A stretch of 64,000 nt of DNA, taken from NCBI RefSeq assembly GCF_028368975.1, contig NZ_JAQNDM010000001.1, forward strand, positions 124,001-188,000. Direction: 5' to 3'. Source of the DNA: Stigmatella ashevillena. Its GTDB lineage: Bacteria > Myxococcota > Myxococcia > Myxococcales > Myxococcaceae. Shown one piece after another: positions 1 through 64,000 of this stretch (positions are counted from its first letter, which is position 1; every line of letters begins with the position of its first letter). The notes below the pieces were generated by a model. The model made no database searches and was not told where the DNA came from. It saw nothing but the letters and a program-made list of their open reading frames with translations. A program made the position numbers and the translations under genes.

Positions 1-300
1 GTGCGCATCCGGGCCAAGGCCCCCCAGGGGACCGAGGCCGCCGAGCAGAGCTTCCCCTTCTCGAAGAGCCTGCTGCGCTCCTCGGTGGCGGAGGCCTCCA
101 CGGACTTCCGCTTCGCGCTGGCCGTGGCATCCACGGCGGACATCCTGCGCGCCAGCCCGGCCGCCCAGGGATGGAATCTCGCCACGGCGCGTACGCTCGC
201 GGAGGGCGCCACCGAGGGCAAGGCCGAGCGCACCGAGTTCGTGAAGCTCGTCACCCAGGCCCAGGCCCTCCGAGGCGCCTCCGCGGAACGCGAGCGCTGA
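1..300 (+). CDS. C-terminal end of a von Willebrand factor A-domain protein (YfbK/DUF3520-like), partial
   Basis: The frame is open from the first base of the window and stops at 298-300, so only the last 99 or so codons of a gene that begins upstream are present. The visible part has the pattern of the C-terminal domain that follows the VWA module in YfbK-type proteins: an R-I-R-A-K-A-P stretch, then STDFRFALAVAS and ILRASP, then a run of alanine- and leucine-rich helix ending in a FVKLVTQAQAL segment. In the family this tail packs after a metal-binding VWA domain in a lipoprotein or secreted protein of uncertain role. The VWA domain itself is outside the window, so the call rests on the tail alone. 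Confidence 0.7.
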   Translation: MRIRAKAPQGTEAAEQSFPFSKSLLRSSVAEASTDFRFALAVASTADILRASPAAQGWNLATARTLAEGATEGKAERTEFVKLVTQAQALRGASAERER

Positions 301-325
301 CTTCACGCCAGCGCTGTGACGCTCT

Positions 326-378
326 GGTGACACTTTTGCTACAGCGCCGTTACCGGGTGACACTTTCGCCACAGCGCC
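326..378. repeat. Pair of 23-bp direct repeats spaced 30 bp, upstream of the porin gene
   Basis: Bases 326-348 and 356-378 match at 21 of 23 positions and share GGTGACACTTT and ACAGCGCC. Each copy also has GG and GC separated by ten bases, the spacing of a sigma-54 promoter, with TTGCT in the first copy. A weaker TGTGAC half site lies 11 bp before the first GGTGAC (315-320 against 326-331), recalling Pho-box periodicity. Alternatively the repeats could be a remnant of multiple terminal repeats as in IS21-like elements, but no transposase is nearby. The direct repeat is seen; every function is inference. Confidence 0.6.
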
Positions 379-470
379 AGCCCTTTGTTGTCGCCGTATT
401 TTGGATTGGGTACGGGGAGTGTCACACCTGAGCCCGGGGAGATCTTCCCGGCGGGCCAGGGGACCCTGTC

Positions 471-1802
471 ATGCCCACCATTGCACCCTACCGCTCCGTC
501 CTCCTCGCGCTGATGCCCGGCGCCACCCTCCTCCTGTCTCCCCTCGCGCAGGCCCAGCAGGCAGAGGCACCCGTCACTCCGGCAGCCTCCGAGTCGCCCG
601 CGGTTCCCGCCGACTCCCCGCCTCCGCCCCCAGCCCCTGCTCCCGCCGTCCCGCCTCCTGCCGAGCCGGCGAAGAAGGAGACGCCCTGGTACGAGAAGAT
701 CCGGATCCGGGGGTACACGCAGTTCCGTTACAACCGGCTGCCGAGCTTCCGCGTCAACGACGATCTCATCAACGATCAGGGCGACCGCTTCCTCGGCAAG
801 AACAATGGCTTCGGTATCCGCCGGGCGCGCCTCGTGATCTCCGGCGACGTCCACGACCGGGTCTCCATCTACCTGCAGCCGGACTTCGCCTCGGTCATTT
901 CTGACCAGTACAACGTGGCGATCATGCGGGACTGGTACGCCGACATCTTCCTGGACTCGCGCAAGGAGTTCCGGCTCCGCGTGGGCCAGTCGAAGGTGCC
1001 CTACGGCTTCGAGAACCTTCAGTCGAGCCAGAACCGGCTCGCGTTCGACCGCAACGACGCCCTCAACAGCGCGGTCAAGGACGAGCGGGACCTGGGCGTG
1101 TTCTTCTACTGGGCTCCGGCGGAAATCCGCCAGCGCTTCAAGCACCTGGTCGACAGCGGGCTGAAGGGCTCGGGCGACTATGGCGTGGTGGGCCTCGGTG
1201 CCTACAATGGCCAGACCGCGAACCGTGCCGAGCGCAATGACAACCTGCACGCCGTGGGCCGGGTGACTTGGCCCTTCCTCTTCGGAAAACAGTTCGTCGA
1301 GGTGGGCGCAGGCGGGTACTACGGCCGCTTCAACGTCTCGGCTTCTCCGACGGCCGAGAATCCCTACGCGCTGCAGGGCGGGGAGAACAACCTCGTCGAT
1401 GCCCGTGCCAACCTGAGCCTGGTGATCTACCCGCAGCCGATTGGTTTCTCCGCCGAGTACAACGTGGGGCAAGGCCCCTCTCTGGGCGAGGATGCCACCA
1501 CCGTCATCGCCAGCCGCAGACTCCGCGGTGGATACGCCCAGGTCATGTACAAGGTGGACGATGTGCTCGGCGTGTCGCTCATCCCCTACGTGAGGGGGAC
1601 GATCTACGAGGGCGGTAAGAAGTTCGAGACGAACGCTCCCCGCTACGACGTCCGGGAACTCGAAATGGGCGTGGAGTGGCAGATCCTCAAGGCGCTCGAG
1701 GTCACGGGGGCCTACCTGATCTCGGATCGCACGTCCTCCCGGGCCCCGTACCTTCAGCAACGGGGCGACGTGACACGCATCCAGCTCCAAGTGAACTATT
1801 AA
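471..1802 (+). CDS. Phosphate-selective porin O/P family outer-membrane protein
   Basis: This 443-residue protein starts at an ATG preceded by AGGGGA seven bases upstream. It has a signal peptide ending near QAQQ, then a proline/alanine-rich linker (about residues 25-65), then a beta-barrel. The barrel begins with IRIRGYTQFRYN and the family hallmarks GFGIRRARL, DVHDRVSIYLQPDF and RLRVGQSKVPYGFENLQSS, which are typical of OprO/OprP-type porins. It ends in an aromatic-terminated strand, ...QLQVNY, as expected for BamA recognition. Members form trimeric channels for phosphate, polyphosphate or other anions across the outer membrane. Substrate cannot be read from sequence. It stands alone between a repeat-containing leader and a hairpin, so it is probably a single-gene transcript. 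Confidence 0.85.
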   Translation: MPTIAPYRSVLLALMPGATLLLSPLAQAQQAEAPVTPAASESPAVPADSPPPPPAPAPAVPPPAEPAKKETPWYEKIRIRGYTQFRYNRLPSFRVNDDLINDQGDRFLGKNNGFGIRRARLVISGDVHDRVSIYLQPDFASVISDQYNVAIMRDWYADIFLDSRKEFRLRVGQSKVPYGFENLQSSQNRLAFDRNDALNSAVKDERDLGVFFYWAPAEIRQRFKHLVDSGLKGSGDYGVVGLGAYNGQTANRAERNDNLHAVGRVTWPFLFGKQFVEVGAGGYYGRFNVSASPTAENPYALQGGENNLVDARANLSLVIYPQPIGFSAEYNVGQGPSLGEDATTVIASRRLRGGYAQVMYKVDDVLGVSLIPYVRGTIYEGGKKFETNAPRYDVRELEMGVEWQILKALEVTGAYLISDRTSSRAPYLQQRGDVTRIQLQVNY

Positions 1803-1815
1803 CCAGATACCCGGG

Positions 1816-1835
1816 GCGGCCGGACAGGCCGCTTT
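1816..1835 (+). terminator. Hairpin after the porin gene
   Basis: GCGGCC (1816-1821) pairs with GGCCGC (1827-1832) around a GGACA loop and is followed by TTT, 13 bases after the porin stop codon. The U-run is short, so termination is plausible but not certain. The following 200 bases to 2036 hold no gene that I can support; they contain only scattered copies of the short word GTCGGGGG. Confidence 0.5.
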
Positions 1836-2036
1836 CCGGGCAGGGGCGTGGGGGCTGAATGGCTGGCGGTCCTCAGGGAAATGTCCTCCGGCGTCGGGGG
1901 ACCCAAGCGAGCATCCGGCCCCAAAACGATTAAGCGACAAGTCCCCCGCGCCCCTCGGGGCTACGGTGTCGGGGGCTCGCAGATGCCCTCCAGGCGGCCG
2001 GGAAGGGGGCGCCCTGCATTGATGCGCAGTCGGGGG

Positions 2037-2813
2037 CTACGGGGCGTCCAGGCCCGCTAGGTTCTCCTCGGCGGCGCGGCGGAACCTCGGGACGACCTCC
2101 ACGGCCAGCAAGTCGCGCATCTGTTGGCGGGCTCCTTCGAGGTCGCCCGCATCTCGGAGGGCCATCATCCGCACGAGAGCACGCGTCAGCCGCTTCGTTC
2201 CTTTCTGCCTGCGCTCCACGATCTTTTGAAGCAAGGCCCCTGCACTCTTAGGATTCGCTAGAGCCTCTTTCGTCTCAGCTTGGCTGATGGCCACTTCCGA
2301 GGCGGCATGGTGCAGGAAGGCGCGCATCCCCATGGTGAGGTTCAGGGGCTTGCCCTGATCGAGGCGGTGCAGAAGGATCAAGAGCTGAGAGTGCTCGGAC
2401 AGTTTCGGATCCACTCGTCCCGTCTTCGCAACCTTCTGGAGCCTTCCGAGGTTGCTGATCATGTTCGCGGCGAGTTCGCGGTAGAACGGAACGACCTCGA
2501 CCGCGCTCACGGCTTCCATCGCCTTCCGCGCTCCGTCCAGGTTCCCGGCGTCTCGCAAGCGGTAGGCTCGGCTCTGGGCGTTCCCAAGGCGGCGCGACCC
2601 GGCGTTGAGTCGTTGCCGGATCTTCCGTAACAAGGCCGTGGCCGAGCGTGGACTGCGGAGGGCCTGCTTTACATCCTCGGTTGGGATGGCCACTTCCCGA
2701 GCAGAACGCCGCAACAGGGCTTGCACGTCGTCCGAGAGTTCGAGCGGCTCGCCCCGCTCCAACACCTGTTTCTCCAGTGTCCGGATAGGGTCCCAATCAA
2801 CCTTGCGGGTCAT
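2037..2813 (-). CDS. Tandem DUSAM-domain protein
   Basis: The 258-residue product consists of two copies of one domain. Copy 1 spans about residues 7-125 and copy 2 about 140-255. They share the pattern E/S-REVAI-x(9)-AL-x-P-x-SA-x-LL-x-KI, then a basic helix with GSRRL or GTKRL, then LRDAG-(N/D)-L-(D/E)-GAR and AVEVVP. This matches the DUSAM domain known mainly from Stigmatella and Myxococcus, whose function is unknown. There is no signal peptide or membrane segment, so it is probably cytosolic. The ATG lies 10 bases after the stop of the upstream lipoprotein gene, so the two are very likely co-transcribed. Single-domain DUSAM proteins are usually about half this length, so this is an internal duplication. 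Confidence 0.8.
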   Translation of the reverse strand: MTRKVDWDPIRTLEKQVLERGEPLELSDDVQALLRRSAREVAIPTEDVKQALRSPRSATALLRKIRQRLNAGSRRLGNAQSRAYRLRDAGNLDGARKAMEAVSAVEVVPFYRELAANMISNLGRLQKVAKTGRVDPKLSEHSQLLILLHRLDQGKPLNLTMGMRAFLHHAASEVAISQAETKEALANPKSAGALLQKIVERRQKGTKRLTRALVRMMALRDAGDLEGARQQMRDLLAVEVVPRFRRAAEENLAGLDAP

Positions 2814-2823
2814 GAGCTAGAGC

Positions 2824-3309
2824 CTAGTTCCGTTTGCGCGGGTCGTAGCACATGTCATCCGGCCATTTGTGCTGGCCCTCACAGCGCCGGATGCAATCGT
2901 AACAGCTGCCAACCCAACCCTCCAATTGGCACAAAGCGTACTTCTCGATGCATTCCTTCTTCCACTTCGGAAGACGCCCCGCCGCTTCCAATACCTGCGC
3001 GGCGGCTGCAAATTGCCCAAGGGCTTCGAGGATCTCGGCCGCTTTCAGAGGGTCAGCGCCGCAACTCTGCACTGGAGTGAGGGGATGGTTCTGGATACAG
3101 CAGCTCATCGAGTTCCAGCAGGCCCCAGCAGCCTGGGCGACGGAGGAAGGTAGGTTCGAGGCAGTCGTGGAGCGCGAGTTCGGGTCCATCAAGGAAAGCG
3201 GCGCGAGAGCACGGACAGTGGTGGTGTGGGACCCCGTGGAACAACCTCCCATCAGCGCCGCGAGCATGACCGGCAACCAGAGAGCAAGGGCGCGATTGGG
3301 CGAGATCAT
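2824..3309 (-). CDS. Cysteine-rich lipoprotein, candidate Sit-like exported toxin or effector
   Basis: The N-terminus is a hydrophobic signal ending in ALMGGC, a type II lipobox with Cys23. I start at the ATG at 3309, which has GGA four bases upstream; an ATG nine bases earlier (3318) is possible but lacks a ribosome site. After a linker, the mature protein carries two Cys clusters: a CWNSMSCC segment near the middle, and a C-terminal block with CIEKYALC, SCYDCIRRCEGQH and a final Cys. The C-terminal block resembles tails seen in myxobacterial paralogous lipoproteins grouped with SitA polymorphic toxins, as far as I recall. The immediately downstream DUSAM gene would then be its partner. Export as a lipoprotein is well supported; the toxin role is inference. 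Confidence 0.65.
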   Translation of the reverse strand: MISPNRALALWLPVMLAALMGGCSTGSHTTTVRALAPLSLMDPNSRSTTASNLPSSVAQAAGACWNSMSCCIQNHPLTPVQSCGADPLKAAEILEALGQFAAAAQVLEAAGRLPKWKKECIEKYALCQLEGWVGSCYDCIRRCEGQHKWPDDMCYDPRKRN

Positions 3310-3404
3310 GAATTCCATGATAGGGCGGTGAGGAGCGCGCGACGCCGACTTCGTATTCTCCCGCGCAGCGGTCTACACCGGGACGGCTTTGGTAAGGTGC
3401 CGCC

Positions 3405-4334
3405 GTGCCACCCAGCTCTCCTCTCCTCGATGACATGCTGCTCCTCGTCGAGGTGGTGGCCACGGGGGGCATCACGGCCGCGGCGGAACGGCTGGGCCTG
3501 CGCAAATCGACGGTGAGCCGTCGGCTCGCCTCTCTTGAGGCACGGCTGGGCACACGCCTGCTGGAGCGCAACACGCGCCGGTTGAGGCTCACGGAGGCCG
3601 GGCGCGACTACCACGCACACTGCGCGCGCCTCGTCGCCGAGGCCCAGGAGGTAAACAAGGCCCTGATTGAGTCGCGTGGGACGCCCCAGGGCACGTTGCG
3701 CATCGCGACCCTCTCGTTGCTGGGCGAATTGCTCACCCCGCTGATCTCCGAATTCCTCCTGCGCCAGCCGAGAATGCGGGTGGAAGTCTCTCTTGCCCCG
3801 GCCCACGTGGACCTCATTGCAGAGGAGTACGATCTGGCCCTGCGCACAGGGCCCCTCGTGGACTCCAGCCTGGTGATGCGCCGTCTGGGGCGCTTGCGCA
3901 CCGGGTGCTATGCCAGCCCGGCCTACCTTCGGCACCGTGGCACGCCTCGCTCCCCCCAAGACCTGCGGGGGCACGACTGCGTCCTCTTGGCGGAGCCGGG
4001 TACGGATGAAGTGTGGTTCTTCGGGGAAGGACCGAACGCACAGACGATCCCCGTGGAAGGCCGACTCCGGGTCCCCAGCGTGCGCGCAGGCCAGAGCGCG
4101 GCGCGGGCAGGGCTGGGGGTGGTGCGGCTCCCCTCCTCCCTCGTTGTGGACGATGTCCGGGCGGGGCTGCTCGTCCCCATCCTGGAAGAGGAGACACCGC
4201 CAGGGATTCCGATCCTCGCCGTCTACCCGAGCCGACCCCAACTCGCCCTCAAGGTGCGTGCCTTCCTTGAGCTGCTCTCGGAGAGCAGTGCCATCCTCCC
4301 TTGGGACACGGAGGGGCTCTTCGCGGAACAGTGA
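3405..4334 (+). CDS. LysR-family transcriptional regulator
   Basis: The 309-residue protein has an N-terminal winged helix-turn-helix at about residues 8-65 (GGITAAAERLGLRKSTVSRRL, LEARLGTRLLERNTRRLRLTEAG), followed by a periplasmic-binding-protein-like effector domain from about residue 90. This is the standard LysR layout and length. The GTG start at 3405 has AAGGTG five bases upstream. It belongs to the subgroup in which the recognition helix is followed by R-LTEAGRDYH, common among regulators of oxidoreductase or efflux genes. It is divergent from the lipoprotein/DUSAM pair with 95 bases between them and is followed by a thioredoxin gene 71 bases downstream. Its target and inducer cannot be told from sequence. 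Confidence 0.92.
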   Translation: MPPSSPLLDDMLLLVEVVATGGITAAAERLGLRKSTVSRRLASLEARLGTRLLERNTRRLRLTEAGRDYHAHCARLVAEAQEVNKALIESRGTPQGTLRIATLSLLGELLTPLISEFLLRQPRMRVEVSLAPAHVDLIAEEYDLALRTGPLVDSSLVMRRLGRLRTGCYASPAYLRHRGTPRSPQDLRGHDCVLLAEPGTDEVWFFGEGPNAQTIPVEGRLRVPSVRAGQSAARAGLGVVRLPSSLVVDDVRAGLLVPILEEETPPGIPILAVYPSRPQLALKVRAFLELLSESSAILPWDTEGLFAEQ

Positions 4335-4405
4335 GTTGCCTGGGGGAGGCTCGTCCCGGGACGCCGCGGCCATTACATCCTCCCGAAGAACGAGGAGGCC
4401 ACACC

Positions 4406-4732
4406 ATGGCAGGAGCAGTCATCGAGGTTGGGGATGCAGAGTTCCGGAGAGAAGTCCTTGAGTCGCAGCAACCCGTGTTGATGGATTTCACCGCCGCCTG
4501 GTGTCCTCCGTGCCGCATCCTCACGCCCATCATCGAAGCGCTGGCCACCGAGCATCACGGACGGTTGAAAGTCACGAAGCTGGACGTGGATGCCCACCAG
4601 GAGACGGCCCGGATGTACGGCATCCGTGCACTCCCCACCCTGCTCCTCTTCAAGGACGGCAAGGTGGTGAAGCAGATCACCGGCGCCGTGCCGAAGGCGA
4701 AGCTCGAAGAGACCCTTCGCCCATGGATGTGA
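4406..4732 (+). CDS. Thioredoxin with a WCPPC active site
   Basis: The 108-residue protein has the size and fold pattern of a free cytosolic thioredoxin: DFTAAWCPPCR (Cys33 and Cys36), a KLDVDAH strand, and the cis-proline loop RALPTLLLFKDG. The start at 4406 is set by GAGGAGG seven bases upstream; the frame extends further upstream but that part overlaps the LysR gene. Most thioredoxins have WCGPC; here glycine is replaced by proline, which is expected to change the redox potential and partner choice. It follows the LysR gene in the same direction and may be controlled by it. It is convergent with recX. Confidence 0.92.
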   Translation: MAGAVIEVGDAEFRREVLESQQPVLMDFTAAWCPPCRILTPIIEALATEHHGRLKVTKLDVDAHQETARMYGIRALPTLLLFKDGKVVKQITGAVPKAKLEETLRPWM

Positions 4733-4765
4733 CGGCCTGGGGCTCCGGGCCCGCCATCGCCCGGA

Positions 4766-5332
4766 TCATTCGGGCGCACCGTCGATGATCTTCTTCGCCG
4801 TCGAAAACGAGAAGCCCGCCCGCGCCAGTGCGGCAAGGTCCCGCTCCCGGTGGGTCTTCCGGGAGAGCGGGTCACGCCGAAAGGGCCCCAGCCGCTTCTT
4901 TCGCGCCCAGATGCGCGCGGCTGACTCTTCAGAGACTTCCGCGGTCGCCTGGGCGAGTTTATCGGCGACGACGTCTTCAGCGACGCCCTTCATCCGCAGC
5001 TTCTGGGCAATCGCCCGGGCGCTGCGGCCCGAGGCTCGCAGGGCGTGCGCTTTCGTCTCGGCATAGGCCTGATCGTTGACGAGCCCATTGCGGATGAGTT
5101 TCTCCACGAGCGCATCCACCCAACCCAGTGCCTCGGCACGATCGCCGCCGTGGAACCGCAGTGAGTTTTCCACCTTGCGCAGGAGCACGCGCTTGAGCTG
5201 GCCCACCGTTGCTGAATACCGCTTGAGGTAGTGCAGCGAGGCATTTTCGAGGTAGCGCGGAGACACCTTCCTGGGCTGCTTTCGCACTCCCCCGCTCTTG
5301 CCTCGAGGACCTCCCTTCGGCTCGTCAGGCAC
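4766..5332 (-). CDS. recX: RecX, regulator of RecA
   Basis: At 188 residues this fits the RecX family, three-helix tandem repeat proteins that bind the RecA filament groove and block its extension. Recognisable pieces are the N-terminal ALHYLKRYSAT-type repeat, LIRNGLVNDQAYAE (the conserved 'G..D..FA' step), RSARAIAQKLRMKGV and the C-terminal repeat with FSFSTAKKII. The first 25 residues are basic and proline-rich and probably disordered. recA is not adjacent, which is common outside enterobacteria. The start codon lies seven bases after the stop of the upstream lipoprotein gene, so it is co-transcribed with it. Confidence 0.9.
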   Translation of the reverse strand: MPDEPKGGPRGKSGGVRKQPRKVSPRYLENASLHYLKRYSATVGQLKRVLLRKVENSLRFHGGDRAEALGWVDALVEKLIRNGLVNDQAYAETKAHALRASGRSARAIAQKLRMKGVAEDVVADKLAQATAEVSEESAARIWARKKRLGPFRRDPLSRKTHRERDLAALARAGFSFSTAKKIIDGAPE

Positions 5333-5339
5333 AGGCTGG

Positions 5340-5852
5340 CTACTTCACCTTCTGCGTGGCCTCGGCCTCCCATGCTTTGGCCGTCTCGGCATCCACGCGC
5401 TGGATCAACTGCCACTCGATGGCGTGGTCGCGGCCGAAGGAGTTGGAATCCGTGCCAGAACCCGCGGCGCTGCCCCCCGTGCTGGTATCGTGGGCAGCCT
5501 GGGACTGAACACGCACCTGCCGATGGAACGCCACCGTGGCCTGGCCTGGCCCCTTCTCGGCGCCACGCACCAGATAGCGCGCATAGCTGGTCCCCAGAGA
5601 CGAAGGGGCTCCTTGCATCAACCAGTCCGTTTGCAACTCATAGCCTCCCTTGGCCTCCATCACCGAGTAGCCCTCTTCGCTCAGCAGTTCCTTGGCCTTG
5701 AGCCACACCTCGGAGATGGGCTGGCGGTAGACATGCACCGCGGCCTTGTCTTGAAGGTAGGCATCGCGGCGGCTACTGGCACAGCCAGAGGTCAGGGTAA
5801 AAGCGGCGACCACCAACGCGATGGCCCCCCATCTGGAGTTCAAGGGCAGCAT
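5340..5852 (-). CDS. Lipoprotein of unknown function upstream of recX
   Basis: The start at 5852 has GGAG six bases upstream; nine more codons are open before it. The 170-residue product begins with a signal ending in LTSGC, a clear lipobox. The mature part has a beta/alpha pattern with KAAVHVYRQPISEVW, AKELLSEEGYSVMEAK and GYELQTDWL, then a polar Gly/Ser-rich segment, and a C-terminal helix rich in Glu, Ala and Lys. The layout resembles outer-membrane assembly lipoproteins with small alpha/beta domains, such as the BamC-like or DUF799-like group, but I cannot assign a family. It forms an operon with recX, which may be incidental. Confidence 0.75.
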   Translation of the reverse strand: MLPLNSRWGAIALVVAAFTLTSGCASSRRDAYLQDKAAVHVYRQPISEVWLKAKELLSEEGYSVMEAKGGYELQTDWLMQGAPSSLGTSYARYLVRGAEKGPGQATVAFHRQVRVQSQAAHDTSTGGSAAGSGTDSNSFGRDHAIEWQLIQRVDAETAKAWEAEATQKVK

Positions 5853-6001
5853 GTCTGGCTCCAAGGTCAAAAGAAGCACGCTTATTCGAGCATTCGCCTC
5901 TCATTGCCGCGGAGAGGCCCCCGTATGTTTCCACACTCACGTTCTTTGCGAAACCTCGCGGACGGCCCAAGCGCTGAACAGTCCTGCAAAGGAAAGAAGC
6001 C

Positions 6002-8875
6002 ATGAACCGAAAGGCGCTCATCTTGGCAGGGGCAGCAGGGCTCTTGCTGGTGGCCTGGTGGGCATGGACTGGGCGCTCGACCCCTGATGCCCCCCCCTCT
6101 CCAGCCGTTGCTCCCACGGCACGACACGGCACTTCGCTGAGTCAGGAATCGAAGATCCGAACCCACCCTGGTACCCCAGGACAACCGGAAAACCACCCAG
6201 CCCTCCCTTCCACAGGGGAGACGCCGCCCATCACCGAGCCCATGCGCGCGGAAGAAGGGATGCTGCGCGTCGAAATCGTCACTCCCACGGGTCCCCAGGC
6301 TGACGCCCACTTCACTTTGTACTTTCGCGTTCCCGATGAACCCTCTCCCGGACAACCCCGGTGGCGCCTGGCAGGGACCGGTCGAACCCAGGCAAACGGC
6401 GTGGCGCTCCTTCCTGCCCGGCCTGGGAGGTACCTGGTCTCGGCGCGAGCCGGGAACTTCGCCACGGCGAGGGCCGATGTCCTCAAGCCCCAAGGAGAGG
6501 CCGTCACCGCGGTGCGACTCACACTCGCCGCAGGGGGGGCGTTGGAAGGCTCCGTCGTGAACAAAGCTTCCCAGGGCCCAGTACCTCTCGCGGAGCTGGT
6601 GCTCACCCCTCGCGGTCTCTCCATGGATGAGCGCGCCTCGGCCCCTCAAGAGGAACGGTTTTCGGCCTCCAGCAACGAACGCGGAAGCTTCCGCTTCGAC
6701 GGACTGGCCCCGGGCGAATATCAACTCGAAGCCCGCGCGCCAGGTCACTCGCCCAAGCGTCTGTCGCGCGTTCACGTTCCCTCATCGGGAATCACGATCG
6801 AGATGGAGGCCTCGGCCTTCATCGAAGGCTTTGTCGAACTCTCGGAGGGAAGCCCCGCCGCGCTGGCCCATGTCAGCGCCTTCGGCGCAGAGGAGGCGAT
6901 CCTGACCGAGACAGGCGCGGGCGGCGGCTTCTCTCTCGACGTCCCTCCTGGGAGTTATCAACTCACAGCCCAGAAAGGCGGCAAGACAGGCTCCACCCAC
7001 GGCAAGCTCGTCGTTGGAGCAGGAATGACTCTCCAGAACATCCGCATCCGGCTGGGCGCCTCAACGGCCATCGAAGGCGTGGTGCGCCAGAAAGACTCGG
7101 GCCTCCCCATCGCCCACGCGGTGATCGCTGCTCTTCCCAGCAGCGAGGGCGGAGAGGTGGAGGTGGGCCGCGCCAGTTCCAATCCAGAAGGACGCTTCGA
7201 GGTTGCCGGACTGGCCCCGGGCGCATACGACGTGAGGGTTCGGGCGCAGGGCTTCAAGGCACTACACCGCGCGGGAATCACCTTGCTGGAAGGACAACGC
7301 TTCGAGCTGCTCGCCGAGCTGGCCTCCAACGGCCGCATCGAAGGCACGGTGACCGGCAGCGCGAAACAACCCCTCGCGGGAGTCCACGTCAGCCCTCAAC
7401 GGAAGTGGGGTCCCCTAGAAGGTGCCGGCGCCACGGTGACCAACGAAGAAGGCCACTTCGCCCTCGAAGATGTTCCTCCAGGAGACGTCTACGTCGCCGC
7501 GCGCCGTCCCGGCAGTGATGCGAACACGCGCGTTCCCGTCAAAGTCGAATCAGGCAAGACCTCGCGAGTCCAGCTCCAGCTCTCTGACGAGGGCACCCTC
7601 GAAGGCACCGTCCGCCTCCTGGGGGGACGCCTTCCAACCCGGCCCGTCACCGTCTATGCGAAGCAAGTCGAAGCCCCCCGCTCCGAGGGGCTCGAGGTGC
7701 CAGCCACCGCAGAGGGGACGTTTTCGATACGGGCAGGCGCAGGCCGCTACCAGCTCAGCGCGTGGCTGGTAGACGCCCGCTCCGGGAACGATCAGGAGAA
7801 GATCGTCACGCTCGAAGCAGATCAGCGCCAACACGTGGACCTGGAGGTGCGCGAAGGAACGAAGCCCATCACCGTCACCGTCCTCGAGCCCAACGGCGCT
7901 CCCAGCGTGCGAGCGACCGTCATGGGATGCGAGGCGGGACAGTCGAACATCCTCCTCGAAGACCTGACCGATGAGTCCGGACAAGTCACGCTGAGGGTGG
8001 ACTCTCTGGGTGCTGACTTGCTGCACCTCTGGGCGACCAATGGGGGCCGCAGTGGTGATCTCCCCAGGGTGTCTTCCGGGAGCACCCGTGCGACCCTCCA
8101 ACTCTCACCGGGAGCCCGCTTGACGGGCACCGTCCGCTCAGCGGGAGGCCGCGCCGTCGATGGCTTCCAGCTCGTCGTGGCGGCGATCCGGACCGGGGAG
8201 GACTTCTTCAGCCAGCAGAAGTTCGAATTCACGGGAGACCGATTCCACGTGGAGGATGTCGCCCCGGGCCGACTGTCCGTCACCGCCACGCTGCCAGATG
8301 GGCGTGCTGGAAAGGCCGAGGCGGCCCCTGTCTCGGGCTCAGCGGCCCACGTCGAGATCGTCGTGGAGGCGGGCGGTGGCCTCAAAGGCCGTCTGCTCGA
8401 CTTGAAGTCGGGCGAGCCCATTCCACAGGCCTTCGTCGAAGTCGACGGCCTCGTCTCCCCCACCACCGGTCCGGACGGCCGGTTTCAGCTCGACGACATC
8501 GCCCCCGGCCCCCATCGGGCCACCGCCTGGGAGCGACAGCACGGCATCGCTGACAAGCAGGTGAACATCCTCCCTGGGAAGGTGCTGGAGCTCGGCGATT
8601 GGTACATGGCTTCACCCCCGGTGGAACCCGGCCGTCTGGGCCTTGCCTTCGGGATGAGCGGAGAGGACGTCATCATCCGCTGGATCTCCGCAGGCGCGGG
8701 GACGGGTGTCCAAATCGGCGACGTGATCACCGCCATCGATGGGGCCACGGTGCTCACCCCAGGGGAAGCACGGCAGCGCGAGCTGGGCCCGCCGGGCAGC
8801 CCGGCAACGCTCTCCCTCCGCCGTGGAACGCAGAGGCACACGGTCACGCTCATCCGCGCCGGGTCCCCACAGTGA
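6002..8875 (+). CDS. Membrane-anchored multi-repeat carboxypeptidase-regulatory-like protein with a C-terminal PDZ domain
   Basis: The 957-residue protein starts at an ATG with AAGGAAAG upstream. An uncleaved N-terminal anchor (about residues 5-22, rich in Leu/Ala/Trp) is followed by a proline-rich linker and then about nine transthyretin-like beta-sandwich modules of 80-90 residues. These repeat the motif (I/L)-E-G-x-V ... P-L-A-x-V ... G-x-F-x-(F/L)-(D/E)-x-(L/V)-x-P-G-x-Y (for example near residues 175-255, 355-430 and 440-510). Residues about 875-955 form a PDZ domain (GLAFGMSG, GVQIGDVITAIDGATV, TLSLRRGTQRHTVTL). Such proteins sit in the periplasm or on the cell surface; the beta modules are structural or ligand-binding and lack carboxypeptidase residues. 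The gene is divergent from the recX lipoprotein operon. Confidence 0.85.
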   Translation: MNRKALILAGAAGLLLVAWWAWTGRSTPDAPPSPAVAPTARHGTSLSQESKIRTHPGTPGQPENHPALPSTGETPPITEPMRAEEGMLRVEIVTPTGPQADAHFTLYFRVPDEPSPGQPRWRLAGTGRTQANGVALLPARPGRYLVSARAGNFATARADVLKPQGEAVTAVRLTLAAGGALEGSVVNKASQGPVPLAELVLTPRGLSMDERASAPQEERFSASSNERGSFRFDGLAPGEYQLEARAPGHSPKRLSRVHVPSSGITIEMEASAFIEGFVELSEGSPAALAHVSAFGAEEAILTETGAGGGFSLDVPPGSYQLTAQKGGKTGSTHGKLVVGAGMTLQNIRIRLGASTAIEGVVRQKDSGLPIAHAVIAALPSSEGGEVEVGRASSNPEGRFEVAGLAPGAYDVRVRAQGFKALHRAGITLLEGQRFELLAELASNGRIEGTVTGSAKQPLAGVHVSPQRKWGPLEGAGATVTNEEGHFALEDVPPGDVYVAARRPGSDANTRVPVKVESGKTSRVQLQLSDEGTLEGTVRLLGGRLPTRPVTVYAKQVEAPRSEGLEVPATAEGTFSIRAGAGRYQLSAWLVDARSGNDQEKIVTLEADQRQHVDLEVREGTKPITVTVLEPNGAPSVRATVMGCEAGQSNILLEDLTDESGQVTLRVDSLGADLLHLWATNGGRSGDLPRVSSGSTRATLQLSPGARLTGTVRSAGGRAVDGFQLVVAAIRTGEDFFSQQKFEFTGDRFHVEDVAPGRLSVTATLPDGRAGKAEAAPVSGSAAHVEIVVEAGGGLKGRLLDLKSGEPIPQAFVEVDGLVSPTTGPDGRFQLDDIAPGPHRATAWERQHGIADKQVNILPGKVLELGDWYMASPPVEPGRLGLAFGMSGEDVIIRWISAGAGTGVQIGDVITAIDGATVLTPGEARQRELGPPGSPATLSLRRGTQRHTVTLIRAGSPQ

Positions 8876-8941
8876 TTTCTCGATTCTTGTGAATTGGGAA
8901 GCAGTGGGGTCCCTCTCCCGGCCCTGGTAGGATCCGACGGC

Positions 8942-11203
8942 ATGGCCGCAACCTCCCTGTTGCGCACGACCGCGACGTGCCCCGTCGACTTCGAGCCGCC
9001 CCTGCCAGACAACGCTCGCTCGCTCCAGGCGGTCGAGGGCGTGCCAGGGGCCTATCTGCTGGCTCCTGTCCTTTCCCGCGCCGAGTGTGAGCAGCTCATC
9101 ACGGCTTCCGAGGCGCTGGGCTATGCCCCCAAGAAGAGCCGACGCTCCGGTCCTCCCATCCGCACCAATACCCGGCTGCTCTACGAAGCCCATCCAGGGT
9201 TGAGCGAGACGCTGGCCCAGCGCATGCGCCCACACCTCGAAGCCATCGACGTGAGCGGCGTGGGGCAGTGGCGGCTGGTGGAAGACAGCCGTCTGCTCAA
9301 CGAGCGCTGGAGAATGAACCGCTACGCGGCAGGCGAGCAGTTCTTCCCCCACTTCGATACCGGTTACGCGCTCGGCCGTGACTGCCGCTCCCTGCTCAGT
9401 GTCATCCTCTACCTCAATGATGACTTCGGCGAAGGAGAGACCGTCTTCTTTCCCGGAGGACAGACGCGCGACCACATGCTCCCGGGCGATGAAGATGCCC
9501 AGGAGGTCCGCATCCGGCCCACCGCGGGAACCGCGCTGGTGTTCCATCACTTTGGACCGCTGAGCCCTCGTCACTCCGGGCTCGCGCCCCTCCCGGGCCA
9601 GCGGCCCAAGTACGTGATCCGCACGGATGTCTTCTATGCGCGGACACCTCCGCTGGCCAGCGCCACGCTCTTTGGCCGGAGCCCAGAAACCCACCGGTGT
9701 GTGATCCTTCTGGGACCTCCCGGCGCGGGCAAGAGCACCCAGCTCCGGCAGCTCTCCCAGGCGCTGGGCTACACCGGCATCGACTTCGGACAGTGTGTTC
9801 GCAGCGAGCGGGCACGGTCCAGCGAGCTGGGTGCACGCATCCAACAGTTCCGGCTCAAGCGGGCCGCCCTCCAGGACGCCGCCTTTGGCGCCACGGGAGA
9901 GCAGCGGCGGCCCTCGGGATGGCTGCCAGACGCCCTGAGCCTGGAGCTGCTGGAACGGCAACTCGAAAACCTGGGCCCCACCGCGGGGCTCGTGCTCGAT
10001 GGCTTTCCCCGCATGCGGTCCCAGTCCAACTTCCTGGAGGGAAACCGCTGGCAGTTGCTCGCCGCAGTGCACCTGAAGGTGGACGACGCCACGCGGGCGG
10101 AGCGCTTGGAAGGGCGCACCATCGACCCTGCCACAGGGCAGCCGTTCCACACGCAGCATGCGCCTCCCAGCCCAGAGGGCACCGTCACCCGGCGCCCCGA
10201 GGATGCGCCTGAGTCCGTGAAGGCCCGGATGGTGGACTGGGAGCAGGACACGCGTCCGCTCCTGGAGCATTACGCCAAGCGAGGCGTCGCCGTGGAGGTG
10301 GAGGGTGGCGGCTCTCCCGAAGCGGTGACGCGAGCCATCCTGCTTTCACTCTCTCGACGGCTCCTCGAGGAAGCCACTCCGCTGTTCCCCGCCCCCCTGG
10401 CCGAACTCCTGGAGAATGCCTCCACGGATGGGGTGAACCACTCTTCCCGCCTGGACTCGCTGGTGTTCCGTTACCAGCCCCCTTCCGGAGCCGCCCTCTA
10501 CCTCAAGCTGGCGCCGCCCTGGGGTGCCCCACTCAAGACCGAGGCCGCCTTTCTCGCCTCCGAGCGCGCGCGGCAACTGGCCCTCCAGGTCCCCGTCCTC
10601 CGAGGCCTCTTCACCCTCGGTGGAGACGTGACGGCCCTGGTCACCGAGGAACTCCCTGGGGCGTCTGCCAAGCGGGCCGCCCAGGCGTGTACCCACGACC
10701 TGGAGCGAACGAGGCTCGTGCACAACCTGGCCGAGGTGCTGCGAACCTTCCACCAAGCGCCTCCTCTGGAGGGTCTGGCCGATGACGCCATCCAGGGGTT
10801 GCTGCTGCGAGCACGGGAGCGCTTGAACCGGGGCGAAGTCCCTCCGCGCAACTTCACCTCCAAATATGGCCTCGCCCTGGAAGGCCGCGAGGCGCTCGCC
10901 CAAGAACTCAATCGCCTCGAACTCGCCGCACGGTCGCTCGCAGAAGGGCCGCGCGTGCTGCTCCACGGAGATCCGTGCTTGCCCAACTTCCGGGTGGATC
11001 CCTCCGGGGCATTCACGGGATGCCTGGATCTGTCGGGCGTCAGAGGGGGAGACCGGTATTGGGATCTCGCCCTGGCCTCCTGGTCCGTGCAACACAACCT
11101 CGGGGAGCGGTGGGCGGAGGCCTTCCTCGAGGCCAGTTGTGAGGGGCATGTGGATCGTGACCGCCTGAGTTTCTTCACCGGCCTGCGCAGGTTCCTGGTG
11201 TGA
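8942..11203 (+). CDS. Three-domain fusion: 2OG-Fe(II) oxygenase, adenylate-kinase-like kinase and APH-like phosphotransferase
   Basis: The start at 8942 has AGGA nine bases upstream and gives 753 residues. Residues 30-235 form a prolyl-4-hydroxylase-like domain with the iron ligands H137-x-D139 and H211, and R227 placed to hold 2-oxoglutarate. Residues 252-465 match adenylate/nucleoside monophosphate kinases: GPPGAGKST (K264), LDGFPRM, a GRTIDPATGQPFH lid segment and the late DTRPLLEHYAKRG helix. Residues 480-753 match the APH/choline kinase fold: FRYQPPSGAALYLKL (K522), HGDPCLPN (H675, D677, N682), LDL (D696) and GGDRYWDLA. All three sets of catalytic residues appear intact, so all may be active. 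Its stop overlaps the next gene by four bases (GTGA), so the two enzymes are translationally coupled. Substrate unknown; a small polyol, sugar or modified nucleotide is conceivable. I know of no characterised protein with this order. Confidence 0.88.
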   Translation: MAATSLLRTTATCPVDFEPPLPDNARSLQAVEGVPGAYLLAPVLSRAECEQLITASEALGYAPKKSRRSGPPIRTNTRLLYEAHPGLSETLAQRMRPHLEAIDVSGVGQWRLVEDSRLLNERWRMNRYAAGEQFFPHFDTGYALGRDCRSLLSVILYLNDDFGEGETVFFPGGQTRDHMLPGDEDAQEVRIRPTAGTALVFHHFGPLSPRHSGLAPLPGQRPKYVIRTDVFYARTPPLASATLFGRSPETHRCVILLGPPGAGKSTQLRQLSQALGYTGIDFGQCVRSERARSSELGARIQQFRLKRAALQDAAFGATGEQRRPSGWLPDALSLELLERQLENLGPTAGLVLDGFPRMRSQSNFLEGNRWQLLAAVHLKVDDATRAERLEGRTIDPATGQPFHTQHAPPSPEGTVTRRPEDAPESVKARMVDWEQDTRPLLEHYAKRGVAVEVEGGGSPEAVTRAILLSLSRRLLEEATPLFPAPLAELLENASTDGVNHSSRLDSLVFRYQPPSGAALYLKLAPPWGAPLKTEAAFLASERARQLALQVPVLRGLFTLGGDVTALVTEELPGASAKRAAQACTHDLERTRLVHNLAEVLRTFHQAPPLEGLADDAIQGLLLRARERLNRGEVPPRNFTSKYGLALEGREALAQELNRLELAARSLAEGPRVLLHGDPCLPNFRVDPSGAFTGCLDLSGVRGGDRYWDLALASWSVQHNLGERWAEAFLEASCEGHVDRDRLSFFTGLRRFLV

Positions 11204-12600
11204 ACACTCCTCCAGAGTCCATCCGCCACGTCGCCCTCATCGGCCTCGGATGGCATGCCCGCCGCGTCTACTACCCTTGGCTCGAGGAGGCCGCACTCCA
11301 GGACCGCGTCCGCATCAGCGCCGTCGTCGACCTGCATGCCAACAGCGACACCGTGCGCAACTACCTCGCACAGCGGCGGGTGGCTCCCGGCCAGCTCCTC
11401 TTCACCGAGTCAGGTCTCCCCACGGACGCCCTGCCCGAGGACCTTCTCCGGCACCTCAACGGCCTGCGTGCCGCCGGGCAGTTGGACGGGGTGATCATTT
11501 CCACCGAGCCGCGTGCCCACAAGCGCTACGTGATGTGGGCCCTCCAAAGCGGTATTCACGTGCTGCTCGACAAGCCCATCAGTGCTCCGGCCAACGCCGC
11601 CAGCACCGCGGAGGTCGCCCAGGCTCTCTGGAAGGACTTCGAGGACATCGCCCAAGCCCTGGCCGCCTCGCGCTCCCGCCTCGTGGTGCAAGCCCAACGC
11701 CGCATGCACGCGGGCTACGGCTTCATCAAGCGCTACCTCGAGGACTTCCTCCAGGAATATGGGGTGCCCATCTCCTTCCTGGACCTCTACCACGCCGACG
11801 GCATGTGGGTGATGCCGGATGAGTGGGATCGCGAGCACCACGCCTACAAGAACCGGACGGGCAAGCTCTTGCACTCGGGGTATCACTTCGTGGACCTGGG
11901 CTCCTGGCTGCTGGAGAGCAACCGGCTCGCGAACCCGGCCTCCAGCCTCCTGGAATTCCAGGTGCAGACCTTCGAGCCGAAGGACTTCCTCGCACTCCTG
12001 GATGGACGTTACGAGAAGCTGTTCGGACCGGGGGGTGTTCCCGCTCCGGTGCCCTCCGTCGGAAATCATGGAGAGATGGATCTCACCCTCATGGGCCGGG
12101 TTCTCACCGGGGAGACCGTCCAGACGTTGGTCTCCCTCCAGCTCCTCCAGAACTCCTTCTCGCGCCGCGCCTCTCCCGCTCCGCCCGCCGATCCTTATAA
12201 GGGGGCCGGACGCGTCCGGCATGAGCGCATGAACCTTCAGGTGGGACCGCTGCTCAACCTGCAGGTCCACTCCTACCAGTCCTACGAGACGCGGGATCAC
12301 CGCGTGCAGGCCCCTTACGGACCGGGGCACCTGGACCACTTCGACGTCTACGTGTTTCGCAACGCCGATGCCGTCGGGGGCACCCCCTTCGAAAAGCTCG
12401 AGTTCGGCAAGACGGCCCAGCCCTCCGGGCACAACGAGCAGGCCCGCCTGGCGCTGCTGGAGGCGTTCCTCCAGGGGCATCCCAGCGGCTCTGAGCTGGA
12501 AGACCACCGGCGCACGAACCTGTGGATGTCCCAGATTTATCAAGCCATCCATGACCGAAGAACGGGGACTCAGGAAGTGTGCCGCATGCCCTGGAGCTGA
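11200..12600 (+). CDS. Gfo/Idh/MocA-family NAD(P)-dependent oxidoreductase
   Basis: The 466-residue protein starts at a GTG that overlaps the stop of the fusion gene (GTGA). The N-terminal Rossmann fold shows VALIGLGWHARRVYYPWL, a variant GxGxxA dinucleotide loop, then LDGVIISTEPRAHKRYVMWAL and HVLLDKPIS, the family's (E/D)KP motif with the lysine near the nicotinamide. The C-terminal alpha/beta domain includes LHSGYHFVDLGSWLL, corresponding to the catalytic G-x-H-xx-D region. At 466 residues it is longer than typical members (330-390), with extra segments around residues 270-340. The family oxidises or epimerises sugars, inositols and related alcohols. The coupling suggests it acts on the same substrate as the fusion protein. 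Confidence 0.88.
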   Translation: MNTPPESIRHVALIGLGWHARRVYYPWLEEAALQDRVRISAVVDLHANSDTVRNYLAQRRVAPGQLLFTESGLPTDALPEDLLRHLNGLRAAGQLDGVIISTEPRAHKRYVMWALQSGIHVLLDKPISAPANAASTAEVAQALWKDFEDIAQALAASRSRLVVQAQRRMHAGYGFIKRYLEDFLQEYGVPISFLDLYHADGMWVMPDEWDREHHAYKNRTGKLLHSGYHFVDLGSWLLESNRLANPASSLLEFQVQTFEPKDFLALLDGRYEKLFGPGGVPAPVPSVGNHGEMDLTLMGRVLTGETVQTLVSLQLLQNSFSRRASPAPPADPYKGAGRVRHERMNLQVGPLLNLQVHSYQSYETRDHRVQAPYGPGHLDHFDVYVFRNADAVGGTPFEKLEFGKTAQPSGHNEQARLALLEAFLQGHPSGSELEDHRRTNLWMSQIYQAIHDRRTGTQEVCRMPWS

Positions 12601-12622
12601 CACGCTCCCCGAGGAATTCCAC

Positions 12623-12784
12623 ATGAGCAGCGACGCCGCGTCCCCGCCGGACTCACGGAACTCCATTCAGTCAGATCGTCGAGGGCTCCTCGCCTCGGGC
12701 ATGTGGAGCGCGTGTCAGACAGCGCCATCCCGGGCCGGTGGAGCGTGCCAGGAGACGCGCAGCAGCCCCCTCAGCGCGGAGTGA
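12623..12784 (+). CDS. Short open frame with a strong ribosome site, possible gene remnant
   Basis: An ATG at 12623 has GAGGAA six bases upstream and lies 22 bases after the oxidoreductase stop, which is how a third operon gene would look. The 53-residue frame begins MSSDAASPPDS and has SDRRGLLASG at residues 17-26, reminiscent of a twin-arginine signal start, but no hydrophobic stretch follows. It runs 14 bases into the 3' end of the convergent gene at 12771. It may be the stump of a third gene cut off when the minus-strand locus arrived, or simply chance. Low confidence. Confidence 0.25.
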   Translation: MSSDAASPPDSRNSIQSDRRGLLASGMWSACQTAPSRAGGACQETRSSPLSAE

Positions 12785-13529
12785 CGCGCCCGCCGATCTC
12801 CGGGAAGCGCTCGTAGGCCCGCTTCAGCGCGTCCAGGTGGGCGCGGTCATCGAGATCAAGCGGTGCATCCGTGAGCTGCACCACCCACCCGCCCGACTCC
12901 GTGCGCCGCGCCCGCGAGAGCAGCTCGGCGTCGCGCGAGGTGTCTGGGAATCCGATGGTTCGTGCGGCACCTGCAGACCAATAGTTCAGCCACCCGAGGT
13001 AATAAGGAATCTCGGGCGAGCGGATGTGCTCGAAGAGCTTCAGGGCGGGCAGCCCCCGGCGTGGGGACGGCGGCCCTCCCTGCGTGGGTGCTGTCTGATA
13101 CGCGATGTCCACCGCAGCGTCGTCTGGCGTCGCCTCCCCCCACAGTGCATGCGCACTCTCGGCCACGGCCTCAAGCACAGCTGCCGCTGCCGCGATCACC
13201 GGCTTGTCCAGTGGCATTTCCGCATGCACTTCAAACCGCGGCTGACCGCCCGGGCTGAGGCGTCCCGATCTTCCCCTTCCCGAAACCGTCACGGGGTAGC
13301 TCTCGTCCCCGTTGCACAGAAGAGGGAATCTCCCGTCCTGCGTCCTTTCCGCGAGCCATGCATCGCGCTGCGGCAATGCAATGGGGCGCCCGCCTTCGGA
13401 GACCCGCCACTCTAGGCGCAAGCCGGGGAGCGCCTTTTCCATCCCATGGACGATAGCGAGCGTGCGGCCGTCGTTGCCCACGAGCGCAGGCGCGTAGACG
13501 ACGATGCCGAGTCTTCTTCGCGTAGTCAT
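12771..13529 (-). CDS. DUF5953-like protein, candidate immunity partner of the adjacent lipoprotein
   Basis: I place the start at the ATG at 13529, inside the stop of the upstream gene (ATGA overlap); the frame is open a further 34 codons upstream but that would bury it in the preceding gene. The 252-residue product begins MTTRRRLGIVVYAP followed by GNDGRTLAIVHGMEKALPGLRLEWR, a pattern I associate with the myxobacterial DUF5953 family. It has no signal peptide or membrane span, so it should be cytosolic. A later part has LKLFEHIRSPEIPYYLGWLNYWS and a C-terminal PLDLDDRAHLDALKRAYERFPEIGGR. Tight coupling to a predicted exported nuclease suggests protection of the producer, but this is inference from position and family co-occurrence. 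Confidence 0.75.
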   Translation of the reverse strand: MTTRRRLGIVVYAPALVGNDGRTLAIVHGMEKALPGLRLEWRVSEGGRPIALPQRDAWLAERTQDGRFPLLCNGDESYPVTVSGRGRSGRLSPGGQPRFEVHAEMPLDKPVIAAAAAVLEAVAESAHALWGEATPDDAAVDIAYQTAPTQGGPPSPRRGLPALKLFEHIRSPEIPYYLGWLNYWSAGAARTIGFPDTSRDAELLSRARRTESGGWVVQLTDAPLDLDDRAHLDALKRAYERFPEIGGRVTPR

Positions 13530-14236
13530 CGTTTGCACCCCGTGACGACAATATCGAGGGTCCGGTCCTCTCGCAGCAGCGCGTCTTTGTGCGCTTGGGT
13601 GCTCACCCCAATCACGTAGCCATATCCGCATGCCGCCGCCGCGTCTTGCTCCTTTTCTATTTGCTCCAGCTCCTTCTCAATCTCCCGCCTCCGGATGAAG
13701 TCAGGGTACGTGTCGAATTGATGGGTCTTGATCTCCCACAGCACGCGCACGCCAACTTGCAGCGCATCGAAGCGCACACCGCCCACGAGCACGTCCATTC
13801 CGGGATAACGGTTGGGCGGAAACTTATCGGCGCACTCGTCATGCGGATCATCTTTGCCCGCGTGCGGCACTGGAATGGGCTTGCACTCTGGGCGGCGCTC
13901 CGTAGCCACTGGGGCAGACAGGTCCCTCCTGTTCCCTCTGGACCTATCTGGTGTGGGGTCCGCCGCCGGTTCCTGCGAGGCCCGAGGAGCGTCTCCGGCC
14001 CAAAGGCCCGGCTCCCGGGTAGGCGGCAACACGCGCTTGTGCGGGCTGCGCGGCAGGGGCTGGGGGCGAACCTGCCCTGGCTGCCCGGGGGTGGGGAGGC
14101 CCGTGCCGGGCACAGCGGGTGGGCGCACAGGCGCCCAAGCGTAGGTCTCAGGCGCCTCTTGAGAGGTGGCGCACCCAGCGACGACGACGGCCACGGCAAC
14201 GGCTTGGCGGAGTGCGCTGCACGTTCGGAAGTTCAT
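13526..14236 (-). CDS. Lipoprotein with a PD-(D/E)xK-like nuclease C-terminus, SitA-like polymorphic toxin candidate
   Basis: The start at 14236 is fixed by AAAGGA at 14243-14248, six bases upstream; an ATG five codons earlier sits across that site. The 236-residue product has a signal ending in VVVAGC (Cys22), a proline-rich linker (about residues 30-110), and a C-terminal domain from about residue 115. That domain has KPIPVPHAGKDDPH, a strand GMDVLVGGVRFDALQ (D148, D157) and VLWEIKTH (E168, K170), fitting the D...ExK arrangement of restriction-endonuclease-fold toxins, then a Glu/Lys helix and GYGYVIGVST. It resembles DUF6310-type proteins that NCBI groups with Sit toxins. In Myxococcus, SitA lipoproteins pass between kin cells by TraA-dependent outer-membrane exchange. 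The overlap with the 12771-13529 gene supports a toxin/immunity pair. No SitB-like gene is present. Confidence 0.75.
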   Translation of the reverse strand: MNFRTCSALRQAVAVAVVVAGCATSQEAPETYAWAPVRPPAVPGTGLPTPGQPGQVRPQPLPRSPHKRVLPPTREPGLWAGDAPRASQEPAADPTPDRSRGNRRDLSAPVATERRPECKPIPVPHAGKDDPHDECADKFPPNRYPGMDVLVGGVRFDALQVGVRVLWEIKTHQFDTYPDFIRRREIEKELEQIEKEQDAAAACGYGYVIGVSTQAHKDALLREDRTLDIVVTGCKR

Positions 14237-14242
14237 TCCACG

Positions 14243-14248
14243 TCCTTT
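14243..14248 (-). promoter_or_regulatory. Ribosome-binding site that decides the toxin-candidate start
   Basis: AAAGGA lies six bases before the ATG at 14236. It overlaps the alternative upstream ATG at 14251, which therefore is probably not used. The chosen start puts the hydrophobic signal and lipobox at the correct distance from the N-terminus. Confidence 0.6.
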
Positions 14249-14385
14249 CATCCGCCGCGCCAGCTCGGCCGCGGTGGAGCCGCGCGCGTCGGGCGCCAGC
14301 TCGGCCCAGTGGGCGCCCACGTCGGACAGCTTCGGAGCCTCCCCGGCGAGCCAGGAGCCCGGACCGGGGAAGGACGCGGCGTGAG

Positions 14386-15156
14386 CTAACGCGCCGTCCA
14401 CCCGCAGTCGATGACCTGCGCCCCGCCAGTGACACCCCCGGCGGCCTCGGAGCAGAGGAACATCACGTAGGCGGCCACCTCACTCGGCTCCAGCAGCCGC
14501 TTCACCGCCGCGGGCGCCAGCATCACCTTCTCGATGACCTCGGTCTCAGTCAGCCCATGGACCCGCGCCTGGTCCGCGATCTGCTTCTCCACCAGCGGCG
14601 TCCGCACATAGCTGGGGCAGACTGCGTTCACCGTGACCCCCTTGTCCGCGGCCTCCAGCGCGACCGTCTTCGTCAGCCCCATCAAGCCATGCTTGGCTGA
14701 GACGTAGGCGGACTTGTAGGGGGAGGCCACCAGCCCATGCAGCGAGGACATGTTGATGATGCGCCCCCAACGCCGGGCGTACATCAACGGCAGGGCGTAC
14801 TTCGTCAGGAGGAAGGGGCCGATCAGCATGATGCGCAGGAGGTGCTCCCATCGGTCCTCCGGAAAGTCCTCCAAGGGCGAGACGTGCTGGAGACCCGCGT
14901 TGTTGACCAGGATGTCCACCCGCCCCCACTCCCGCTCCGCGCGACCCACGAGCGCACGGCAGTCCTCGCGTGAGGCAATGTCCGCGCGCTGAAAGAGGGC
15001 ATTCGGCAGCTCGCGGGCGGCTGCCTGGCCGCGCTCCTCGTCCAGATCCGCCATCAGCACCCGGACGCCCTGGGCGCTCAGCGCCTGAGCCACCGCGAGT
15101 CCGATCCCATTGGCCGCCCCTGTCACCACCGCGCACTTCTGCGACATCTCACCCAT
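14386..15156 (-). CDS. bdhA: 3-hydroxybutyrate dehydrogenase (short-chain dehydrogenase)
   Basis: The start at 15156 has GAGAGG eight bases upstream and gives 256 residues. The classical SDR signatures are all present: TGAANGIG for the dinucleotide, NNAGLQHVSPLEDFP, the catalytic serine in NMSSLHG, and YVSAKHG (Tyr and Lys). NNAGLQHVxPxEDFP, the SLHGLVASPYKSAYVSAKHG region and the C-terminal end (GGVTGGAQVIDCGWTAR) are characteristic of D-3-hydroxybutyrate dehydrogenases. The enzyme interconverts acetoacetate and 3-hydroxybutyrate with NAD in the cytosol, in polyhydroxybutyrate or ketone-body turnover. No PHB genes are nearby. It is divergent from the lipoprotein cluster at 15286. Confidence 0.9.
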   Translation of the reverse strand: MGEMSQKCAVVTGAANGIGLAVAQALSAQGVRVLMADLDEERGQAAARELPNALFQRADIASREDCRALVGRAEREWGRVDILVNNAGLQHVSPLEDFPEDRWEHLLRIMLIGPFLLTKYALPLMYARRWGRIINMSSLHGLVASPYKSAYVSAKHGLMGLTKTVALEAADKGVTVNAVCPSYVRTPLVEKQIADQARVHGLTETEVIEKVMLAPAAVKRLLEPSEVAAYVMFLCSEAAGGVTGGAQVIDCGWTAR

Positions 15157-15285
15157 GTCCCACACCTCTCGGGCGGAATGGTGGAGCAAGCCACGCGGGA
15201 ATTCCACCGCCGCCTCGGTCCGGAAGCGCGGCTGCCCAGGACACGTAAGGATTTCTTAAGACTTCCAGTGGAGAGTCCTCTCACC

Positions 15286-16260
15286 ATGATTCTGACGAAT
15301 CACCGGAAGAGACGCCTCCCAGCCTTTCCCCTCCTCCTCCTCCTCGCGGCCTGGGGAACCCACTGCGGCTCCTCTTCATCGCCCTCGGACGGGAATGGGG
15401 ATACGGACGGCTCCGAGCTGGCCTACACACCGTGCGCCCTGGAGGAGCGGGCGGGTCAATTCACCGTCGAACTGGGGGACGGCTCCACGTCGGTCCAGGG
15501 ACGCGTCCTCAACGGTGTCGTTCCCTCCAATGTACGGCAGGTCGAAGCACAGGAAGGCCCGTGCCGCCTGCTGCGCGGCCGCTCCCTCTTCTGCAACCCC
15601 GCCTGTGGCGCATCGCAGACCTGTGGCGAGGACGGCGTCTGCATCCCCTATCCCACGCCTCAAGACGTGGGGACCGTGCAGATCCGGGGACTGAAAGCGG
15701 CACTCTCCCTGACGCCCAACTCGGCGAAGTTCTACTTCAACGGAGGGTCCTCTCTGCCGCATCCGGGCTTCGACGCGGGCGCCGCGCTCACGCTGGAGGC
15801 CCGGGGCGCGGAGGTGCCCGCCTTCTCCCTGAGAGGCAGGGGCATCCAAGCCCTCGCCGTGCCCGACGCGCCCATCACCGTCGAAAGGGGAAAAACCGTG
15901 GCGGTTTCCTGGACACCTCCCTCCGACCCCGGGGCCGCTCGCATCCAGATCGTCATGGATCTCGCACACCACGGAGGCATCGCGGCCTCCCTCGAGTGCG
16001 ATGCGGTACCGGACTCAGGGAGCTATGTCATTCCCGCCGGGCTGATCACGAAACTGCTCGACGTGGGGGTGGCGGGCTTTCCCAAGATCACGATCAGCCG
16101 CCGCACGGCGGACTCGACGGACACCTCCGCCGGGTGCGTGGAGCTGCTGGTCCTCTCCCAAACGGAGCGGGAGCTCACCCTTCCGGGACTCGTGTCGTGC
16201 AGCAGCGATGAGGACTGCCCCACCGGACAGAGCTGCCAATCGGACCTGACCTGCCGGTGA
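15286..16260 (+). CDS. Cysteine-rich exported lipoprotein-like protein
   Basis: Start chosen at ATG 15286 because it immediately precedes the basic then hydrophobic signal (RKRRLPAFPLLLLLAAWGTHC); GGAGAG lies ten bases upstream. The 324-residue product has a Cys at the end of the hydrophobic core but a poor lipobox (G-T-H-C), so lipidation is likely but not sure. Downstream is a Cys cluster CNPACGASQTCGEDGVC (about residues 102-120), a beta-rich middle, and a C-terminal CSSDEDCPTGQSC repeat of the type common in myxobacterial surface proteins. No enzyme motif is visible. It opens a run of four co-directional exported proteins. Confidence 0.75.
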   Translation: MILTNHRKRRLPAFPLLLLLAAWGTHCGSSSSPSDGNGDTDGSELAYTPCALEERAGQFTVELGDGSTSVQGRVLNGVVPSNVRQVEAQEGPCRLLRGRSLFCNPACGASQTCGEDGVCIPYPTPQDVGTVQIRGLKAALSLTPNSAKFYFNGGSSLPHPGFDAGAALTLEARGAEVPAFSLRGRGIQALAVPDAPITVERGKTVAVSWTPPSDPGAARIQIVMDLAHHGGIAASLECDAVPDSGSYVIPAGLITKLLDVGVAGFPKITISRRTADSTDTSAGCVELLVLSQTERELTLPGLVSCSSDEDCPTGQSCQSDLTCR

Positions 16261-16320
16261 AGCAGAGGGAACAACGCAGGTGCCACGGTTTTCCGTCATC
16301 CAGAACAGGAGCGCCCCTTC

Positions 16321-17160
16321 ATGAAAAGAACACTCGTTGTCTCCACCGCCGTGCTCTTCGGTCTGGGCGTGTGTGTCTCTGCTTGTGGCTCCAGCTCCAC
16401 CCCTGAGGATCCTTCAGAGGAAGAGGGCAACCCGGAAAACCCGTCCGGCGGAGACGACGAGCCCGGAGACCCGGCCGATGCGTCCTCCTTCAGCTTCTTC
16501 GTGGCCAGCATCGAATCCATGCGTGAACTGTCGGGCAGCGCGAACGGATTCGGTGGCGATCTCCGCTTCGGGGAGGCCACCGGCATCGCAGGGGCTGACA
16601 AGATCTGCCTGACCATCGCGGACAAGGCACTCCCCGGCTCCGGGCAGAAAGTCTGGCGAGCCTTCCTGAGCGCCTCCACGGGAGGGGCGAACGGCGGCGC
16701 CCTCCACGCCATCGATCGCATCGGCGAGGGCCCCTGGTACGACAGGAATGGCTTGCTCGTCGCCTCGAACAAGGCGGGGCTCCTGGCAGTTCGCCCCCAG
16801 GGTGCCACGCAAATCAAGAATGACCTGCCGAACGAACGGGGCGAGCCGAACCACCAGGGCGTTGACAATCACGACACCCTGACTGGCTCGAACAAGCAGG
16901 GACAGTACGCGGGCAGCAAGAGCAGCACCTGCAACGATTGGACAAGTTCCACCGGCTCCACCGGCAAGCCGACCCTTGGCCACTCCTGGCCCCGGAGCGT
17001 GAGCAACCCCTCCAATGGCGGCAACTGGATGTCGGATCACACCGCCCCTGGGTGCGCGCCGGGCGTCAACCTCTCCCAGAATGGCCCCGGAGGTGGCTCC
17101 GCCACGGTGGGAGGAGGCGGCGGCTACGGGGGAATCTACTGCTTCGCCATCAACCCGTAA
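16321..17160 (+). CDS. Lipoprotein with a DUF1554/lectin-like C-terminal domain
   Basis: The 279-residue product has a signal ending in SVSAC (lipobox) followed by a Glu/Pro-rich acidic linker (about residues 25-58). The remaining domain begins SFFVASIESM and contains GFGGDLRFGEATGIAGADKICLTIA and KVWRAFLSAS, the arrangement seen in DUF1554 and endostatin-like C-type-lectin-fold proteins (GGLAGADxxC ... W-A-xLS). It ends with a Cys-containing glycine-rich segment, GGGGGYGGIYCFAINP. The role is probably carbohydrate or surface binding on the outer membrane. The next lipoprotein gene starts 17 bases after its stop, so they share a transcript. Confidence 0.75.
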   Translation: MKRTLVVSTAVLFGLGVCVSACGSSSTPEDPSEEEGNPENPSGGDDEPGDPADASSFSFFVASIESMRELSGSANGFGGDLRFGEATGIAGADKICLTIADKALPGSGQKVWRAFLSASTGGANGGALHAIDRIGEGPWYDRNGLLVASNKAGLLAVRPQGATQIKNDLPNERGEPNHQGVDNHDTLTGSNKQGQYAGSKSSTCNDWTSSTGSTGKPTLGHSWPRSVSNPSNGGNWMSDHTAPGCAPGVNLSQNGPGGGSATVGGGGGYGGIYCFAINP

Positions 17161-17176
17161 TCCTCCCGAGGCTCCC

Positions 17177-19198
17177 TTGCGTCCCCATCTCTTTTTCATC
17201 GCGGCCGCGGCACTGGTGTGCGCCTGCTCGGAGGACTCCTCGTCTGGCGAGGAGCCGGTCCAGGAGGGAACCTGCGCACTGGAAGACGAGACCTCCCGCC
17301 CTGGCTTTCTGTTCCGTCTCGGGTGCCAGAAGGACTTCAACGCCCTCGCCTCCGAGCCGCTCGACACCAGCATCCCGGGAGCCCGCTCGGTGAAGGTCGT
17401 GCTGGATCAATTCGACAACGACACCCTCTACTTCCAGAACAGCACGGAGTACGCGATTCACTATGAGTTCGTCTCCGCGAACCTCTCCGGCGCGGGAAAG
17501 CCGCTCGTGGGCTCGCTCGCGGACTTCAACCAGACGGAATACTACGCTCCCGGCCGACGCTTCCTGCTGGGCTCCGTCACGTACTACGAAGGGCCAGACG
17601 TCTGGGCGCTCGAGATCGCTCCCTATGACACCGCCTCCGCGGCCATGGTGACCCAGCTTTACGACGCCATCCGCAAGGCGGGGTTCTTCGGCCCGGCGCT
17701 GTTCTTTCATCCCACGTCCCAGGCGGTCGAAGCTGAAGCGAAGAAGCTGGCGGCGTCCGTCCCGGTGAAGACGACCGCCGAGCTCTTCGCGGCCATCGAT
17801 TATCAGCCCCTCAATCTGGCGGCCTCGGTCGGCAGGCTGAGGTTCATCACCGCGGACGAGTTGGATCAGACCTATCTGTCCTACCGGGACATGGTCGTGC
17901 TGGACAGGGTGCCCAATGACATCTCCGTGGTGCTGGGGATCATCACCGAGGAGTTTCAGACCCCGCTGTCCCACGTGAACGTCCTCTCTCAGAATCGGAA
18001 GACGCCGAACATGGGGTTGCGCAATGCCACGGCCAACGCCTCGCTGCGAGCACTCGACGGAAAGTGGGTGCGGCTAACCGTGGGTGCTTTCAACTGGAGC
18101 ATCGAGGAGGTGACGAGCACCGAAGCCGATGCCTACTGGGAAGCGCACAAGCCGAAGCCCGTGCAGCTCCCCACCGCTGACCGGACGGTGAAGGATCTAC
18201 GAGACCTCGAGCAGGTTGTCACCGAGGGCTCCTCCTCGCTGCGGGATGCGATCAAGAGCGCCATCCCCGCGTTCGGAGGGAAGGCGGCTCACTACTCGGT
18301 TCTCGCCAATACCCCCGGGCTTCCCGTCCGCAAGGCCTTCGCCGTTCCTGCTGGGTACTACGTGCAATTCATGGAGGAGAACGGCTTCTATGAACGGCTG
18401 GATCAACTGCTGGCGGATCCCGAGTTTCAGCAAAAGCCAGCGGTGCGGGACGCACGCCTCAAAGAGTTCCGGAAGGCCATGGAGGCAGCTCCCGTGAATG
18501 CCGAGTTCCAGGCACTGCTCAAGGCCAAGCTGGCCACGGACTACCCGGGCTTGACCATGCGGTTCCGCACCAGCACGAACAGCGAAGATCTGGAGGGGTT
18601 TCCATGCGCCGGGTGCTACGAGTCCCACACCGGAGACCCCAGCGATTGGGAAGATGTCCTCGACGCCATCCGCGAAACCTGGGCCAGTATCTGGCTGTTC
18701 CGCACCTTCGAGGAGCGCGCCTACAGCAGCATCGACCACAAGTCCGTCGTGATGGCCCTGCTGGTGCACCACAACTTCCCGGACGAAGAGGCCAACGGCG
18801 TGGCGCTCACGGCGAACCCCTTTGATCCTTCAGGCCTCCAGCCCGGGCTCTACGTAAACGTGCAGGCGGGGGGTGACGCGGAAGTGGTCCACCCTCCTCC
18901 TGGAATCACGAGCGATCAGTTCATCTACGAGTTCCATCAACCCGGCCTCCCCATCACGTACCTGTCCCACTCCAACCTGGTGAATGACGGGGAGACGGTG
19001 CTGACGCCTTCTCAGGTCTTCGAGTTGGGAAAAGCCCTCGATGCGATTCATGAGCGCTTCTCCCCCGCCTACGGGCCCCGTGCGGGCAACACGGGCTGGT
19101 ACGCCATGGATGTCGAATTCAAGTTCGACGGAGAACCCGGCCAGATTCCCACATTGACGGTCAAACAAGCGCGTCCCCATCCAGGACGGGGACAGTGA
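17177..19198 (+). CDS. Exported lipoprotein with PEP-synthase-like domains
   Basis: The start is a TTG at 17177 with GAGG five bases upstream; it yields 673 residues beginning with a short signal ending in ALVCAC, a lipobox. The frame is open far upstream but there overlaps the previous gene. After about 100 residues of beta-rich leader, residues near 255-285 read VLGIITEEFQTPLSHVNVLSQNRKTPN in two pieces, which matches the phosphohistidine swivel domain of PEP-utilising enzymes (His about 265). Residues about 355-650 match the ATP-grasp PEP/pyruvate-binding domain: FGGKAAHYSVL, FAVPAGYYVQFM, MRFRTSTNSEDLEGF and VKQARPHP at the end. In PEP synthases these domains come in the reverse order. 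An ATP-dependent enzyme outside the cytosol is odd. Confidence 0.78.
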   Translation: MRPHLFFIAAAALVCACSEDSSSGEEPVQEGTCALEDETSRPGFLFRLGCQKDFNALASEPLDTSIPGARSVKVVLDQFDNDTLYFQNSTEYAIHYEFVSANLSGAGKPLVGSLADFNQTEYYAPGRRFLLGSVTYYEGPDVWALEIAPYDTASAAMVTQLYDAIRKAGFFGPALFFHPTSQAVEAEAKKLAASVPVKTTAELFAAIDYQPLNLAASVGRLRFITADELDQTYLSYRDMVVLDRVPNDISVVLGIITEEFQTPLSHVNVLSQNRKTPNMGLRNATANASLRALDGKWVRLTVGAFNWSIEEVTSTEADAYWEAHKPKPVQLPTADRTVKDLRDLEQVVTEGSSSLRDAIKSAIPAFGGKAAHYSVLANTPGLPVRKAFAVPAGYYVQFMEENGFYERLDQLLADPEFQQKPAVRDARLKEFRKAMEAAPVNAEFQALLKAKLATDYPGLTMRFRTSTNSEDLEGFPCAGCYESHTGDPSDWEDVLDAIRETWASIWLFRTFEERAYSSIDHKSVVMALLVHHNFPDEEANGVALTANPFDPSGLQPGLYVNVQAGGDAEVVHPPPGITSDQFIYEFHQPGLPITYLSHSNLVNDGETVLTPSQVFELGKALDAIHERFSPAYGPRAGNTGWYAMDVEFKFDGEPGQIPTLTVKQARPHPGRGQ

Positions 19199-19224
19199 GC
19201 ACCTTGGCAAGGAAGGATGAGACG

Positions 19225-19932
19225 ATGCGCACCTCTTTCAGGCTCACGCTCGTGGCGTTGATGGGAGTGCTGACCTTCGGATGCGGCGAGGACTCGTCCG
19301 TCCCAGCACCCAGTGGTGAGGGTGACGGCGACGGCAGCCCCCCGATCAATTTGAGCCCCCTGCTGCCATGGACGGCTGGCAACCGATGGATCTACCGGGT
19401 CACCGAGGACGGTGAGGTCTCAGAGAAGGAGACCATCCTCGGAGAGGTGGAGGCCGTCGGAGGGACCGGACCGAACCGGGACACGCTCGCGAACAAAGTG
19501 ACCACCCTCAAAAGCTCTGGCGCCAGGACCCTCAGCTGGCAGGCCGTCGTGGACTCCCGCCTCGTGCGCTACCGCGAGCAATCCCTCCGTGCGAGCACCG
19601 GCACCGTCAAAAGTGAAGAACACTGGGAGCCGGCCAAGCTGCACGTCGACGAAGCGCCCGAGCATGCCGTGGCGGGAGCCAGTTGGCTCGAGACCTATGA
19701 AGAGACGGAGCTCGCGGACGGCGCCAGCTCCGGTTCCACCGTCCGGGAGCGGTGGACGGTCCTTTCTGCCTCGGAGTCCGTCACGGTGCCCGCGGGAACC
19801 TTCGAAGCCGTTGTCTTGCAAAAAGCAGGGGGTGGCACGGCCAAGACGTATTGGTTCGTCCGTGGCATCGGCAAGGTCAAGGAGGAAGGGGGCCAGACCG
19901 AAGAGCTGGTCAGCTACGAAGTCCTCCCCTGA
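19225..19932 (+). CDS. Lipoprotein of unknown function
   Basis: The ATG at 19225 has GGA seven bases upstream and is preferred over a GTG at 19195 that overlaps the preceding stop. The 235-residue product has a signal ending in VLTFGC and a Gly/Asp-rich linker, then a single beta-rich domain starting PLLPWTAGNRWIYRVTEDG and ending TYWFVRGIGKVKEEGGQTEELVSY. This 'PL..G..W.Y.......' start and '(Y/W)FV.GIGKVKE' end are common in a family of secreted beta-sandwich proteins of unknown role. It is the last of the four-lipoprotein cluster and is followed by a 108-base gap. Confidence 0.75.
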   Translation: MRTSFRLTLVALMGVLTFGCGEDSSVPAPSGEGDGDGSPPINLSPLLPWTAGNRWIYRVTEDGEVSEKETILGEVEAVGGTGPNRDTLANKVTTLKSSGARTLSWQAVVDSRLVRYREQSLRASTGTVKSEEHWEPAKLHVDEAPEHAVAGASWLETYEETELADGASSGSTVRERWTVLSASESVTVPAGTFEAVVLQKAGGGTAKTYWFVRGIGKVKEEGGQTEELVSYEVLP

Positions 19933-20040
19933 GCCCCTGCCAGGCACAGGCCCCCTCGCTCGCCCAGCGCGCGGGCGTGGCCCTCTTCTCGGGAGGCTGA
20001 CTACCTTTGGTCTCCAGGGCAGAAGCAGGAAGGGGTGATC

Positions 20041-20610
20041 ATGCCGGAGAAGCACTCCCACGCCGCGCTGTTGATCATCGACGTCATCAACGATCTGGAG
20101 TTTCCAGGGGGCGAGAAGGTCCTGCCCTGGGCCCGGAAGATGGTCGATCGGCTCGCCCCTGTGGCCGAACGGGCCCGGCGCTCAGGCGTGCCGGTCATCT
20201 ACGTCAACGACAACTTCGGCCAGTGGCGCAGCAACTTCAGCGAGCTCTTCGAATACTGTACGAGGCCCGAGGCCCGGGGCCGCGAGGTGGCCTTGGCGCT
20301 CAAACCGCACCCGGACGATTACTTCATCGTCAAGCCCAAGCACTCCGTCTTCTTTTCGACCTCGCTGGTGCCGTTGCTGGAATACCTGGGCACCTCCCAC
20401 CTGATCCTGGCGGGCATCGCAACGAACCTTTGCGTCTTCTTCAGCGCCCATGACGCGCACATGCACGAGTACGGCATCTCCGTGCTGAGCGACTGCTGCT
20501 GCGCCGAGAGCGATACGGATCACGACATCGCGTTGGATCAGCTCAAGCGGTTCCTAAGGGTGCAGATCTGCCGAGGGGCAGAGCTGGACATGGCCAGCCT
20601 GGCAACGTGA
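20041..20610 (+). CDS. Isochorismatase-family cysteine hydrolase
   Basis: The 189-residue protein has the family's catalytic triad in place: Asp in LLIIDVINDLEF, Lys in IVKPKHSVFF and the nucleophile Cys in AGIATNLCVFFSAHDAHMHEYG. The length is typical of single-domain members. The start at 20041 has AAGGGG five bases upstream. The family includes isochorismatases, nicotinamidases and N-carbamoyl hydrolases; the sequence does not show a nicotinamidase metal site, so a broad 'cysteine hydrolase' call is safest. It sits alone, with an inverted repeat 45 bases beyond its stop. Confidence 0.88.
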   Translation: MPEKHSHAALLIIDVINDLEFPGGEKVLPWARKMVDRLAPVAERARRSGVPVIYVNDNFGQWRSNFSELFEYCTRPEARGREVALALKPHPDDYFIVKPKHSVFFSTSLVPLLEYLGTSHLILAGIATNLCVFFSAHDAHMHEYGISVLSDCCCAESDTDHDIALDQLKRFLRVQICRGAELDMASLAT

Positions 20611-20655
20611 CCTGGCCCGTGCCCATAGGGGGAGCAGTAGGCTGGAGTGTTCTAG

Positions 20656-20694
20656 CTGGTGACATCCGTCACCAGGGTAGACAAGAGTCACCAG
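20656..20694. promoter_or_regulatory. Perfect inverted repeat plus third half site, operator candidate
   Basis: CTGGTGAC-ATCC-GTCACCAG (20656-20675) is a perfect 8-bp inverted repeat, and GTCACCAG recurs at 20687-20694, 19 bp further on. The extended direct repeat is GTCACCAGGG. It lies between the isochorismatase gene and the gene at 20841, about 150 bases before the latter's start. No U-run follows, so an operator is favoured over a terminator. Confidence 0.55.
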
Positions 20695-20840
20695 GGGAAG
20701 CCTCCCCGGGACCCGGCCATTCACGTCTTTCTGCGGGTTTACGGGTTCCAAGAGGCTGGCACGGCGTGTGCTTTTACTCCGGACATCAGGCTCTGGTGAT
20801 GGGCCGCCCCCTTTCACACTGCTCCCGAGGAACTCCCGCC

Positions 20841-21842
20841 ATGTCTATTTCCTCCGTCTCCCGCTCGCCCGTTTCCTTCCCCTCCTCCAGCACCCAGGGC
20901 AGCGCGCCGGTGGCCCCCCAGGCCCAGCAGATCCCGGGACTGGAGGCGCTGAGCGCCCCGCAGAGCAACCCCCTCAAGAGCCTGCTGCAGACCGACAGCT
21001 TCGAGGCTGGGGGTGCGCAGGGCAATCTGGCGGCGCTGACCAAGGGGATCGAGCAGATCACCCAGTTGCTGAACAAGGCCGTGGAGTTGCTGGGAGGCGC
21101 GAGCGCGGGCGGGGCGGCTGGCGCGGGAGGCGCTTCTCCGGTGGGCGGTGGCGTTCCGGAGCTGGGCGGTGACGTTCCGGAGCTGGGTAACGCGGCCCCC
21201 GCAGGCGCGGCTCCTGCGGCCCCGGAAGGTGCGGCTCCCGCGGGCGCGGCTCCCGCAGGCGCGGCCCCGACTGCCCCCGCAGGTGCGTCGAAGAACGCGT
21301 CCAAGACGGGCAACACGATGGACTTCACCAACGACGGCACCAAGCCGATGGAGATCAAGTTCACGCCGAACGCCGGTGGCCAGGAGATCGAGCCGCTGAC
21401 GCTCCAGCCGGGTGAGTCCGTGACGAAGCAGTTCCCCGATGGCTGGTCCGGCAACTTCCGCAGCACGGCCGGCGACGGCGCGGCGGCCACCCTCGGTGAG
21501 GTCGCGTTCAACGGCGGCGGCAACCAGACCTACTACGATGTGAGCTACATCGAGGGGAACAACGCCAGCATGACCATCGCGCCGGAGAGCGGCGGCCGGG
21601 TCTCCGGAACGCTGGACAACCTCGCGGCGGGGGCTCCGGACTCCATCAAGGCCAAGACCGCCGACGGCACGGCCTATGGCGTCAAGAAGACCACCACGTC
21701 CGACGTGCAGGACGCCGCCGTGGTGGATTACTACCGGCAGCACGTCGGCGCCGATCAGGGCTATGTCATTCCCAAGGACGACTTGAGCACCCTGGGCACC
21801 GGCGATACCCACCTGAGCGTGCACCTCAAGGACGTGTTCTAG
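20841..21842 (+). CDS. Protein with an Ala/Pro/Gly-rich linker and a C-terminal beta domain
   Basis: The start at 20841 has GAGGAA eight bases upstream and yields 333 residues; the frame is open 78 codons further back without a good site. Residues 1-60 are Ser/Pro-rich, about 60-95 form one amphipathic helix (NLAALTKGIEQITQLLNKAVELL), about 96-155 are a low-complexity Ala/Pro/Gly linker with repeats such as VPELGG and APAGAAP, and about 160-333 form a beta domain (MDFTNDGTKPMEIKFTPN, LQPGESVTKQFP, YYDVSYIEGNNASMTI). The last part loosely resembles thaumatin-like or BYS1-like beta sandwiches. No classical signal peptide is visible, so any export would be by another route. Function unknown. Confidence 0.75.
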   Translation: MSISSVSRSPVSFPSSSTQGSAPVAPQAQQIPGLEALSAPQSNPLKSLLQTDSFEAGGAQGNLAALTKGIEQITQLLNKAVELLGGASAGGAAGAGGASPVGGGVPELGGDVPELGNAAPAGAAPAAPEGAAPAGAAPAGAAPTAPAGASKNASKTGNTMDFTNDGTKPMEIKFTPNAGGQEIEPLTLQPGESVTKQFPDGWSGNFRSTAGDGAAATLGEVAFNGGGNQTYYDVSYIEGNNASMTIAPESGGRVSGTLDNLAAGAPDSIKAKTADGTAYGVKKTTTSDVQDAAVVDYYRQHVGADQGYVIPKDDLSTLGTGDTHLSVHLKDVF

Positions 21843-21858
21843 ACGACGTGTTCTAGAC
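21831..21858 (+). repeat. Perfect 14-bp tandem duplication across a stop codon
   Basis: GACGTGTTCTAGAC occurs at 21831-21844 and again at 21845-21858 with no gap. It contains the last three sense codons (Asp-Val-Phe) and the TAG stop of the upstream gene, so the second copy repeats the gene end after the true stop. It looks like a recent replication-slippage duplication. Confidence 0.85.
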
Positions 21859-21882
21859 CCCTCAGCCAGCGAGAGGCCTGCT

Positions 21883-23652
21883 TCAGCGCGCAGCGCTTCT
21901 CGCAGGGCCCATCCAACCCGGGGAGATGGGCTCCTCGATGCCTGTCTCCCCATCCTGCTCCAACCGGGCCTTCACCTTCGGCGCAGCTCCCACCACCACC
22001 TCCCGTCCACGCTCGAACTGCTGCGCCTTCACCAGCGCCAGATACGCCCGGTCCAGGAGAAGCGCCCGGCGGGGAGACGGGACCAGCAAGACCGAGATGT
22101 CCTGGCTCAGGGCCTTCACCGCCGCGGGCTGGAGCGTTCCATCCGGCCGGAAGAAGCGGGCCTGGACCTCATCGTTGCTCCCGAAGTCATCGCCCCCGCC
22201 TACCTGCTCGAGCCAGTGGGCATACTCCCCCCGGCCATCGGCCCGCTTTGGCTCTGGGATGCCCTTCATCCCCCGTTGTCCCCAGTGGTACCAGCCGCCC
22301 TGGAAGGCCGCTGCCGGATCGAGCTTGCGCGCGAAGCTGAAGGTGCTGTCCGTGGACGCGCCCACCCCCCCATGGCACCCGATGCAGGCCGCGTTCTCCT
22401 CGACGTTCTGAGGGCGCAACGCTCCGCTCGCGTCCTCGATGAACCCCTGCATCAGCCAACCGGTGCCCGTCCCTGCCCCCCGCTCCGCATCCGCGAGCAC
22501 GGTCTTCAACTTGTCGGGGTTCCGCATCTTCTCCCGGGCCTCCGCCTCGGCCGCGAGTTGGAGATCGCTGTACGTCAGCCAGCGGGTCTTTCGCATGTAA
22601 CGCAGCTCCTTCATCCGAGCCGCCATGCGCACCTGCTCACCCTCCACATCGAGATAGCGCAGGCTGTGGAGAAACTCGGTGCCCCGGGGAAAGAGGCCCG
22701 CGGCGGGCCACCCGTCCCGCGCACGATCCAGCCCCGCCGCCTGGCCCACGTAGCTGAAGGGACGCTCGGGATGGGGCGGCCACCGGAACGCCACCCGTGA
22801 GGCCGTCCCGAGCAGCCCATCCCCATCGAGATCCGCGCCGAGCTCGCGCTCGTCCGTGGGCGGCAGCGGCACGTCCACCCGCCGGATGAACGCCTCCAGG
22901 ATGGCCAGGTTGATGCGGTACACCGCCGTGCTCTCACGGCCCTCCCGGTCCCGCCGGAACTCGGCGGGCAACCGGATGAACACATCTCCCCCACTCCCAT
23001 TGGTGGGCCAGAACATGCCGGGAAACGGGGCATAGGCGAACGCACGCCAGCCCGTCAGGTGCCCCTCTGGCGAATGATCGAAGCCCTCGCCGTCTGGCTG
23101 GAACCCACAATCCGGAACATAGCCTTCCCAACGGCCATCCCCGCTCGCGTCCCAGGCGGCGGGCGGGTGCGCCAGCGCCTCGGCGAGCCGCAGCCTTCCC
23201 TGCTCGTCCACGTAGTTGCTCGAGCGCACCCAGGCCAACAACTCCGCCTCGGGCAGTTCGACGGGTGCAGGGGGCCGAAGCATGTTCGTCCAGCGGTTGT
23301 CCTCCGCGGGGCGCGCCACCGAGAGGAGCGTCTGGACCTCGGCGTCCTCGGTGTAATTGGGGGCACGGGGCTGCTGGTGGCAGGAGAAGCAGCCATTGCG
23401 GGTACGACCGCCCGGTACATCCTGGGTGGCGGCGTAGCACTGAACGGGAAGGTAGGCCGCCGGGTTCGAGAGCCGGGGGGCATCCCGCCCGGGGGCCGGG
23501 AAAGATGCCTTGAGCACCTCTTGGAGCTGGGCTGCCGTCACCGTGGGCGGGGGCCCGGGACGGGGCTCACGGCCCGAGCGCCAGGGAACAGCCGCGCCCG
23601 CGGCAAGCAACCCCGTGACCCCCACGAATCCAATCACCTTCCAACGGCCCAT
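21883..23652 (-). CDS. Exported di-haem c-type cytochrome
   Basis: The start at 23652 has GGGAG five bases upstream. The 589-residue protein begins with a hydrophobic signal or anchor (VIGFVGVTGLLAAGAAV) and carries two CxxCH haem-attachment motifs: CFSCH near residue 90 and CIGCH near residue 430. Between them is a large domain rich in Trp, Arg and Asp, with DLDGDGLLG (an EF-hand-like loop) near residue 290. The spacing is unlike di-haem peroxidases of the MauG/CcpA type, and I do not see their motifs. It probably acts in the periplasm in electron transfer or substrate oxidation. It lies 70 bases downstream of the PhoX-like gene and is probably co-transcribed. Confidence 0.82.
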   Translation of the reverse strand: MGRWKVIGFVGVTGLLAAGAAVPWRSGREPRPGPPPTVTAAQLQEVLKASFPAPGRDAPRLSNPAAYLPVQCYAATQDVPGGRTRNGCFSCHQQPRAPNYTEDAEVQTLLSVARPAEDNRWTNMLRPPAPVELPEAELLAWVRSSNYVDEQGRLRLAEALAHPPAAWDASGDGRWEGYVPDCGFQPDGEGFDHSPEGHLTGWRAFAYAPFPGMFWPTNGSGGDVFIRLPAEFRRDREGRESTAVYRINLAILEAFIRRVDVPLPPTDERELGADLDGDGLLGTASRVAFRWPPHPERPFSYVGQAAGLDRARDGWPAAGLFPRGTEFLHSLRYLDVEGEQVRMAARMKELRYMRKTRWLTYSDLQLAAEAEAREKMRNPDKLKTVLADAERGAGTGTGWLMQGFIEDASGALRPQNVEENAACIGCHGGVGASTDSTFSFARKLDPAAAFQGGWYHWGQRGMKGIPEPKRADGRGEYAHWLEQVGGGDDFGSNDEVQARFFRPDGTLQPAAVKALSQDISVLLVPSPRRALLLDRAYLALVKAQQFERGREVVVGAAPKVKARLEQDGETGIEEPISPGWMGPARSAAR

Positions 23653-23722
23653 GGCTGCTCCCAGGTTCAACGCCGGGGGCCTCTCAGAAATGCCCCCGGC
23701 GGTCTGCGCCAACCGCTCGCGC

Positions 23723-25648
23723 TCAATTCATCGCGGGGAACGGTCCAATGTACCCCGTGTACGAATGCGTCACGCTCAGGTCCGAGCCCACCTTGTTGGT
23801 GTCGGACTCGCCGTAGGGGTGCTGTACCTGGGTCTTGATGTACGCGTACCCGTTGATGTCCGGGTAGAAGTAGACGCCCGTCGTCTCTGAACCGTAGGGC
23901 GCGGAGAAGATGCGGGTCAGCTCGCGCGTGACCAGGTTGTACGCCCACACCATGTCATTCTGATGGCCATTCACCGTGTCCTCTCCAATGAGCAGCGTGT
24001 CGTACCCATTGATGAAGGACAGGTTGTCGGGATTGGCGATGTGGCTCACGCTGCAGAGGTTCGCGGGCGAGGATTTGATGGCGCCCGTGCTGTCCACATA
24101 CGTGTAGGTGGGATCGTGGTAAGGGCTGGTCTCCGGGTAGATGCTCCCGCCCGTGCCTCCCAGCCACACCCCTTCGACCAGGGCCGAGGCGGACTCGGCC
24201 ACGTAGTCGCTGCCAATGGCCGCGTTGGGGGTGATGGCCATCTCATAGACCGCGCCACAGTCATTGCGGGCCAACTGGACATGGTTGGGGCCGCCCAGGT
24301 CCCTGTTCGCGGGATCGCTGATCATCCCGCTGTTCAGCTCACTGAAGGAGACGTAGAGCCGGTGGTTGGTGGGGTTGTAGGTGATGCCCTCGGTCTTGCG
24401 GAACTCGGTGGTCGCCCCCACGTAGGCGGCATACCGGCGCGTCTCCAGCCGCGAGGCCGCCAGCTCCTGGCCCGCCTTCAACTTCAAGCACTCGCGGCCC
24501 GTCTCGGTGTTGATCGGCCGGAAGCCGGAGGCGGCGCTCGGGCACGTGCCATCGGCGGCCTGGGGCTCCGTCTCGAAGATGTGGGAGAACTGGATGCCGC
24601 CGTCGATCAGCGCCTTCACCTGCGCGTCCGTCGCGCTGGGCCCCAGCGGAATCCAGTAGAGGTCCGCCTGGCCCGCGGGCTGGTCTGCCGGGCTGGTCTG
24701 GAACCAACGCGCCGCGTAAAGCTGGCCCTCGGACAGGTCCCCTTCCCGCGCCGCCACGAACATGTTGAAGCCGTCGTTGACCCCGTCGTCGCTCAGGTAG
24801 GCGGTCCTGCGGTCCGGCATCACATAGGCCAGCTCGAGCGCCCGGCGGCCCGCCGCGTAGTGCTTCGACACGGTGGTGGTTCCCGAGCCATCCACGGCCA
24901 CCTCGACCACGAAGCCATACCGGTAGGGCGAGTAGACGGCCTTGGCCTCTTCGATGGTCGCGGTGGTGGGATCCAGCCCCCAGTAGCGGAGCATCGAGCG
25001 GTCCGCCGAGGGAAGCGCGCTCACCGACGCCGCGGTCTCGAAGAGGCGCGCATCCGCCGGGTACTCCTCGCTGGAGAGGTTCGTGCTCCAGGGAGACACG
25101 CTGCCCGCGCACGGCGTCCAGTAGCCTTCCACGCCCGAGAAGTCGATGGGCCGGGTGCTGATGGCCGTGAGCTTGCCATTGGCATCCTGGCTCAGCTCGG
25201 ACAGATACATCGCCGCGGGGGTGGTCTCGAACTGGGTGAGCTCGAAGATCTTGTTCCCCTTCTGGATGAGCGCCGAGAAGTCATTGGACGGAGAGATGAA
25301 CTCCGAACCATCGGTGTTCCGCACCGGACTGCCGTCCTTCTGAATCATGCGCCCGAAGACGTGCCCACTCAGCGAGCGGCCTGTGCGCATCACGGTCTCA
25401 TACTGAATGGAGACCTCTTTGCCATTCACCCGCGCTTTCGGGCTGGCATAGACCGACCGCTTCTGTGCATCCGTGACGGCGACGTTGACGGGCGTGAAGC
25501 TGAGCGACTTGACCGTCTCGCTGGGATTGCCCGGGGGACCCGAAGGCCCTTCGGGTCCCGAGGGTCCTGTGGGACCTGTGTCTCCCGTACACGCGCACAG
25601 CCCCACCGCTGCCAACGCCCACCACCACTTCGAATTTTCCGAGCGCAT
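23723..25648 (-). CDS. PhoX-like (DUF839) lipoprotein with a short collagen-like run
   Basis: The start at 25648 has AAGGAGG six bases upstream; the longer open frame beyond it overlaps the promoter of the divergent gene. The 641-residue product has a signal ending in LCAC (lipobox), and directly after it about six Gly-X-Y triplets (GDTGPTGPSGPEGPSGPPG). The rest is a beta-propeller-type domain with DPTTATIEEAKAVYSPYRYGFVVEV, KHYAAGRRALE, TAYLSDDGVNDGFNMFVA, LIGEDTVNGHQNDMVWAYN and TGVYFYPDINGYAYIKTQVQHP, as in PhoX alkaline phosphatases and related DUF839 proteins. PhoX enzymes hold Ca and Fe ions and cleave phosphate esters outside the cell. Activity here is not assured because the full ligand set was not checked. 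Confidence 0.8.
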   Translation of the reverse strand: MRSENSKWWWALAAVGLCACTGDTGPTGPSGPEGPSGPPGNPSETVKSLSFTPVNVAVTDAQKRSVYASPKARVNGKEVSIQYETVMRTGRSLSGHVFGRMIQKDGSPVRNTDGSEFISPSNDFSALIQKGNKIFELTQFETTPAAMYLSELSQDANGKLTAISTRPIDFSGVEGYWTPCAGSVSPWSTNLSSEEYPADARLFETAASVSALPSADRSMLRYWGLDPTTATIEEAKAVYSPYRYGFVVEVAVDGSGTTTVSKHYAAGRRALELAYVMPDRRTAYLSDDGVNDGFNMFVAAREGDLSEGQLYAARWFQTSPADQPAGQADLYWIPLGPSATDAQVKALIDGGIQFSHIFETEPQAADGTCPSAASGFRPINTETGRECLKLKAGQELAASRLETRRYAAYVGATTEFRKTEGITYNPTNHRLYVSFSELNSGMISDPANRDLGGPNHVQLARNDCGAVYEMAITPNAAIGSDYVAESASALVEGVWLGGTGGSIYPETSPYHDPTYTYVDSTGAIKSSPANLCSVSHIANPDNLSFINGYDTLLIGEDTVNGHQNDMVWAYNLVTRELTRIFSAPYGSETTGVYFYPDINGYAYIKTQVQHPYGESDTNKVGSDLSVTHSYTGYIGPFPAMN

Positions 25649-25736
25649 CCATCCCCTCCTTGGAGGCCGCACCATGCCATAGAAGCAGAGGCGGCGCAGA
25701 GCACGAGTGGAGTTATGCTTGGCCCAGGGGGACCTC

Positions 25737-26876
25737 ATGAAGGTAGCGCAGAAGGTGTGGACCGAGGCGAATGGGTGGCAGGACACAGCCCAGCAGAGCA
25801 AGGGCACGGGGGCCCATCTGGTGCTGCTGTTCGGCGCGAGGGCCCCACTCCAAGACGCTGCGCTCTTCCGGCAGGTTCGCTCCTGGTATCCGGAAGCCCT
25901 CATCGTGGGATGTTCCACTGCGGGTGAGATTTGCGGCACCGAGGTGCTGGATGCTTCCGTGGTGGCCACGGCCGTGTGGTTCGAGCACACCCGGATTCAC
26001 CTGGCCCAGGCCCACCTGGACACCATGGAGCAAAGCCATGACGCGGGGGCGTCCCTGGCCAAGCTGCTGCATCAGCCCGGGCTCTCCCACGTCCTGGTCC
26101 TGTCCGATGGGCTGAAGGTGAACGGCACCGAGCTCGTGCGCGGCCTGCGCGAGCATCTGCCCCGCCAAGTGGCGCTGACGGGAGGACTGGCCGGCGATGG
26201 CCCGGACTTCTTGAAGACGGTCGTCTGCTGTAACAGCGAGCCCATGGAAGGCGGGATCGCCGCCGTGGGCTTCTATGGCGAGCGGCTGCGCATCGGCTAC
26301 GGCTCACTCGGGGGGTGGGATGCCTTCGGACCGGAGCGCCTCATCACCCGCGCCAAGAGCAACGTTCTCTATGAACTCGATGGCCACTCGGCGTTGGAGC
26401 TCTACAAGCAATATCTGGGCGAGCACGCCACGGGCCTTCCCGCCACCGCGCTGCGCTTTCCCCTGTCCCTGCGCAGCGAGCAGGAGGGCTGCGGCCTGGT
26501 GCGCACCGTGCTCAGCATCAACGAGCAGGAGCAGAGCATGACCTTCGCGGGCGACATGCCCGAGGGAGCCTATGCGCGCTTGATGAAGGCCAACTTCGAC
26601 CGGCTCATCGACGGAGCCGCTGGCGCGGCGCGGGAGGGAATCGAGCGCATGGGCAGCTTCCTGCCCGAGTTGGCCGTGCTGATCAGCTGCGTGGGCCGCA
26701 AGCTGGTGCTCAAGCAACGCGTGGAGGAAGAAGTTGAAGGCGTGCGCGAGGTCCTCGGACCGACGCCCGTCTTGACCGGGTTCTATTCCTATGGGGAGAT
26801 CTGCCCGAACGGCGATGTCCCCCGGTGTGAACTCCACAACCAGACCATGACCATCACGGCCTTCTCAGAATCGTGA
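25737..26876 (+). CDS. FIST-domain sensory protein
   Basis: The ATG at 25737 has AGGGGGA five bases upstream. The 379-residue protein has the FIST N domain (about 25-215: LVLLFGARAPLQD, WYPEALIVGCSTAGEICG, LVLSDGLKVNGTELVRGL, VALTGGLAGDG) followed by FIST C (about 220-365: NVLYELDGHSALELYKQYLGEHA, FPLSL, ending TGFYSYGEICPNGDVPRCELHNQTMTITAFSE). FIST proteins are predicted to bind small ligands such as amino acids and feed signals to kinases or chemotaxis. There is no membrane segment. Its stop overlaps the start of the histidine kinase gene by four bases (GTGA), so they are a sensor/transducer pair. Confidence 0.93.
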   Translation: MKVAQKVWTEANGWQDTAQQSKGTGAHLVLLFGARAPLQDAALFRQVRSWYPEALIVGCSTAGEICGTEVLDASVVATAVWFEHTRIHLAQAHLDTMEQSHDAGASLAKLLHQPGLSHVLVLSDGLKVNGTELVRGLREHLPRQVALTGGLAGDGPDFLKTVVCCNSEPMEGGIAAVGFYGERLRIGYGSLGGWDAFGPERLITRAKSNVLYELDGHSALELYKQYLGEHATGLPATALRFPLSLRSEQEGCGLVRTVLSINEQEQSMTFAGDMPEGAYARLMKANFDRLIDGAAGAAREGIERMGSFLPELAVLISCVGRKLVLKQRVEEEVEGVREVLGPTPVLTGFYSYGEICPNGDVPRCELHNQTMTITAFSES

Positions 26877-27973
26877 GCTACCACAAGCTGCTCGAAAGAC
26901 AGCTTCGGCGTTGCTTTGGCGGACCGGACCGGCTGCCCCCGGGCCTGGACGCGTTTCTGGCGGCGGTGAACGAGGCCTATCACGCCGCGGATGAAGACCG
27001 GCTCCTGATCGAACGCTCGCTCGAGCTGATGTCCCAAGAGCTCACGGCGCGCAACGATCAGCTTCGCATCGAGCTGGCCGACAAGCAGCGCGCCGAGCAG
27101 GCCCTCCGCGCGGAGAAGGAGGAACAGGCGGCGCTGATCCAGAAGCTCGAGGACACCCACAGCCAACTCCTCCAGTCGGAGAAGATGGCGTCGATTGGCC
27201 AGCTCGCCGCGGGCCTTGCCCACGAAATCAACAACCCCATCGGGTTCGTGAGCAGCAACCTCGACACCCTGCGCGGCTACGTGGGCGACCTGATGAAGAT
27301 CATCGCCGCCTTCGAAGCGGAAGAACCCACGCTCGGCGAGGCCGCACGCCACCACCTCACCACCCTCAAGGAGCAGGTGGAGCTCGCGTACCTTCGCGGC
27401 GACGCGATGCCCCTGCTCAATGAGTCCCTGGAGGGAATCCGCAGGGTGCGCCAGATCATCCGGGACTTGACGGACTTCTCACACGTGGACGACGCCCAGT
27501 GGCAGCGGTCGGACCTGCACAAGGGCCTCGATAGCACGCTCAACATCGTGCACAACGAAGTCCGGTACGTGGCGGATGTCATCAAGCAGTATGGCGAGCT
27601 TCCTGAAGTGGAGTGCCTGCCATCTCAGGTCAATCAGGTGTTCCTGAACATGCTCGTCAACGCCGCCCAGGCCATCAAGGGCAAGCGCGGCACCCTCACC
27701 TTGCGCACCGGCCTGGAGACGAGGGACAGCGTGTTCGTCGAGATCTCCGACAACGGCGAGGGAATTGCTCCCGAGCACCTCACGCGCATCTTCGATCCGT
27801 TCTTCACCACCAAGCCGGTGGGAAAAGGAACGGGTCTTGGGCTGTCGCTCTCCTACAGCATCATCGCCAAGCACCACGGCCGCATCGAAGTGCGCAGCGA
27901 GCGGGGCACGGGCACCACGTTCCGAATCATCCTGCCCGTGAACCAGGCCGCACCCGCGCGCTCGTCCTCCTGA
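26873..27973 (+). CDS. Soluble sensor histidine kinase paired with FIST
   Basis: The GTG start lies within the FIST stop (GTGA overlap). The 366-residue kinase has no membrane segment. Residues about 40-105 form a coiled coil ([30 protein letters not shown] in two parts), followed by the dimerisation/phosphoacceptor helix with [12 protein letters not shown] (His117), an N box [11 protein letters not shown]1 ISDNGEGI, an F box [18 protein letters not shown] and G2. This is the HPK4-like arrangement with HEINNP. It has no receiver domain and no regulator adjacent, so it must signal to a partner encoded elsewhere. Its input is probably the FIST protein. Confidence 0.93.
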
Positions 27974-27989
27974 GGGCGCGGACCTCGTC

Positions 27990-28463
27990 TCACGCGGCCC
28001 GGCGGACCGCCAACCACTCGCGCAGCACGCCCACCACCAGCGCATGGTCCTCTTCCTGGGTCAATCCAGACACGGTGATGCTGCCGACACACCCCAGGCC
28101 CCGGAGCAACAACGGGAAGCTGCCCCCATGGTCCACGAACTCCGCGGGGTCAATGTGCGGCTTGTCCGTCAAGCTCGTCCCCTTCGAGGCGTAATAGCGG
28201 CCCATGTAGAGCGAGCTGTGCCAGAAACGGGACACCGTGTTCTTCTTGCGGCGTACCCAGTCTTCGTTGTCCGGCCGGCTGCCGGGTAAGGCGCAGTGCA
28301 GAATGGTGAGCCCGCCCAGCGTCACATCCAACACCACCGGCAGCCGCTCCCGCTGCGCCTTTTCGAGCAAGGTCGCCCCCAGCGTGAGCACCTCTTCATG
28401 GCTCAGCCGGTCAAACTGCAACTCGGCCTCCTCCGACAGCAACTGCTCCAAAGTGATGGACAC
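27990..28463 (-). CDS. UPF0303 (haem-degrading-fold) family protein
   Basis: The GTG start at 28463 has GGAGG four bases upstream; an open frame extends further but into the region upstream of the divergent gene. The 157-residue product fits UPF0303 throughout: EEAELQFDRLSHEEVLTLGATLLEKA, PVVLDVTLGGLTILHCALPG, NEDWVRRKKNTVSRFWHSSLYMG, HGGSFPLLLRG and ITVSGLTQEEDHALVV. These proteins share a fold with HbpS/GlcG, small proteins implicated in haem or corrin binding; the real role is not known. It is convergent with the histidine kinase, with 16 bases between the stops. Confidence 0.88.
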   Translation of the reverse strand: MSITLEQLLSEEAELQFDRLSHEEVLTLGATLLEKAQRERLPVVLDVTLGGLTILHCALPGSRPDNEDWVRRKKNTVSRFWHSSLYMGRYYASKGTSLTDKPHIDPAEFVDHGGSFPLLLRGLGCVGSITVSGLTQEEDHALVVGVLREWLAVRRAA

Positions 28464-28591
28464 GCTTCCTCCCTGAGACCGGCTTGTTGTCCTTGCACGG
28501 CTGGGAGCACGATGCGCCATGGTCCCACTCCATGTGGAGCATCCTCGACAATCTGGGGCCCCACCCACAATCACAGAAAGAATCGCTCCAC

Positions 28592-29650
28592 ATGAAATCG
28601 ATCGCCCTTTTCTCCTTTCTCGTCTCTGCCCTGGCGGGCGCGCAGCAACCTGACACCCCCACGGCCATCTCCCCACCCCCGCCTCCTCCCGCCATCACGT
28701 CCACCCCGGACGAGTCCCTGCCCCCGCCTTCTCCTCCCCCCTTGGTTCCGCCCGTGCCTCGCGCCGTGGGGCCCGCCGAGTCTCCAGGAGCGCGCACGGT
28801 GCGCTACAGCCGCTACTCCGCAGGGCCCGGTGGACCGCTGCTGGCCTTCACCGAGGTCATCAGCGGCATCGTCAGTGGCGCCATGATCGGCGCCACCTAT
28901 GACGGTGACAGCGAAGATGACAAGGACACGAAATCCTTCACCGGGGCGATGCTGGGAGGACTGGCGCTGGGCACCGCCGGTACGCTCTACCAGTACTTCG
29001 TCCCCGTGGAGCGCAACGAGTCGTTTCTCGTCGCGGGCGGGGCCATCACCGGATTCATCGCGGGGGTCGCCATCGCCAACTCCGAGGACCTGTCCCGCCG
29101 GGACCGGGGGCTGCTGAGCCTGGTTGCCACCCAGGCCGGAGTCATCAGCGTGCTCGCCGCCACGGCCGGGGGCAAGGACGTGAGTTCAGGGGACACGGCG
29201 CTCGTGGGAATGACCTCCCTCTACGCCTTCACGCTGACAGCCCTGGTCCAGAACATCTATGACCAGGAAACCTCTGGGGACATCAGCTACCTGCCGACGG
29301 CGCTGGCGCCCGCCCTGGGAATGGCCCTCGGCGGACTGCTGACCCTGCCGCTGGAATTGGAGTCCTCCCGGGTGTTCCAGCTCACCCTGGTGCCCCTGGG
29401 GGTGGGCTCGGCGATGCTCTGGCTCGGCTCTTCGCTCGCCGATGGCACCACGGTCCCCGTCACCGCGCTGGCAGGCATCGTCGCCTCGTTTGGGCTCACC
29501 TTGCTGCTGACCTCGGATCCAGGGGTACCCGTCGAAAAGGACAGCCTCCGCCACGCGGACTTCCGAGCCATGCCCGTACCGGTGGTGATGGCGGCCGGCC
29601 GCAACAACGGGTCTCTTGCGGCCGGCCCCGGCTTGCTCGTGCTCTTTTGA
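28592..29650 (+). CDS. Polytopic membrane protein with a proline-rich N-terminal segment
   Basis: The ATG at 28592 precedes a signal peptide (IALFSFLVSALAGAQQ); the ribosome site is weak. The 352-residue product then has a proline-rich stretch (about 22-65, with PPPPPP) and about eight short hydrophobic segments from residue 85 to 315, most Gly/Ala/Leu-rich (for example LLAFTEVISGIVSGAMIG, GAITGFIAGVAIA). The acidic loop DGDSEDDKDTK (about residues 105-116) lies between the first two. I do not recognise a family. The short, glycine-rich segments could also be a helical hairpin barrel as in some outer-membrane proteins. Located between a divergent UPF0303 gene and a strong hairpin. Confidence 0.65.
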   Translation: MKSIALFSFLVSALAGAQQPDTPTAISPPPPPPAITSTPDESLPPPSPPPLVPPVPRAVGPAESPGARTVRYSRYSAGPGGPLLAFTEVISGIVSGAMIGATYDGDSEDDKDTKSFTGAMLGGLALGTAGTLYQYFVPVERNESFLVAGGAITGFIAGVAIANSEDLSRRDRGLLSLVATQAGVISVLAATAGGKDVSSGDTALVGMTSLYAFTLTALVQNIYDQETSGDISYLPTALAPALGMALGGLLTLPLELESSRVFQLTLVPLGVGSAMLWLGSSLADGTTVPVTALAGIVASFGLTLLLTSDPGVPVEKDSLRHADFRAMPVPVVMAAGRNNGSLAAGPGLLVLF

Positions 29651-29654
29651 GCCC

Positions 29655-29681
29655 GTCAGGCGCCTCTGCGCGGCGCCTGAC
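29655..29681. terminator. Perfect 10-bp hairpin between convergent genes
   Basis: GTCAGGCGCC (29655-29664) pairs perfectly with GGCGCCTGAC (29672-29681) around a 7-base loop. It sits in the 41-base gap between the stop codons of two convergent genes, so it probably ends transcription from both sides, although there is no long U-run. Confidence 0.65.
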
Positions 29682-29691
29682 GCTTCAGGGT

Positions 29692-30123
29692 TCAGGACAC
29701 CACGAAGGTGGCACTGCCGTTCAGCGTCTCCGGATCGTACGTCTGAAGCTGGACGTTGGCTGGGAGGCGTGGGGGCAAGCGGCTGCGCGTGAGGATTCCC
29801 ACGGTGGAGATGGCTTGCGTGGCGCCGGTCGCCGAGAGGCTGACCCGGGGAATCAACACGGTGAAGATGAGCGAACCCGCGTCCGCGTCCGGCTCCAGCG
29901 TGATGCTCACCAGCGTTCCAATCTCCGTGGCGACCTGACGGATGTCGTCCCCGCGCGCGTCCACTTCGTGCTGGCGATCCTTGTAGTGCAGCAACGGAGC
30001 GCCCGTAAAGCTCGTCGCCGAGAAGGTGACGGAGATCCGCCGGTTGCGAACCGAGAACGTATTGGCCAGGAGGCTTCGGGAAACAGCAGGTGAAACCGCT
30101 GGCTCTGCAATCACTTGATCCAT
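29692..30123 (-). CDS. Hypothetical protein, beta-rich, unknown function
   Basis: The 143-residue product starts at an ATG with GAGGA six bases upstream. It has no signal peptide or membrane segment. Predicted strands alternate through FSVRNRRISVTFSATSF, GTLVSITLEPDADAGSLIFTVLIPRVSL and ANVQLQTYDPETLNGSATFVVS, suggesting a small beta-sandwich. No family is recognised. The start spacing, codon use and position next to a terminator support a real gene. Confidence 0.6.
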   Translation of the reverse strand: MDQVIAEPAVSPAVSRSLLANTFSVRNRRISVTFSATSFTGAPLLHYKDRQHEVDARGDDIRQVATEIGTLVSITLEPDADAGSLIFTVLIPRVSLSATGATQAISTVGILTRSRLPPRLPANVQLQTYDPETLNGSATFVVS

Positions 30124-30283
30124 GGAGAGTCCTCAGCACAGGGTTTGTGGCGCGCAAACTCCGCGCGCAGCAGGACAGAGGGCGAATCTCCACGATGTGA
30201 CGGCCCTGCCCACGCATGGGCAAGCGTCCCCCAGGGCCGCAGCCTGGAAGGCGACGGTCCTGCCGCCGACCCGGCGCTGTGCC

Positions 30284-31150
30284 TCAGCCCTTCCTGTAGT
30301 CGCGAAACGTGGGGATCTCTTCCACGCGGGCGTCGGCATAGCCCCAGTGCTCGACATCCACCCGGTACTGGCCCTGGGCAATGATCATCCCCCGGCACAG
30401 CTTCTTCTTCTCGGGCTCATTCTCCTGCTTGCGTGCCCGTTCGAGCAGCTCGTTCCAGATCCACTGGGGCACGTGGTCGCGCTGTCCCGGGTAGGCGAAG
30501 CGATAGAAGGTCAGGTGCGCCAGGAGCACCTCCCAGTGCGGATCGAACCGCATCATCAGGTGCTTCCAGTCCATCTGTTTGCCGCGAGCGAGGATGAGGT
30601 GGTTGATGTCCGTGCCATCGAAGCGCTCGCGCTCACACACGAAGGACTTGGACCAGATGATGTCCTCGGGCGGCGCCACCAGGATGGGCAGCCCGTGGAC
30701 GACGCCCGGGTGGGCCCGGTCGATCCACAGATCATCCACCACCGCCACGCCATTGCCCGAGCTGAAGATGAGGTCGGCGAAGTATTCGTCGTTGGCGTAG
30801 GCCTTCGCGATCCACACCGGATCATGCATCTTCGTCTGGAAGGACATGCTCGACAGGGCTTCCATGGCGCGCGCGACGTGTTCGCGCTTGAGGAAGATGT
30901 CCAGGTCCTTGGTATCCCGGTAAATGCCCGTGTAGAGGTGCAGCGCGTAGGCACCCGCGACCACGAAAGGAATCTCCGCGTTCTTGAGCGCGCTCAAGGC
31001 CAGCAGGTGCGCGCCCCGCTCGATGGGCGGGCGCTGGTCGGCTTGCATGGGGGGAGGAGCCTTGCTGGGCCGCTGTACCGGCGGTGGCGAGGCTTCCTGG
31101 GGTTGGGGACCGCTGGCCTGTTCCGTGGCCTGGATGTCGATATCGCTCAT
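30284..31150 (-). CDS. Nucleotidyltransferase-fold protein
   Basis: The ATG at 31150 has GGAGG six bases upstream. Residues 1-45 of the 288-residue product are proline- and glutamine-rich. The core (about 50-150) has IPFVVAGAYALHLYTGIYRDTKDLDIFLKREHV in two parts, with the G-A-Y-A-L-H helix and the D-x-D pair (DLD) of the minimal nucleotidyltransferase fold. The set is common in DUF6036-type proteins and MNT-type antitoxin enzymes. A longer C-terminal helical part (KQMDWKHLMMRFDPHWEVLLAHLTFYRFAYPGQRD) follows. Donor and acceptor are unknown. It is downstream of the giant AAA+ gene, separated by 139 bases with a hairpin, so it may be partly independent. Confidence 0.75.
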   Translation of the reverse strand: MSDIDIQATEQASGPQPQEASPPPVQRPSKAPPPMQADQRPPIERGAHLLALSALKNAEIPFVVAGAYALHLYTGIYRDTKDLDIFLKREHVARAMEALSSMSFQTKMHDPVWIAKAYANDEYFADLIFSSGNGVAVVDDLWIDRAHPGVVHGLPILVAPPEDIIWSKSFVCERERFDGTDINHLILARGKQMDWKHLMMRFDPHWEVLLAHLTFYRFAYPGQRDHVPQWIWNELLERARKQENEPEKKKLCRGMIIAQGQYRVDVEHWGYADARVEEIPTFRDYRKG

Positions 31151-31229
31151 GACCGCCCTCCGTTGTCCTGACCAGAGAAGGTAGGAACGAGAGCAGACAG
31201 GCGTAGGGCAAAAGAGGGGCGCCTCGGTT

Positions 31230-31272
31230 GGCAGGCTGCTCTCCATGCAGCCTGCCCTTCATGCAGCCTGCC
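31230..31272 (-). promoter_or_regulatory. Hairpin with an alternative pairing arm between the AAA+ and nucleotidyltransferase genes
   Basis: GGCAGGCTGC (31230-31239) is the reverse complement of GCAGCCTGCC, which occurs twice (31247-31256 and 31263-31272) as part of a CATGCAGCCTGCC direct repeat with a 16-bp period. Either copy could pair with the single partner arm. It follows the AAA+ stop codon on the transcribed strand without a U-run, so attenuation or RNA stability is more likely than plain termination. Confidence 0.5.
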
Positions 31273-31289
31273 TTCCAGGCCCAGGGCCT

Positions 31290-34200
31290 TCAGCGGGACT
31301 GACTGATGGCCTGGACCAGCTCCAGCGCTTCGGTCACCGCCTGCCAGACCTGCATGGCTTTGACGTCCTCGGAGCCCAACTGGAGGCTGCGCTTCGCGGC
31401 CCGCTCCAACGGCTCCAGGGCGGTCTGGATCAACGTGATCTGCCGGGGAAGGTCGACCGGCAGCGGCGCCGAAGCGGATCGCACCAGAGCGGGTGCCACC
31501 GCCACGGGGCGCTCCGCCATGGCGGTCACCGCCTTCGTCAGTTGCTCCATGAAGGGCCCGAGATCCGACGAGGCCGAGTTGCCCGCCGGAGCCGCCGCAG
31601 GCTGGAGCGAGCGCTCGGTCAACGCCTTCAGGACCTTCGCCAGATGCTGGAGGTAAGGCGTCAGGTCCGTTCCGGGCGGCACCTGCACCACGGGCGCGGG
31701 AGCGGGCGTCTCCTTCACCTCCCGTGCCACCTGGGCGATCTCCAGCACCGCCTCGCGCAACGCATCCAGGCGCGGCGTCACGGTGGAAAGAGGATCCACC
31801 CCAGGCTTCCGCTCCTGTCCTTGGCGCACCGTCTCCGCCGCTTGCGACACGGCGTGGCCCACCACACCGAGCTGCTCCTCGATGGCGCTGAGCTGGCCGG
31901 TGACCCGAGCCACCGGATCGTCCTCCTTGCCCCCCATGCGCTTGACGCGTGCGAAGCCCTGTTTGATCTCCTCCCAGCGCTTCGCCTTCTCGGGTGTGAG
32001 CCGTCCGCGCATCTCCTGAAGCTTGAGCAGGTTCTGCTCGGCCGCCGTGGTGAGCGTCTGGGACTCGCCCTGGTAGTGGTCGTCGATGAGCCGCTCCAGC
32101 TCGTCGTCCGTCATCGCCGCCACGACTTTTTCGGTGAGCTTGTTCATGTTGCGGTAGCTGCCTTGCAGCTTGAACGCCGGCTCCGTCCGGAACCGCTCGT
32201 CCTGTGCCGCCGAGGCGATGTACTGAAGGTTCACCTTCAGCAGCACCTTCTGCACGCTGAACAGCCGCTGGAACACCGCGACGATCTCTTGCAGTTCCGC
32301 CGCCGCGTAGCCGTAGGACAGCTCGCCCGCGGGTACTTCTTCGCCCTTGGCCATCCGGATGAGCTTGTGGATGTCCGCCGGCTCCCGCGTCGCCAGCGGC
32401 GCCAGCGCCGGGTTCGAGGTGAGTCCGTTCTCGATGTAGCTGAGCGCGAACAGCTCCTCCTTGCCGTCGAGGATCTCTCCCAGGTTGTAGGTGTCCGCAC
32501 GGTTGGCGAGCATGTCCGGAATCCGGAAGCGCTCCCCTGTCTCCGTGTACGGGTTGCCTGCCATCACCACGCAGAACTTCTTGCCGCGCAAGTCATACGT
32601 GCGCGTGCGGCCATTCCACACGCCTTCGATCCGGCGCTGGCCGTCGCACAGGGAAATGAACTTCTGGAGCAGTTCCGGATCCGTGTGCTGGATGTCATCG
32701 AGGTAGAGCATCACGTTGTTGCCCATCTCGAACGACAGGTTGATGCGCTCCACCTCCTGCCGCGAGGTGGCATTGGGCGCCTCCGCCGGATCCAACGACT
32801 TCACCGAGTGACCCAACGCCGGGCCGTTGACCTTGACGAAGGTCAAACCCAACCGGCTCGCCACGTACTCCATCAGGGTCGTCTTGCCGTAGCCGGGGGG
32901 CGACATGAGCAGCAACATGCCCATGCGATCCGTGCGTTTGTTTTCCCCCGCCGCGCCCAACTGCTTGGCCAGGTTGGCGCCAATGAGCGGCAGGTACACC
33001 TCGTCAATGAGCCGGTTGCGCACGAAGGACGACAGCACCTTGGGGCTCAACTCCTCCAGGCGCAGCTTGCGGCGCTCGCGCTCCAGCAAGTCCCTCAACA
33101 GGAGCCGGTACTCATGGTACGCGGGCACCCGGAGTTGCCGGAACTCGCCCAGCCGCGCCAGGAACTCGTCCAACCGCACCACCAGCTTCCGATCGACAAT
33201 GCGCGGGTGCTGCCCCAACAGCTCCGTGACTTCCAACGAGGTGAGCGCACCGGCCTCGTGGCGGTCCACCTTGCGCTCGGTGAGCAGCAACACCGCCGCT
33301 TCCACGGCCACGTGGGCCGCGGCCCCAGCCCCCCCCTCGCGCTGGGCCAGATACCCATCCACCCACGCCCGTGCAATCCGAAGCCGCTCGGGGAGGTTCT
33401 TCTCCAGGCCCCGCAGGTCTTCGTCGAACGCCGAGCGGTTGCCCTGCCGATCGAGCTGGCTGAGAAACGCCTCCCGGACCGCCACCGCTTCGGCGCTGGT
33501 GGTGAAGCGGGGACGTTCCACGCCCAGCTCCTCCACGAGGTAGCGCCCGGCCTGACGGGCTTCCGCCGGAGAGTGGGCGATCCGGTGTGCGGTGAGGAAG
33601 GCCCCCACGCGCTCGCCCAGCTCGTCCCCGAGCGTCACCAGTTCCGTGCCACTGGCGAAGACCGCACGCAGACGGGACAGGCTGCGCGCCCGGCGGTGGA
33701 GCACCGTCCGCCCCGCGTCATCCGTGTCGAACACCCAGTAGAGAACCGCATAGGACCTGGGGGTGGAGGCGAAGCGCAGCAGGCCCGCGCCCTGGTGCAG
33801 GTGGAGCAACTTCTCCAGCAGCGCCACCGTGTCGGCATCGTGGATGCCGCGCTCGTACCCCTCGTCGTACTTCTCCGAGGAGTAGGCGCGCACGCGCTCC
33901 AGCAGGGTGCCCGAAGTGGACGCCTCGTGCAGGGCCGTCAGGCTCAGGCCTGCCCTGCCCTCCTCCGCATCCGCGAGGAGGCTCGCGGCCAGGTACTCCG
34001 CCCGGTACACCTCGCGCGTCTCGGAGACCAGGTGCTGCTCCCACAAGGCCTTGTACTTCTCCAGCGCCGGGTCATCCAGCCGCACGGAGTAGTCCGTGCC
34101 GGTGAGCTGGAGGAAGAGCGCTCCGTCCCGAGGCACGAGCGTCAACTCCAGCGTCTGGGTGTTGACGTTGAAGCGGTACTTGCCGAATTTGATGACCGCC

Positions 34201-36788
34201 TGGCCGTCCTCGAAGAGATCCTGGCGATCCCTCAAGGCCCGTAGCGCGTCCTGGCGCGCCGTCTTCACCCGCGAGAGCACCTCGTCCGCGCGGACGCTGT
34301 CCTGCAGTTCCATGAGCTGCTCGGCCAACTGCCGCAGCTTCTGGATCATCGAGTCAGACGCGAAGTACGTGTTCAGCTCGTCGTCTGCCTTGAAGGACTT
34401 CGCCCGGCGCTGGACGCCCACGAGGATGCGCTCGGCGGCACTGAACAGGTTCTGCGCCCGGCGCTGGCGCTCGTCCACCAGCGCCTGCTTCTTGGCGCCG
34501 AACGCCTCCAGCAACTCCTCCCGCTTCTGGGTGATGGGCTCGAGGAACTCGTCGAACTCCCCGAAGCGGCCCTCCAGCTCCTCCAACTGGACGGTGAGGC
34601 GGGACATGCCCTCGTCGCACTTCTCCGGCGAGTCCGCCCCGGACAGCGCACTCTCGATGTTCTGTCCGAGCAGCTTGAACTGGGCGCCGAACTCCGCGCG
34701 CTTCTCGCGGCCCACCAGCTCCTTGCGCCGGGCCTGGAGCCCCGCGCGCACGCGGTTGAGCCGGGAGAACAGCTCGGAGATGCCTTCCAGGATCTTCGCC
34801 CGGGCCAGCGGATCTCCCACCTGGAGGCCACCGACGACTTCGCCGAGGACTTCCAACCCCTTGCCCACCTTCTCGATGTCCTCGGCGAGCGGGGCCAGTT
34901 CCACCGTGGTCTGCACCGGCTCCAGCTTGCCCAGCAGCACGTCCAGCCGCTCCCCGATGGGCTGGAGCGCCTCGCCCTTCTGGAAGAACTCCACGCACCC
35001 GGCGCTGACCCGGTCCGACTCTTCGATGACCTGCTTCTCCAGCGCCTCCACCCGGGCGAGCTCGATGTAGCGGATCTCCTTCAGGGTGATGAGGTGGCCG
35101 CGCTGCTGGCGCAGATCGGTGAGCGCCTGCATGTAGGCCTCGGCGTTCGTCAGCTCCTCCGGGCGCACCTTCAGCAGCAAAGCGGCCTGCTTCGCGTCGG
35201 CCTCGGTGAGGGCCTCCGTGGCGCGCTTCTGCAGCGCCTGGACCTTCTCGAACTCGTCGATGATGGACTCGGAGGTGCGCCGCAGGGCCTCCAGGGGCTC
35301 CTGGAGCTTCACCTCGGCATGGCCCAGCCAGTAGTAGGCGTCCAGGGCCCGCGTCACCGAGGCGATGATGTCCTCGTAGGTGCGCCGGGTGGGCTTGTCC
35401 GTCCGGGAGATGCGCTGAAGGCTCAGCGCGTCCGAGATGCCGCGCACCAGCTCGGCGTTGCCCACCTTGCCCAGGTAGCCAGGCACCGGGGGCGTGGCGG
35501 CGGCATGCTCGGCGGAGACAAAGGGCGTCTGCCACACCTGCATCGGGTGGACACGCGTGGGCTCGTTCGTGGCGGCACGGAAGACCACCAAGCCGCCGTC
35601 ACCGAAGAGGCTGAAGCCGTGCGCCAGCAAGGGGTTCTGCACTTCCTTGCGGACCAGGTTGTAGGAGAAGAGGACGTAGCTGCCCTCATCCCGGCGGTAG
35701 AAGATGTAGAGGACATCCTCCCCGTTGGGGGAGCGGATGGACTGCTTGAACTCCATCCCATCCGAGGCGCCCTCGAAGACTTTGTAATCCCCCGTCTGCA
35801 AGTAGAAGCCGCCGGGGAAGATGATGCCTTGGTCCTCCGGAAGCCGGACACACGCCTGCCCCATGGCGTCGATGCGCAGCACGTGCTGGGTGCGCGTGTT
35901 GAAGACCAAGTAGCGGTGCGCCTTCTCTCGGAACGGCAGCACGCGCAGCAGGATGAGGGTGCCGACCTTCGCGTAAGCGATCTCCGCGTCGTCCAGGGAC
36001 TGGTCCGCGTCCTCCACCGGCTCGCTGTAGATGCCCAGGCCCGTGCTGGAGTTGTTCTCCACCTTGACGGTGAGATCTCCTTTCACCGTCTCGACGAACA
36101 CCTGATCCAGGACATTGACGTGCGGGTGGGCCCCCAGCACGTAGTTCTCGCGCGTGGCCACCGTCCATTCGAAGTCGTGCGACGGAGGAAAGACGTGATC
36201 CCTCTCGCCCTGGTTGTCGATGTAGGTGGCCCGGCCCTCCACATCCACGCTGAAGCGGAAGACCTTGATGTCCCGCAGCGTCTGGCCCGTCTGGAAGACC
36301 GCCAGCAGCCGGGAGTCGGTGCGGCGCAGCTGGGAGAGCTTCGCGTCCTTGTAATACTTGTACAGCTCGCCGAAGTCCTTGACGAACCGGGGGTCCGCCA
36401 GGAAGCCGCCCGCCTCGGTGGGCGGCACGGCGGAGAAGTCGAAGCCCTCGGCCGTCTTCTCGAACTTGTGCAGCGAGAAGACGTCCGCGACGACCGTCTC
36501 CTTCTTCAGCCCGAGGAAGACGTTGTATCCGAAGAGCAGATACTTCCCGACGCTGACGATGTCGCGCGGGACGCAGTTGTTCTCCGTGCGGACCCGCTCG
36601 TTCCCGATGACCGCCAGCTCGGTGCCACCGAAGAGAGACTTGCGCCGCGTGTTGAGGTCCGCCGCACGGGTGCCCAACGTCTCCGCCTGGGACAGCAGGC
36701 GGGCGCGGATGACCTCGTAGCTGCCGCCCTCCAGCGTCGTCTCGCCCGTGGGCGCCGCGCCCTGGGGCTTCACGCCGTCAGTTGCCAT
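31290..36788 (-). CDS. Giant AAA+ ATPase of the 'DNA repair ATPase' family
   Basis: This 1832-residue protein has an N-terminal region with beta-propeller-like repeats (about 60-430: GFYLQTGDYKVFEGA, DVLYIFYRRDEGSYVLFSYN), a long coiled-coil middle (about 480-840, rich in Glu/Leu/Arg), a mixed domain (about 860-1250) and a C-terminal MoxR-like AAA+ module. Walker A is SPPGYGKTT near residue 1296, Walker B is MLYLDDIQH near 1363, and VVMAGNPYTETGERFRIPDM supplies sensor-like residues. The tail (about 1600-1832) is Ala/Pro/Gln-rich with more coiled coil. Homologues in actinobacteria and myxobacteria are usually labelled 'DNA repair ATPase' without experimental support that I know of. It follows the flotillin and YqiJ-like genes in the same direction, so a membrane-linked remodelling role is a reasonable inference. 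Confidence 0.85.
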   Translation of the reverse strand: MATDGVKPQGAAPTGETTLEGGSYEVIRARLLSQAETLGTRAADLNTRRKSLFGGTELAVIGNERVRTENNCVPRDIVSVGKYLLFGYNVFLGLKKETVVADVFSLHKFEKTAEGFDFSAVPPTEAGGFLADPRFVKDFGELYKYYKDAKLSQLRRTDSRLLAVFQTGQTLRDIKVFRFSVDVEGRATYIDNQGERDHVFPPSHDFEWTVATRENYVLGAHPHVNVLDQVFVETVKGDLTVKVENNSSTGLGIYSEPVEDADQSLDDAEIAYAKVGTLILLRVLPFREKAHRYLVFNTRTQHVLRIDAMGQACVRLPEDQGIIFPGGFYLQTGDYKVFEGASDGMEFKQSIRSPNGEDVLYIFYRRDEGSYVLFSYNLVRKEVQNPLLAHGFSLFGDGGLVVFRAATNEPTRVHPMQVWQTPFVSAEHAAATPPVPGYLGKVGNAELVRGISDALSLQRISRTDKPTRRTYEDIIASVTRALDAYYWLGHAEVKLQEPLEALRRTSESIIDEFEKVQALQKRATEALTEADAKQAALLLKVRPEELTNAEAYMQALTDLRQQRGHLITLKEIRYIELARVEALEKQVIEESDRVSAGCVEFFQKGEALQPIGERLDVLLGKLEPVQTTVELAPLAEDIEKVGKGLEVLGEVVGGLQVGDPLARAKILEGISELFSRLNRVRAGLQARRKELVGREKRAEFGAQFKLLGQNIESALSGADSPEKCDEGMSRLTVQLEELEGRFGEFDEFLEPITQKREELLEAFGAKKQALVDERQRRAQNLFSAAERILVGVQRRAKSFKADDELNTYFASDSMIQKLRQLAEQLMELQDSVRADEVLSRVKTARQDALRALRDRQDLFEDGQAVIKFGKYRFNVNTQTLELTLVPRDGALFLQLTGTDYSVRLDDPALEKYKALWEQHLVSETREVYRAEYLAASLLADAEEGRAGLSLTALHEASTSGTLLERVRAYSSEKYDEGYERGIHDADTVALLEKLLHLHQGAGLLRFASTPRSYAVLYWVFDTDDAGRTVLHRRARSLSRLRAVFASGTELVTLGDELGERVGAFLTAHRIAHSPAEARQAGRYLVEELGVERPRFTTSAEAVAVREAFLSQLDRQGNRSAFDEDLRGLEKNLPERLRIARAWVDGYLAQREGGAGAAAHVAVEAAVLLLTERKVDRHEAGALTSLEVTELLGQHPRIVDRKLVVRLDEFLARLGEFRQLRVPAYHEYRLLLRDLLERERRKLRLEELSPKVLSSFVRNRLIDEVYLPLIGANLAKQLGAAGENKRTDRMGMLLLMSPPGYGKTTLMEYVASRLGLTFVKVNGPALGHSVKSLDPAEAPNATSRQEVERINLSFEMGNNVMLYLDDIQHTDPELLQKFISLCDGQRRIEGVWNGRTRTYDLRGKKFCVVMAGNPYTETGERFRIPDMLANRADTYNLGEILDGKEELFALSYIENGLTSNPALAPLATREPADIHKLIRMAKGEEVPAGELSYGYAAAELQEIVAVFQRLFSVQKVLLKVNLQYIASAAQDERFRTEPAFKLQGSYRNMNKLTEKVVAAMTDDELERLIDDHYQGESQTLTTAAEQNLLKLQEMRGRLTPEKAKRWEEIKQGFARVKRMGGKEDDPVARVTGQLSAIEEQLGVVGHAVSQAAETVRQGQERKPGVDPLSTVTPRLDALREAVLEIAQVAREVKETPAPAPVVQVPPGTDLTPYLQHLAKVLKALTERSLQPAAAPAGNSASSDLGPFMEQLTKAVTAMAERPVAVAPALVRSASAPLPVDLPRQITLIQTALEPLERAAKRSLQLGSEDVKAMQVWQAVTEALELVQAISQSR

Positions 36789-36830
36789 GGTGGTTCACCG
36801 AAAATGAACGGAACATCGAAAGAGAGAGAC

Positions 36831-36882
36831 GCCCTCACCCCCTGCCCTCTCCCGTCGGGCGGGAGAAGGCGGAGGTGAAAGC
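36831..36882. repeat. REP-like imperfect palindrome between the flotillin and AAA+ genes
   Basis: The segment begins GCCCTCACCCCCTGCCCTC, has a TCGGGCGGGAGAAGG right arm and ends GGAGGTGAAAGC. The pattern CCCTCACCC...CCCTCTCCC...GGGAGA...GAGGTG resembles dispersed extragenic palindromes in many GC-rich genomes. Whether it recurs elsewhere in this genome cannot be checked here; I saw no second copy in the window. Confidence 0.45.
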
Positions 36883-36908
36883 TCGAAACATCCGTGGAGC
36901 GCGCGAAG

Positions 36909-39158
36909 CTACTCGACGGACTTCTGAGGAGAGGCGGGATGGGCCACGCCCTCCACCACCGGACTGGCCGATGGGGCCGGAGGCGGAGCGTTGGCCACCA
37001 TGCGGTGCAGCAGCGCCGCCACCGCGAGGTTCTGCGCGTCGTTCGTCAGGCCGGGCTTGGAGAGGATTTCCTTGATGTCCGCCGGGAGATCCCGCTCCCC
37101 GGTGAGGTAGCCCTGGCTCACGGAGCGCAGCACCTCGCCGTGCTCCAGCGCGCCGTCCAGCGACGTGCCAATGGACACCGCCTTGACGAAGCGCTCGAAG
37201 AACTGACCGTCGCCACCGACGATCTGGAACTTCGCGTTGCTGAAGGCCTGGGCCAGCACCTTGGCCTGGGACTCGGCCACGTCCTTGCGGACGCGGATGG
37301 CCTCCATCTCCACATCGCGCTCCTTCTGCAGACGCAGGCGGAACTCCTCGTGCTCGCGGCCCACGCCGTCCAGCGCCTTCATCGAGGTGGCCTTCTCGGC
37401 AAGGCCGCGGGCCTCGGCGAGCAGCTTCTCCTGGATGGCGGCGGCCTCGGCCATGAGCTTCTCGCGGGTGGCGTGTGCCTCGGCCTCGCCGCGCTTGTGG
37501 ATGGCGGCGGCCTCGGCCTCCTGGACACGGGCGTGCGACAAGCCCTTCTCCTGCTCGCCCGCGGCCTCGGCCAGCAGCTTCTTCTGGATGACGTTGGCCT
37601 CGGCCTCCTGGATGCGGACCTGGGCCATGCCCTTCTCCTGCTCACCCGCGGCCTCGGCCATCAGCCGCTCGCGGACGACCTGGGCCTGCGCCATGCCCTG
37701 CTTCTCGATGACGCTGGCCTCGGCCTCCTTCACGCGCACCTGGGCCATGCCCTGCTTCTCGGCGGCCACAGCGTCCGCCTCGCGCACGCGCACATTGGCC
37801 AGGCCCGGAGCGGCCGTCTCGGCCTGAACGCCTTCGGACAGCCGCATCTTCGCCTTGGCGGTCTTGTCCGCGGCTTCCAGGTCCGCCTCGGCCAGGGTGA
37901 GCCGTTCCTTGGCCATGAACTTGGCCACCTCGTTGCTGGCCTCGGCCGCCTTGATGTCCTTGACGAGCTTCTCCTGGGCGTGCGCCTCGGCGTTGATGAG
38001 CAGCGCTTCCTTGTTGCGCTTGGCTTCGGCCGTCACGCGCAGGTCCTTGATGCGCTCCTCTTCCTCGGCCACCGTCTTCTCCACGACGATGCGGGCGCGG
38101 ATGACGTCCGCGATGGCCTTCTTCTCGCCTTCGAGCGCCTTCTCCTTGGAGATGCGCTGCAGCTCCGTCTCGCGCTCGCGGTTGATGGCCTCCAGGGCGC
38201 GGTCCTTCTCCACGCGCTCGGTCTCCACGCCCACCACGCGCTCGCGGTTCTTCTGGGCCACTTGGATCTGCCGGGTCTTGTTCTCCTCGTTGATGGAGAT
38301 CTCCTCCTCGGCCTTGATGCGGGCCAGCTCCGCCTTCGCGTGCTCCTCGGCCTTCACGCGGTCGGCCTCGGCGACCTCGCGGGCCTGGATGCTCTCGATC
38401 TCGCGCTTCTGCTTGGCGGCGGCCTCGGCGCGCTGGCGCTCCAGGGCGAAGATGGCCTCGTCCGACTCGACGTTGCGCTTGGTGATGGCCATGCGCTCGC
38501 TCTGCTTGAACTCGTTGGTGCTGACGTTCTGCACCGTGGTGAGCTCGGTGATCTTCCGGATGCCCTGCGCGTCAAGGATGTTGTCCTTGTCCAGCATCTC
38601 GACCGGCGTCTGCTCCAGGAAGTCGATGGCGCAGTCTTCCAGCATGTAGCCGTTCAGGTCCCGGCCGATGGTGCCGACGACCTTGTCCTTGATCTCCTCA
38701 CGCTTGGTGTAGAGCTCCTCGAAGTCGAAGCTCTTGCCCACCGTCTTGAGGGCCTCGGAGAACTTGGCCTCGAAGAGGTTCTCCAGCGTCTCTTGATCGC
38801 TGGCGCGCACACAGCCGATGGACTGGGCCACCTTGAGCACGTCCTCGCGCGTCTTGTTCACGCGCACGAAGAAGGTGACCTTGATGTCCCCGCGGATGTT
38901 GTCCTTGCAGATGAGGCCTTCCTTGCCGCGGCGGTCGATCTCCACCGTCTTGAGCGAGATGTCCATGACCTCGGACCGGTGGATGATGGGGATGACCACC
39001 GCACCCGTGAAGGTCACGACGGGCTCGCTCTTGAGCGTGTTGACGATCAGCACCTTGCCCTGATCCACCTGGCGGTAGAACCGAGCAATCACGATGAGGG
39101 TTCCGAACAGCAGGACGCTGCCGACACCCACGGCTCCAGCGACGGTAGGGAGATCCAT
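36909..39158 (-). CDS. Flotillin-family (SPFH/band 7) membrane scaffold protein
   Basis: The start at 39158 has AAGGA five bases upstream. The 749-residue protein has an N-terminal transmembrane helix (about 6-28: VAGAVGVGSVLLFGTLIVIA), an SPFH domain (about 30-210: YRQVDQGKVLIVN, PIIHRSEVMDISLKTVEIDRRG, GDIKVTFFVRVNKTREDVLKVAQSIG, RDLNGYMLEDCAIDFLEQTP) and then over 400 residues of Glu/Ala/Lys/Arg coiled coil. The coil contains near-identical units such as GMAQVR(I/V)-(Q/K)-EAEA and LLAEAAGEQEKG repeated between about residues 480 and 620. It is far longer than canonical flotillins (about 450-520) and closest to YqiK-like proteins. Flotillins organise membrane microdomains. The upstream neighbour is a YqiJ-like protein, as in Escherichia coli yqiJ-yqiK. 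Confidence 0.92.
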   Translation of the reverse strand: MDLPTVAGAVGVGSVLLFGTLIVIARFYRQVDQGKVLIVNTLKSEPVVTFTGAVVIPIIHRSEVMDISLKTVEIDRRGKEGLICKDNIRGDIKVTFFVRVNKTREDVLKVAQSIGCVRASDQETLENLFEAKFSEALKTVGKSFDFEELYTKREEIKDKVVGTIGRDLNGYMLEDCAIDFLEQTPVEMLDKDNILDAQGIRKITELTTVQNVSTNEFKQSERMAITKRNVESDEAIFALERQRAEAAAKQKREIESIQAREVAEADRVKAEEHAKAELARIKAEEEISINEENKTRQIQVAQKNRERVVGVETERVEKDRALEAINRERETELQRISKEKALEGEKKAIADVIRARIVVEKTVAEEEERIKDLRVTAEAKRNKEALLINAEAHAQEKLVKDIKAAEASNEVAKFMAKERLTLAEADLEAADKTAKAKMRLSEGVQAETAAPGLANVRVREADAVAAEKQGMAQVRVKEAEASVIEKQGMAQAQVVRERLMAEAAGEQEKGMAQVRIQEAEANVIQKKLLAEAAGEQEKGLSHARVQEAEAAAIHKRGEAEAHATREKLMAEAAAIQEKLLAEARGLAEKATSMKALDGVGREHEEFRLRLQKERDVEMEAIRVRKDVAESQAKVLAQAFSNAKFQIVGGDGQFFERFVKAVSIGTSLDGALEHGEVLRSVSQGYLTGERDLPADIKEILSKPGLTNDAQNLAVAALLHRMVANAPPPAPSASPVVEGVAHPASPQKSVE

Positions 39159-39248
39159 TGCTTTCCTTCTGATGAGAAACCGGAGGGATTTGTAGTACGC
39201 GCTTGGAGCCCCCCGCAAACAGCTCCAGGCACGATGGTGAGTGAAGAC

Positions 39249-40067
39249 CTAGGAGACCCGATCCTTGATGCGGGCGACCAGCGCCGGATCCTGGACATGG
39301 CCCAGTTCCTCGGAGAGCAGCCAGTCGACCGGCTCCACCTCGTAGACATCCCGGGCCGGGTCATAGCCGAGAATGAGCGCCTGATCTCCGCGCTTGAGCT
39401 GGTTGGCCTTGCCGCAAAAGACATTGAGGATGAGGCCCGCGCCGCCGTCCGCGAAGGTGGCCTGACCAAAGCTCCCGGTGACGGTGCCGCTGTTGATGAT
39501 GCAGACACGCCCCATGAGCGTCTCGCGGCTCGGGGCCTTCGAGGCAATGAAGATGGGGCGCAAGGGCCGGACCGCCAGCGCCGCGAGGAACGTGCCCAGC
39601 AGCAGGCTCACGAGCAGCATCCCCCCGCTGATGACCGCTCCAGGCAACACCGCACCGAGCAGTTCGTGGGCCGCGCCACTGCCCAGCAGGGAGAGCGTCC
39701 AGGAGGCGAAGACGATGAAGCTGCCGGAGATGGTGACCGGAATGCCCGCGAAGCCCAGCCCCGAGAGCGACCCCGCGTCCAAGTCGACATCGGCATCGTG
39801 GCCACCCACGGCCTTGGCGGCCTTGGCGGCGCCGACGATTCCTTCCGCCGCGCCCTTGGCACTTCCTTCGAGCACACCCCCGAGCGCCTTGGCGCCTCCC
39901 TCGAAAGTACCGCCCGCGGCCTTGGCGCCCGCGGCCACATCACCGTCCAGCATGTCCACGCCGGCGGCACCCAGGATGACGCACAGCCAATACACCAGCA
40001 CCACGCCCATCAAGATGCTGAGCAGGGCAGTCGGAAAAGCCAGGATGGCGTCGAGGAAGGCGGTCAT
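39249..40067 (-). CDS. YqiJ-like membrane protein with C-terminal OB-fold
   Basis: The ATG at 40067 (272 residues) precedes FLDAILAFPTALLSILMGVVLVYWLCVILG, an N-terminal membrane helix; the ribosome site is weak. A Gly/Ala-rich segment (about 45-95, GAKAAGG, GGVLEGSAKGAAEG) follows, then two more membrane helices (about 110-180), then a soluble beta domain from about 190: MGRVCIINSGTVTGSFGQATFADGG and GDQALILGYDPARDVYEVEPVDWL, as in OB-fold NfeD/YqiJ tails. NfeD-type proteins partner with SPFH proteins. The flotillin gene starts 90 bases downstream on the same strand, supporting a joint complex. Confidence 0.82.
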   Translation of the reverse strand: MTAFLDAILAFPTALLSILMGVVLVYWLCVILGAAGVDMLDGDVAAGAKAAGGTFEGGAKALGGVLEGSAKGAAEGIVGAAKAAKAVGGHDADVDLDAGSLSGLGFAGIPVTISGSFIVFASWTLSLLGSGAAHELLGAVLPGAVISGGMLLVSLLLGTFLAALAVRPLRPIFIASKAPSRETLMGRVCIINSGTVTGSFGQATFADGGAGLILNVFCGKANQLKRGDQALILGYDPARDVYEVEPVDWLLSEELGHVQDPALVARIKDRVS

Positions 40068-40184
40068 CGGCTCGGGAGGTTGGAGACTTTCTGACAGGAG
40101 TCTAGACCAAGGAGGCAACAACCAGGAAAGCCACCCTCCGAAAGATGCCTGCCTGCCCTACGGGCCTCCAACCCGGAGCGCTTT

Positions 40185-40201
40185 GCGGAGGCGGCCTCCG
40201 C
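40185..40201. promoter_or_regulatory. Inverted repeat in the divergent yqiJ-like / topoisomerase region
   Basis: GCGGAGG-CGG-CCTCCGC is a perfect 7-bp inverted repeat in the 191-base gap between two divergent genes, about 58 bases before the topoisomerase start. It could be an operator or an RNA hairpin in the topoisomerase leader. Confidence 0.4.
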
Positions 40202-40258
40202 TGCGCAGCTATGAAGCAGTTCACAGGCGCACGGGCCCTCTGGCGGCCATGGCGGATC

Positions 40259-41290
40259 ATGACGCACCTCGAGCGGCTCCAAAGCGAAGGCATCCGACGC
40301 AAGGGAACGCCGAAGCGCGGGTTCCGGTACCTGCGCGCCGACGGACGTCCCGTCTCCCGGACTGAGCGTGAACGCATCGACGCACTGCGGCTGCCTCCGG
40401 CCTGGACGGACGTGGCCATCTCACCCTCTGAGAAATCGAAGCTCCAAGCCATCGGCAAGGATGCCGCGGGCCGCTGGCAATACCGCTACAGCGAGGCGTT
40501 CACGCGCCAGCGCCAGGAGGCGAAGTACCAGCGCATCGTGGGCTTCGCCCAGGCCCTGCCGAAGATGAGGCACCGGGTGAACGCGGATCTCCGGCGCAAG
40601 GGGCTCGGCCGGGACAAGGTGATGGCGTGCATCCTGCGCATCCTGGGCACCTGCTTCATCCGGCCCGGCAGCCAAGTCTACGCGGAGGAGAACGGGAGCT
40701 TCGGCCTGGCCACACTCCGGGCCCGGCACGTGAAGGTGGTGGGAGAGACTGTCCTCTTCGACTTTCCGGGCAAGAGCGGCCAGCGGCAGCAGCGCGAGCT
40801 CAAGGACCGGCGCGTGGCCACCCTCGTGCGGCAGCTCCTGAAGGTCCGCGGCCGGGATGTCTTCAAGTTCGTCTTGGACGACGGGCATGTGGTGGACGTG
40901 CGCCGCCGCCACATCAACGAGTACATCCAACAGGTGATGGGGGCGGATTACAGCGCCAAGGACTTCCGAACTTGGGGAGGGACGCTGGTCTGTGCCTGCG
41001 CGCTGGCCCGAGCCCGGAAACGGGTGAAACACGCCGAGGCCCAGAGCGGCGTGAAGGCGGCGAAGAAGACCATGGTCGCCGCGGTGAAGGAGGCCGCCCA
41101 ACATCTGGGCAACACGCCCGCGGTGGCCAAGGCCTCCTATATCTACCCGTCCGTGCTGGCGATGTTCGAGCAGGGCAAGGTCGTGGAGCGGTACTTCGAG
41201 TCCGTGGAGGAACTGGCGAAGCACGAGAAGCCCGTCCTGCACTGCTCGGAGAAGGCCCTGCTGGAGATGATCCAGGAGGGCGCCGCTTGA
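40259..41290 (+). CDS. Type IB DNA topoisomerase (poxvirus-like)
   Basis: Start chosen at ATG 40259 because homologous small TopIB proteins begin close to the (H)-L-E-R-L-x-x-x-GIRRKGTPKRGFRY motif; ATG 40211 is an alternative with no better ribosome site. The 343-residue enzyme has IRPGSQVYAEENGSFGLATL, the catalytic-pocket stretch VLFDFPGKSGQRQQRELKDRR, YIQQVMGADYSAKDFRTWGGTL (Arg/His region) and the nucleophile in KASYIYPSVL (Tyr about 294). It relaxes supercoils through a 3'-phosphotyrosine intermediate. Such genes are widespread in soil bacteria and unconnected to neighbours. It is convergent with the lipoprotein gene that follows. Confidence 0.9.
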   Translation: MTHLERLQSEGIRRKGTPKRGFRYLRADGRPVSRTERERIDALRLPPAWTDVAISPSEKSKLQAIGKDAAGRWQYRYSEAFTRQRQEAKYQRIVGFAQALPKMRHRVNADLRRKGLGRDKVMACILRILGTCFIRPGSQVYAEENGSFGLATLRARHVKVVGETVLFDFPGKSGQRQQRELKDRRVATLVRQLLKVRGRDVFKFVLDDGHVVDVRRRHINEYIQQVMGADYSAKDFRTWGGTLVCACALARARKRVKHAEAQSGVKAAKKTMVAAVKEAAQHLGNTPAVAKASYIYPSVLAMFEQGKVVERYFESVEELAKHEKPVLHCSEKALLEMIQEGAA

Positions 41291-41309
41291 GGCCGCGGCC
41301 GGGCCGCGC

Positions 41310-42059
41310 TCAGGGGCTCTTATCCGAGGGCACGTCGCCCGTCAGCACGCAGATGAAGGCCACCGGATCACACTTCACGGGGAAGAGCGGATTGATGCCC
41401 GAGCCTCGAAGCCTGCCCGCCTCGAAGTCCGGGTAGGGATCGCACAGGGCCTCGTTCGGCGTCTTCGGCGTGCCACTGCCGCAATTCACCACCGGCCAGA
41501 TGCCCTTCACCTGGTACTCGGCGGTGCAGCCGTTCTCGGTGTAACGAAGGTCCGCGACGAACTGGGTCCCGGGGATCTGCGGCGTGTTGTAGATGCGCAG
41601 GTTGGACCACTCGTAGGCAAAGCTCTGGGCGGGCCCTGCGCTGTCCTCGGGCACCTCCACCCGGGCCACCGACAGCTCTGGCACGCTGCAGAAATTGTCC
41701 GCGCCCGGCACCTCGCCCAGCGCGCCCACCGAGTTGGGCGCCTGCGTCGCGCCGGGCCCCAGCCGGGAGGAGAACTGCTCCAGCAACCGCCCCACCCTCG
41801 CGCTGCGGATGGCCACAGTGTCCAGCGCCGCCGGATCCTCGCTGTAGTACTTCTGCAAGCCCACCGGCTCGGCAGTGAGCTGTGCGCAGGTCCGCGAGGG
41901 GTCCTGCCCATCCTTCAAGGCATAGGCGGCGGCGAACGAGCCGGTGGAGCCATCCGAGACAGCCCGCGCCACCACGCACTGGCGCTCGGGATCCGCCGCG
42001 CAAGCCACCATCGCGGCGGCAGCCACGCCTACGCTCAGTTCCATCAATCGTCGCTTCAT
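41310..42059 (-). CDS. Lipoprotein encoded with the TonB-dependent receptor
   Basis: The 249-residue protein has a basic N-terminus and signal ending in AMVAC (Cys at about residue 20), a lipobox. The mature part has several cysteines (QCVVAR, TCAQL, NFCSV, NGCTAEY, VVNCGSG, KCDPVAFIC), a helical segment AIRSARVGRLLEQFSSRLGPG and a beta-rich C-terminal half with QFVADLRYTENGCTAEYQVKGIWPVVNCG in two pieces. I do not recognise a family name. The gene starts 25 bases after the receptor stop, so it is a partner in uptake or a surface-exposed accessory lipoprotein. Confidence 0.78.
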   Translation of the reverse strand: MKRRLMELSVGVAAAAMVACAADPERQCVVARAVSDGSTGSFAAAYALKDGQDPSRTCAQLTAEPVGLQKYYSEDPAALDTVAIRSARVGRLLEQFSSRLGPGATQAPNSVGALGEVPGADNFCSVPELSVARVEVPEDSAGPAQSFAYEWSNLRIYNTPQIPGTQFVADLRYTENGCTAEYQVKGIWPVVNCGSGTPKTPNEALCDPYPDFEAGRLRGSGINPLFPVKCDPVAFICVLTGDVPSDKSP

Positions 42060-42084
42060 GGAAGGTGTTCTCCGGGAACAGGCG

Positions 42085-45000
42085 TTAGAAGCTGATCTTG
42101 GCGCCCAGGCGGACGGACCGAGGTGCCTGATAGGCGATGGGACGCTTGAAGTTGGGGTTGATGTCGGCGGTGGTGATGGGCTTGTTGGTGGCCGTGGAGA
42201 TGACCGTGCACTCCCCCTGCCCCGTCACGCACGCATCCACCCCTGCCGGGCTCCCACCCTGCTCGATGGCATAGACACGGGTGGTGGTGAGCGTCTGATC
42301 CACGGCCGTGTACTGCTGGAAGTTGAAGAGATTGAAGACATCCACCGAGAGGCTCAGGGTGGAGTCCTTCACCACCTTCAGGTTGAAGCCCACGTGGGTG
42401 TCGACACCGTGGACCCAGGGCAGGCGCCCAGCGCTGCCCCGCGGCAGGATGAACGTCTCCGAGCCGCTGCGCTGCGGGTGGGCCCCCAGGTAGTTGAGCG
42501 GCGTGCCCGAGCGGGCCCGGTAGCTACCTCCCACGTTGAGGCTCGCGACCCGGTTGAACACGAACTCGCGCGCCCCAAACAGCTTGAAGCTGTGGGTCCG
42601 GTCGCCCGGCAGGGGGCCGTCGCGGTTGAAGGTCAGGGAGAGCAGATCGAAGTCTCGCGTCAGGTTCGGCGAGAGCTGGCCGGTGTCCGCGCGGAAGAGC
42701 CCCGAGTAGTTGCCGCGAAGCCGGGACCACGTGTAGCTCGCCTGGGCGAGCCACAGGTCCGAGAAGTTCTTCTGGTAGTAGAGGTTCACCCCGTCGTACC
42801 GGCGGCGCGCCACCGGGAAGTCCGCCGAGTACCCCTTGCCGGGGTTGCCCAGGAAGAACGTGTTGCCATCGTCCCGGCTCATGTCCTCGATGACGTTGTT
42901 GAGGCTGCGCAACGTATAGGCGGCGCCAAAGCGGCCCAGCAGCAGCTCGTACTCGCCGCCCACGGAGAACTCGTCCATGGACTGGGGCTCGATGTTGGGA
43001 TCCACGGAGACCCGGTCTCCTCCCTGGGCATCCCATCCTTGGTTGGGGCTCTCCAGGTTGCCGATGACGTCCCGGTTGGGGGTGACGGCGCAGGTGCCCT
43101 CCAGGTTCCCCGGCTCGGTGAGATCGCACGGCGGCGCCTTGTACGTGGCCGACAGGAGCTGCTGCTGCGGGAAGGACAGGTCCGCCATGTCCAGCGGCAC
43201 GCTCTCGAAGAAGCGGGCGTAGTTCACGAACAGCTTCGAGCGCCCCTGCTGGGTGAAGTCGTAGATGACGCCGACGCGCGGCGACCACTGGTTGGGCAGG
43301 TTCAACCCCACCTTGTCATCAAGCCCCCAGAGCGTCTGCATGTCGTAACGCACGCCGGCGTTGACGGTGACCTTGTCGAGGACCGACCAGCTGTCCTGGA
43401 TGAAGCCACCCATCGTCACCGAGCGGGAGGTGCCTTCCTTGGTCTCGAGGAAGACGGGCGTATCGGGCGCCGCCAGGTAGCCATACTGGTTCAGGCTGAA
43501 GAAGCACGAGCCGTCCGTGCACTCCTGCCAGTGGGCGAAGCCGGTACGCGCCCGGTTGTTGTAGAAGCTCGTCCGCTCCGCGTCGAAGCCCGCCTTGATG
43601 ATGTGGTGGCCCAGCGCCTGGACAAGGTACGTGCCCAGCACCTTGCCCTGGACGCGATCCAGCCGCTGGATGCTGATGGTGCCCGGTCCTCCCGTGGAGT
43701 ACGCGCTCACGGGGCAGCGCTGCCGCTGCTCGGCCACCGTCGTCCCACAGGCACTCGTGTCCGGCAGGTCCTCGAACTCGAGGATGGTGTGGTAGCCCGG
43801 GTTGCGCGTGCGGCGCCAGCTGATGCGAGGCTCGGCGGACAAGCCCACGCCCGTGTTCAGCCCCGAGCCGTCCGAGGGGAGGATCGAATCCTCCTGGTGG
43901 TGCCAGCCCACCGTGGCGTCGATGAGCAGGGTCTTGTTGAAGAACGAGGAGGACTGCTTCGCCACCAGGTCCAGTGCATCGTTCTCCCGCCGGGTGGCGA
44001 TGGACTCGTAGGTTCCCTGAACATAGGCGGTACACGACAGCCCCGAGCACACCTCGGGAGCACCATCGTCACTGAAGGAGTACCTGTCCTGGCCCCCCGA
44101 GGAGCGGGGCGTGCCGAAGGCGGACAGTGAGAGGTTGTGATCCGGGTTGAAGAGGTACGTCAGCTTGGCCAGGTACTGAAGGCTTCGCTCGTCCGCGAAG
44201 CGGTTGACCTGGCCGTCATTGAGGGGAATCGTCTGCGTGTAGCGGGTCTCCGGATCGATGCGCGCATTGCCCACCCGCTCGCAGCCGTTCTCGGGATCCA
44301 GCTCCGTGCAGATGTCCAGCGCGTTGACCTTCCGCTCCACGCGGATGCGGTTGAACGAGGGCGCCACGCCCCCGTAGAACCAGAGCTTGTCCTTGAGGAT
44401 CGGCCCGCCCAGATCGAAGCCGAAGTCGCCCAGGTTCCACGGCTTGCCCTGCGCGGAGATGACACTCCCCTGCTGCTGGATGGCGAGCGCCGAGGTTTGC
44501 AGGATGCCAGGGGCGATATTGGCGAAGACGGAGCCATGGAACTCGTTGGAACCGGACTTGGTGACGACGTTGAGGACGCCGCCCGTGGAACGGCCGTACT
44601 CGGGCATGTAGCCACTGGTGATGACGTTGACCTCTTTGACGAACTCCACGGACAGGGGGGTACCCACTGTGCCCACGCCGGGATCATTCACGGACAGGCC
44701 ATCGACGACGTACTGGCTCTCCGGGGAGCTGCTGCCGTTGATACTCACCCCGTAGGTGTCCTCCTGGGCGCCTGGGGCCAGCTCGGCCAGGGATTCGAAA
44801 GAGCGCGATGCCGACCCTTTCGTCCCCGGGCGGATGACCGCCAGATTGCGCAGCACCGCCGCGTCCACGCTCACGCCCTGGGCACTCGAGCCCAGATCCA
44901 CGGTAGGTGGCGCGGCCGTCACCGACATCTCCTCGCCTAGGGCGTCCGGCAACAGCTCGACGTTGACGCGGATGGTGCGATCCAGGCGCAGGGTGATGCC

Positions 45001-45282
45001 ACCCCGCGCGTAGGGCTTGAAGCCGTCGCGCTCCACGCGCAGCGTGTAATCGCCCGAGGGAAGCTGGGGGATGCGGTAGAGACCGCTCGCGTCGGTGAGG
45101 ACCACCTGCTCCCCCTGGAGCTGGGGAGCGGTCACCGTCACGACCGCGTCCGCCAGGGGCTTGCGCGTCTCGGTATCGAGGATGGTCCCGGTGATGACCG
45201 AGGTGCCTTGAGCGAACGCTCCAAAGCCAAGAAACACCGCGATGAGACACACCCCTCGCGTGAAATGAATACGTCTGGACAC
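42085..45282 (-). CDS. Oar-type TonB-dependent outer-membrane receptor
   Basis: A GTG at 45282 with GGAGG eight bases upstream starts this 1065-residue protein. After a signal peptide (GVCLIAVFLGFGAFAQG) there is a carboxypeptidase-regulatory-like beta domain (about 25-110: ITGTILDTETRKPLADAVVTVT, GLYRIPQLPSGDYTLRVERDGFKPY), then a plug (about 110-260: GVSINGSSSPESQYVVDGLSVND, EVNVITSGYMPEYGRSTGGVLNVVTKSG) and a 22-strand-size barrel to the C-terminus (...PRSVRLGAKISF). This is the layout of Oar-like receptors common in myxobacteria and Bacteroidetes, which import large or bulky ligands; Oar of Myxococcus is linked to protease PopC export. No TonB box is obvious to me. The ligand is unknown. 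Confidence 0.9.
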   Translation of the reverse strand: MSRRIHFTRGVCLIAVFLGFGAFAQGTSVITGTILDTETRKPLADAVVTVTAPQLQGEQVVLTDASGLYRIPQLPSGDYTLRVERDGFKPYARGGITLRLDRTIRVNVELLPDALGEEMSVTAAPPTVDLGSSAQGVSVDAAVLRNLAVIRPGTKGSASRSFESLAELAPGAQEDTYGVSINGSSSPESQYVVDGLSVNDPGVGTVGTPLSVEFVKEVNVITSGYMPEYGRSTGGVLNVVTKSGSNEFHGSVFANIAPGILQTSALAIQQQGSVISAQGKPWNLGDFGFDLGGPILKDKLWFYGGVAPSFNRIRVERKVNALDICTELDPENGCERVGNARIDPETRYTQTIPLNDGQVNRFADERSLQYLAKLTYLFNPDHNLSLSAFGTPRSSGGQDRYSFSDDGAPEVCSGLSCTAYVQGTYESIATRRENDALDLVAKQSSSFFNKTLLIDATVGWHHQEDSILPSDGSGLNTGVGLSAEPRISWRRTRNPGYHTILEFEDLPDTSACGTTVAEQRQRCPVSAYSTGGPGTISIQRLDRVQGKVLGTYLVQALGHHIIKAGFDAERTSFYNNRARTGFAHWQECTDGSCFFSLNQYGYLAAPDTPVFLETKEGTSRSVTMGGFIQDSWSVLDKVTVNAGVRYDMQTLWGLDDKVGLNLPNQWSPRVGVIYDFTQQGRSKLFVNYARFFESVPLDMADLSFPQQQLLSATYKAPPCDLTEPGNLEGTCAVTPNRDVIGNLESPNQGWDAQGGDRVSVDPNIEPQSMDEFSVGGEYELLLGRFGAAYTLRSLNNVIEDMSRDDGNTFFLGNPGKGYSADFPVARRRYDGVNLYYQKNFSDLWLAQASYTWSRLRGNYSGLFRADTGQLSPNLTRDFDLLSLTFNRDGPLPGDRTHSFKLFGAREFVFNRVASLNVGGSYRARSGTPLNYLGAHPQRSGSETFILPRGSAGRLPWVHGVDTHVGFNLKVVKDSTLSLSVDVFNLFNFQQYTAVDQTLTTTRVYAIEQGGSPAGVDACVTGQGECTVISTATNKPITTADINPNFKRPIAYQAPRSVRLGAKISF

Positions 45283-45309
45283 GGTGATTCCCTCCGGCAA
45301 TGGCGGGCG

Positions 45310-45326
45310 CACTTTGTCTCAAAGTG
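45310..45326. promoter_or_regulatory. Inverted repeat between the receptor and ppk genes
   Basis: CACTTTG-TCT-CAAAGTG is a perfect 7-bp inverted repeat followed by TAAAAAAG, in the 121-base gap between the divergent receptor and polyphosphate kinase genes. It is 28 bases upstream of the receptor GTG, where an operator could act on one or both promoters. Confidence 0.45.
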
Positions 45327-45403
45327 TAAAAAAGCCAAAACCCCGTCTGGCATGCCGGGAGCAGGCTTGCTCGCATCCCTCCACCACCACGGAAGGCCCA
45401 GGC

Positions 45404-47551
45404 ATGGCGAAGCGCGGCAAGGGTACCCCCCCCAAGCCCAGTGAGCGGGATGTCATTCCGGAAGGCGTGGAGCTGCCGGACCGGAACCTCTTCTTCAACC
45501 GAGAGCTGTCCTGGCTCGCCTTCAACGACCGGGTACTCCAGCTTGCCGAGGATTCCTCGGAATTCCTGATGGAGCGCCTGAAGTTCTGCGCCATCTACGC
45601 CCGCAACCTGGATGAGTTCTTCATGATCCGGGTGGCCCGGCTGCACGAGCAGGCCCGCGCCGGAGGGGCCCGGCTGGTCCCGGACGGGGCGGACCCTGGC
45701 GAGACGATCAACCAGCTGAACGCGAAAATCCTCGAGCAGGGCCAGCGGCACAGCGCCTGCTTCGAGCGAAGCCTGCGTCCGGCCCTGGCGGACAAAGGCC
45801 TGCGCATCCTCTCCATGGAGGAACTCGACCCGGAGGCCCGAGCGCAGGTGGACCAGCGCTTCCGCGAGCAGATCTTCCCGGTGCTCACCCCCTTGGCCAT
45901 CGGGCTCGGCCGACACTTCCCTTACATCTCCAATCTCTCGCTGAGCCTGGCGGTGCTGCTCAGGGACCCGGTGGCGGAGACGGAGAACGTGGCGCGGGTG
46001 AAGGTGCCCACGGAGGCGCTGCCCCGCTTCGTGCCGCTCAAGGGCCGCACGGACTTCGTCCCGCTCGAGGACATCATCGCCCACCACCTGAGTGCGCTGT
46101 TTCCGGGCATGGAGGTGCTGGACCACGGGCTGTTCCGCGTCACCCGGGATGCGGACTTCACGGTGTCGGATGATGCCGAGGATCTCCTGGTGGCCGTGCA
46201 AGCGGAGTTGCGCGAGCGCCGCTTCGGCGATGTCATCCGTCTGGAAATCCAGACGGACATGAACCCCAAACTGCTCGAGCCGCTGGTGGAGGCGCTCGGA
46301 CTGGAACCTCGACAGGTCTATGCGGAACAAGGGCTGCTCGCCCTGACGGATCTCCATGCGGTGCTGGGCACCCCTGGCTTCACCGAGCTGAAGGATCCGC
46401 CGTGGACCCCCGTGACCCAGCCCCGGCTGCGCTCGGACTCGGACGGGGAGCCCCTCTCGGTGATGGCGGCCATGCGCCGGGGAGATCTGCTCGTCCACCA
46501 CCCCTATGAGTCCTTCTCCTCCTCGGTGGAGTGCTTCGTCACCCAGGCGGTGGAGGATCCCGATGTCCTCGCCATCAAGCAGACGGTGTACCGGACCTCG
46601 GACAGCTCCCCGCTGGTGCCCGCCCTCATCCGCGCCACGGAGAGCGGCAAGCAGGCCGTGTGCATGGTGGAGCTCAAGGCCCGCTTCGACGAGCGCACCA
46701 ACATCCGGTGGGCAATGTCGCTGGAGGAGGCCGGGGTGCACGTCGTCTATGGCATCCCCGGCCTCAAGACGCACGCCAAGGCCATCCTCATCGTCCGCCG
46801 CGAGGGCGAGAAGGTGCGCCACTACGTCCACATTGGGACCGGCAACTACAACCCGAAGACGGCGCGGCTCTACACGGACCTGGGGTTGTTCACCACGGAT
46901 CCCGAGATTGGCGCGGACGTGGCGGACCTCTTCAACTTCCTGACCGGCTTTGCCCGCCCTCAGTCCTTCCGCAAGCTGCTGGTGGCCCCCCTCAACATGC
47001 GGCAGGGGCTGCTGGAGGAGATCCGCCGGACGGTAGAAGCCCACTCCCCAGCGAACCCGGCGCGCATCCAGTTGAAGATGAACGCGCTCGTGGATCCGGC
47101 GATGATCCAGGCCCTGTACGGCGCAGCCCGGGCGGGTGTGAAGGTGGAGCTCAATATCCGGGGCATCTGCTGTCTGCGACCCGGCGTCCCCGGCCTGTCC
47201 GAGAACATCCGGGTGGTGTCGACGCTGGGCCGCTTCCTGGAGCACTCGCGCATCTACCTGTTCGAGCGGGCGGATGGGGTGCGCTGCTTCATTGGCTCGG
47301 CGGACCTGATGCCCCGCAACCTGGACCATCGGGTCGAGGCGTTGGTGCCCGTGGAGGATGGGCAATTGCTGGCGCAGGTCCGGGATCTGCTCGACCGGTC
47401 CCTCGCGGACAACACGCATGCCTGGGAGCTTCAGATGGGGGGCACGTGGCAGCGGCGCACGCCGCAGGGGGAGAAGCGCTGGGCCCAGGGAGAGCTGATG
47501 GAACGGGCCGCGCGCATGGCCCAGGCCAGCAGCGGCCGGCCGCTGCCCTGA
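45404..47551 (+). CDS. ppk: Polyphosphate kinase 1
   Basis: The ATG at 45404 has GGAAGG upstream and yields 715 residues, the usual PPK1 length. The domains appear in order: N domain (FFNRELSWLAFNDRVLQLA), head domain (VLTPLAIGLGRHFPYISNLSLSLAV), then the two catalytic phospholipase-D-like C domains. The autophosphorylated histidine lies in GLKTHAKAILIVRR (about residue 456), followed by HYVHIGTGNYNPKTARLYTDLGLFT. The second histidine lies in FIGSADLMPRNLDHRVE (about residue 640). The enzyme makes polyphosphate from ATP, for stress survival and development. It is divergent from the receptor and followed by a 2OG-oxygenase gene 86 bases later. No ppx is seen. Confidence 0.96.
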   Translation: MAKRGKGTPPKPSERDVIPEGVELPDRNLFFNRELSWLAFNDRVLQLAEDSSEFLMERLKFCAIYARNLDEFFMIRVARLHEQARAGGARLVPDGADPGETINQLNAKILEQGQRHSACFERSLRPALADKGLRILSMEELDPEARAQVDQRFREQIFPVLTPLAIGLGRHFPYISNLSLSLAVLLRDPVAETENVARVKVPTEALPRFVPLKGRTDFVPLEDIIAHHLSALFPGMEVLDHGLFRVTRDADFTVSDDAEDLLVAVQAELRERRFGDVIRLEIQTDMNPKLLEPLVEALGLEPRQVYAEQGLLALTDLHAVLGTPGFTELKDPPWTPVTQPRLRSDSDGEPLSVMAAMRRGDLLVHHPYESFSSSVECFVTQAVEDPDVLAIKQTVYRTSDSSPLVPALIRATESGKQAVCMVELKARFDERTNIRWAMSLEEAGVHVVYGIPGLKTHAKAILIVRREGEKVRHYVHIGTGNYNPKTARLYTDLGLFTTDPEIGADVADLFNFLTGFARPQSFRKLLVAPLNMRQGLLEEIRRTVEAHSPANPARIQLKMNALVDPAMIQALYGAARAGVKVELNIRGICCLRPGVPGLSENIRVVSTLGRFLEHSRIYLFERADGVRCFIGSADLMPRNLDHRVEALVPVEDGQLLAQVRDLLDRSLADNTHAWELQMGGTWQRRTPQGEKRWAQGELMERAARMAQASSGRPLP

Positions 47552-47637
47552 GAGGAGACGCGGGGAGAGGCCAGCAGGCAGGCGCCCCACCCCCGCGGGC
47601 ATCCCCCTTTTTCCTGGGAGCCGGTACGCTCGTCTCC

Positions 47638-48384
47638 GTGAGCGAGTACGTCACCCACCGCAACGCCCTGACGGGCCCTCCGTTGGAATCCCTTCGGGAG
47701 GCCTTGCTCACCTCTCGTTTCGTGTCTCGAAGCCCCCTCATGGGCACGTTCCAGGCCAGCCGGGGCTTTGCCTTCATCTTCACCGAGGAGGGCCGGGCCA
47801 CCCTCGAAGAGCGCTTCCCGTTCCTCTCGGACTATCTGGCACTGGTGACCTCCCCCGCGACGGTGCGCGGGCTGCTGCCCTGGCGTGAGCGGCTCTTCGG
47901 CCCCCGCCCGGAGCGGCTCCGGCCCAACGCCTTCTACGTCAACCTGCTGCTGCTCGAAGCGGGCAAGGGCGTGGGCAGGCACATCGACGCCACACTTCAG
48001 GATCCCAGCGGCGTCCAGGACGCCGTTCCGGAACACGTGAGCGTGCTCTACCTCCAGGTCCCCTCGGGCGTCCAAGGGGGAGCACTGCGCATGCTGCGAG
48101 ACGACCGGCCCGTGGGACAGGTCGTCCCCCGGCCTGGGCTGCTCGTACAGTTCCGGGGCGACCTCCAGCATGAGGTCCAGCCGTTCACAGGGGGCTCGGA
48201 AGGCGCCTTACGCGCGAGCCTCGTCTGTGAACAGTACGCCTTTGGGGAAGACGCCCTCGCACGCCTCCCGCCTTTTCGCATCCAGTCCAAGGCAGGCTTC
48301 GGCGCCTACCTGGACGCGCACCGGGACCGTGGGGCGCCCGAGGCTCAGAAGCTTTCCTTGAACGGCCGCAGATCCATCTCCTGA
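47638..48384 (+). CDS. 2OG-Fe(II) oxygenase family protein
   Basis: A GTG at 47638 gives 248 residues; no strong ribosome site is visible, so the exact start is uncertain. The conserved double-stranded beta-helix core shows the iron ligands H115-x-D117 (GRHIDATL) and H178 (DLQHEVQPF) with R192 (LRASLVCEQY) placed for 2-oxoglutarate. The intervening HVSVLYLQVP and GGALRML match the family. The substrate is unknown; it is distinct from the oxygenase domain at 8942. The last 40 bases overlap the 3' end of the convergent SDR gene, so both tails share DNA on opposite strands. Confidence 0.82.
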   Translation: MSEYVTHRNALTGPPLESLREALLTSRFVSRSPLMGTFQASRGFAFIFTEEGRATLEERFPFLSDYLALVTSPATVRGLLPWRERLFGPRPERLRPNAFYVNLLLLEAGKGVGRHIDATLQDPSGVQDAVPEHVSVLYLQVPSGVQGGALRMLRDDRPVGQVVPRPGLLVQFRGDLQHEVQPFTGGSEGALRASLVCEQYAFGEDALARLPPFRIQSKAGFGAYLDAHRDRGAPEAQKLSLNGRRSIS

Positions 48385-49085
48385 GTCCAGGCCGAGCGCG
48401 GTTGCCGGTGAATCTGCCAGTAGGTGTCAGCGATGGCATCGATGCCGAGCAGACCGTCCTCTCCGCGCGCCTCGATGGCTTGCGGCGCCAGCTTGCGCAG
48501 GCGCTCGCCGTCGATCCCTCCGTCAATCACGACGTGGGCGACGTGGATGCCCAGCGGGCCATACTCACGCGCCATGCTCTGGCTGATCATCCGCAGCCCC
48601 GCTTTCGCCGCCGCGAAGTGGGCATAGCCGGGCTTGCCGCGAAGACTTCCCGAAGCGCCGGTGAAGATCACCGTTCCACGGCTGAGCGGCACGAGGCGCC
48701 GGGCAGCCTCACGGCCCACGAGAAAGCCTCCGAAGCAGCCCACCCGCCAGAACTCCTCGAACTGCGCGGCCGTGAGTTCGCGAAAGTCGATCCGTTGGTT
48801 GTTGCCCGCGTTGAACACGACGAGTTCCACCGGCTCACGGCCTTCGCCCGGAGCCATGGCCCTATCGAACAGGAGGACCACGTCCTCCTCGCGCGTCGTG
48901 TCCGTGACCCATGCTTCCGCGCTGCCACCGGCCGCCACGATCGTCCGGGCGGCCTGCTCGAGCTTCGCGGACGTTCGGCCTGCAATGAGGACGTGGTAGC
49001 CCTCCGCCGCAAAACGACGGCACAGCGCCGCGCCAAGTCCGTGCTCCGCGCCCACACCGATCACCACCGCGGTCCGCAGGCTCAT
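48345..49085 (-). CDS. Short-chain dehydrogenase/reductase
   Basis: The ATG at 49085 has AAGGAAG five bases upstream and gives 246 residues. The cofactor loop is IGVGAEHGLGAALCRRFA, a variant of TGxxxGxG with an acidic pair, and the second motif is NAGNN. The catalytic region has FTGASGSLRGKPGYAHFAAAKAGL: the serine of GASGS and a YAHFAAAK motif supplying Tyr and Lys, all retained. The C-terminus (AIADTYWQIHRQPRSAWTQEMDLRPF) is typical of the 'SDR with DLRP(F/W)' subgroup often annotated as glucose 1-dehydrogenase-like. The substrate is unknown. It lies just beyond the terminator of the tRNA pair. Confidence 0.9.
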   Translation of the reverse strand: MSLRTAVVIGVGAEHGLGAALCRRFAAEGYHVLIAGRTSAKLEQAARTIVAAGGSAEAWVTDTTREEDVVLLFDRAMAPGEGREPVELVVFNAGNNQRIDFRELTAAQFEEFWRVGCFGGFLVGREAARRLVPLSRGTVIFTGASGSLRGKPGYAHFAAAKAGLRMISQSMAREYGPLGIHVAHVVIDGGIDGERLRKLAPQAIEARGEDGLLGIDAIADTYWQIHRQPRSAWTQEMDLRPFKESF

Positions 49086-49112
49086 CTGTGCTTCCTTTGG
49101 ATTGAACAGCCC

Positions 49113-49152
49113 AAAAGCAAAAGCCCCAGCCGCTTGAACAAGCGACTGGGGC
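49113..49152 (-). terminator. Rho-independent terminator of the tRNA pair
   Basis: On the minus strand a 14-bp stem, with one mismatch, joins GCCCCAGTCGCTTG (from 49152) to its partner ending at 49123 around a two-base turn, then TTTTGCTTTT (49122-49113). It lies seven bases after the end of the second tRNA. This is the clearest intrinsic terminator in the window. Confidence 0.85.
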
Positions 49153-49158
49153 CTTCGA

Positions 49159-49233
<75 letters not shown>

Positions 49234-49264
49234 ATAGGGAGATGATTCGCTGCTTGAAACACCT

Positions 49265-49295
49265 GGGGCTCTTCCAGTCATCCCGGAAGAGCCCC
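49265..49295 (-). other. Perfect 11-bp hairpin between the two initiator tRNA genes
   Basis: GGGGCTCTTCC (49265-49275) pairs with GGAAGAGCCCC (49285-49295) around a nine-base loop. There is no U-run on the minus strand, so it is more likely a processing or pausing element in a shared transcript than a terminator. Confidence 0.6.
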
Positions 49296-49306
49296 CGGAC
49301 TTACGA

Positions 49307-49381
<75 letters not shown>

Positions 49382-49395
49382 GCGAAGTGGGAGGC

Positions 49396-49424
49396 TAAGT
49401 ACCGCCCCCCCACCGGACCGTCAA
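49396..49424 (-). promoter_or_regulatory. Sigma-70-type promoter for the tRNA pair
   Basis: On the minus strand TTGACG (49424-49419) and TACTTA (49401-49396) are separated by exactly 17 bases, mostly G. The -35 hexamer matches five of six consensus bases; the -10 is weaker. The position, 14 bases before the tRNA 5' end, fits. Confidence 0.6.
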
Positions 49425-49449
49425 CACCTTTTTCCCTGCGGCCCCTGGC

Positions 49450-51459
49450 TCAAACCTTCCGGTTCTTCAGCAGGTCGGCGAGCGTTCCGAAGCCCTTGCC
49501 TCCACCACCGCTCGCGGGCTTCTGAGTCTTCTGCCACGCGTCCAGCTCCGCGCGCTCCTCTGCCCGCTCGGCTGCGGTGATCGACAGGCGGATCTTCCCG
49601 GAAGCGTCGATGTCCAGGAGGGCCACCTTCACCTCCTGGCCCAGCGAGAAGTGCTTGCGCAGATCCGTGCCCCGGTCCGTTCCCGTCTCGGCGGCCGGGA
49701 TCAACCCCTTGCCTCCCGGGAAGGCCAGGAAGACGCCGTACGGCTCGATGCGATCCACCTTGCCGGTGACCACCTGGCCCACCTTCGGGCGCGGGGCCTG
49801 GGGCTCGGCGCCCTTCGCTGCGGCGGGCGCCGGGCGCTCCTCGGCAGGGCGCTGCGCATCCTCCTCGGAGATCTTCCTCAGGCCGATCCGCTTCTCGTTG
49901 GGATCGATCTTCTCGATCGCCACCCAGATCGTCTCGCCCACCTGCACCACATCCCGCGGGTGCGCGATGCGACGCTCCGAGAGCGCCGAGATGTGCACCA
50001 GGCCATCCACACCCGGGCGCAGCTCGACGAAGGCCCCGAACTGCTGGAGCCGGACGACCTTGCCCTGAAGCCGGTCGCCTTCCTTCAGCTCGGCCAGCGC
50101 CACCTTGAAGGGGTCCTCTTGGCGGGCGCGCAGCGAGAGCGTGATGCGCTCCTTCTGCTTCGCCTTGTCGGGCGAGTTCGGCTGGCCGGCCTCCATGCGG
50201 AGGATCTCCACCTCGACCTCGTCGCCGACCTTCACCACCTCGCTGGGGTGGCCGACGCGCTGGTAGGCCATCTCGGAGACGGGGATCATCCCCTCCACTC
50301 CGCCCACGTCCACGAAGGCGCCGAAGTCGCGCACGCCGGTGATCTTGCCCTTGATCACCTTGCCCTCGGCCAGGGTCTTCCGCGTCTGCTCGGCCTGCTT
50401 GCGCTGCTCCTCCTCGAGCAGCGAGCGGCGCGAGAGCACCACGTTGCGATCCCGCACCTCGGTGACCCGGAAGGTCAGCTTCTCGCCGATGAACTGATCC
50501 GGCTTCTCCACGAAGCGCACGTCGAGCTGGCTGATCGGGCAGAAGGCGCGCACGTCGCCGATGGCGACCTCCACACCGCCCTTGTTCACGCCCAGCACCA
50601 TGCCCTCCACAGGCATACCCGAGGCGCGCGCCTCGGCGAGCATGGCCATGGACGCACTGCCCTTGGCCAGCGCCCGGCTCAACAGGACGCCGCGCGCGCC
50701 CGACTCGATGACGTGCGCTTCGATCGGGTCACCCACGCCGTAGCGCAGGATGCCCTCGTCGTCCTTCAGCTCACGCAGCTCGATCATCGCCTCGCTCTTG
50801 ACGCCGTCGAGCGAAACGAAGGCGGTGTCCGCGCCCAGTTGGAAGATCTTCCCGGTGACCTTCTCCCCGATGCGCACGCTGCGGCGGGCGGGCACTCCAC
50901 CCTCCTTCACCTGCGCCTCGAACATCTCCGCGAAGGACTCGTTCTCCGGCACCTCCTCATAGAGAGGGCTGCTCGGCACGGGAACAGGACGCGGCGTGGG
51001 CGCCGGCGCGGCGGGAGCCTCGGTGGCCGCAGCCGCCTGCTCCGCGGAAGCCTCTGCCGCTTCGGGCGTGGAGGGCTCGCCGGAGGGGCTCCGCGTCTCG
51101 ATGACCCCCGAGGCACGCTTCACCACGACCATGGGGCCCTGCTTGCGCTCGCCCCCTCCACTCCCACGGCGCTCGCCGCTGCCGCCGCCGCGATCCCGGT
51201 CTCCCCGGGGACGACGATCCTCGCGCGGGGCGGAAGCGGACGGGCCGCCTGACTCACCCTCGGGCTTCGGACGCGCTTCGCGTTCGCCGCTCCCCCGGCC
51301 AGGGCCTCGGCCCTTGTCGCTGGGACGATCGCTCCCTTTGCCCTCGCGCTCGCCGCTGCGGCCAGAGGGAATACCGAGCATCACGTCGCCAAAGGTGGCC
51401 TTCGGCTTCTTAGGGCCAAATCCACCGGATCCACCGGAACCGCTTTTCTCGTCGCTCAC
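49450..51459 (-). CDS. S1-domain RNA-binding protein with a long disordered N-terminal region
   Basis: The 669-residue protein begins at a GTG with GGAAGG eight bases upstream. Residues 1-190 are low-complexity, rich in Gly, Arg, Ser, Glu and Pro with many GERR/RGxG groups, and then Ala/Pro-rich. Five S1 domains follow at about 198-270, 280-350, 372-455, 467-540 and 565-635; the third and fourth are the most canonical (GKITGVRDFGAFVDVGGVEGMIP and GKVVRLQQFGAFVELRPGVDGLVH, each in parts). The C-terminus ends GFGTLADLLKNRKV. Ribosomal protein S1 usually has six domains and no such head, so this may be a second S1 paralogue or a lineage-specific S1. It could bind mRNA or tether RNA through its charged head. 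Confidence 0.88.
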   Translation of the reverse strand: MSDEKSGSGGSGGFGPKKPKATFGDVMLGIPSGRSGEREGKGSDRPSDKGRGPGRGSGEREARPKPEGESGGPSASAPREDRRPRGDRDRGGGSGERRGSGGGERKQGPMVVVKRASGVIETRSPSGEPSTPEAAEASAEQAAAATEAPAAPAPTPRPVPVPSSPLYEEVPENESFAEMFEAQVKEGGVPARRSVRIGEKVTGKIFQLGADTAFVSLDGVKSEAMIELRELKDDEGILRYGVGDPIEAHVIESGARGVLLSRALAKGSASMAMLAEARASGMPVEGMVLGVNKGGVEVAIGDVRAFCPISQLDVRFVEKPDQFIGEKLTFRVTEVRDRNVVLSRRSLLEEEQRKQAEQTRKTLAEGKVIKGKITGVRDFGAFVDVGGVEGMIPVSEMAYQRVGHPSEVVKVGDEVEVEILRMEAGQPNSPDKAKQKERITLSLRARQEDPFKVALAELKEGDRLQGKVVRLQQFGAFVELRPGVDGLVHISALSERRIAHPRDVVQVGETIWVAIEKIDPNEKRIGLRKISEEDAQRPAEERPAPAAAKGAEPQAPRPKVGQVVTGKVDRIEPYGVFLAFPGGKGLIPAAETGTDRGTDLRKHFSLGQEVKVALLDIDASGKIRLSITAAERAEERAELDAWQKTQKPASGGGGKGFGTLADLLKNRKV

Positions 51460-51586
51460 TGCCGAGACCTTCCTGAAGGAAATCCTGCCCAGGGTTCAGG
51501 CAAACACCGGGTCCTGAAAAAGGCGGCGCACTCTACACAGATGCCCGGCTGGGACGGAAGACGCTTGAGTCCTTATCGCGCACACT

Positions 51587-51603
51587 GCGTTCTTTTTGAA
51601 CGC
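51587..51603. other. Small hairpin in the leader of the S1-domain gene
   Basis: GCGTTC-TTTTT-GAACGC is a perfect 6-bp stem with a five-base loop in the 218-base gap between murJ and the S1-domain gene, about 128 bases upstream of the latter's start. On the minus strand the loop is AAAAA. A role in murJ transcript end or S1 leader control is possible; no U-run follows. Nothing else is evident in this gap. Confidence 0.4.
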
Positions 51604-51677
51604 GGCGCGTCGTCATTTCCATTCCGTGAAGTCCCCCCAATGCCCGGTGCCTCCCCTGCCATCTGTCTTCTCTGAGA

Positions 51678-53378
51678 CTACCGTCCCAAGAGCCTGCGCG
51701 CCCGGCGGAACACCGCCTGAGCCTGAGGAAACCCCAAGGCGCCGGTGAGTGCAAAGTAGGTGGCGCCAAAAAGACCCGCCACGGCGAGAAAAGTCACCAC
51801 CGGGTGCAGCGCAGGGGGACTGAGCAGCCCGCCCCCCCACTCCTCCGACACCCCGGGCATGGGGCCAAACCCCTGAAAAAGGGCCCATTTGGTGCCCAGC
51901 CCGACCAGCCCCGCCGCGATAGCACACATCCACAGCTTGGGGAGTACCCCGGGCGGAGGCCCCACCGCCCCACCTAACTTCCGGACGAGCTTCCGGCGCA
52001 GCAGGAAGGACTCCAGCCAGGCCGCCAGACCACTGGCCACGGTGATGAAGACGGCGCTCAAGTGCCTGGGCAGGCCCAAAAGGGGCGCCAGGTGCAAGCC
52101 CACGCCCCAGGCCAGGACTGCCCCCAGGCAGACGCGCACCAGGGCGAAGCGCAGCGGCGTCGCCGGGTCCTTCATCGCGTAATAGGTGGAGGAGTAGAGC
52201 CGCCCCACCGTCCCCGCCACCAAGCCCACGGCGGACCCCATCAGCAGGTACCAGACGTAACGCGAGTCCGCGGCTGTAAAGCGTCCCGTCTGGAGGAGGG
52301 CCGCGCTCACCACGTCTCCGATGAAGAGAAACGCGGCCGCCGACGGCACGACAAAGAAGGCCACGCGCCGGGCGCCGGCTTCGATGCGCTCGCGCAACCG
52401 CGCGTTCACCTCTTCGGTGGCGCCTCCCGTGGCACGTGCCATCTCGGGCAGCTCCGCCGCGGACACCGCCATGCCGAAGAGGCTCACCGGGATGAGGTAG
52501 ATCGTCTGCGCATAGAAGAGCGAGGACAGGGCCCGCTCGGACAACAAGGACGCGATGGCCGTGTCCACGTAGGCGCTGATCTGCACCACGCCCCGGCCGA
52601 TGACCACCGTCACGAAGCTGCGCAGCACCTGGCGCACGGAGGCGCTCGCCACGGAGAGCGAGGGCCGGAAGCGCCCCAGCAGGCGCAGCACGGAGGGCAC
52701 CTGCACCCCGAACTGGAGGAGGCCGCCCAGCACCACCGCGTAGGCCAGCACCTCCACCAGCCGCGCCTCGCCCATCCGGCCGCCCGCGAGCACGAGCGCG
52801 GCGATGATGACGAGGTTCCAGACGACCGGGGCCAGATAGGACAGAAGGAAGCGGCGATGGCTGTTGAGGATGCCCAGGCACCACGCGGACAGCACCAGCA
52901 GTCCCGTCCCGGGAAAGACGATGCGCACCAGTTGAATGGCCAACTGCCGTGACTCGCCCTCGAAGCCAGGGGCGATGGCGTCCACGAAGAGCGGCGTGGC
53001 CACCATGCCCAGCGCCACCATGACGCTGGTCGCGAGCGCCATCAGCCCGAAGACAGCCCCCGCGACCCGGTCCGCCTCCTCGCTGTCCTTCTTTCCCAGC
53101 AGCTGCGCGTACACCGGGATGAACGACCCCGAGAGCACGCCCTCGCCGAAGAGGTTCTGCAAGAAGTTGGGGATGCGCAGCGCGGCCTTGAAGACGGCCG
53201 CCGCGGCCGAGTTGCCCAGGTAGTGGGCGAAGACGCGCTCGCGCACCAACCCCATCAGCCTTGAGGCGAGGATGCCGGCGGCAACGAGCATGGCCCCACG
53301 GCCACTGCCTGTTCCCGAAGGTTTGACGGAGGCAGGAGGCGCGGGGGCTGGCTGAGATTGAGAGGCAGGAGCAGTCAA
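51678..53378 (-). CDS. murJ: MurJ, lipid II flippase
   Basis: The 566-residue protein fits the MurJ/MOP flippase family (about 14 membrane helices; typical length 510-560). Recognisable motifs are ILASRLMGLVRERVFAHYLG (helix 1 with the essential Arg), ALRIPNFLQNLFGEGVLSGSFIPVYAQL, and STYYAMKDPATPLRFALVRV. It moves lipid-linked peptidoglycan precursors across the inner membrane. The start is uncertain: a TTG at 53378 gives a 29-residue Ala/Pro-rich head, while ATG 53291 would begin just before helix 1. Neither has a strong ribosome site. It is divergent from the encapsulin genes. Confidence 0.93.
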   Translation of the reverse strand: MTAPASQSQPAPAPPASVKPSGTGSGRGAMLVAAGILASRLMGLVRERVFAHYLGNSAAAAVFKAALRIPNFLQNLFGEGVLSGSFIPVYAQLLGKKDSEEADRVAGAVFGLMALATSVMVALGMVATPLFVDAIAPGFEGESRQLAIQLVRIVFPGTGLLVLSAWCLGILNSHRRFLLSYLAPVVWNLVIIAALVLAGGRMGEARLVEVLAYAVVLGGLLQFGVQVPSVLRLLGRFRPSLSVASASVRQVLRSFVTVVIGRGVVQISAYVDTAIASLLSERALSSLFYAQTIYLIPVSLFGMAVSAAELPEMARATGGATEEVNARLRERIEAGARRVAFFVVPSAAAFLFIGDVVSAALLQTGRFTAADSRYVWYLLMGSAVGLVAGTVGRLYSSTYYAMKDPATPLRFALVRVCLGAVLAWGVGLHLAPLLGLPRHLSAVFITVASGLAAWLESFLLRRKLVRKLGGAVGPPPGVLPKLWMCAIAAGLVGLGTKWALFQGFGPMPGVSEEWGGGLLSPPALHPVVTFLAVAGLFGATYFALTGALGFPQAQAVFRRARRLLGR

Positions 53379-53485
53379 GCGGGCGCGGGACTCTACGCGG
53401 GACGTTCACCACCCTGAAGCAGGAAGGCGTACGGCCACTGTTTTCCTTGACGGTCGACCCAGCGGGCCGCAATGGTCCCTGCGCG

Positions 53486-53959
53486 ATGGCCGGTTCTCCC
53501 GACATGGAGCTCCTGAACGATGTGGCGCGCATTCGCCGCGTGCTCGCACGTGAACTGGAGACCATCAACGAATACGAGGCCTTCGCGCAGGCCTCCTCGC
53601 ACCCGGAAGTCCGCGCCTTCTTTCAGCACCTGGCCGCCGAGGAGAAGGAGCACGTCGCCGAGGCCACCCAGATGCTGCGCATGCTGGACACCGCCCAGGA
53701 TGCGCACTTCGCTCAGCCCATCGCCCCCGGCCATTTCCAGAAGGCCGTGGGCGCCCCCCCTGCCTCTGCGGCCCCCGCCAGCCCGGCCCCGGCCCCCGCA
53801 GGCTCGGAGCAGGCCCGGGGCCCCTCTGTCATCGAACCGATTTCCCACCTGCCTCCCCAGCGCGTCGTCTATGGCGTGCCCGCTCCTCCCTCGACGAATG
53901 CTGCCCCACTCACCGTGGGGTCGCTCCGGCGCCGGGGTGGCAGTGGGAACGCGCCGTGA
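53486..53959 (+). CDS. encB: Encapsulin-loaded ferritin-like cargo protein (EncB-type)
   Basis: Start chosen at ATG 53486 (157 residues, about 17 kDa as for EncB); ATG 53504 is an alternative, and ribosome sites are weak. Residues 7-75 form the helical half-ferritin domain, with ELETINEYE (about 23-31) and EEKEH (E53, H56) supplying di-iron ligands as in EncFtn. A proline/alanine-rich linker follows (about 88-115), then LTVGSLRR at 142-149, the cargo-loading peptide that docks inside encapsulin shells in Myxococcus. The gene lies 39 bases upstream of the shell gene on the same strand. The pair should load and oxidise iron inside the shell. Confidence 0.88.
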   Translation: MAGSPDMELLNDVARIRRVLARELETINEYEAFAQASSHPEVRAFFQHLAAEEKEHVAEATQMLRMLDTAQDAHFAQPIAPGHFQKAVGAPPASAAPASPAPAPAGSEQARGPSVIEPISHLPPQRVVYGVPAPPSTNAAPLTVGSLRRRGGSGNAP

Positions 53960-53998
53960 TGCCGACCGCGCCCCATCCTTCGCCCAACGAGACCTCCA

Positions 53999-54862
53999 AT
54001 GCCTGACTTTCTGGGACATGCCGAGAACCCCCTCCGTGAAGAGGAGTGGGCCCGACTGAACGAGACCGTCATCCAGGTGGCGCGCCGCTCGCTCGTCGGC
54101 CGCCGCATCCTCGACATCTATGGGCCGCTGGGCGCGGGCGTCCAGTCGGTGCCCCACGACGAGTACCAGGGGGTCTCCTCCGGGGCCATTGACATCGTCG
54201 GCGAGCAGGAGACCGCCACGGTCTTCACCGACGTGCGCAAGTTCAAGACGATCCCCATCATCTATAAGGACTTCCTGCTGCACTGGCGCGACATCGAGGC
54301 GGCCCGCATCCACAACATGCCGCTGGACGTGTCCGCCGCCGCCGGGGCCGCCGCCCTCTGCGCGCAGCAGGAGGACGAGCTCATCTTCTACGGAGACCCC
54401 AAGCTCGGCCACGAGGGGTTGATGACGGCCACCGATCGCCTCACGGTCCCCCTGGGTGACTGGGCCACGCCGGGCGCCGGCTTCATGGCCATCGCCGAGG
54501 CCTCCCGGAAGCTCAACGAGCACGGCCATTTCGGCCCCTACGCCGTGGTGCTCTCACCCCGGCTGTACTCCCTGCTGCACCGCATCTTCGAGAAGACGGG
54601 CGTGCTGGAGATCGAAACCATCCGTCAGCTCGCCTCGGACGGCGTGTTCCAGTCCAACCGTCTCCGGGGAGACTCCGGCGTGGTGGTGTCCACGGGCCGT
54701 GAGAACATGGACTTGACCGTGGCCATGGACATGGTCACCGCCTACCTGGGCGCCTCGCGCATGAACCACCCGTTCCGGGTGCTGGAGGCGCTCATCCTGC
54801 GCATCAAGCACCCGGACTCCATCTGTACGCTCGAAGCCCCTCCCCTCGTGGTCGGCAAGTAA
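53999..54862 (+). CDS. encA: Encapsulin shell protein EncA
   Basis: The 287-residue product is the encapsulin/linocin-M18 family shell protein, HK97-fold. From its start MPDFLGHAENPLREEEW through GRRILDIYGPLGAGVQ, FKTIPIIYKDFLLHWRDIE, AAAGAAALCAQQEDELIFYG, NEHGHFGPYAVVLSPRLYSLLHRI and SRMNHPFRVLEAL it closely resembles the Myxococcus xanthus EncA as I remember it. Such shells assemble to large icosahedral compartments that store iron taken up by EncB/C/D-type cargo and help in oxidative stress and starvation. It follows the cargo gene by 39 bases and precedes the NtrC-type regulator by 21. Together they form a compact iron-store unit. Confidence 0.96.
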   Translation: MPDFLGHAENPLREEEWARLNETVIQVARRSLVGRRILDIYGPLGAGVQSVPHDEYQGVSSGAIDIVGEQETATVFTDVRKFKTIPIIYKDFLLHWRDIEAARIHNMPLDVSAAAGAAALCAQQEDELIFYGDPKLGHEGLMTATDRLTVPLGDWATPGAGFMAIAEASRKLNEHGHFGPYAVVLSPRLYSLLHRIFEKTGVLEIETIRQLASDGVFQSNRLRGDSGVVVSTGRENMDLTVAMDMVTAYLGASRMNHPFRVLEALILRIKHPDSICTLEAPPLVVGK

Positions 54863-54883
54863 CCCGGGCGCCTTCCCTTCCGA

Positions 54884-56320
<1,437 letters not shown>

Positions 56321-56389
56321 GCTGGCCGAAATATCGCCGCGCGGGCAGCGGTTTCGGCCCGGCGGAACTGCTCGATACAGGGAGCCTGC

Positions 56390-57430
56390 ATGCGGCCGTC
56401 TCTTCCCACTCTCGGAGCCCCCCCCAAGCGAAACCGCCTGGGCTCGGTGGTCACCGTTTCCATGATTCTCGGTGCCGCAGCGGGCGGAGTGTGGTGGTGG
56501 AAACAACGCCCCGCGTCCCCGGCACCGGAGGCGCCTCCGAGCACCGCCCTGCCCGTGGCCGCCGCTCCCCTCGCCGTGACGGCGCCCACCGCTCCCGTGG
56601 TTCCCGCCGATCCGCTGACCGCCGCGGGGCTTCTGCGGGCCTCGGTGAAGATCGAAGGCCCCCTGGAGACGGCGCTCGTTCAGGCCACGGACCCCTCCGT
56701 CGGGCCCGCGCTGGCCCAGGTGGTGACGCGCAGCCTCGTCTGGTGGGTGCAGGTCCCCAATGAGATCCTCCGGGGCGACACGCTGGATGTGCTCTACCAG
56801 ACGCGCCCCGGCGAGGAGCCGCTCGTGCACGCCGTGCGCTTCGTCAGCAACAAGACGGGCCAGACGCACCGGGCCTACCGCTTCCAGGCCCAGGGGGACC
56901 GCAACCCGCGCTACTACTTGAACTCGGGCGACGAGATGGAGATGCGGCTGGAGCACTCGCCGCTGGACGATTACGAGCAGATCACCTCCCTGCTCCGCGA
57001 TGGCCGCCGCCACAAGGGCGTGGACTTCAAGGCCCCCGTGGGCACCCCGGTCAAGGCCCCCTTCGCCGGCGTCGTCAAGCGCAAGAACTGGAACTTCGGC
57101 TCCAATGGCAACTGCGTGGAGCTGGAGGAGCTCGGCGGCAAGCGGCGCCGCGCCCTGTTTCTCCACCTCTCCGAGCTGTCGCGGGGCCTCAGCGCGGGCA
57201 GCAAGTTCTCCGCGGGCCAGGTGATTGCCGCGAGCGGCAACAGTGGCCGCTCCTTCGCCCCCCACCTGCACTACCAGCTCATGACGCAGGATGACCGGGT
57301 CATCGATCCCTTCGACAGCCACCGCACCTTCCGGCGCTCGTTGCCCGCGGAGCAGCGGGGCTCGCTGGAGGCGGAGATCCGCCGGATGGATTCGCTGCTG
57401 AATCCCTCCGTGGCTGGGGCCGCGAACTGA
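56390..57430 (+). CDS. M23-family (LytM) peptidase-like protein
   Basis: The 346-residue product has a signal-anchor (about 20-38: LGSVVTVSMILGAAAGGVWW), a proline/alanine linker (about 40-75), a middle domain resembling the OapA/PG-binding part of M23 proteins (VQVPNEILRGDTLDVLYQTRPGE, HRAYRFQAQGDRNPRYYLNSGDEM) and a C-terminal LytM fold. Its zinc ligands are in RRHKGVDFKAPVGTPVKAP (His, Asp) and FAPHLHYQL (His-x-His). These suggest an active endopeptidase that trims peptidoglycan cross-links, or a regulator of such. It follows the response-regulator gene by 69 bases on the same strand. Confidence 0.9.
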   Translation: MRPSLPTLGAPPKRNRLGSVVTVSMILGAAAGGVWWWKQRPASPAPEAPPSTALPVAAAPLAVTAPTAPVVPADPLTAAGLLRASVKIEGPLETALVQATDPSVGPALAQVVTRSLVWWVQVPNEILRGDTLDVLYQTRPGEEPLVHAVRFVSNKTGQTHRAYRFQAQGDRNPRYYLNSGDEMEMRLEHSPLDDYEQITSLLRDGRRHKGVDFKAPVGTPVKAPFAGVVKRKNWNFGSNGNCVELEELGGKRRRALFLHLSELSRGLSAGSKFSAGQVIAASGNSGRSFAPHLHYQLMTQDDRVIDPFDSHRTFRRSLPAEQRGSLEAEIRRMDSLLNPSVAGAAN

Positions 57431-57444
57431 GGAGCACCCATTTC

Positions 57445-57473
57445 TTGACACCCCTGGACATGGCGGCTAGCGT
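57445..57473 (+). promoter_or_regulatory. Sigma-70-like promoter upstream of the outer-membrane barrel gene
   Basis: TTGACA at 57445-57450 is a perfect -35 hexamer, 17 bases before TAGCGT (57468-57473), a partial -10 match. It begins 14 bases after the stop of the M23 peptidase gene and about 115 bases before the next start codon. Confidence 0.5.
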
Positions 57474-57586
57474 CGCCGCCAATTTCTCAAGAGTTCTCAG
57501 GGGTTAGGCCACCGTCGGCAGCAGGCCAAAGGTCGGCTGCCAGCATCCGCGGGCCCTGGGAGCGTCAGAAGCTCTTCGGAGGTCGG

Positions 57587-58861
57587 ATGTACAGGCTTCG
57601 CGCCGTTCTCGCCGCGCTGACGCTGAGCGCCCCAGTGGCCGCCAGCGCGGCGGACATCACCCGCATCGCCTCGTCGTTCGAGGAGAACGATCCGTTCGAT
57701 CTGTTCATCGACGTCGGCTTCGAACGCACCCAGAACCGGTCGAAGATCACCCGCGAGCAGCTCACGGGCTCGGACGGACGCATCGCTGCCACGGAGCTCT
57801 GGTACAAGGGCGTGGACTCGCGGCTGAACATCGAGCTGTCCGTCGGCATCTACAAGGATCTCGAGCTGTCCTTCGGGCTGCCGCTCATCCTTCAGCAGAA
57901 CGACAGCTACGGCTACGTCTCCGGCACGACGGACGAGAACTCCACCATCGGCCACAACCGCCTCAACCCGGATGGCTCGCTCATTGAGGGGGACGGAGAA
58001 CGCGCCCTCTTCACCGTCCCGTCCACGAGCAAGCGCGGCGGCCTGGGCAACATGCGCTTCGGGCTGGCCTACGCCTTCTTCAACCAGGCCGACGACAGCA
58101 CGAAGCCGACGTGGATCCTCGGCATCGACTACGAAGCGCCCACGGCCAAGATGAGAGATCCCAGCGAGGACAACACGGAGGCCACCGACGAGCGGGGCAA
58201 CGTGGGGGACCGCGTCCACAAGTACACCCTCTACACCGCGTTCTCGCGGAAGCTCGGCGTCGCGGAGCCCTACTTCAAGGCCCACCACACCATCCCGGTG
58301 ACCGGGCCGGGCATCTACTCCAACTGCTTCAACAGGGACAACGATCCCCCCACCCTGGGCCACCCAGAGAACTGCGGCCAGGGGCCCTGGAATCGCAAGG
58401 AGACGGGCATCCAGGCCCCCAGCACCACGGGCTTCGTGTTCGGCACGGAGATCACCGCCTTCAACAGCAAGAACAAGAATCAGCAGTTCTCGCTCGATCT
58501 GCGTACCCTGGGCACCTACGTCTCCCGGGGCCGGTACTACAACGAGATGAGCTCCGCCCTGCGCAAGCTGCTGGCCACCCAGGACTACTTCCAGGTGGGC
58601 GGCATGATCGGGGCCACGGCGAGCGCCGGCGAGGCCTTCCGGCTGCGCGCCTCGGGCACCTTCCTCTACAACACGGACCACACGCTCACCGACGAGGACA
58701 TCGGCAAGGATCTCGACGGCAACGGGACGGTCGACGTCACGGCCAATCCCTCGGAACTCAACCCCTCCTTCGACTACCGCACGGACCTGACGTCCCGGCG
58801 CTTCCGGGCCACCGAGAGCAAGACGTTCCGGCTGGAGCTGTCGGCGACCTTCTCGTTCTGA
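57587..58861 (+). CDS. Outer-membrane beta-barrel protein of unknown function
   Basis: The ATG at 57587 has AGGTCGG-type purines upstream. The 424-residue protein has a signal peptide ending in ASAA, then an N-terminal IASSFEENDPFDLFIDVGFERTQNRSKI start and many alternating amphipathic strands with aromatic girdles, closing in RLELSATFSF, a typical Phe-terminated barrel end. A Cys pair (SNCFNRDN and ENCGQGPW, about residues 245-265) may form a disulfide in an external loop, and an Asp/Gly-rich loop (DLDGNGTVDV, about residues 380-390) could bind calcium. It resembles myxobacterial outer-membrane proteins of unknown substrate. Stops three bases before the convergent rsmI stop. Confidence 0.8.
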   Translation: MYRLRAVLAALTLSAPVAASAADITRIASSFEENDPFDLFIDVGFERTQNRSKITREQLTGSDGRIAATELWYKGVDSRLNIELSVGIYKDLELSFGLPLILQQNDSYGYVSGTTDENSTIGHNRLNPDGSLIEGDGERALFTVPSTSKRGGLGNMRFGLAYAFFNQADDSTKPTWILGIDYEAPTAKMRDPSEDNTEATDERGNVGDRVHKYTLYTAFSRKLGVAEPYFKAHHTIPVTGPGIYSNCFNRDNDPPTLGHPENCGQGPWNRKETGIQAPSTTGFVFGTEITAFNSKNKNQQFSLDLRTLGTYVSRGRYYNEMSSALRKLLATQDYFQVGGMIGATASAGEAFRLRASGTFLYNTDHTLTDEDIGKDLDGNGTVDVTANPSELNPSFDYRTDLTSRRFRATESKTFRLELSATFSF

Positions 58862-58864
58862 GCC

Positions 58865-59701
58865 TTACCGCTTGAGGCTCAGCCCCAGGCGGTAGACGTC
58901 CTGACCAGACCAGCCCGCGCGGCGGGCCAGCTCGGTGCTCAGCGCCTTGAGCTTCTCGCCGCGCTCCAACCCCTCCTCCAGCGCCCGCCGCAGCTCCTCC
59001 TCGGACCAGCGGCGCTCGCCCGTGCGGCCCTCCACCAGCACCACCACCTCGCCCCGAGGCTCCTCCGCCCCGTACCGGGAGGCCAGGGCGGACAGGGGCC
59101 CGCGCACGAACTCCTCGTGCAGCTTGGTCAGCTCCCGGGCCACACAGGCCCGCCGGTCTCCCCACGCCTCTTGGAGATCCCCCAGCGTCTCGCCCAACCG
59201 GCGCGGGGACTCGTAGAGCACGAGCGTGGCGGACAGCAGGGCCACCTCCTCCAGCATGGTGCGGCGCTCGGGCCCCTTGCGTGGCAAGAAGCCCAGGAAG
59301 TGGAAGCGGCCCGTGGGCAACCCCGAGGCGCTCAAGGCGGCGATGAGGGCCGCGGGCCCCGGCACGGGCACCACCTGAATGCCGCGCTCCAGGGCCTCGG
59401 TCACCAGCTTCTCTCCTGGATCACTGATGCCAGGGCTGCCCGCATCGGTAATGAGGGCACAGTCCTCCCCCGCCTCCATGCGGTCCAGGAGGCGGCCCGC
59501 GCGTTGGCCCTCCGCGAAGGCGGGCAGGCTCACCGTCTCGGGCGCCAAGCCGAAGTGCTCCAGCAAGATTCGAGAGTGGCGCGTGTCCTCGCACGCGACG
59601 AAGGCCACCTTCTTGAGGATCTCCAGGGCCCGGGAGGTGATGTCCCCCAGGTTCCCGATCGGGGTGGCAACAAGGTAGAGCGTCCCAGCCATCGGTCTCA
59701 C
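58865..59701 (-). CDS. rsmI: 16S rRNA (cytidine-1402 2'-O) methyltransferase RsmI
   Basis: The 278-residue protein has the TP-methylase fold and hallmarks of RsmI: GTLYLVATPIGNLGDIT, ALEILKKVAFVACEDTRHSRILL, ALITDAGSPGISDPG, VVPVPGPAALIAALSASGLPTGRFHFLGFLP and LYESPRRL. It methylates C1402 of 16S rRNA in the decoding centre with S-adenosylmethionine. The GTG at 59701 overlaps the yraN stop (GTGA) and is followed by an ATG three codons later (59692), either of which could start translation. The rsmI-yraN pair is conserved in many bacteria. Confidence 0.96.
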   Translation of the reverse strand: MRPMAGTLYLVATPIGNLGDITSRALEILKKVAFVACEDTRHSRILLEHFGLAPETVSLPAFAEGQRAGRLLDRMEAGEDCALITDAGSPGISDPGEKLVTEALERGIQVVPVPGPAALIAALSASGLPTGRFHFLGFLPRKGPERRTMLEEVALLSATLVLYESPRRLGETLGDLQEAWGDRRACVARELTKLHEEFVRGPLSALASRYGAEEPRGEVVVLVEGRTGERRWSEEELRRALEEGLERGEKLKALSTELARRAGWSGQDVYRLGLSLKR

Positions 59702-60084
59702 ATCCCCGCATCGAAAGCGTCTGGCAGGTGCTCCAGATGCGCCTGCTCACCGTGACCTACCACCGAGATGACGTCGAAGCGCATCATCCGGTTTCGCAGC
59801 TCGTGGGCGAAGAGATAGTGCAGCGCGGCCTTCACCACGCGGCGTTGTTTGGAAAAGGAGACGGTGTGCGAGGGGTCTCCCCAGACCGCCGACGAGCGCA
59901 TCCGCACCTCCACGAAGCAGACGGTCTCGCCGAGCTCGGCCACCACGTCCAGCTCTCCGTAACGGCACCGGAAGTTGCGCGCGCGGATGCGGTAACCCCG
60001 CTGCTCCAGAAAACGCGCTGCCAGCGCCTCGGCTTCGTTCCCATACGCCCGCCTGTCCACCCCCACCCCCGCCCCCTGCCCCAT
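59698..60084 (-). CDS. yraN: YraN (UPF0102) endonuclease-fold protein
   Basis: The 128-residue protein has the family's restriction-endonuclease-like core: AYGNEAEALAARFLEQRGYRIRARNFRC, GELD (E44, D46) and CFVEVR (E59), ending with MRFDVISVVG. The usual pattern is E-I/L-D ... E-V-K; here the third position is Arg61 instead of lysine, so the catalytic lysine is conservatively replaced. Activity may be reduced or retained. The family is predicted to be a Holliday-junction-type or DNA-binding nuclease, with little experimental evidence. It is translationally coupled to rsmI. Confidence 0.88.
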   Translation of the reverse strand: MGQGAGVGVDRRAYGNEAEALAARFLEQRGYRIRARNFRCRYGELDVVAELGETVCFVEVRMRSSAVWGDPSHTVSFSKQRRVVKAALHYLFAHELRNRMMRFDVISVVGHGEQAHLEHLPDAFDAGM

Positions 60085-60110
60085 CCGTCCCTCCCCACGT
60101 CCACCGGCCC

Positions 60111-62012
60111 CTAGAGATTGACGGTCGAGTCTGACAGCTGGGCGAAGCCCGGGTGCCCCGTCACATGCACCACCTGGGTCAGCGTGCCCAGGTGCTTGAG
60201 CATCCGCCCCAAGAGCTGCAGCTTCACCTCTTCCACTCCCAGGAAGGGGTGCTCGAGCAGGAACGGGTACTTCACCCGGACGCTCGCCTTCTCCACCACC
60301 GTCAAGCGCAGGGCCAGGTAGTACAGATCCAGGTCCTTGGGCATCATCTCGCCCACGGGCACATGCCGCCCCTGGGAGAGCACATATCCCCGGCCGTCAT
60401 TGTCCCATTCGACGCTCTGGTAACGCCGGTCCGTGAGGGCCGTGAGGTACTGGAGGCAACGATCCTTGAGCTGGCCCTGCACCGTGGGGATGTCCGTGGC
60501 CAAGAGGTCCGCCGCCTGCGCCATCAACACCGGCGAGGGATCCTCCAGAGGCTCCGCCGGGAAACCCGGCCCGCCTCCGGGGCTAAAGCCTGCCTGCGGC
60601 GGCGCCTTGGCCAGCGCGATGGACTCCTTCGTCCGGGAGATCTCCCGCTCCACGTCGCGCACATCGCGCACGTAGGTGCCGATCTTGCCAATCTGCGCGC
60701 TGACCTCTTCGATCTGGCGCTTGATGTCCTCGCGCTGCTCATTGGCCGCGAGGAAATCCGGCGAAGCTTCCATCGCGGAGAGCTGATCGCGCAGCTCCTG
60801 GACTTTCTGCTCCAGCAGGCCCTTGCGCTCGAACACGGCGGGAATGTCAGCGGGCTCCTCCAACTCGAGGATCTTGAGGGCCTTGCGCACATGCGCGGAG
60901 TCCGCCTCGAACTCCTCGATGATCTTCTTCTCCCGCGCAGCGAACATGCCCTCCTTGCGGCCCACGTTCGTGGTCCTCGACAGATCATCCACGTAGCGCA
61001 GGGCCAGCATGGCGGCCCAGCCGAAGGCGGGGATGTCCAGCAGCACCAGGTACCGCCAGGCGCTGTCCAGCACCGAGCCCAGCACGATCCCCAGCACCAG
61101 GAGCAGCACACCGCCGCCCAGCCCCGCCCAGAACTGCCGGTTGTCCTTCAGGGACTCCACCTCGGCGGGAACCGACTGCGCCTCCTGCTCCCGCTCGACG
61201 GCCAGCCGGTTCAGCGCATCGTCCCGCCGGGAACGCGCCTTCGGGTAACGCTCCACGCGCGCGGCGATGTCCGCGGGCAGCCCCAGGGCCTCGGGCGTGG
61301 GGGCGGCATTCCAGGCGGCCTCCGCGTCCCGGACGGCCACCTTGAGCCCCTCGGTGCTGTTGAGCTTGCGCTCCGTCTCGAACAGCTGCGAGTTGAGCCC
61401 ATCGAGCTTGAACTGGAGCTCGTCGACCTCCCGAGAGCGCACCATCTCCTTTTCCAGATCGCGCACCTTCGCCTCGGCCGCGGGGATGTCCTCGGCGGGC
61501 GTCACGGCCTGATTGCTGGCCAGGGCGGAGCCCGATGTCACCGAGGGCCGCTTCAGATCAGGCCGGGAGGTCCTCAGCCGCGGCCTGCGAGAAGGCAGGT
61601 GCCCCGGCATCAGGCAATACACCTGCTCCAGCGTGGTGCGCGAGGGCAGCCCCGCCTGTGCCCGGAGAAACTGGCCGATCTCCGCCGAGTCCTGGCTGAT
61701 CAGCTCCGGAGGCTGCCCCGGTGCGGTCTGCTTGTGCAGCGTTCCAGAGCCTCCCAGCTCGCGCAGGAGCCGGTACGTCTGGGAATCCTGCCCCACGAAT
61801 GTGAAGGCGGCCTTGCCGGGCTTGTCACTCGAGGCCGAGAAGCTCGCATCCCCGCCGCGCCCATCGGCATAGAAGAGCGCCAGGGCGAGCCCCGCCAGCG
61901 GGCTCACATCGGAGGTGGGCGGTTTGAGAACGAGGTAGCCAGGCTTGAGCGCGAAGCGCCCCTGAGCCGAAAAACCCCGCACGTTCTGGATGGCGACCTC
62001 GACAAAATGCAT
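60111..62012 (-). CDS. Membrane-anchored SMC/YhaN-like protein with a degenerate ATP-binding loop
   Basis: The 633-residue product begins HFVEVAIQNVRGFSAQGRFALKPGYLVLKPP, which follows the RecF/SMC/YhaN N-terminal pattern, but where these families have a Walker A loop (GxxGxGKS/T) this sequence reads PPTSDVSPLAGLALALF. Two coiled-coil stretches (about 170-290 and 345-480) flank two membrane helices (about 292-334: LGGGVLLLVLGIVLGSVL and LVLLDIPAFGWAAMLALRYV). The C-terminal part retains the shape of an ABC-type signature/Walker B region (DLDLYYLALRLTVVEK, YPFLLEHPFLGVEEVKLQLLGRML) with E-H in place of D-D/E. It thus looks like a membrane-bound, probably inactive, SMC-like scaffold. It lies 26 bases upstream of yraN on the same strand. 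Confidence 0.72.
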   Translation of the reverse strand: MHFVEVAIQNVRGFSAQGRFALKPGYLVLKPPTSDVSPLAGLALALFYADGRGGDASFSASSDKPGKAAFTFVGQDSQTYRLLRELGGSGTLHKQTAPGQPPELISQDSAEIGQFLRAQAGLPSRTTLEQVYCLMPGHLPSRRPRLRTSRPDLKRPSVTSGSALASNQAVTPAEDIPAAEAKVRDLEKEMVRSREVDELQFKLDGLNSQLFETERKLNSTEGLKVAVRDAEAAWNAAPTPEALGLPADIAARVERYPKARSRRDDALNRLAVEREQEAQSVPAEVESLKDNRQFWAGLGGGVLLLVLGIVLGSVLDSAWRYLVLLDIPAFGWAAMLALRYVDDLSRTTNVGRKEGMFAAREKKIIEEFEADSAHVRKALKILELEEPADIPAVFERKGLLEQKVQELRDQLSAMEASPDFLAANEQREDIKRQIEEVSAQIGKIGTYVRDVRDVEREISRTKESIALAKAPPQAGFSPGGGPGFPAEPLEDPSPVLMAQAADLLATDIPTVQGQLKDRCLQYLTALTDRRYQSVEWDNDGRGYVLSQGRHVPVGEMMPKDLDLYYLALRLTVVEKASVRVKYPFLLEHPFLGVEEVKLQLLGRMLKHLGTLTQVVHVTGHPGFAQLSDSTVNL

Positions 62013-62035
62013 ACGCCCCCATGCTAACGCGAACG

Positions 62036-62069
62036 AAAAAAGGAGTGCCCTGGAACGGACACTCCTTTT
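62036..62069 (-). terminator. Bidirectional intrinsic terminator after rplS
   Basis: AAAAGGAGTG (62038-62047) pairs perfectly with CACTCCTTTT (62060-62069) around a 12-base loop. Read on the minus strand, the stem ends in a run of six T (62041-62036). It lies 50 bases after the rplS stop and 24 bases before the start of the next gene, closing the translation cluster. Confidence 0.85.
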
Positions 62070-62118
62070 CGATGAAGCAGACTTCCTGGAAAGCGGGACT
62101 CGCGCCCCGCTTCGGAGG

Positions 62119-62508
62119 CTAGGCCTTGGCGGCGGCCTTGGCAGCCTTCTTGTCGGTGTTCTCCTCCTGCACGTCCACGCGGGACGCCTTGCCCTTGAGG
62201 GCCCGGAGGTAGAACAGGCGGTTGCGGTTCACGCTGCCGCGCGAGAGGACTTCAATGCGCTCGTAGCGGGGGCTGTGCAGGGGGAAGATGCGCTCCACGC
62301 CGACGCCGAAGGAGACCTTGCGGACGGTGAAGCTGGAGCGGTTGTTGCCCTTCTTCTTCCGGATGACGACACCCTCGAAGGCCTGCACGCGCTCCTTCTC
62401 GCCCTCCTTCACCTTCCAGTGAACCCGGACCGAGTCCCCAGTCCGGAAAACCGCCACGTCCTTGCGGAGAAACTTGGACTCGACGTGTTCGATGGCGCTG
62501 CGACGCAT
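62119..62508 (-). CDS. rplS: 50S ribosomal protein L19
   Basis: The ATG at 62508 has GAGG five bases upstream (nine further codons are open but improbable) and yields 129 residues. Family motifs: [69 protein letters not shown] and AKLFYLR-type [17 protein letters not shown]. It sits at the interface of the 50S and 30S subunits. The C-terminal tail is Lys/Ala-rich, a common extension. It is the last gene of the khpA-rimM-trmD-rplS order. Confidence 0.98.
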
Positions 62509-62620
62509 GACGACCTCAGAGAGTAGTACGGACAAAAAAGTAAGAGGGGCGCCTACTAGCAGAGAGCAGCGGGCTGGACAAGTCCGGAGATCAGCTCAAC
62601 GCTCCAAACCCCCGCCGACA

Positions 62621-63355
62621 TTACAAGTCTTCCTCCCGCAGGCCGAGCAGCTTGCGATCGGCCTGCCCCAGCTCCAGGCGGGCAAAGAGGTCCGCCCGGC
62701 GCTCCTGGGTCAGGTGCAAGGCCTTCCAGCGCCGCCAGCGGGCAATCCGGGCATGGTCTCCCGATTGGAGCACCCCGGGCACCTCCGCCCCCCGGAAGAC
62801 GGGAGGCCGGGTGTAGTGGGGATGCTCCAGCAGCCCCTCCTCGAAGCTCTCGCTCACGTGGGAGGCCTGGTTGCCCAGCACCCCCGGAAGCAGCCGGGCG
62901 ACGGCATCCACCACCGCCAGGGCGGCCACCTCGCCTCCCGTCAGGATGAAGTCTCCCAGGGACAGCTCCCCGTCGAGGAAGCCCATGACGCGCTCATCCA
63001 CGCCCTCGTAGCGGCCACAGACGAGGATGAGGCCCGGTGCATGGCCCACCAGCTCCTGGGCCCGGGCCTGAGTGAACGTGGGCCCCCGGGGGCTCATGAG
63101 CAGCACCTTCGCCCCGGGGTGCCGGGCCCGCGCCGCTTCGATGGCCGCCACCAGGGGCTCCACCTTCATCACCATGCCGGCGCCGCCCCCATACGGGGTG
63201 TCGTCCGTCACGCGGTGCTTGCCCTCGGCGTACTCCCGGATGTCCGTGGCGGTGACAGACAGCTTTCCCCGCTCCTGGGCCTTGCCCAGAATGCTCTGCC
63301 CCACGTAGCCCGACACCATTTCCGGAAAGAGCGTGAGGATCTCCACCGGGTACAT
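62621..63355 (-). CDS. trmD: tRNA (guanine-37 N1)-methyltransferase TrmD
   Basis: The 244-residue enzyme shows the SPOUT trefoil-knot motifs: [11 protein letters not shown] at the start, [67 protein letters not shown] and [13 protein letters not shown]. It places m1G37 in tRNAs to prevent frameshifting. The ATG shares a base with the rimM stop (TGATG), so the two are translationally coupled. The downstream rplS gene follows by 112 bases. Confidence 0.98.
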
Positions 63356-63876
63356 CAGCGCTCGTCCTCGTAGTCCAAGGGGCGGACGACCATCTTGCCG
63401 TTGGGCACATCCACCGAAGGGACGAACTCATCGGCGAACGGGACGATGAACTCGGTCTTGTCAGCGCCCCGGATGACGAGGTTGGGAACCTCTCCGGTGT
63501 TCCAGATCTCCTCCACCGTGCCCAACACCCGGCCGGACTCATCCACGGCGGAGAGCCCGACGAGATCTCCCTGAAAGAACTCTCCCTCCTCGGGAGGCTC
63601 GAGATCCTCCCGGTAGGCGAAGACCGCGGCCCCGACGAGCGCCTCGGCCGCCTCGCGCGTGTGCACCCCTTCCAGGGCGACGATGTTCTCCTTGGGCGTG
63701 GGCCGCACATCCTCGATGCGCACCACCCGCTCCTCCCCGGACCGGGTCCGGACCGAGAGGCGCTCGACCACATCGAGCGCCTCCGAAGCGGCATCGAAGG
63801 TGCGGATGGCGATTTCCCCCCGGATGCCGTGAGCCCGGGACACATAACCGAACTCCAACAGGGGCCGAGAGGTCAC
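63355..63876 (-). CDS. rimM: 16S rRNA processing protein RimM
   Basis: The 173-residue protein has the RimM N-terminal domain ([38 protein letters not shown]) and PRC barrel ([41 protein letters not shown] in parts, [25 protein letters not shown]). It helps mature the 30S head. The GTG start at 63876 overlaps the khpA stop (GTGA), and its stop overlaps the trmD ATG. Confidence 0.97.
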
Positions 63877-64000
63877 GGGACGTCAGGGCCCGAAGAGGCC
63901 GGTGGCGCCTGCGCCGCACGCCGATCATCGAGGATTTCGAGGCGGGCCTTCTGGCCCTGCTTGTGGGCCGCGGCCCCCAGCAGTGTCCGGAGAGCGTTCA
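63873..64000 (-). CDS. khpA: KhpA-type KH-domain RNA-binding protein, 3' end only
   Basis: Only the last 41 codons are inside the window. They read NALRTLLGAAAHKQGQKARL then EILDD and an Ala/Pro-rich tail, as at the end of KhpA/YlqC. Its stop overlaps the rimM GTG by four bases, and the order khpA-rimM-trmD-rplS is the widely conserved arrangement (with rpsP expected beyond the window edge). Confidence 0.85.
   Translation of the reverse strand, partial: NALRTLLGAAAHKQGQKARLEILDDRRAAQAPPASSGPDVP

Follow-up and report, generated by a model that had tools for sequence, protein, structure and literature searches.

The window, the whole 64,000-nucleotide stretch of Stigmatella ashevillena DNA analysed here, carries a gene for a predicted exported dikinase-like lipoprotein with three neighbouring genes, here called partners A, B and D (Table 1). 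The original prediction described this group as a four-lipoprotein cluster. Three of its genes do have normal lipoboxes by eye, but in the gene from 15286 the corresponding sequence, WGTHC, is non-canonical. A few kb from the exported kinase, the minus strand at 23723-25990 encodes a protein that combines a PhoX alkaline-phosphatase domain (PF05787, E 2.4e-18) with a collagen-like stretch scoring under cut-off; by eye, its start resembles a lipobox. The stretch 25707-26876 encodes a protein with FIST N and FIST C domains.

Table 1. Features of the dikinase-like lipoprotein locus, in window positions.
Feature	Positions	Strand	Remarks
Partner A, Cys-rich exported protein, no Pfam family	15286..16260	+	ORF opens at 15178; lipobox non-canonical here
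Partner B, DUF1554-like lipoprotein	16321..17160	+	weak DUF1554 match
Exported dikinase-like lipoprotein gene	17177..19198	+	673 aa, TTG start
Predicted lipoprotein signal peptide, last residue the lipobox cysteine Cys17	17177..17227	+	sequence; Cys17 of relatives
N-terminal domain, residues 31-208, proposed acceptor domain	17267..17800	+	A2 alignment and AlphaFold2 (AF2)
Swivel phosphohistidine domain, residues 208-313	17798..18115	+	VIA 5fbu and weak Pfam matches
His266 codon, proposed phosphohistidine	17972..17974	+	conserved in all covering rows
ATP-grasp nucleotide-binding domain, residues 337-673	18185..19195	+	PF01326 and VIA 5hv3, 2ols
Lys369 codon, aligned with Lys22 of RPH-Lm	18281..18283	+	64/64 covering window-type rows
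Arg464 codon, aligned with Arg117 of RPH-Lm	18566..18568	+	65/65 covering window-type rows
CAGC: Cys477 and Cys480, proposed disulfide	18605..18616	+	all-or-none pattern
Ser483 codon, aligned with Thr136 of RPH-Lm	18623..18625	+	65/65 covering window-type rows
DVE...KQAR: Asp645, Glu647, Gln664, Arg666, end of ATP site	19109..19174	+	64/64 covering window-type rows
Partner D, DUF3108-like lipoprotein	19225..19932	+	alternative start 19195; PF21347 E 0.0015, under cut-off

The lipobox, the open reading frame and the TTG start were all found as originally described. The protein of the 673-residue frame (17177-19198) begins LRPHLFFIAAAALVCAC, with the signal ending at Cys17, and by sequence inspection the lipobox VCA-C occupies residues 14-17. 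This predicted signal peptide with its lipobox and cysteine places the protein among the bacterial lipoproteins. A GAGG lies 5 bases 5' of the TTG.

Relatives were drawn from 145 genomes of the order and 50 loci of a species-representative collection. The search returned 65 copies, comprising every match of at least 45% identity that reached the C-terminus, with the window gene counted twice and the matches of L076 and L084 beginning past residue 300; an automatic rule found a start codon and a lipobox in 59 of the 65. Nine identical pairs among these 59, the window gene being one, leave 50 distinct copies, which start with ATG (44), TTG (5, including the window gene) or GTG (1). Six copies had no lipobox by the rule: L057, L066 and L070 were kept for a lipobox-like cysteine seen by eye, and L074, L076 and L084 were excluded as ambiguous, broken and partial. 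The rule picked the wrong cysteine in L050 and L072, of which L072 was corrected by hand. After exclusion of near-copies, alignment A1 (42 rows) comprised 38 of the 50 distinct rule-passing copies, the window gene and the three copies retained by eye. Cys17 is present in 42/42 rows, which were largely picked for carrying a lipobox.

Translation from a downstream start that skips the signal, or disuse of the TTG, would have undone the original prediction. Both were rejected on the GAGG ahead of the TTG and on the starts and lipoboxes of relatives, and the TTG start is supported by this GAGG and by the ATG at the equivalent position in relatives (44/50 copies). Export through the predicted lipoprotein signal is well supported, because a start and lipobox occur in 59/65 copies, Cys17 is retained throughout A1 and other cysteines of the protein are gained or absent pairwise. 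Positions 477 and 480 are Cys/Cys in 31 A1 rows, Gly/Leu in 11 and mixed in none, and Cys33 and Cys50 are both present in 40/42 rows. In the tree, the 31 rows with Cys477/Cys480 form a single clade, so the pair was gained in one event, and no later single loss of either cysteine was seen within it. The presence or absence of both residues together, as expected of a disulfide, suggests that they are paired.

Outside these close relatives, the tree contained several further lipoprotein groups and a 10-row clade without a convincing signal peptide (L024, L026, L029-L031, L112, L113, L121, L131 and L132), several of whose members have Pro/Ala-rich N-termini. Signal labels in the distant groups were assigned by rule and by eye, and 4 of the 10 signal-less rows (L031, L113, L131, L132) pass the hydrophobicity rule with a start that looks unconvincing. 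Because of this clade, export is not a trait of the whole wider family. L114-L118, a subfamily of roughly 1000-residue proteins, have lipobox-like starts by rule and by eye; in L114, a lamin-tail domain precedes the dikinase part within one frame. The window's own genome encodes a paralogue, L003 (G000:C2:5266627-5267526), with a type I-like signal and no lipobox, in which the His motif is kept along with much of the ATP site; it is likely one more exported relative. A second PF01326 protein of this genome, L002/L133 (919-aa frame), was rejected as a relative, as its ATP-grasp domain comes first and its His motif lies near the C-terminus. The tree also places L057, a window-type copy whose contig bears the label Phycisphaerae, among Myxococcota rows, reflecting either transfer or misbinning.

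Pfam searches assigned residues 365-668 to the AMP/ATP-binding domain PF01326 (E 2.1e-20, 73.7 bits against a cut-off of 27), which also matched all 42 A1 rows at E <= 1 (best 2.4e-29). In the full-length AlphaFold2 model (mean pLDDT 86.5, pTM 0.80), VIA matched residues 337-671 to the ATP-grasp domain of rifampin phosphotransferase (5hv3; Z 29.4, 2.4 A over 292 residues), residues 339-669 to PEP synthase (2ols; Z 27.9, 2.4 A, 288 residues) and residues 208-313 to the swivel His domain 5fbu 766-867 (Z 11.7, 2.5 A, 97 residues). The motif PLSHVNVL, originally read as a swivel motif, occupies residues 263-270 as claimed and falls in this matched swivel fold. Pfam recovers the swivel domain weakly: GWD1_pHisD (PF22973) matches residues 252-316 of the window protein below the level of a GWD-type assignment (E 0.011, 15.7 bits against a cut-off of 27) and 22/42 A1 rows at E <= 1 (best 4.5e-4), and the general PEP-utilizers domain PF00391 matches 9/42 rows at E <= 1 (best 3.4e-4). 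With PF01326 above its cut-off and a predicted swivel fold carrying a histidine, the protein falls within the PPDK/PEP synthase/RPH/GWD dikinase superfamily. The label "ATP-grasp PEP/pyruvate-binding domain" in the original prediction holds for the ATP-grasp part (PF01326, 5hv3) and fails for the rest: no PEP/pyruvate-binding barrel was among the Pfam matches of the window protein and the 42 A1 rows at E <= 1. Since the PEP domain is missing, PEP is not required.

Ahead of the swivel domain, residues 31-208 are predicted to form a separate N-terminal domain, which reached a pLDDT of 94.4 when folded alone with AlphaFold2. It had no match in the PDB (best Foldseek E 0.33, best VIA Z 4.1), which is not proof of a new fold. 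Six residues (D77, H95, Y122, R127, D151 and P179) are invariant in alignment A2, whose 60 rows include the window protein and distant relatives. From the model and this conservation, the N-terminal domain may hold the acceptor.

Conservation of the putative catalytic residues was scored over 68 distinct window-type rows, of which the non-covering ones are fragments, with L027 and L130 left out. Position 266 is His in 64/64 covering window-type rows and in 31/31 rows of three further groups. In a sequence alignment with 5fbs, Lys369, Arg464 and Ser483 pair with Lys22, Arg117 and Thr136 of the rifampin phosphotransferase RPH-Lm. According to an excerpt of the RPH-Lm study (PMC4844700), mutation of any of these three abolished rifampin resistance, and the phosphate carrier is His825. 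Activity was retained in RPH-Lm Glu297Ala (same excerpt), and conservation of Glu647 is weak evidence for catalysis if this residue is the equivalent of Glu297. His266 and the residues of the ATP site also hold in 19 other lipoprotein relatives, the sole exception being a single gap at 369. In two relatives whose signal is type I-like, position 483 is Thr and the last four positions could not be scored. All of the 10 relatives that lack a convincing signal retain His266, Arg464, Ser483, Glu647, Gln664 and Arg666; eight have K at 369 and the other two G, probably a misalignment, and position 645 is D in six and E in four.

A His domain ahead of the ATP-binding domain is the order of plant glucan, water dikinases (GWD). 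The order was originally called the reverse of that in classical PEP synthases, and it is unlike PEP synthase, though it is the order of GWD. GWD and phosphoglucan, water dikinase (PWD) resemble the window protein in having the His domain before a C-terminal ATP-binding domain, and in the weak GWD1_pHisD matches; they differ from it in that it is a predicted exported bacterial lipoprotein in which no starch-binding domain was found. The starch-binding domain of GWD and PWD is of the CBM45/CBM20 type, and no carbohydrate-binding family was among the Pfam matches of the window protein and the 42 A1 rows. An excerpt on GWD and PWD likewise speaks of "C-terminal dikinase domains" (PMC6805951).

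RPH-Lm (5hv1, 5hv3, 5fbs, 5fbu) shares the ATP-grasp fold, the swivel His domain and the equivalents of Lys22, Arg117 and Thr136, the last as Ser. Its order is ATP-grasp, rifampin domain and C-terminal His domain (PMC4844700, excerpt), whereas the window protein has the His domain before the ATP-grasp domain, another N-terminal domain and a lipobox, and scores 58.4 bits with the rifampin phosphotransferase model NF041857 (cut-off 999). PEP synthase and PPDK share the ATP-grasp domain and the swivel histidine, but the window protein lacks their PEP/pyruvate barrel, has another domain order and is predicted to be exported. Identity as a PEP synthase was ruled out by the missing barrel and low model scores (TIGR01418, 58.6 bits against a cut-off of 739.75; NF005057, 64.7 against 598). 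Judged from sequence and model, the protein lacks the acceptor domains of its known relatives; it is a real, conserved, predicted exported member of the dikinase superfamily and, on the tests made, not a PEP synthase, GWD or RPH.

Two other lipoprotein-like genes form a conserved cassette with the kinase gene. In the 37 of 50 loci that were well flanked (at least 3 kb upstream and at least 1 kb downstream), partner A occurred in 32, partner B in 31, both within the flanks in 30 and partner D in 8. Partner B lay directly upstream of the kinase gene on the same strand in 24 of the 37. Partners A and B each have one match in the window's genome. Partner A had no convincing Pfam match in 23 rows; DUF1554 matched partner B weakly in 22/22 rows and Endostatin in 4, matches which we take to indicate a lectin-like fold. 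Locus L023, from the same genus (G078), is a natural loss of the kinase gene, which is split there into separate frames covering parts of the protein, with relatives of partners B and D still adjoining.

In addition, other gene families recur around the relatives of the gene elsewhere in Myxococcota. Profiles built from Pfam-checked seeds found CotH in 13, DUF4956 in 19, VTC in 15 and lamin-tail (LTD) genes in 13 of 50 loci, and at least one of CotH, VTC and DUF4956 in the flanks of 30/50 (25/37 of those with full flanks). Curated family cut-offs were exceeded by 18 of 20 neighbours submitted to Pfam, 10 of the 20 including profile seeds; the DUF4956 neighbours of L036, which also matches MgtC, and of L055 were under cut-off. 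At L084 a short piece matches CotH, and without L036 and L084 the count becomes 28/50; a CotH domain at L059, found by Pfam only, is outside the counts. Over the 195 phylum genomes searched, VTC lay within 10 kb in 9/26 genomes with a window-type kinase and DUF4956 in 7/26 (one of the seven, G051, under the curated cut-off), against 0.09 expected for each, where one of the 26 (G161) has a fragment only, the expected rates assume random placement and ignore kinship, and the nine VTC genomes represent about four related groups. Two distant lipoprotein relatives outside the counts, L118 (G193:C601) and L124 (G149:C362), also lie within about 5 to 7 kb of a VTC and a DUF4956 match.

These neighbourhoods are often shared with relatives of the gene; CotH is an unrelated kinase family, and the window locus itself has no CotH, VTC, DUF4956 or LTD gene nearby. 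The 7 CotH, 2 VTC, 2 DUF4956 and 7 LTD matches of its genome are all on the other contig, where the rejected L133 (G000:C2:6568000-6586000) lies about 6 kb from a CotH-VTC pair. CotH kinase (PF08757) was not among the Pfam matches of the window protein or its relatives. CotH is described as a spore-coat protein kinase (excerpts of PMC12189002 and PMC7112168), and in Gram-positive bacteria pel exopolysaccharide operons occur together with CotH, polyphosphate polymerase and DUF4956 (PMC7112168, excerpt). The CotH protein of L038 has a lipobox-like signal at its start by eye. We favour an envelope polysaccharide or matrix acceptor because of the CotH/VTC/DUF4956 neighbourhoods, the parallel with pel operons and this L038 signal.

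The original prediction held that ATP is not normally available outside the cytosol, so that the protein must use another chemistry or act as a binding scaffold. The excerpted part of a review describes ATP in the fluid of bacterial cultures and, for the E. coli periplasm, quotes 24 +/- 3 uM per 10^10 bacteria with labelled ATP supplied (PMC7432876), and the ATP Km of RPH-Lm is 8.4 uM (PMC4844700, excerpt). With these two figures at hand, the premise is too strong. The step from it is weakened as well, because a scaffold need not keep catalytic residues, yet these are unchanged in all 64-65 covering window-type rows.

Taking sequence and model together, the protein is probably an exported ATP-dependent phosphotransferase of the cell envelope acting through a swivelling histidine, and its mode of action is most likely that of GWD and RPH, an ATP-driven phosphohistidine transfer moved to the envelope. 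After export and lipidation, the protein would be tethered in the envelope, where the ATP-grasp domain would phosphorylate His266 at the expense of ATP, with AMP and Pi as products. The swivel domain would then turn to the N-terminal domain, which would hold the acceptor at a candidate second site formed by D77, H95, Y122, R127 and D151. An envelope or surface polysaccharide is the most likely acceptor, with a surface protein (partner A or B, for example) a less likely one. ATP could come from a small pool in or around the envelope and possibly, as speculation, also from lysed prey. Several points count against this explanation: ATP is scarce in the envelope, the window locus lacks the CotH, VTC, DUF4956 and LTD neighbours, the Pfam matches of the protein include no carbohydrate-binding family, the genomes with VTC nearby are kin, the cysteine pair arose once, one related clade has no convincing signal, and Glu647 says little about catalysis if it corresponds to Glu297 of RPH-Lm.

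Scarce envelope ATP also favours the leading alternative, an exported catalyst other than an ATP-to-acceptor kinase, which would use another donor (polyphosphate or pyrophosphate) or break down stray nucleotides for phosphate recovery. VTC-domain genes near the cassette (9/26 genomes, 15/50 loci) are consistent with another donor, and RPH-Lm mutants that no longer phosphorylate rifampin retain ATP pyrophosphatase activity (PMC4844700, excerpt), which is consistent with nucleotide breakdown. However, the ATP site shows the residue conservation of ATP-using relatives, no VTC gene is found near the window locus, and the conserved N-terminal domain with its invariant polar residues suggests a real acceptor, making this alternative unlikely. 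We consider it improbable, and more so than a different donor, that the protein is a non-catalytic exported binding scaffold or pseudoenzyme, as first proposed. Scarce ATP outside the cytosol, the lectin-like matches of partner B (DUF1554, Endostatin) and the Cys-rich partner A would fit such a role, but His266 and the ATP site are unchanged in the covering window-type rows and, bar the one gap at 369, in the 19 further lipoprotein relatives.

A cytosolic enzyme whose apparent signal is unused, through a wrong start or retention, is very improbable: the TTG start of this genome and the related clade without a convincing signal would allow it, but relatives keep the lipobox behind ATG starts, the cysteines are paired, and partners B and D likewise start like lipoproteins. 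Equally remote is an exported enzyme whose dikinase fold serves ligation, as in the prodigiosin ligases PigC and RedH. The NCBIfam models of these two match the ATP-grasp part weakly, at 38 bits where the cut-offs are 1300 and 1350; PEP synthase and rifampin phosphotransferase models score higher, though all far under their cut-offs.

To our knowledge, no dikinase of this fold has been described outside the cytosol or plastids. Among the papers listed in openly licensed literature, none describes an exported dikinase in its title or the opening of its abstract, which is weak evidence of novelty. An ATP-dependent envelope phosphotransferase could, as we tentatively propose, represent a Myxococcota dikinase lineage working outside the cytoplasm, with an ATP-driven phosphohistidine relay in the envelope that would belong to an exported phosphorylation module together with, in many relatives, CotH kinases, VTC polyphosphate-polymerase domains, DUF4956 membrane proteins and lamin-tail lipoproteins. 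With this family, neighbourhoods of the CotH/VTC/DUF4956 type gain an unrelated kinase, and defined residues and partners become available for experiments. A lipoprotein signal and catalytic residues that are kept together imply usable ATP and phosphohistidine chemistry in the bacterial envelope.
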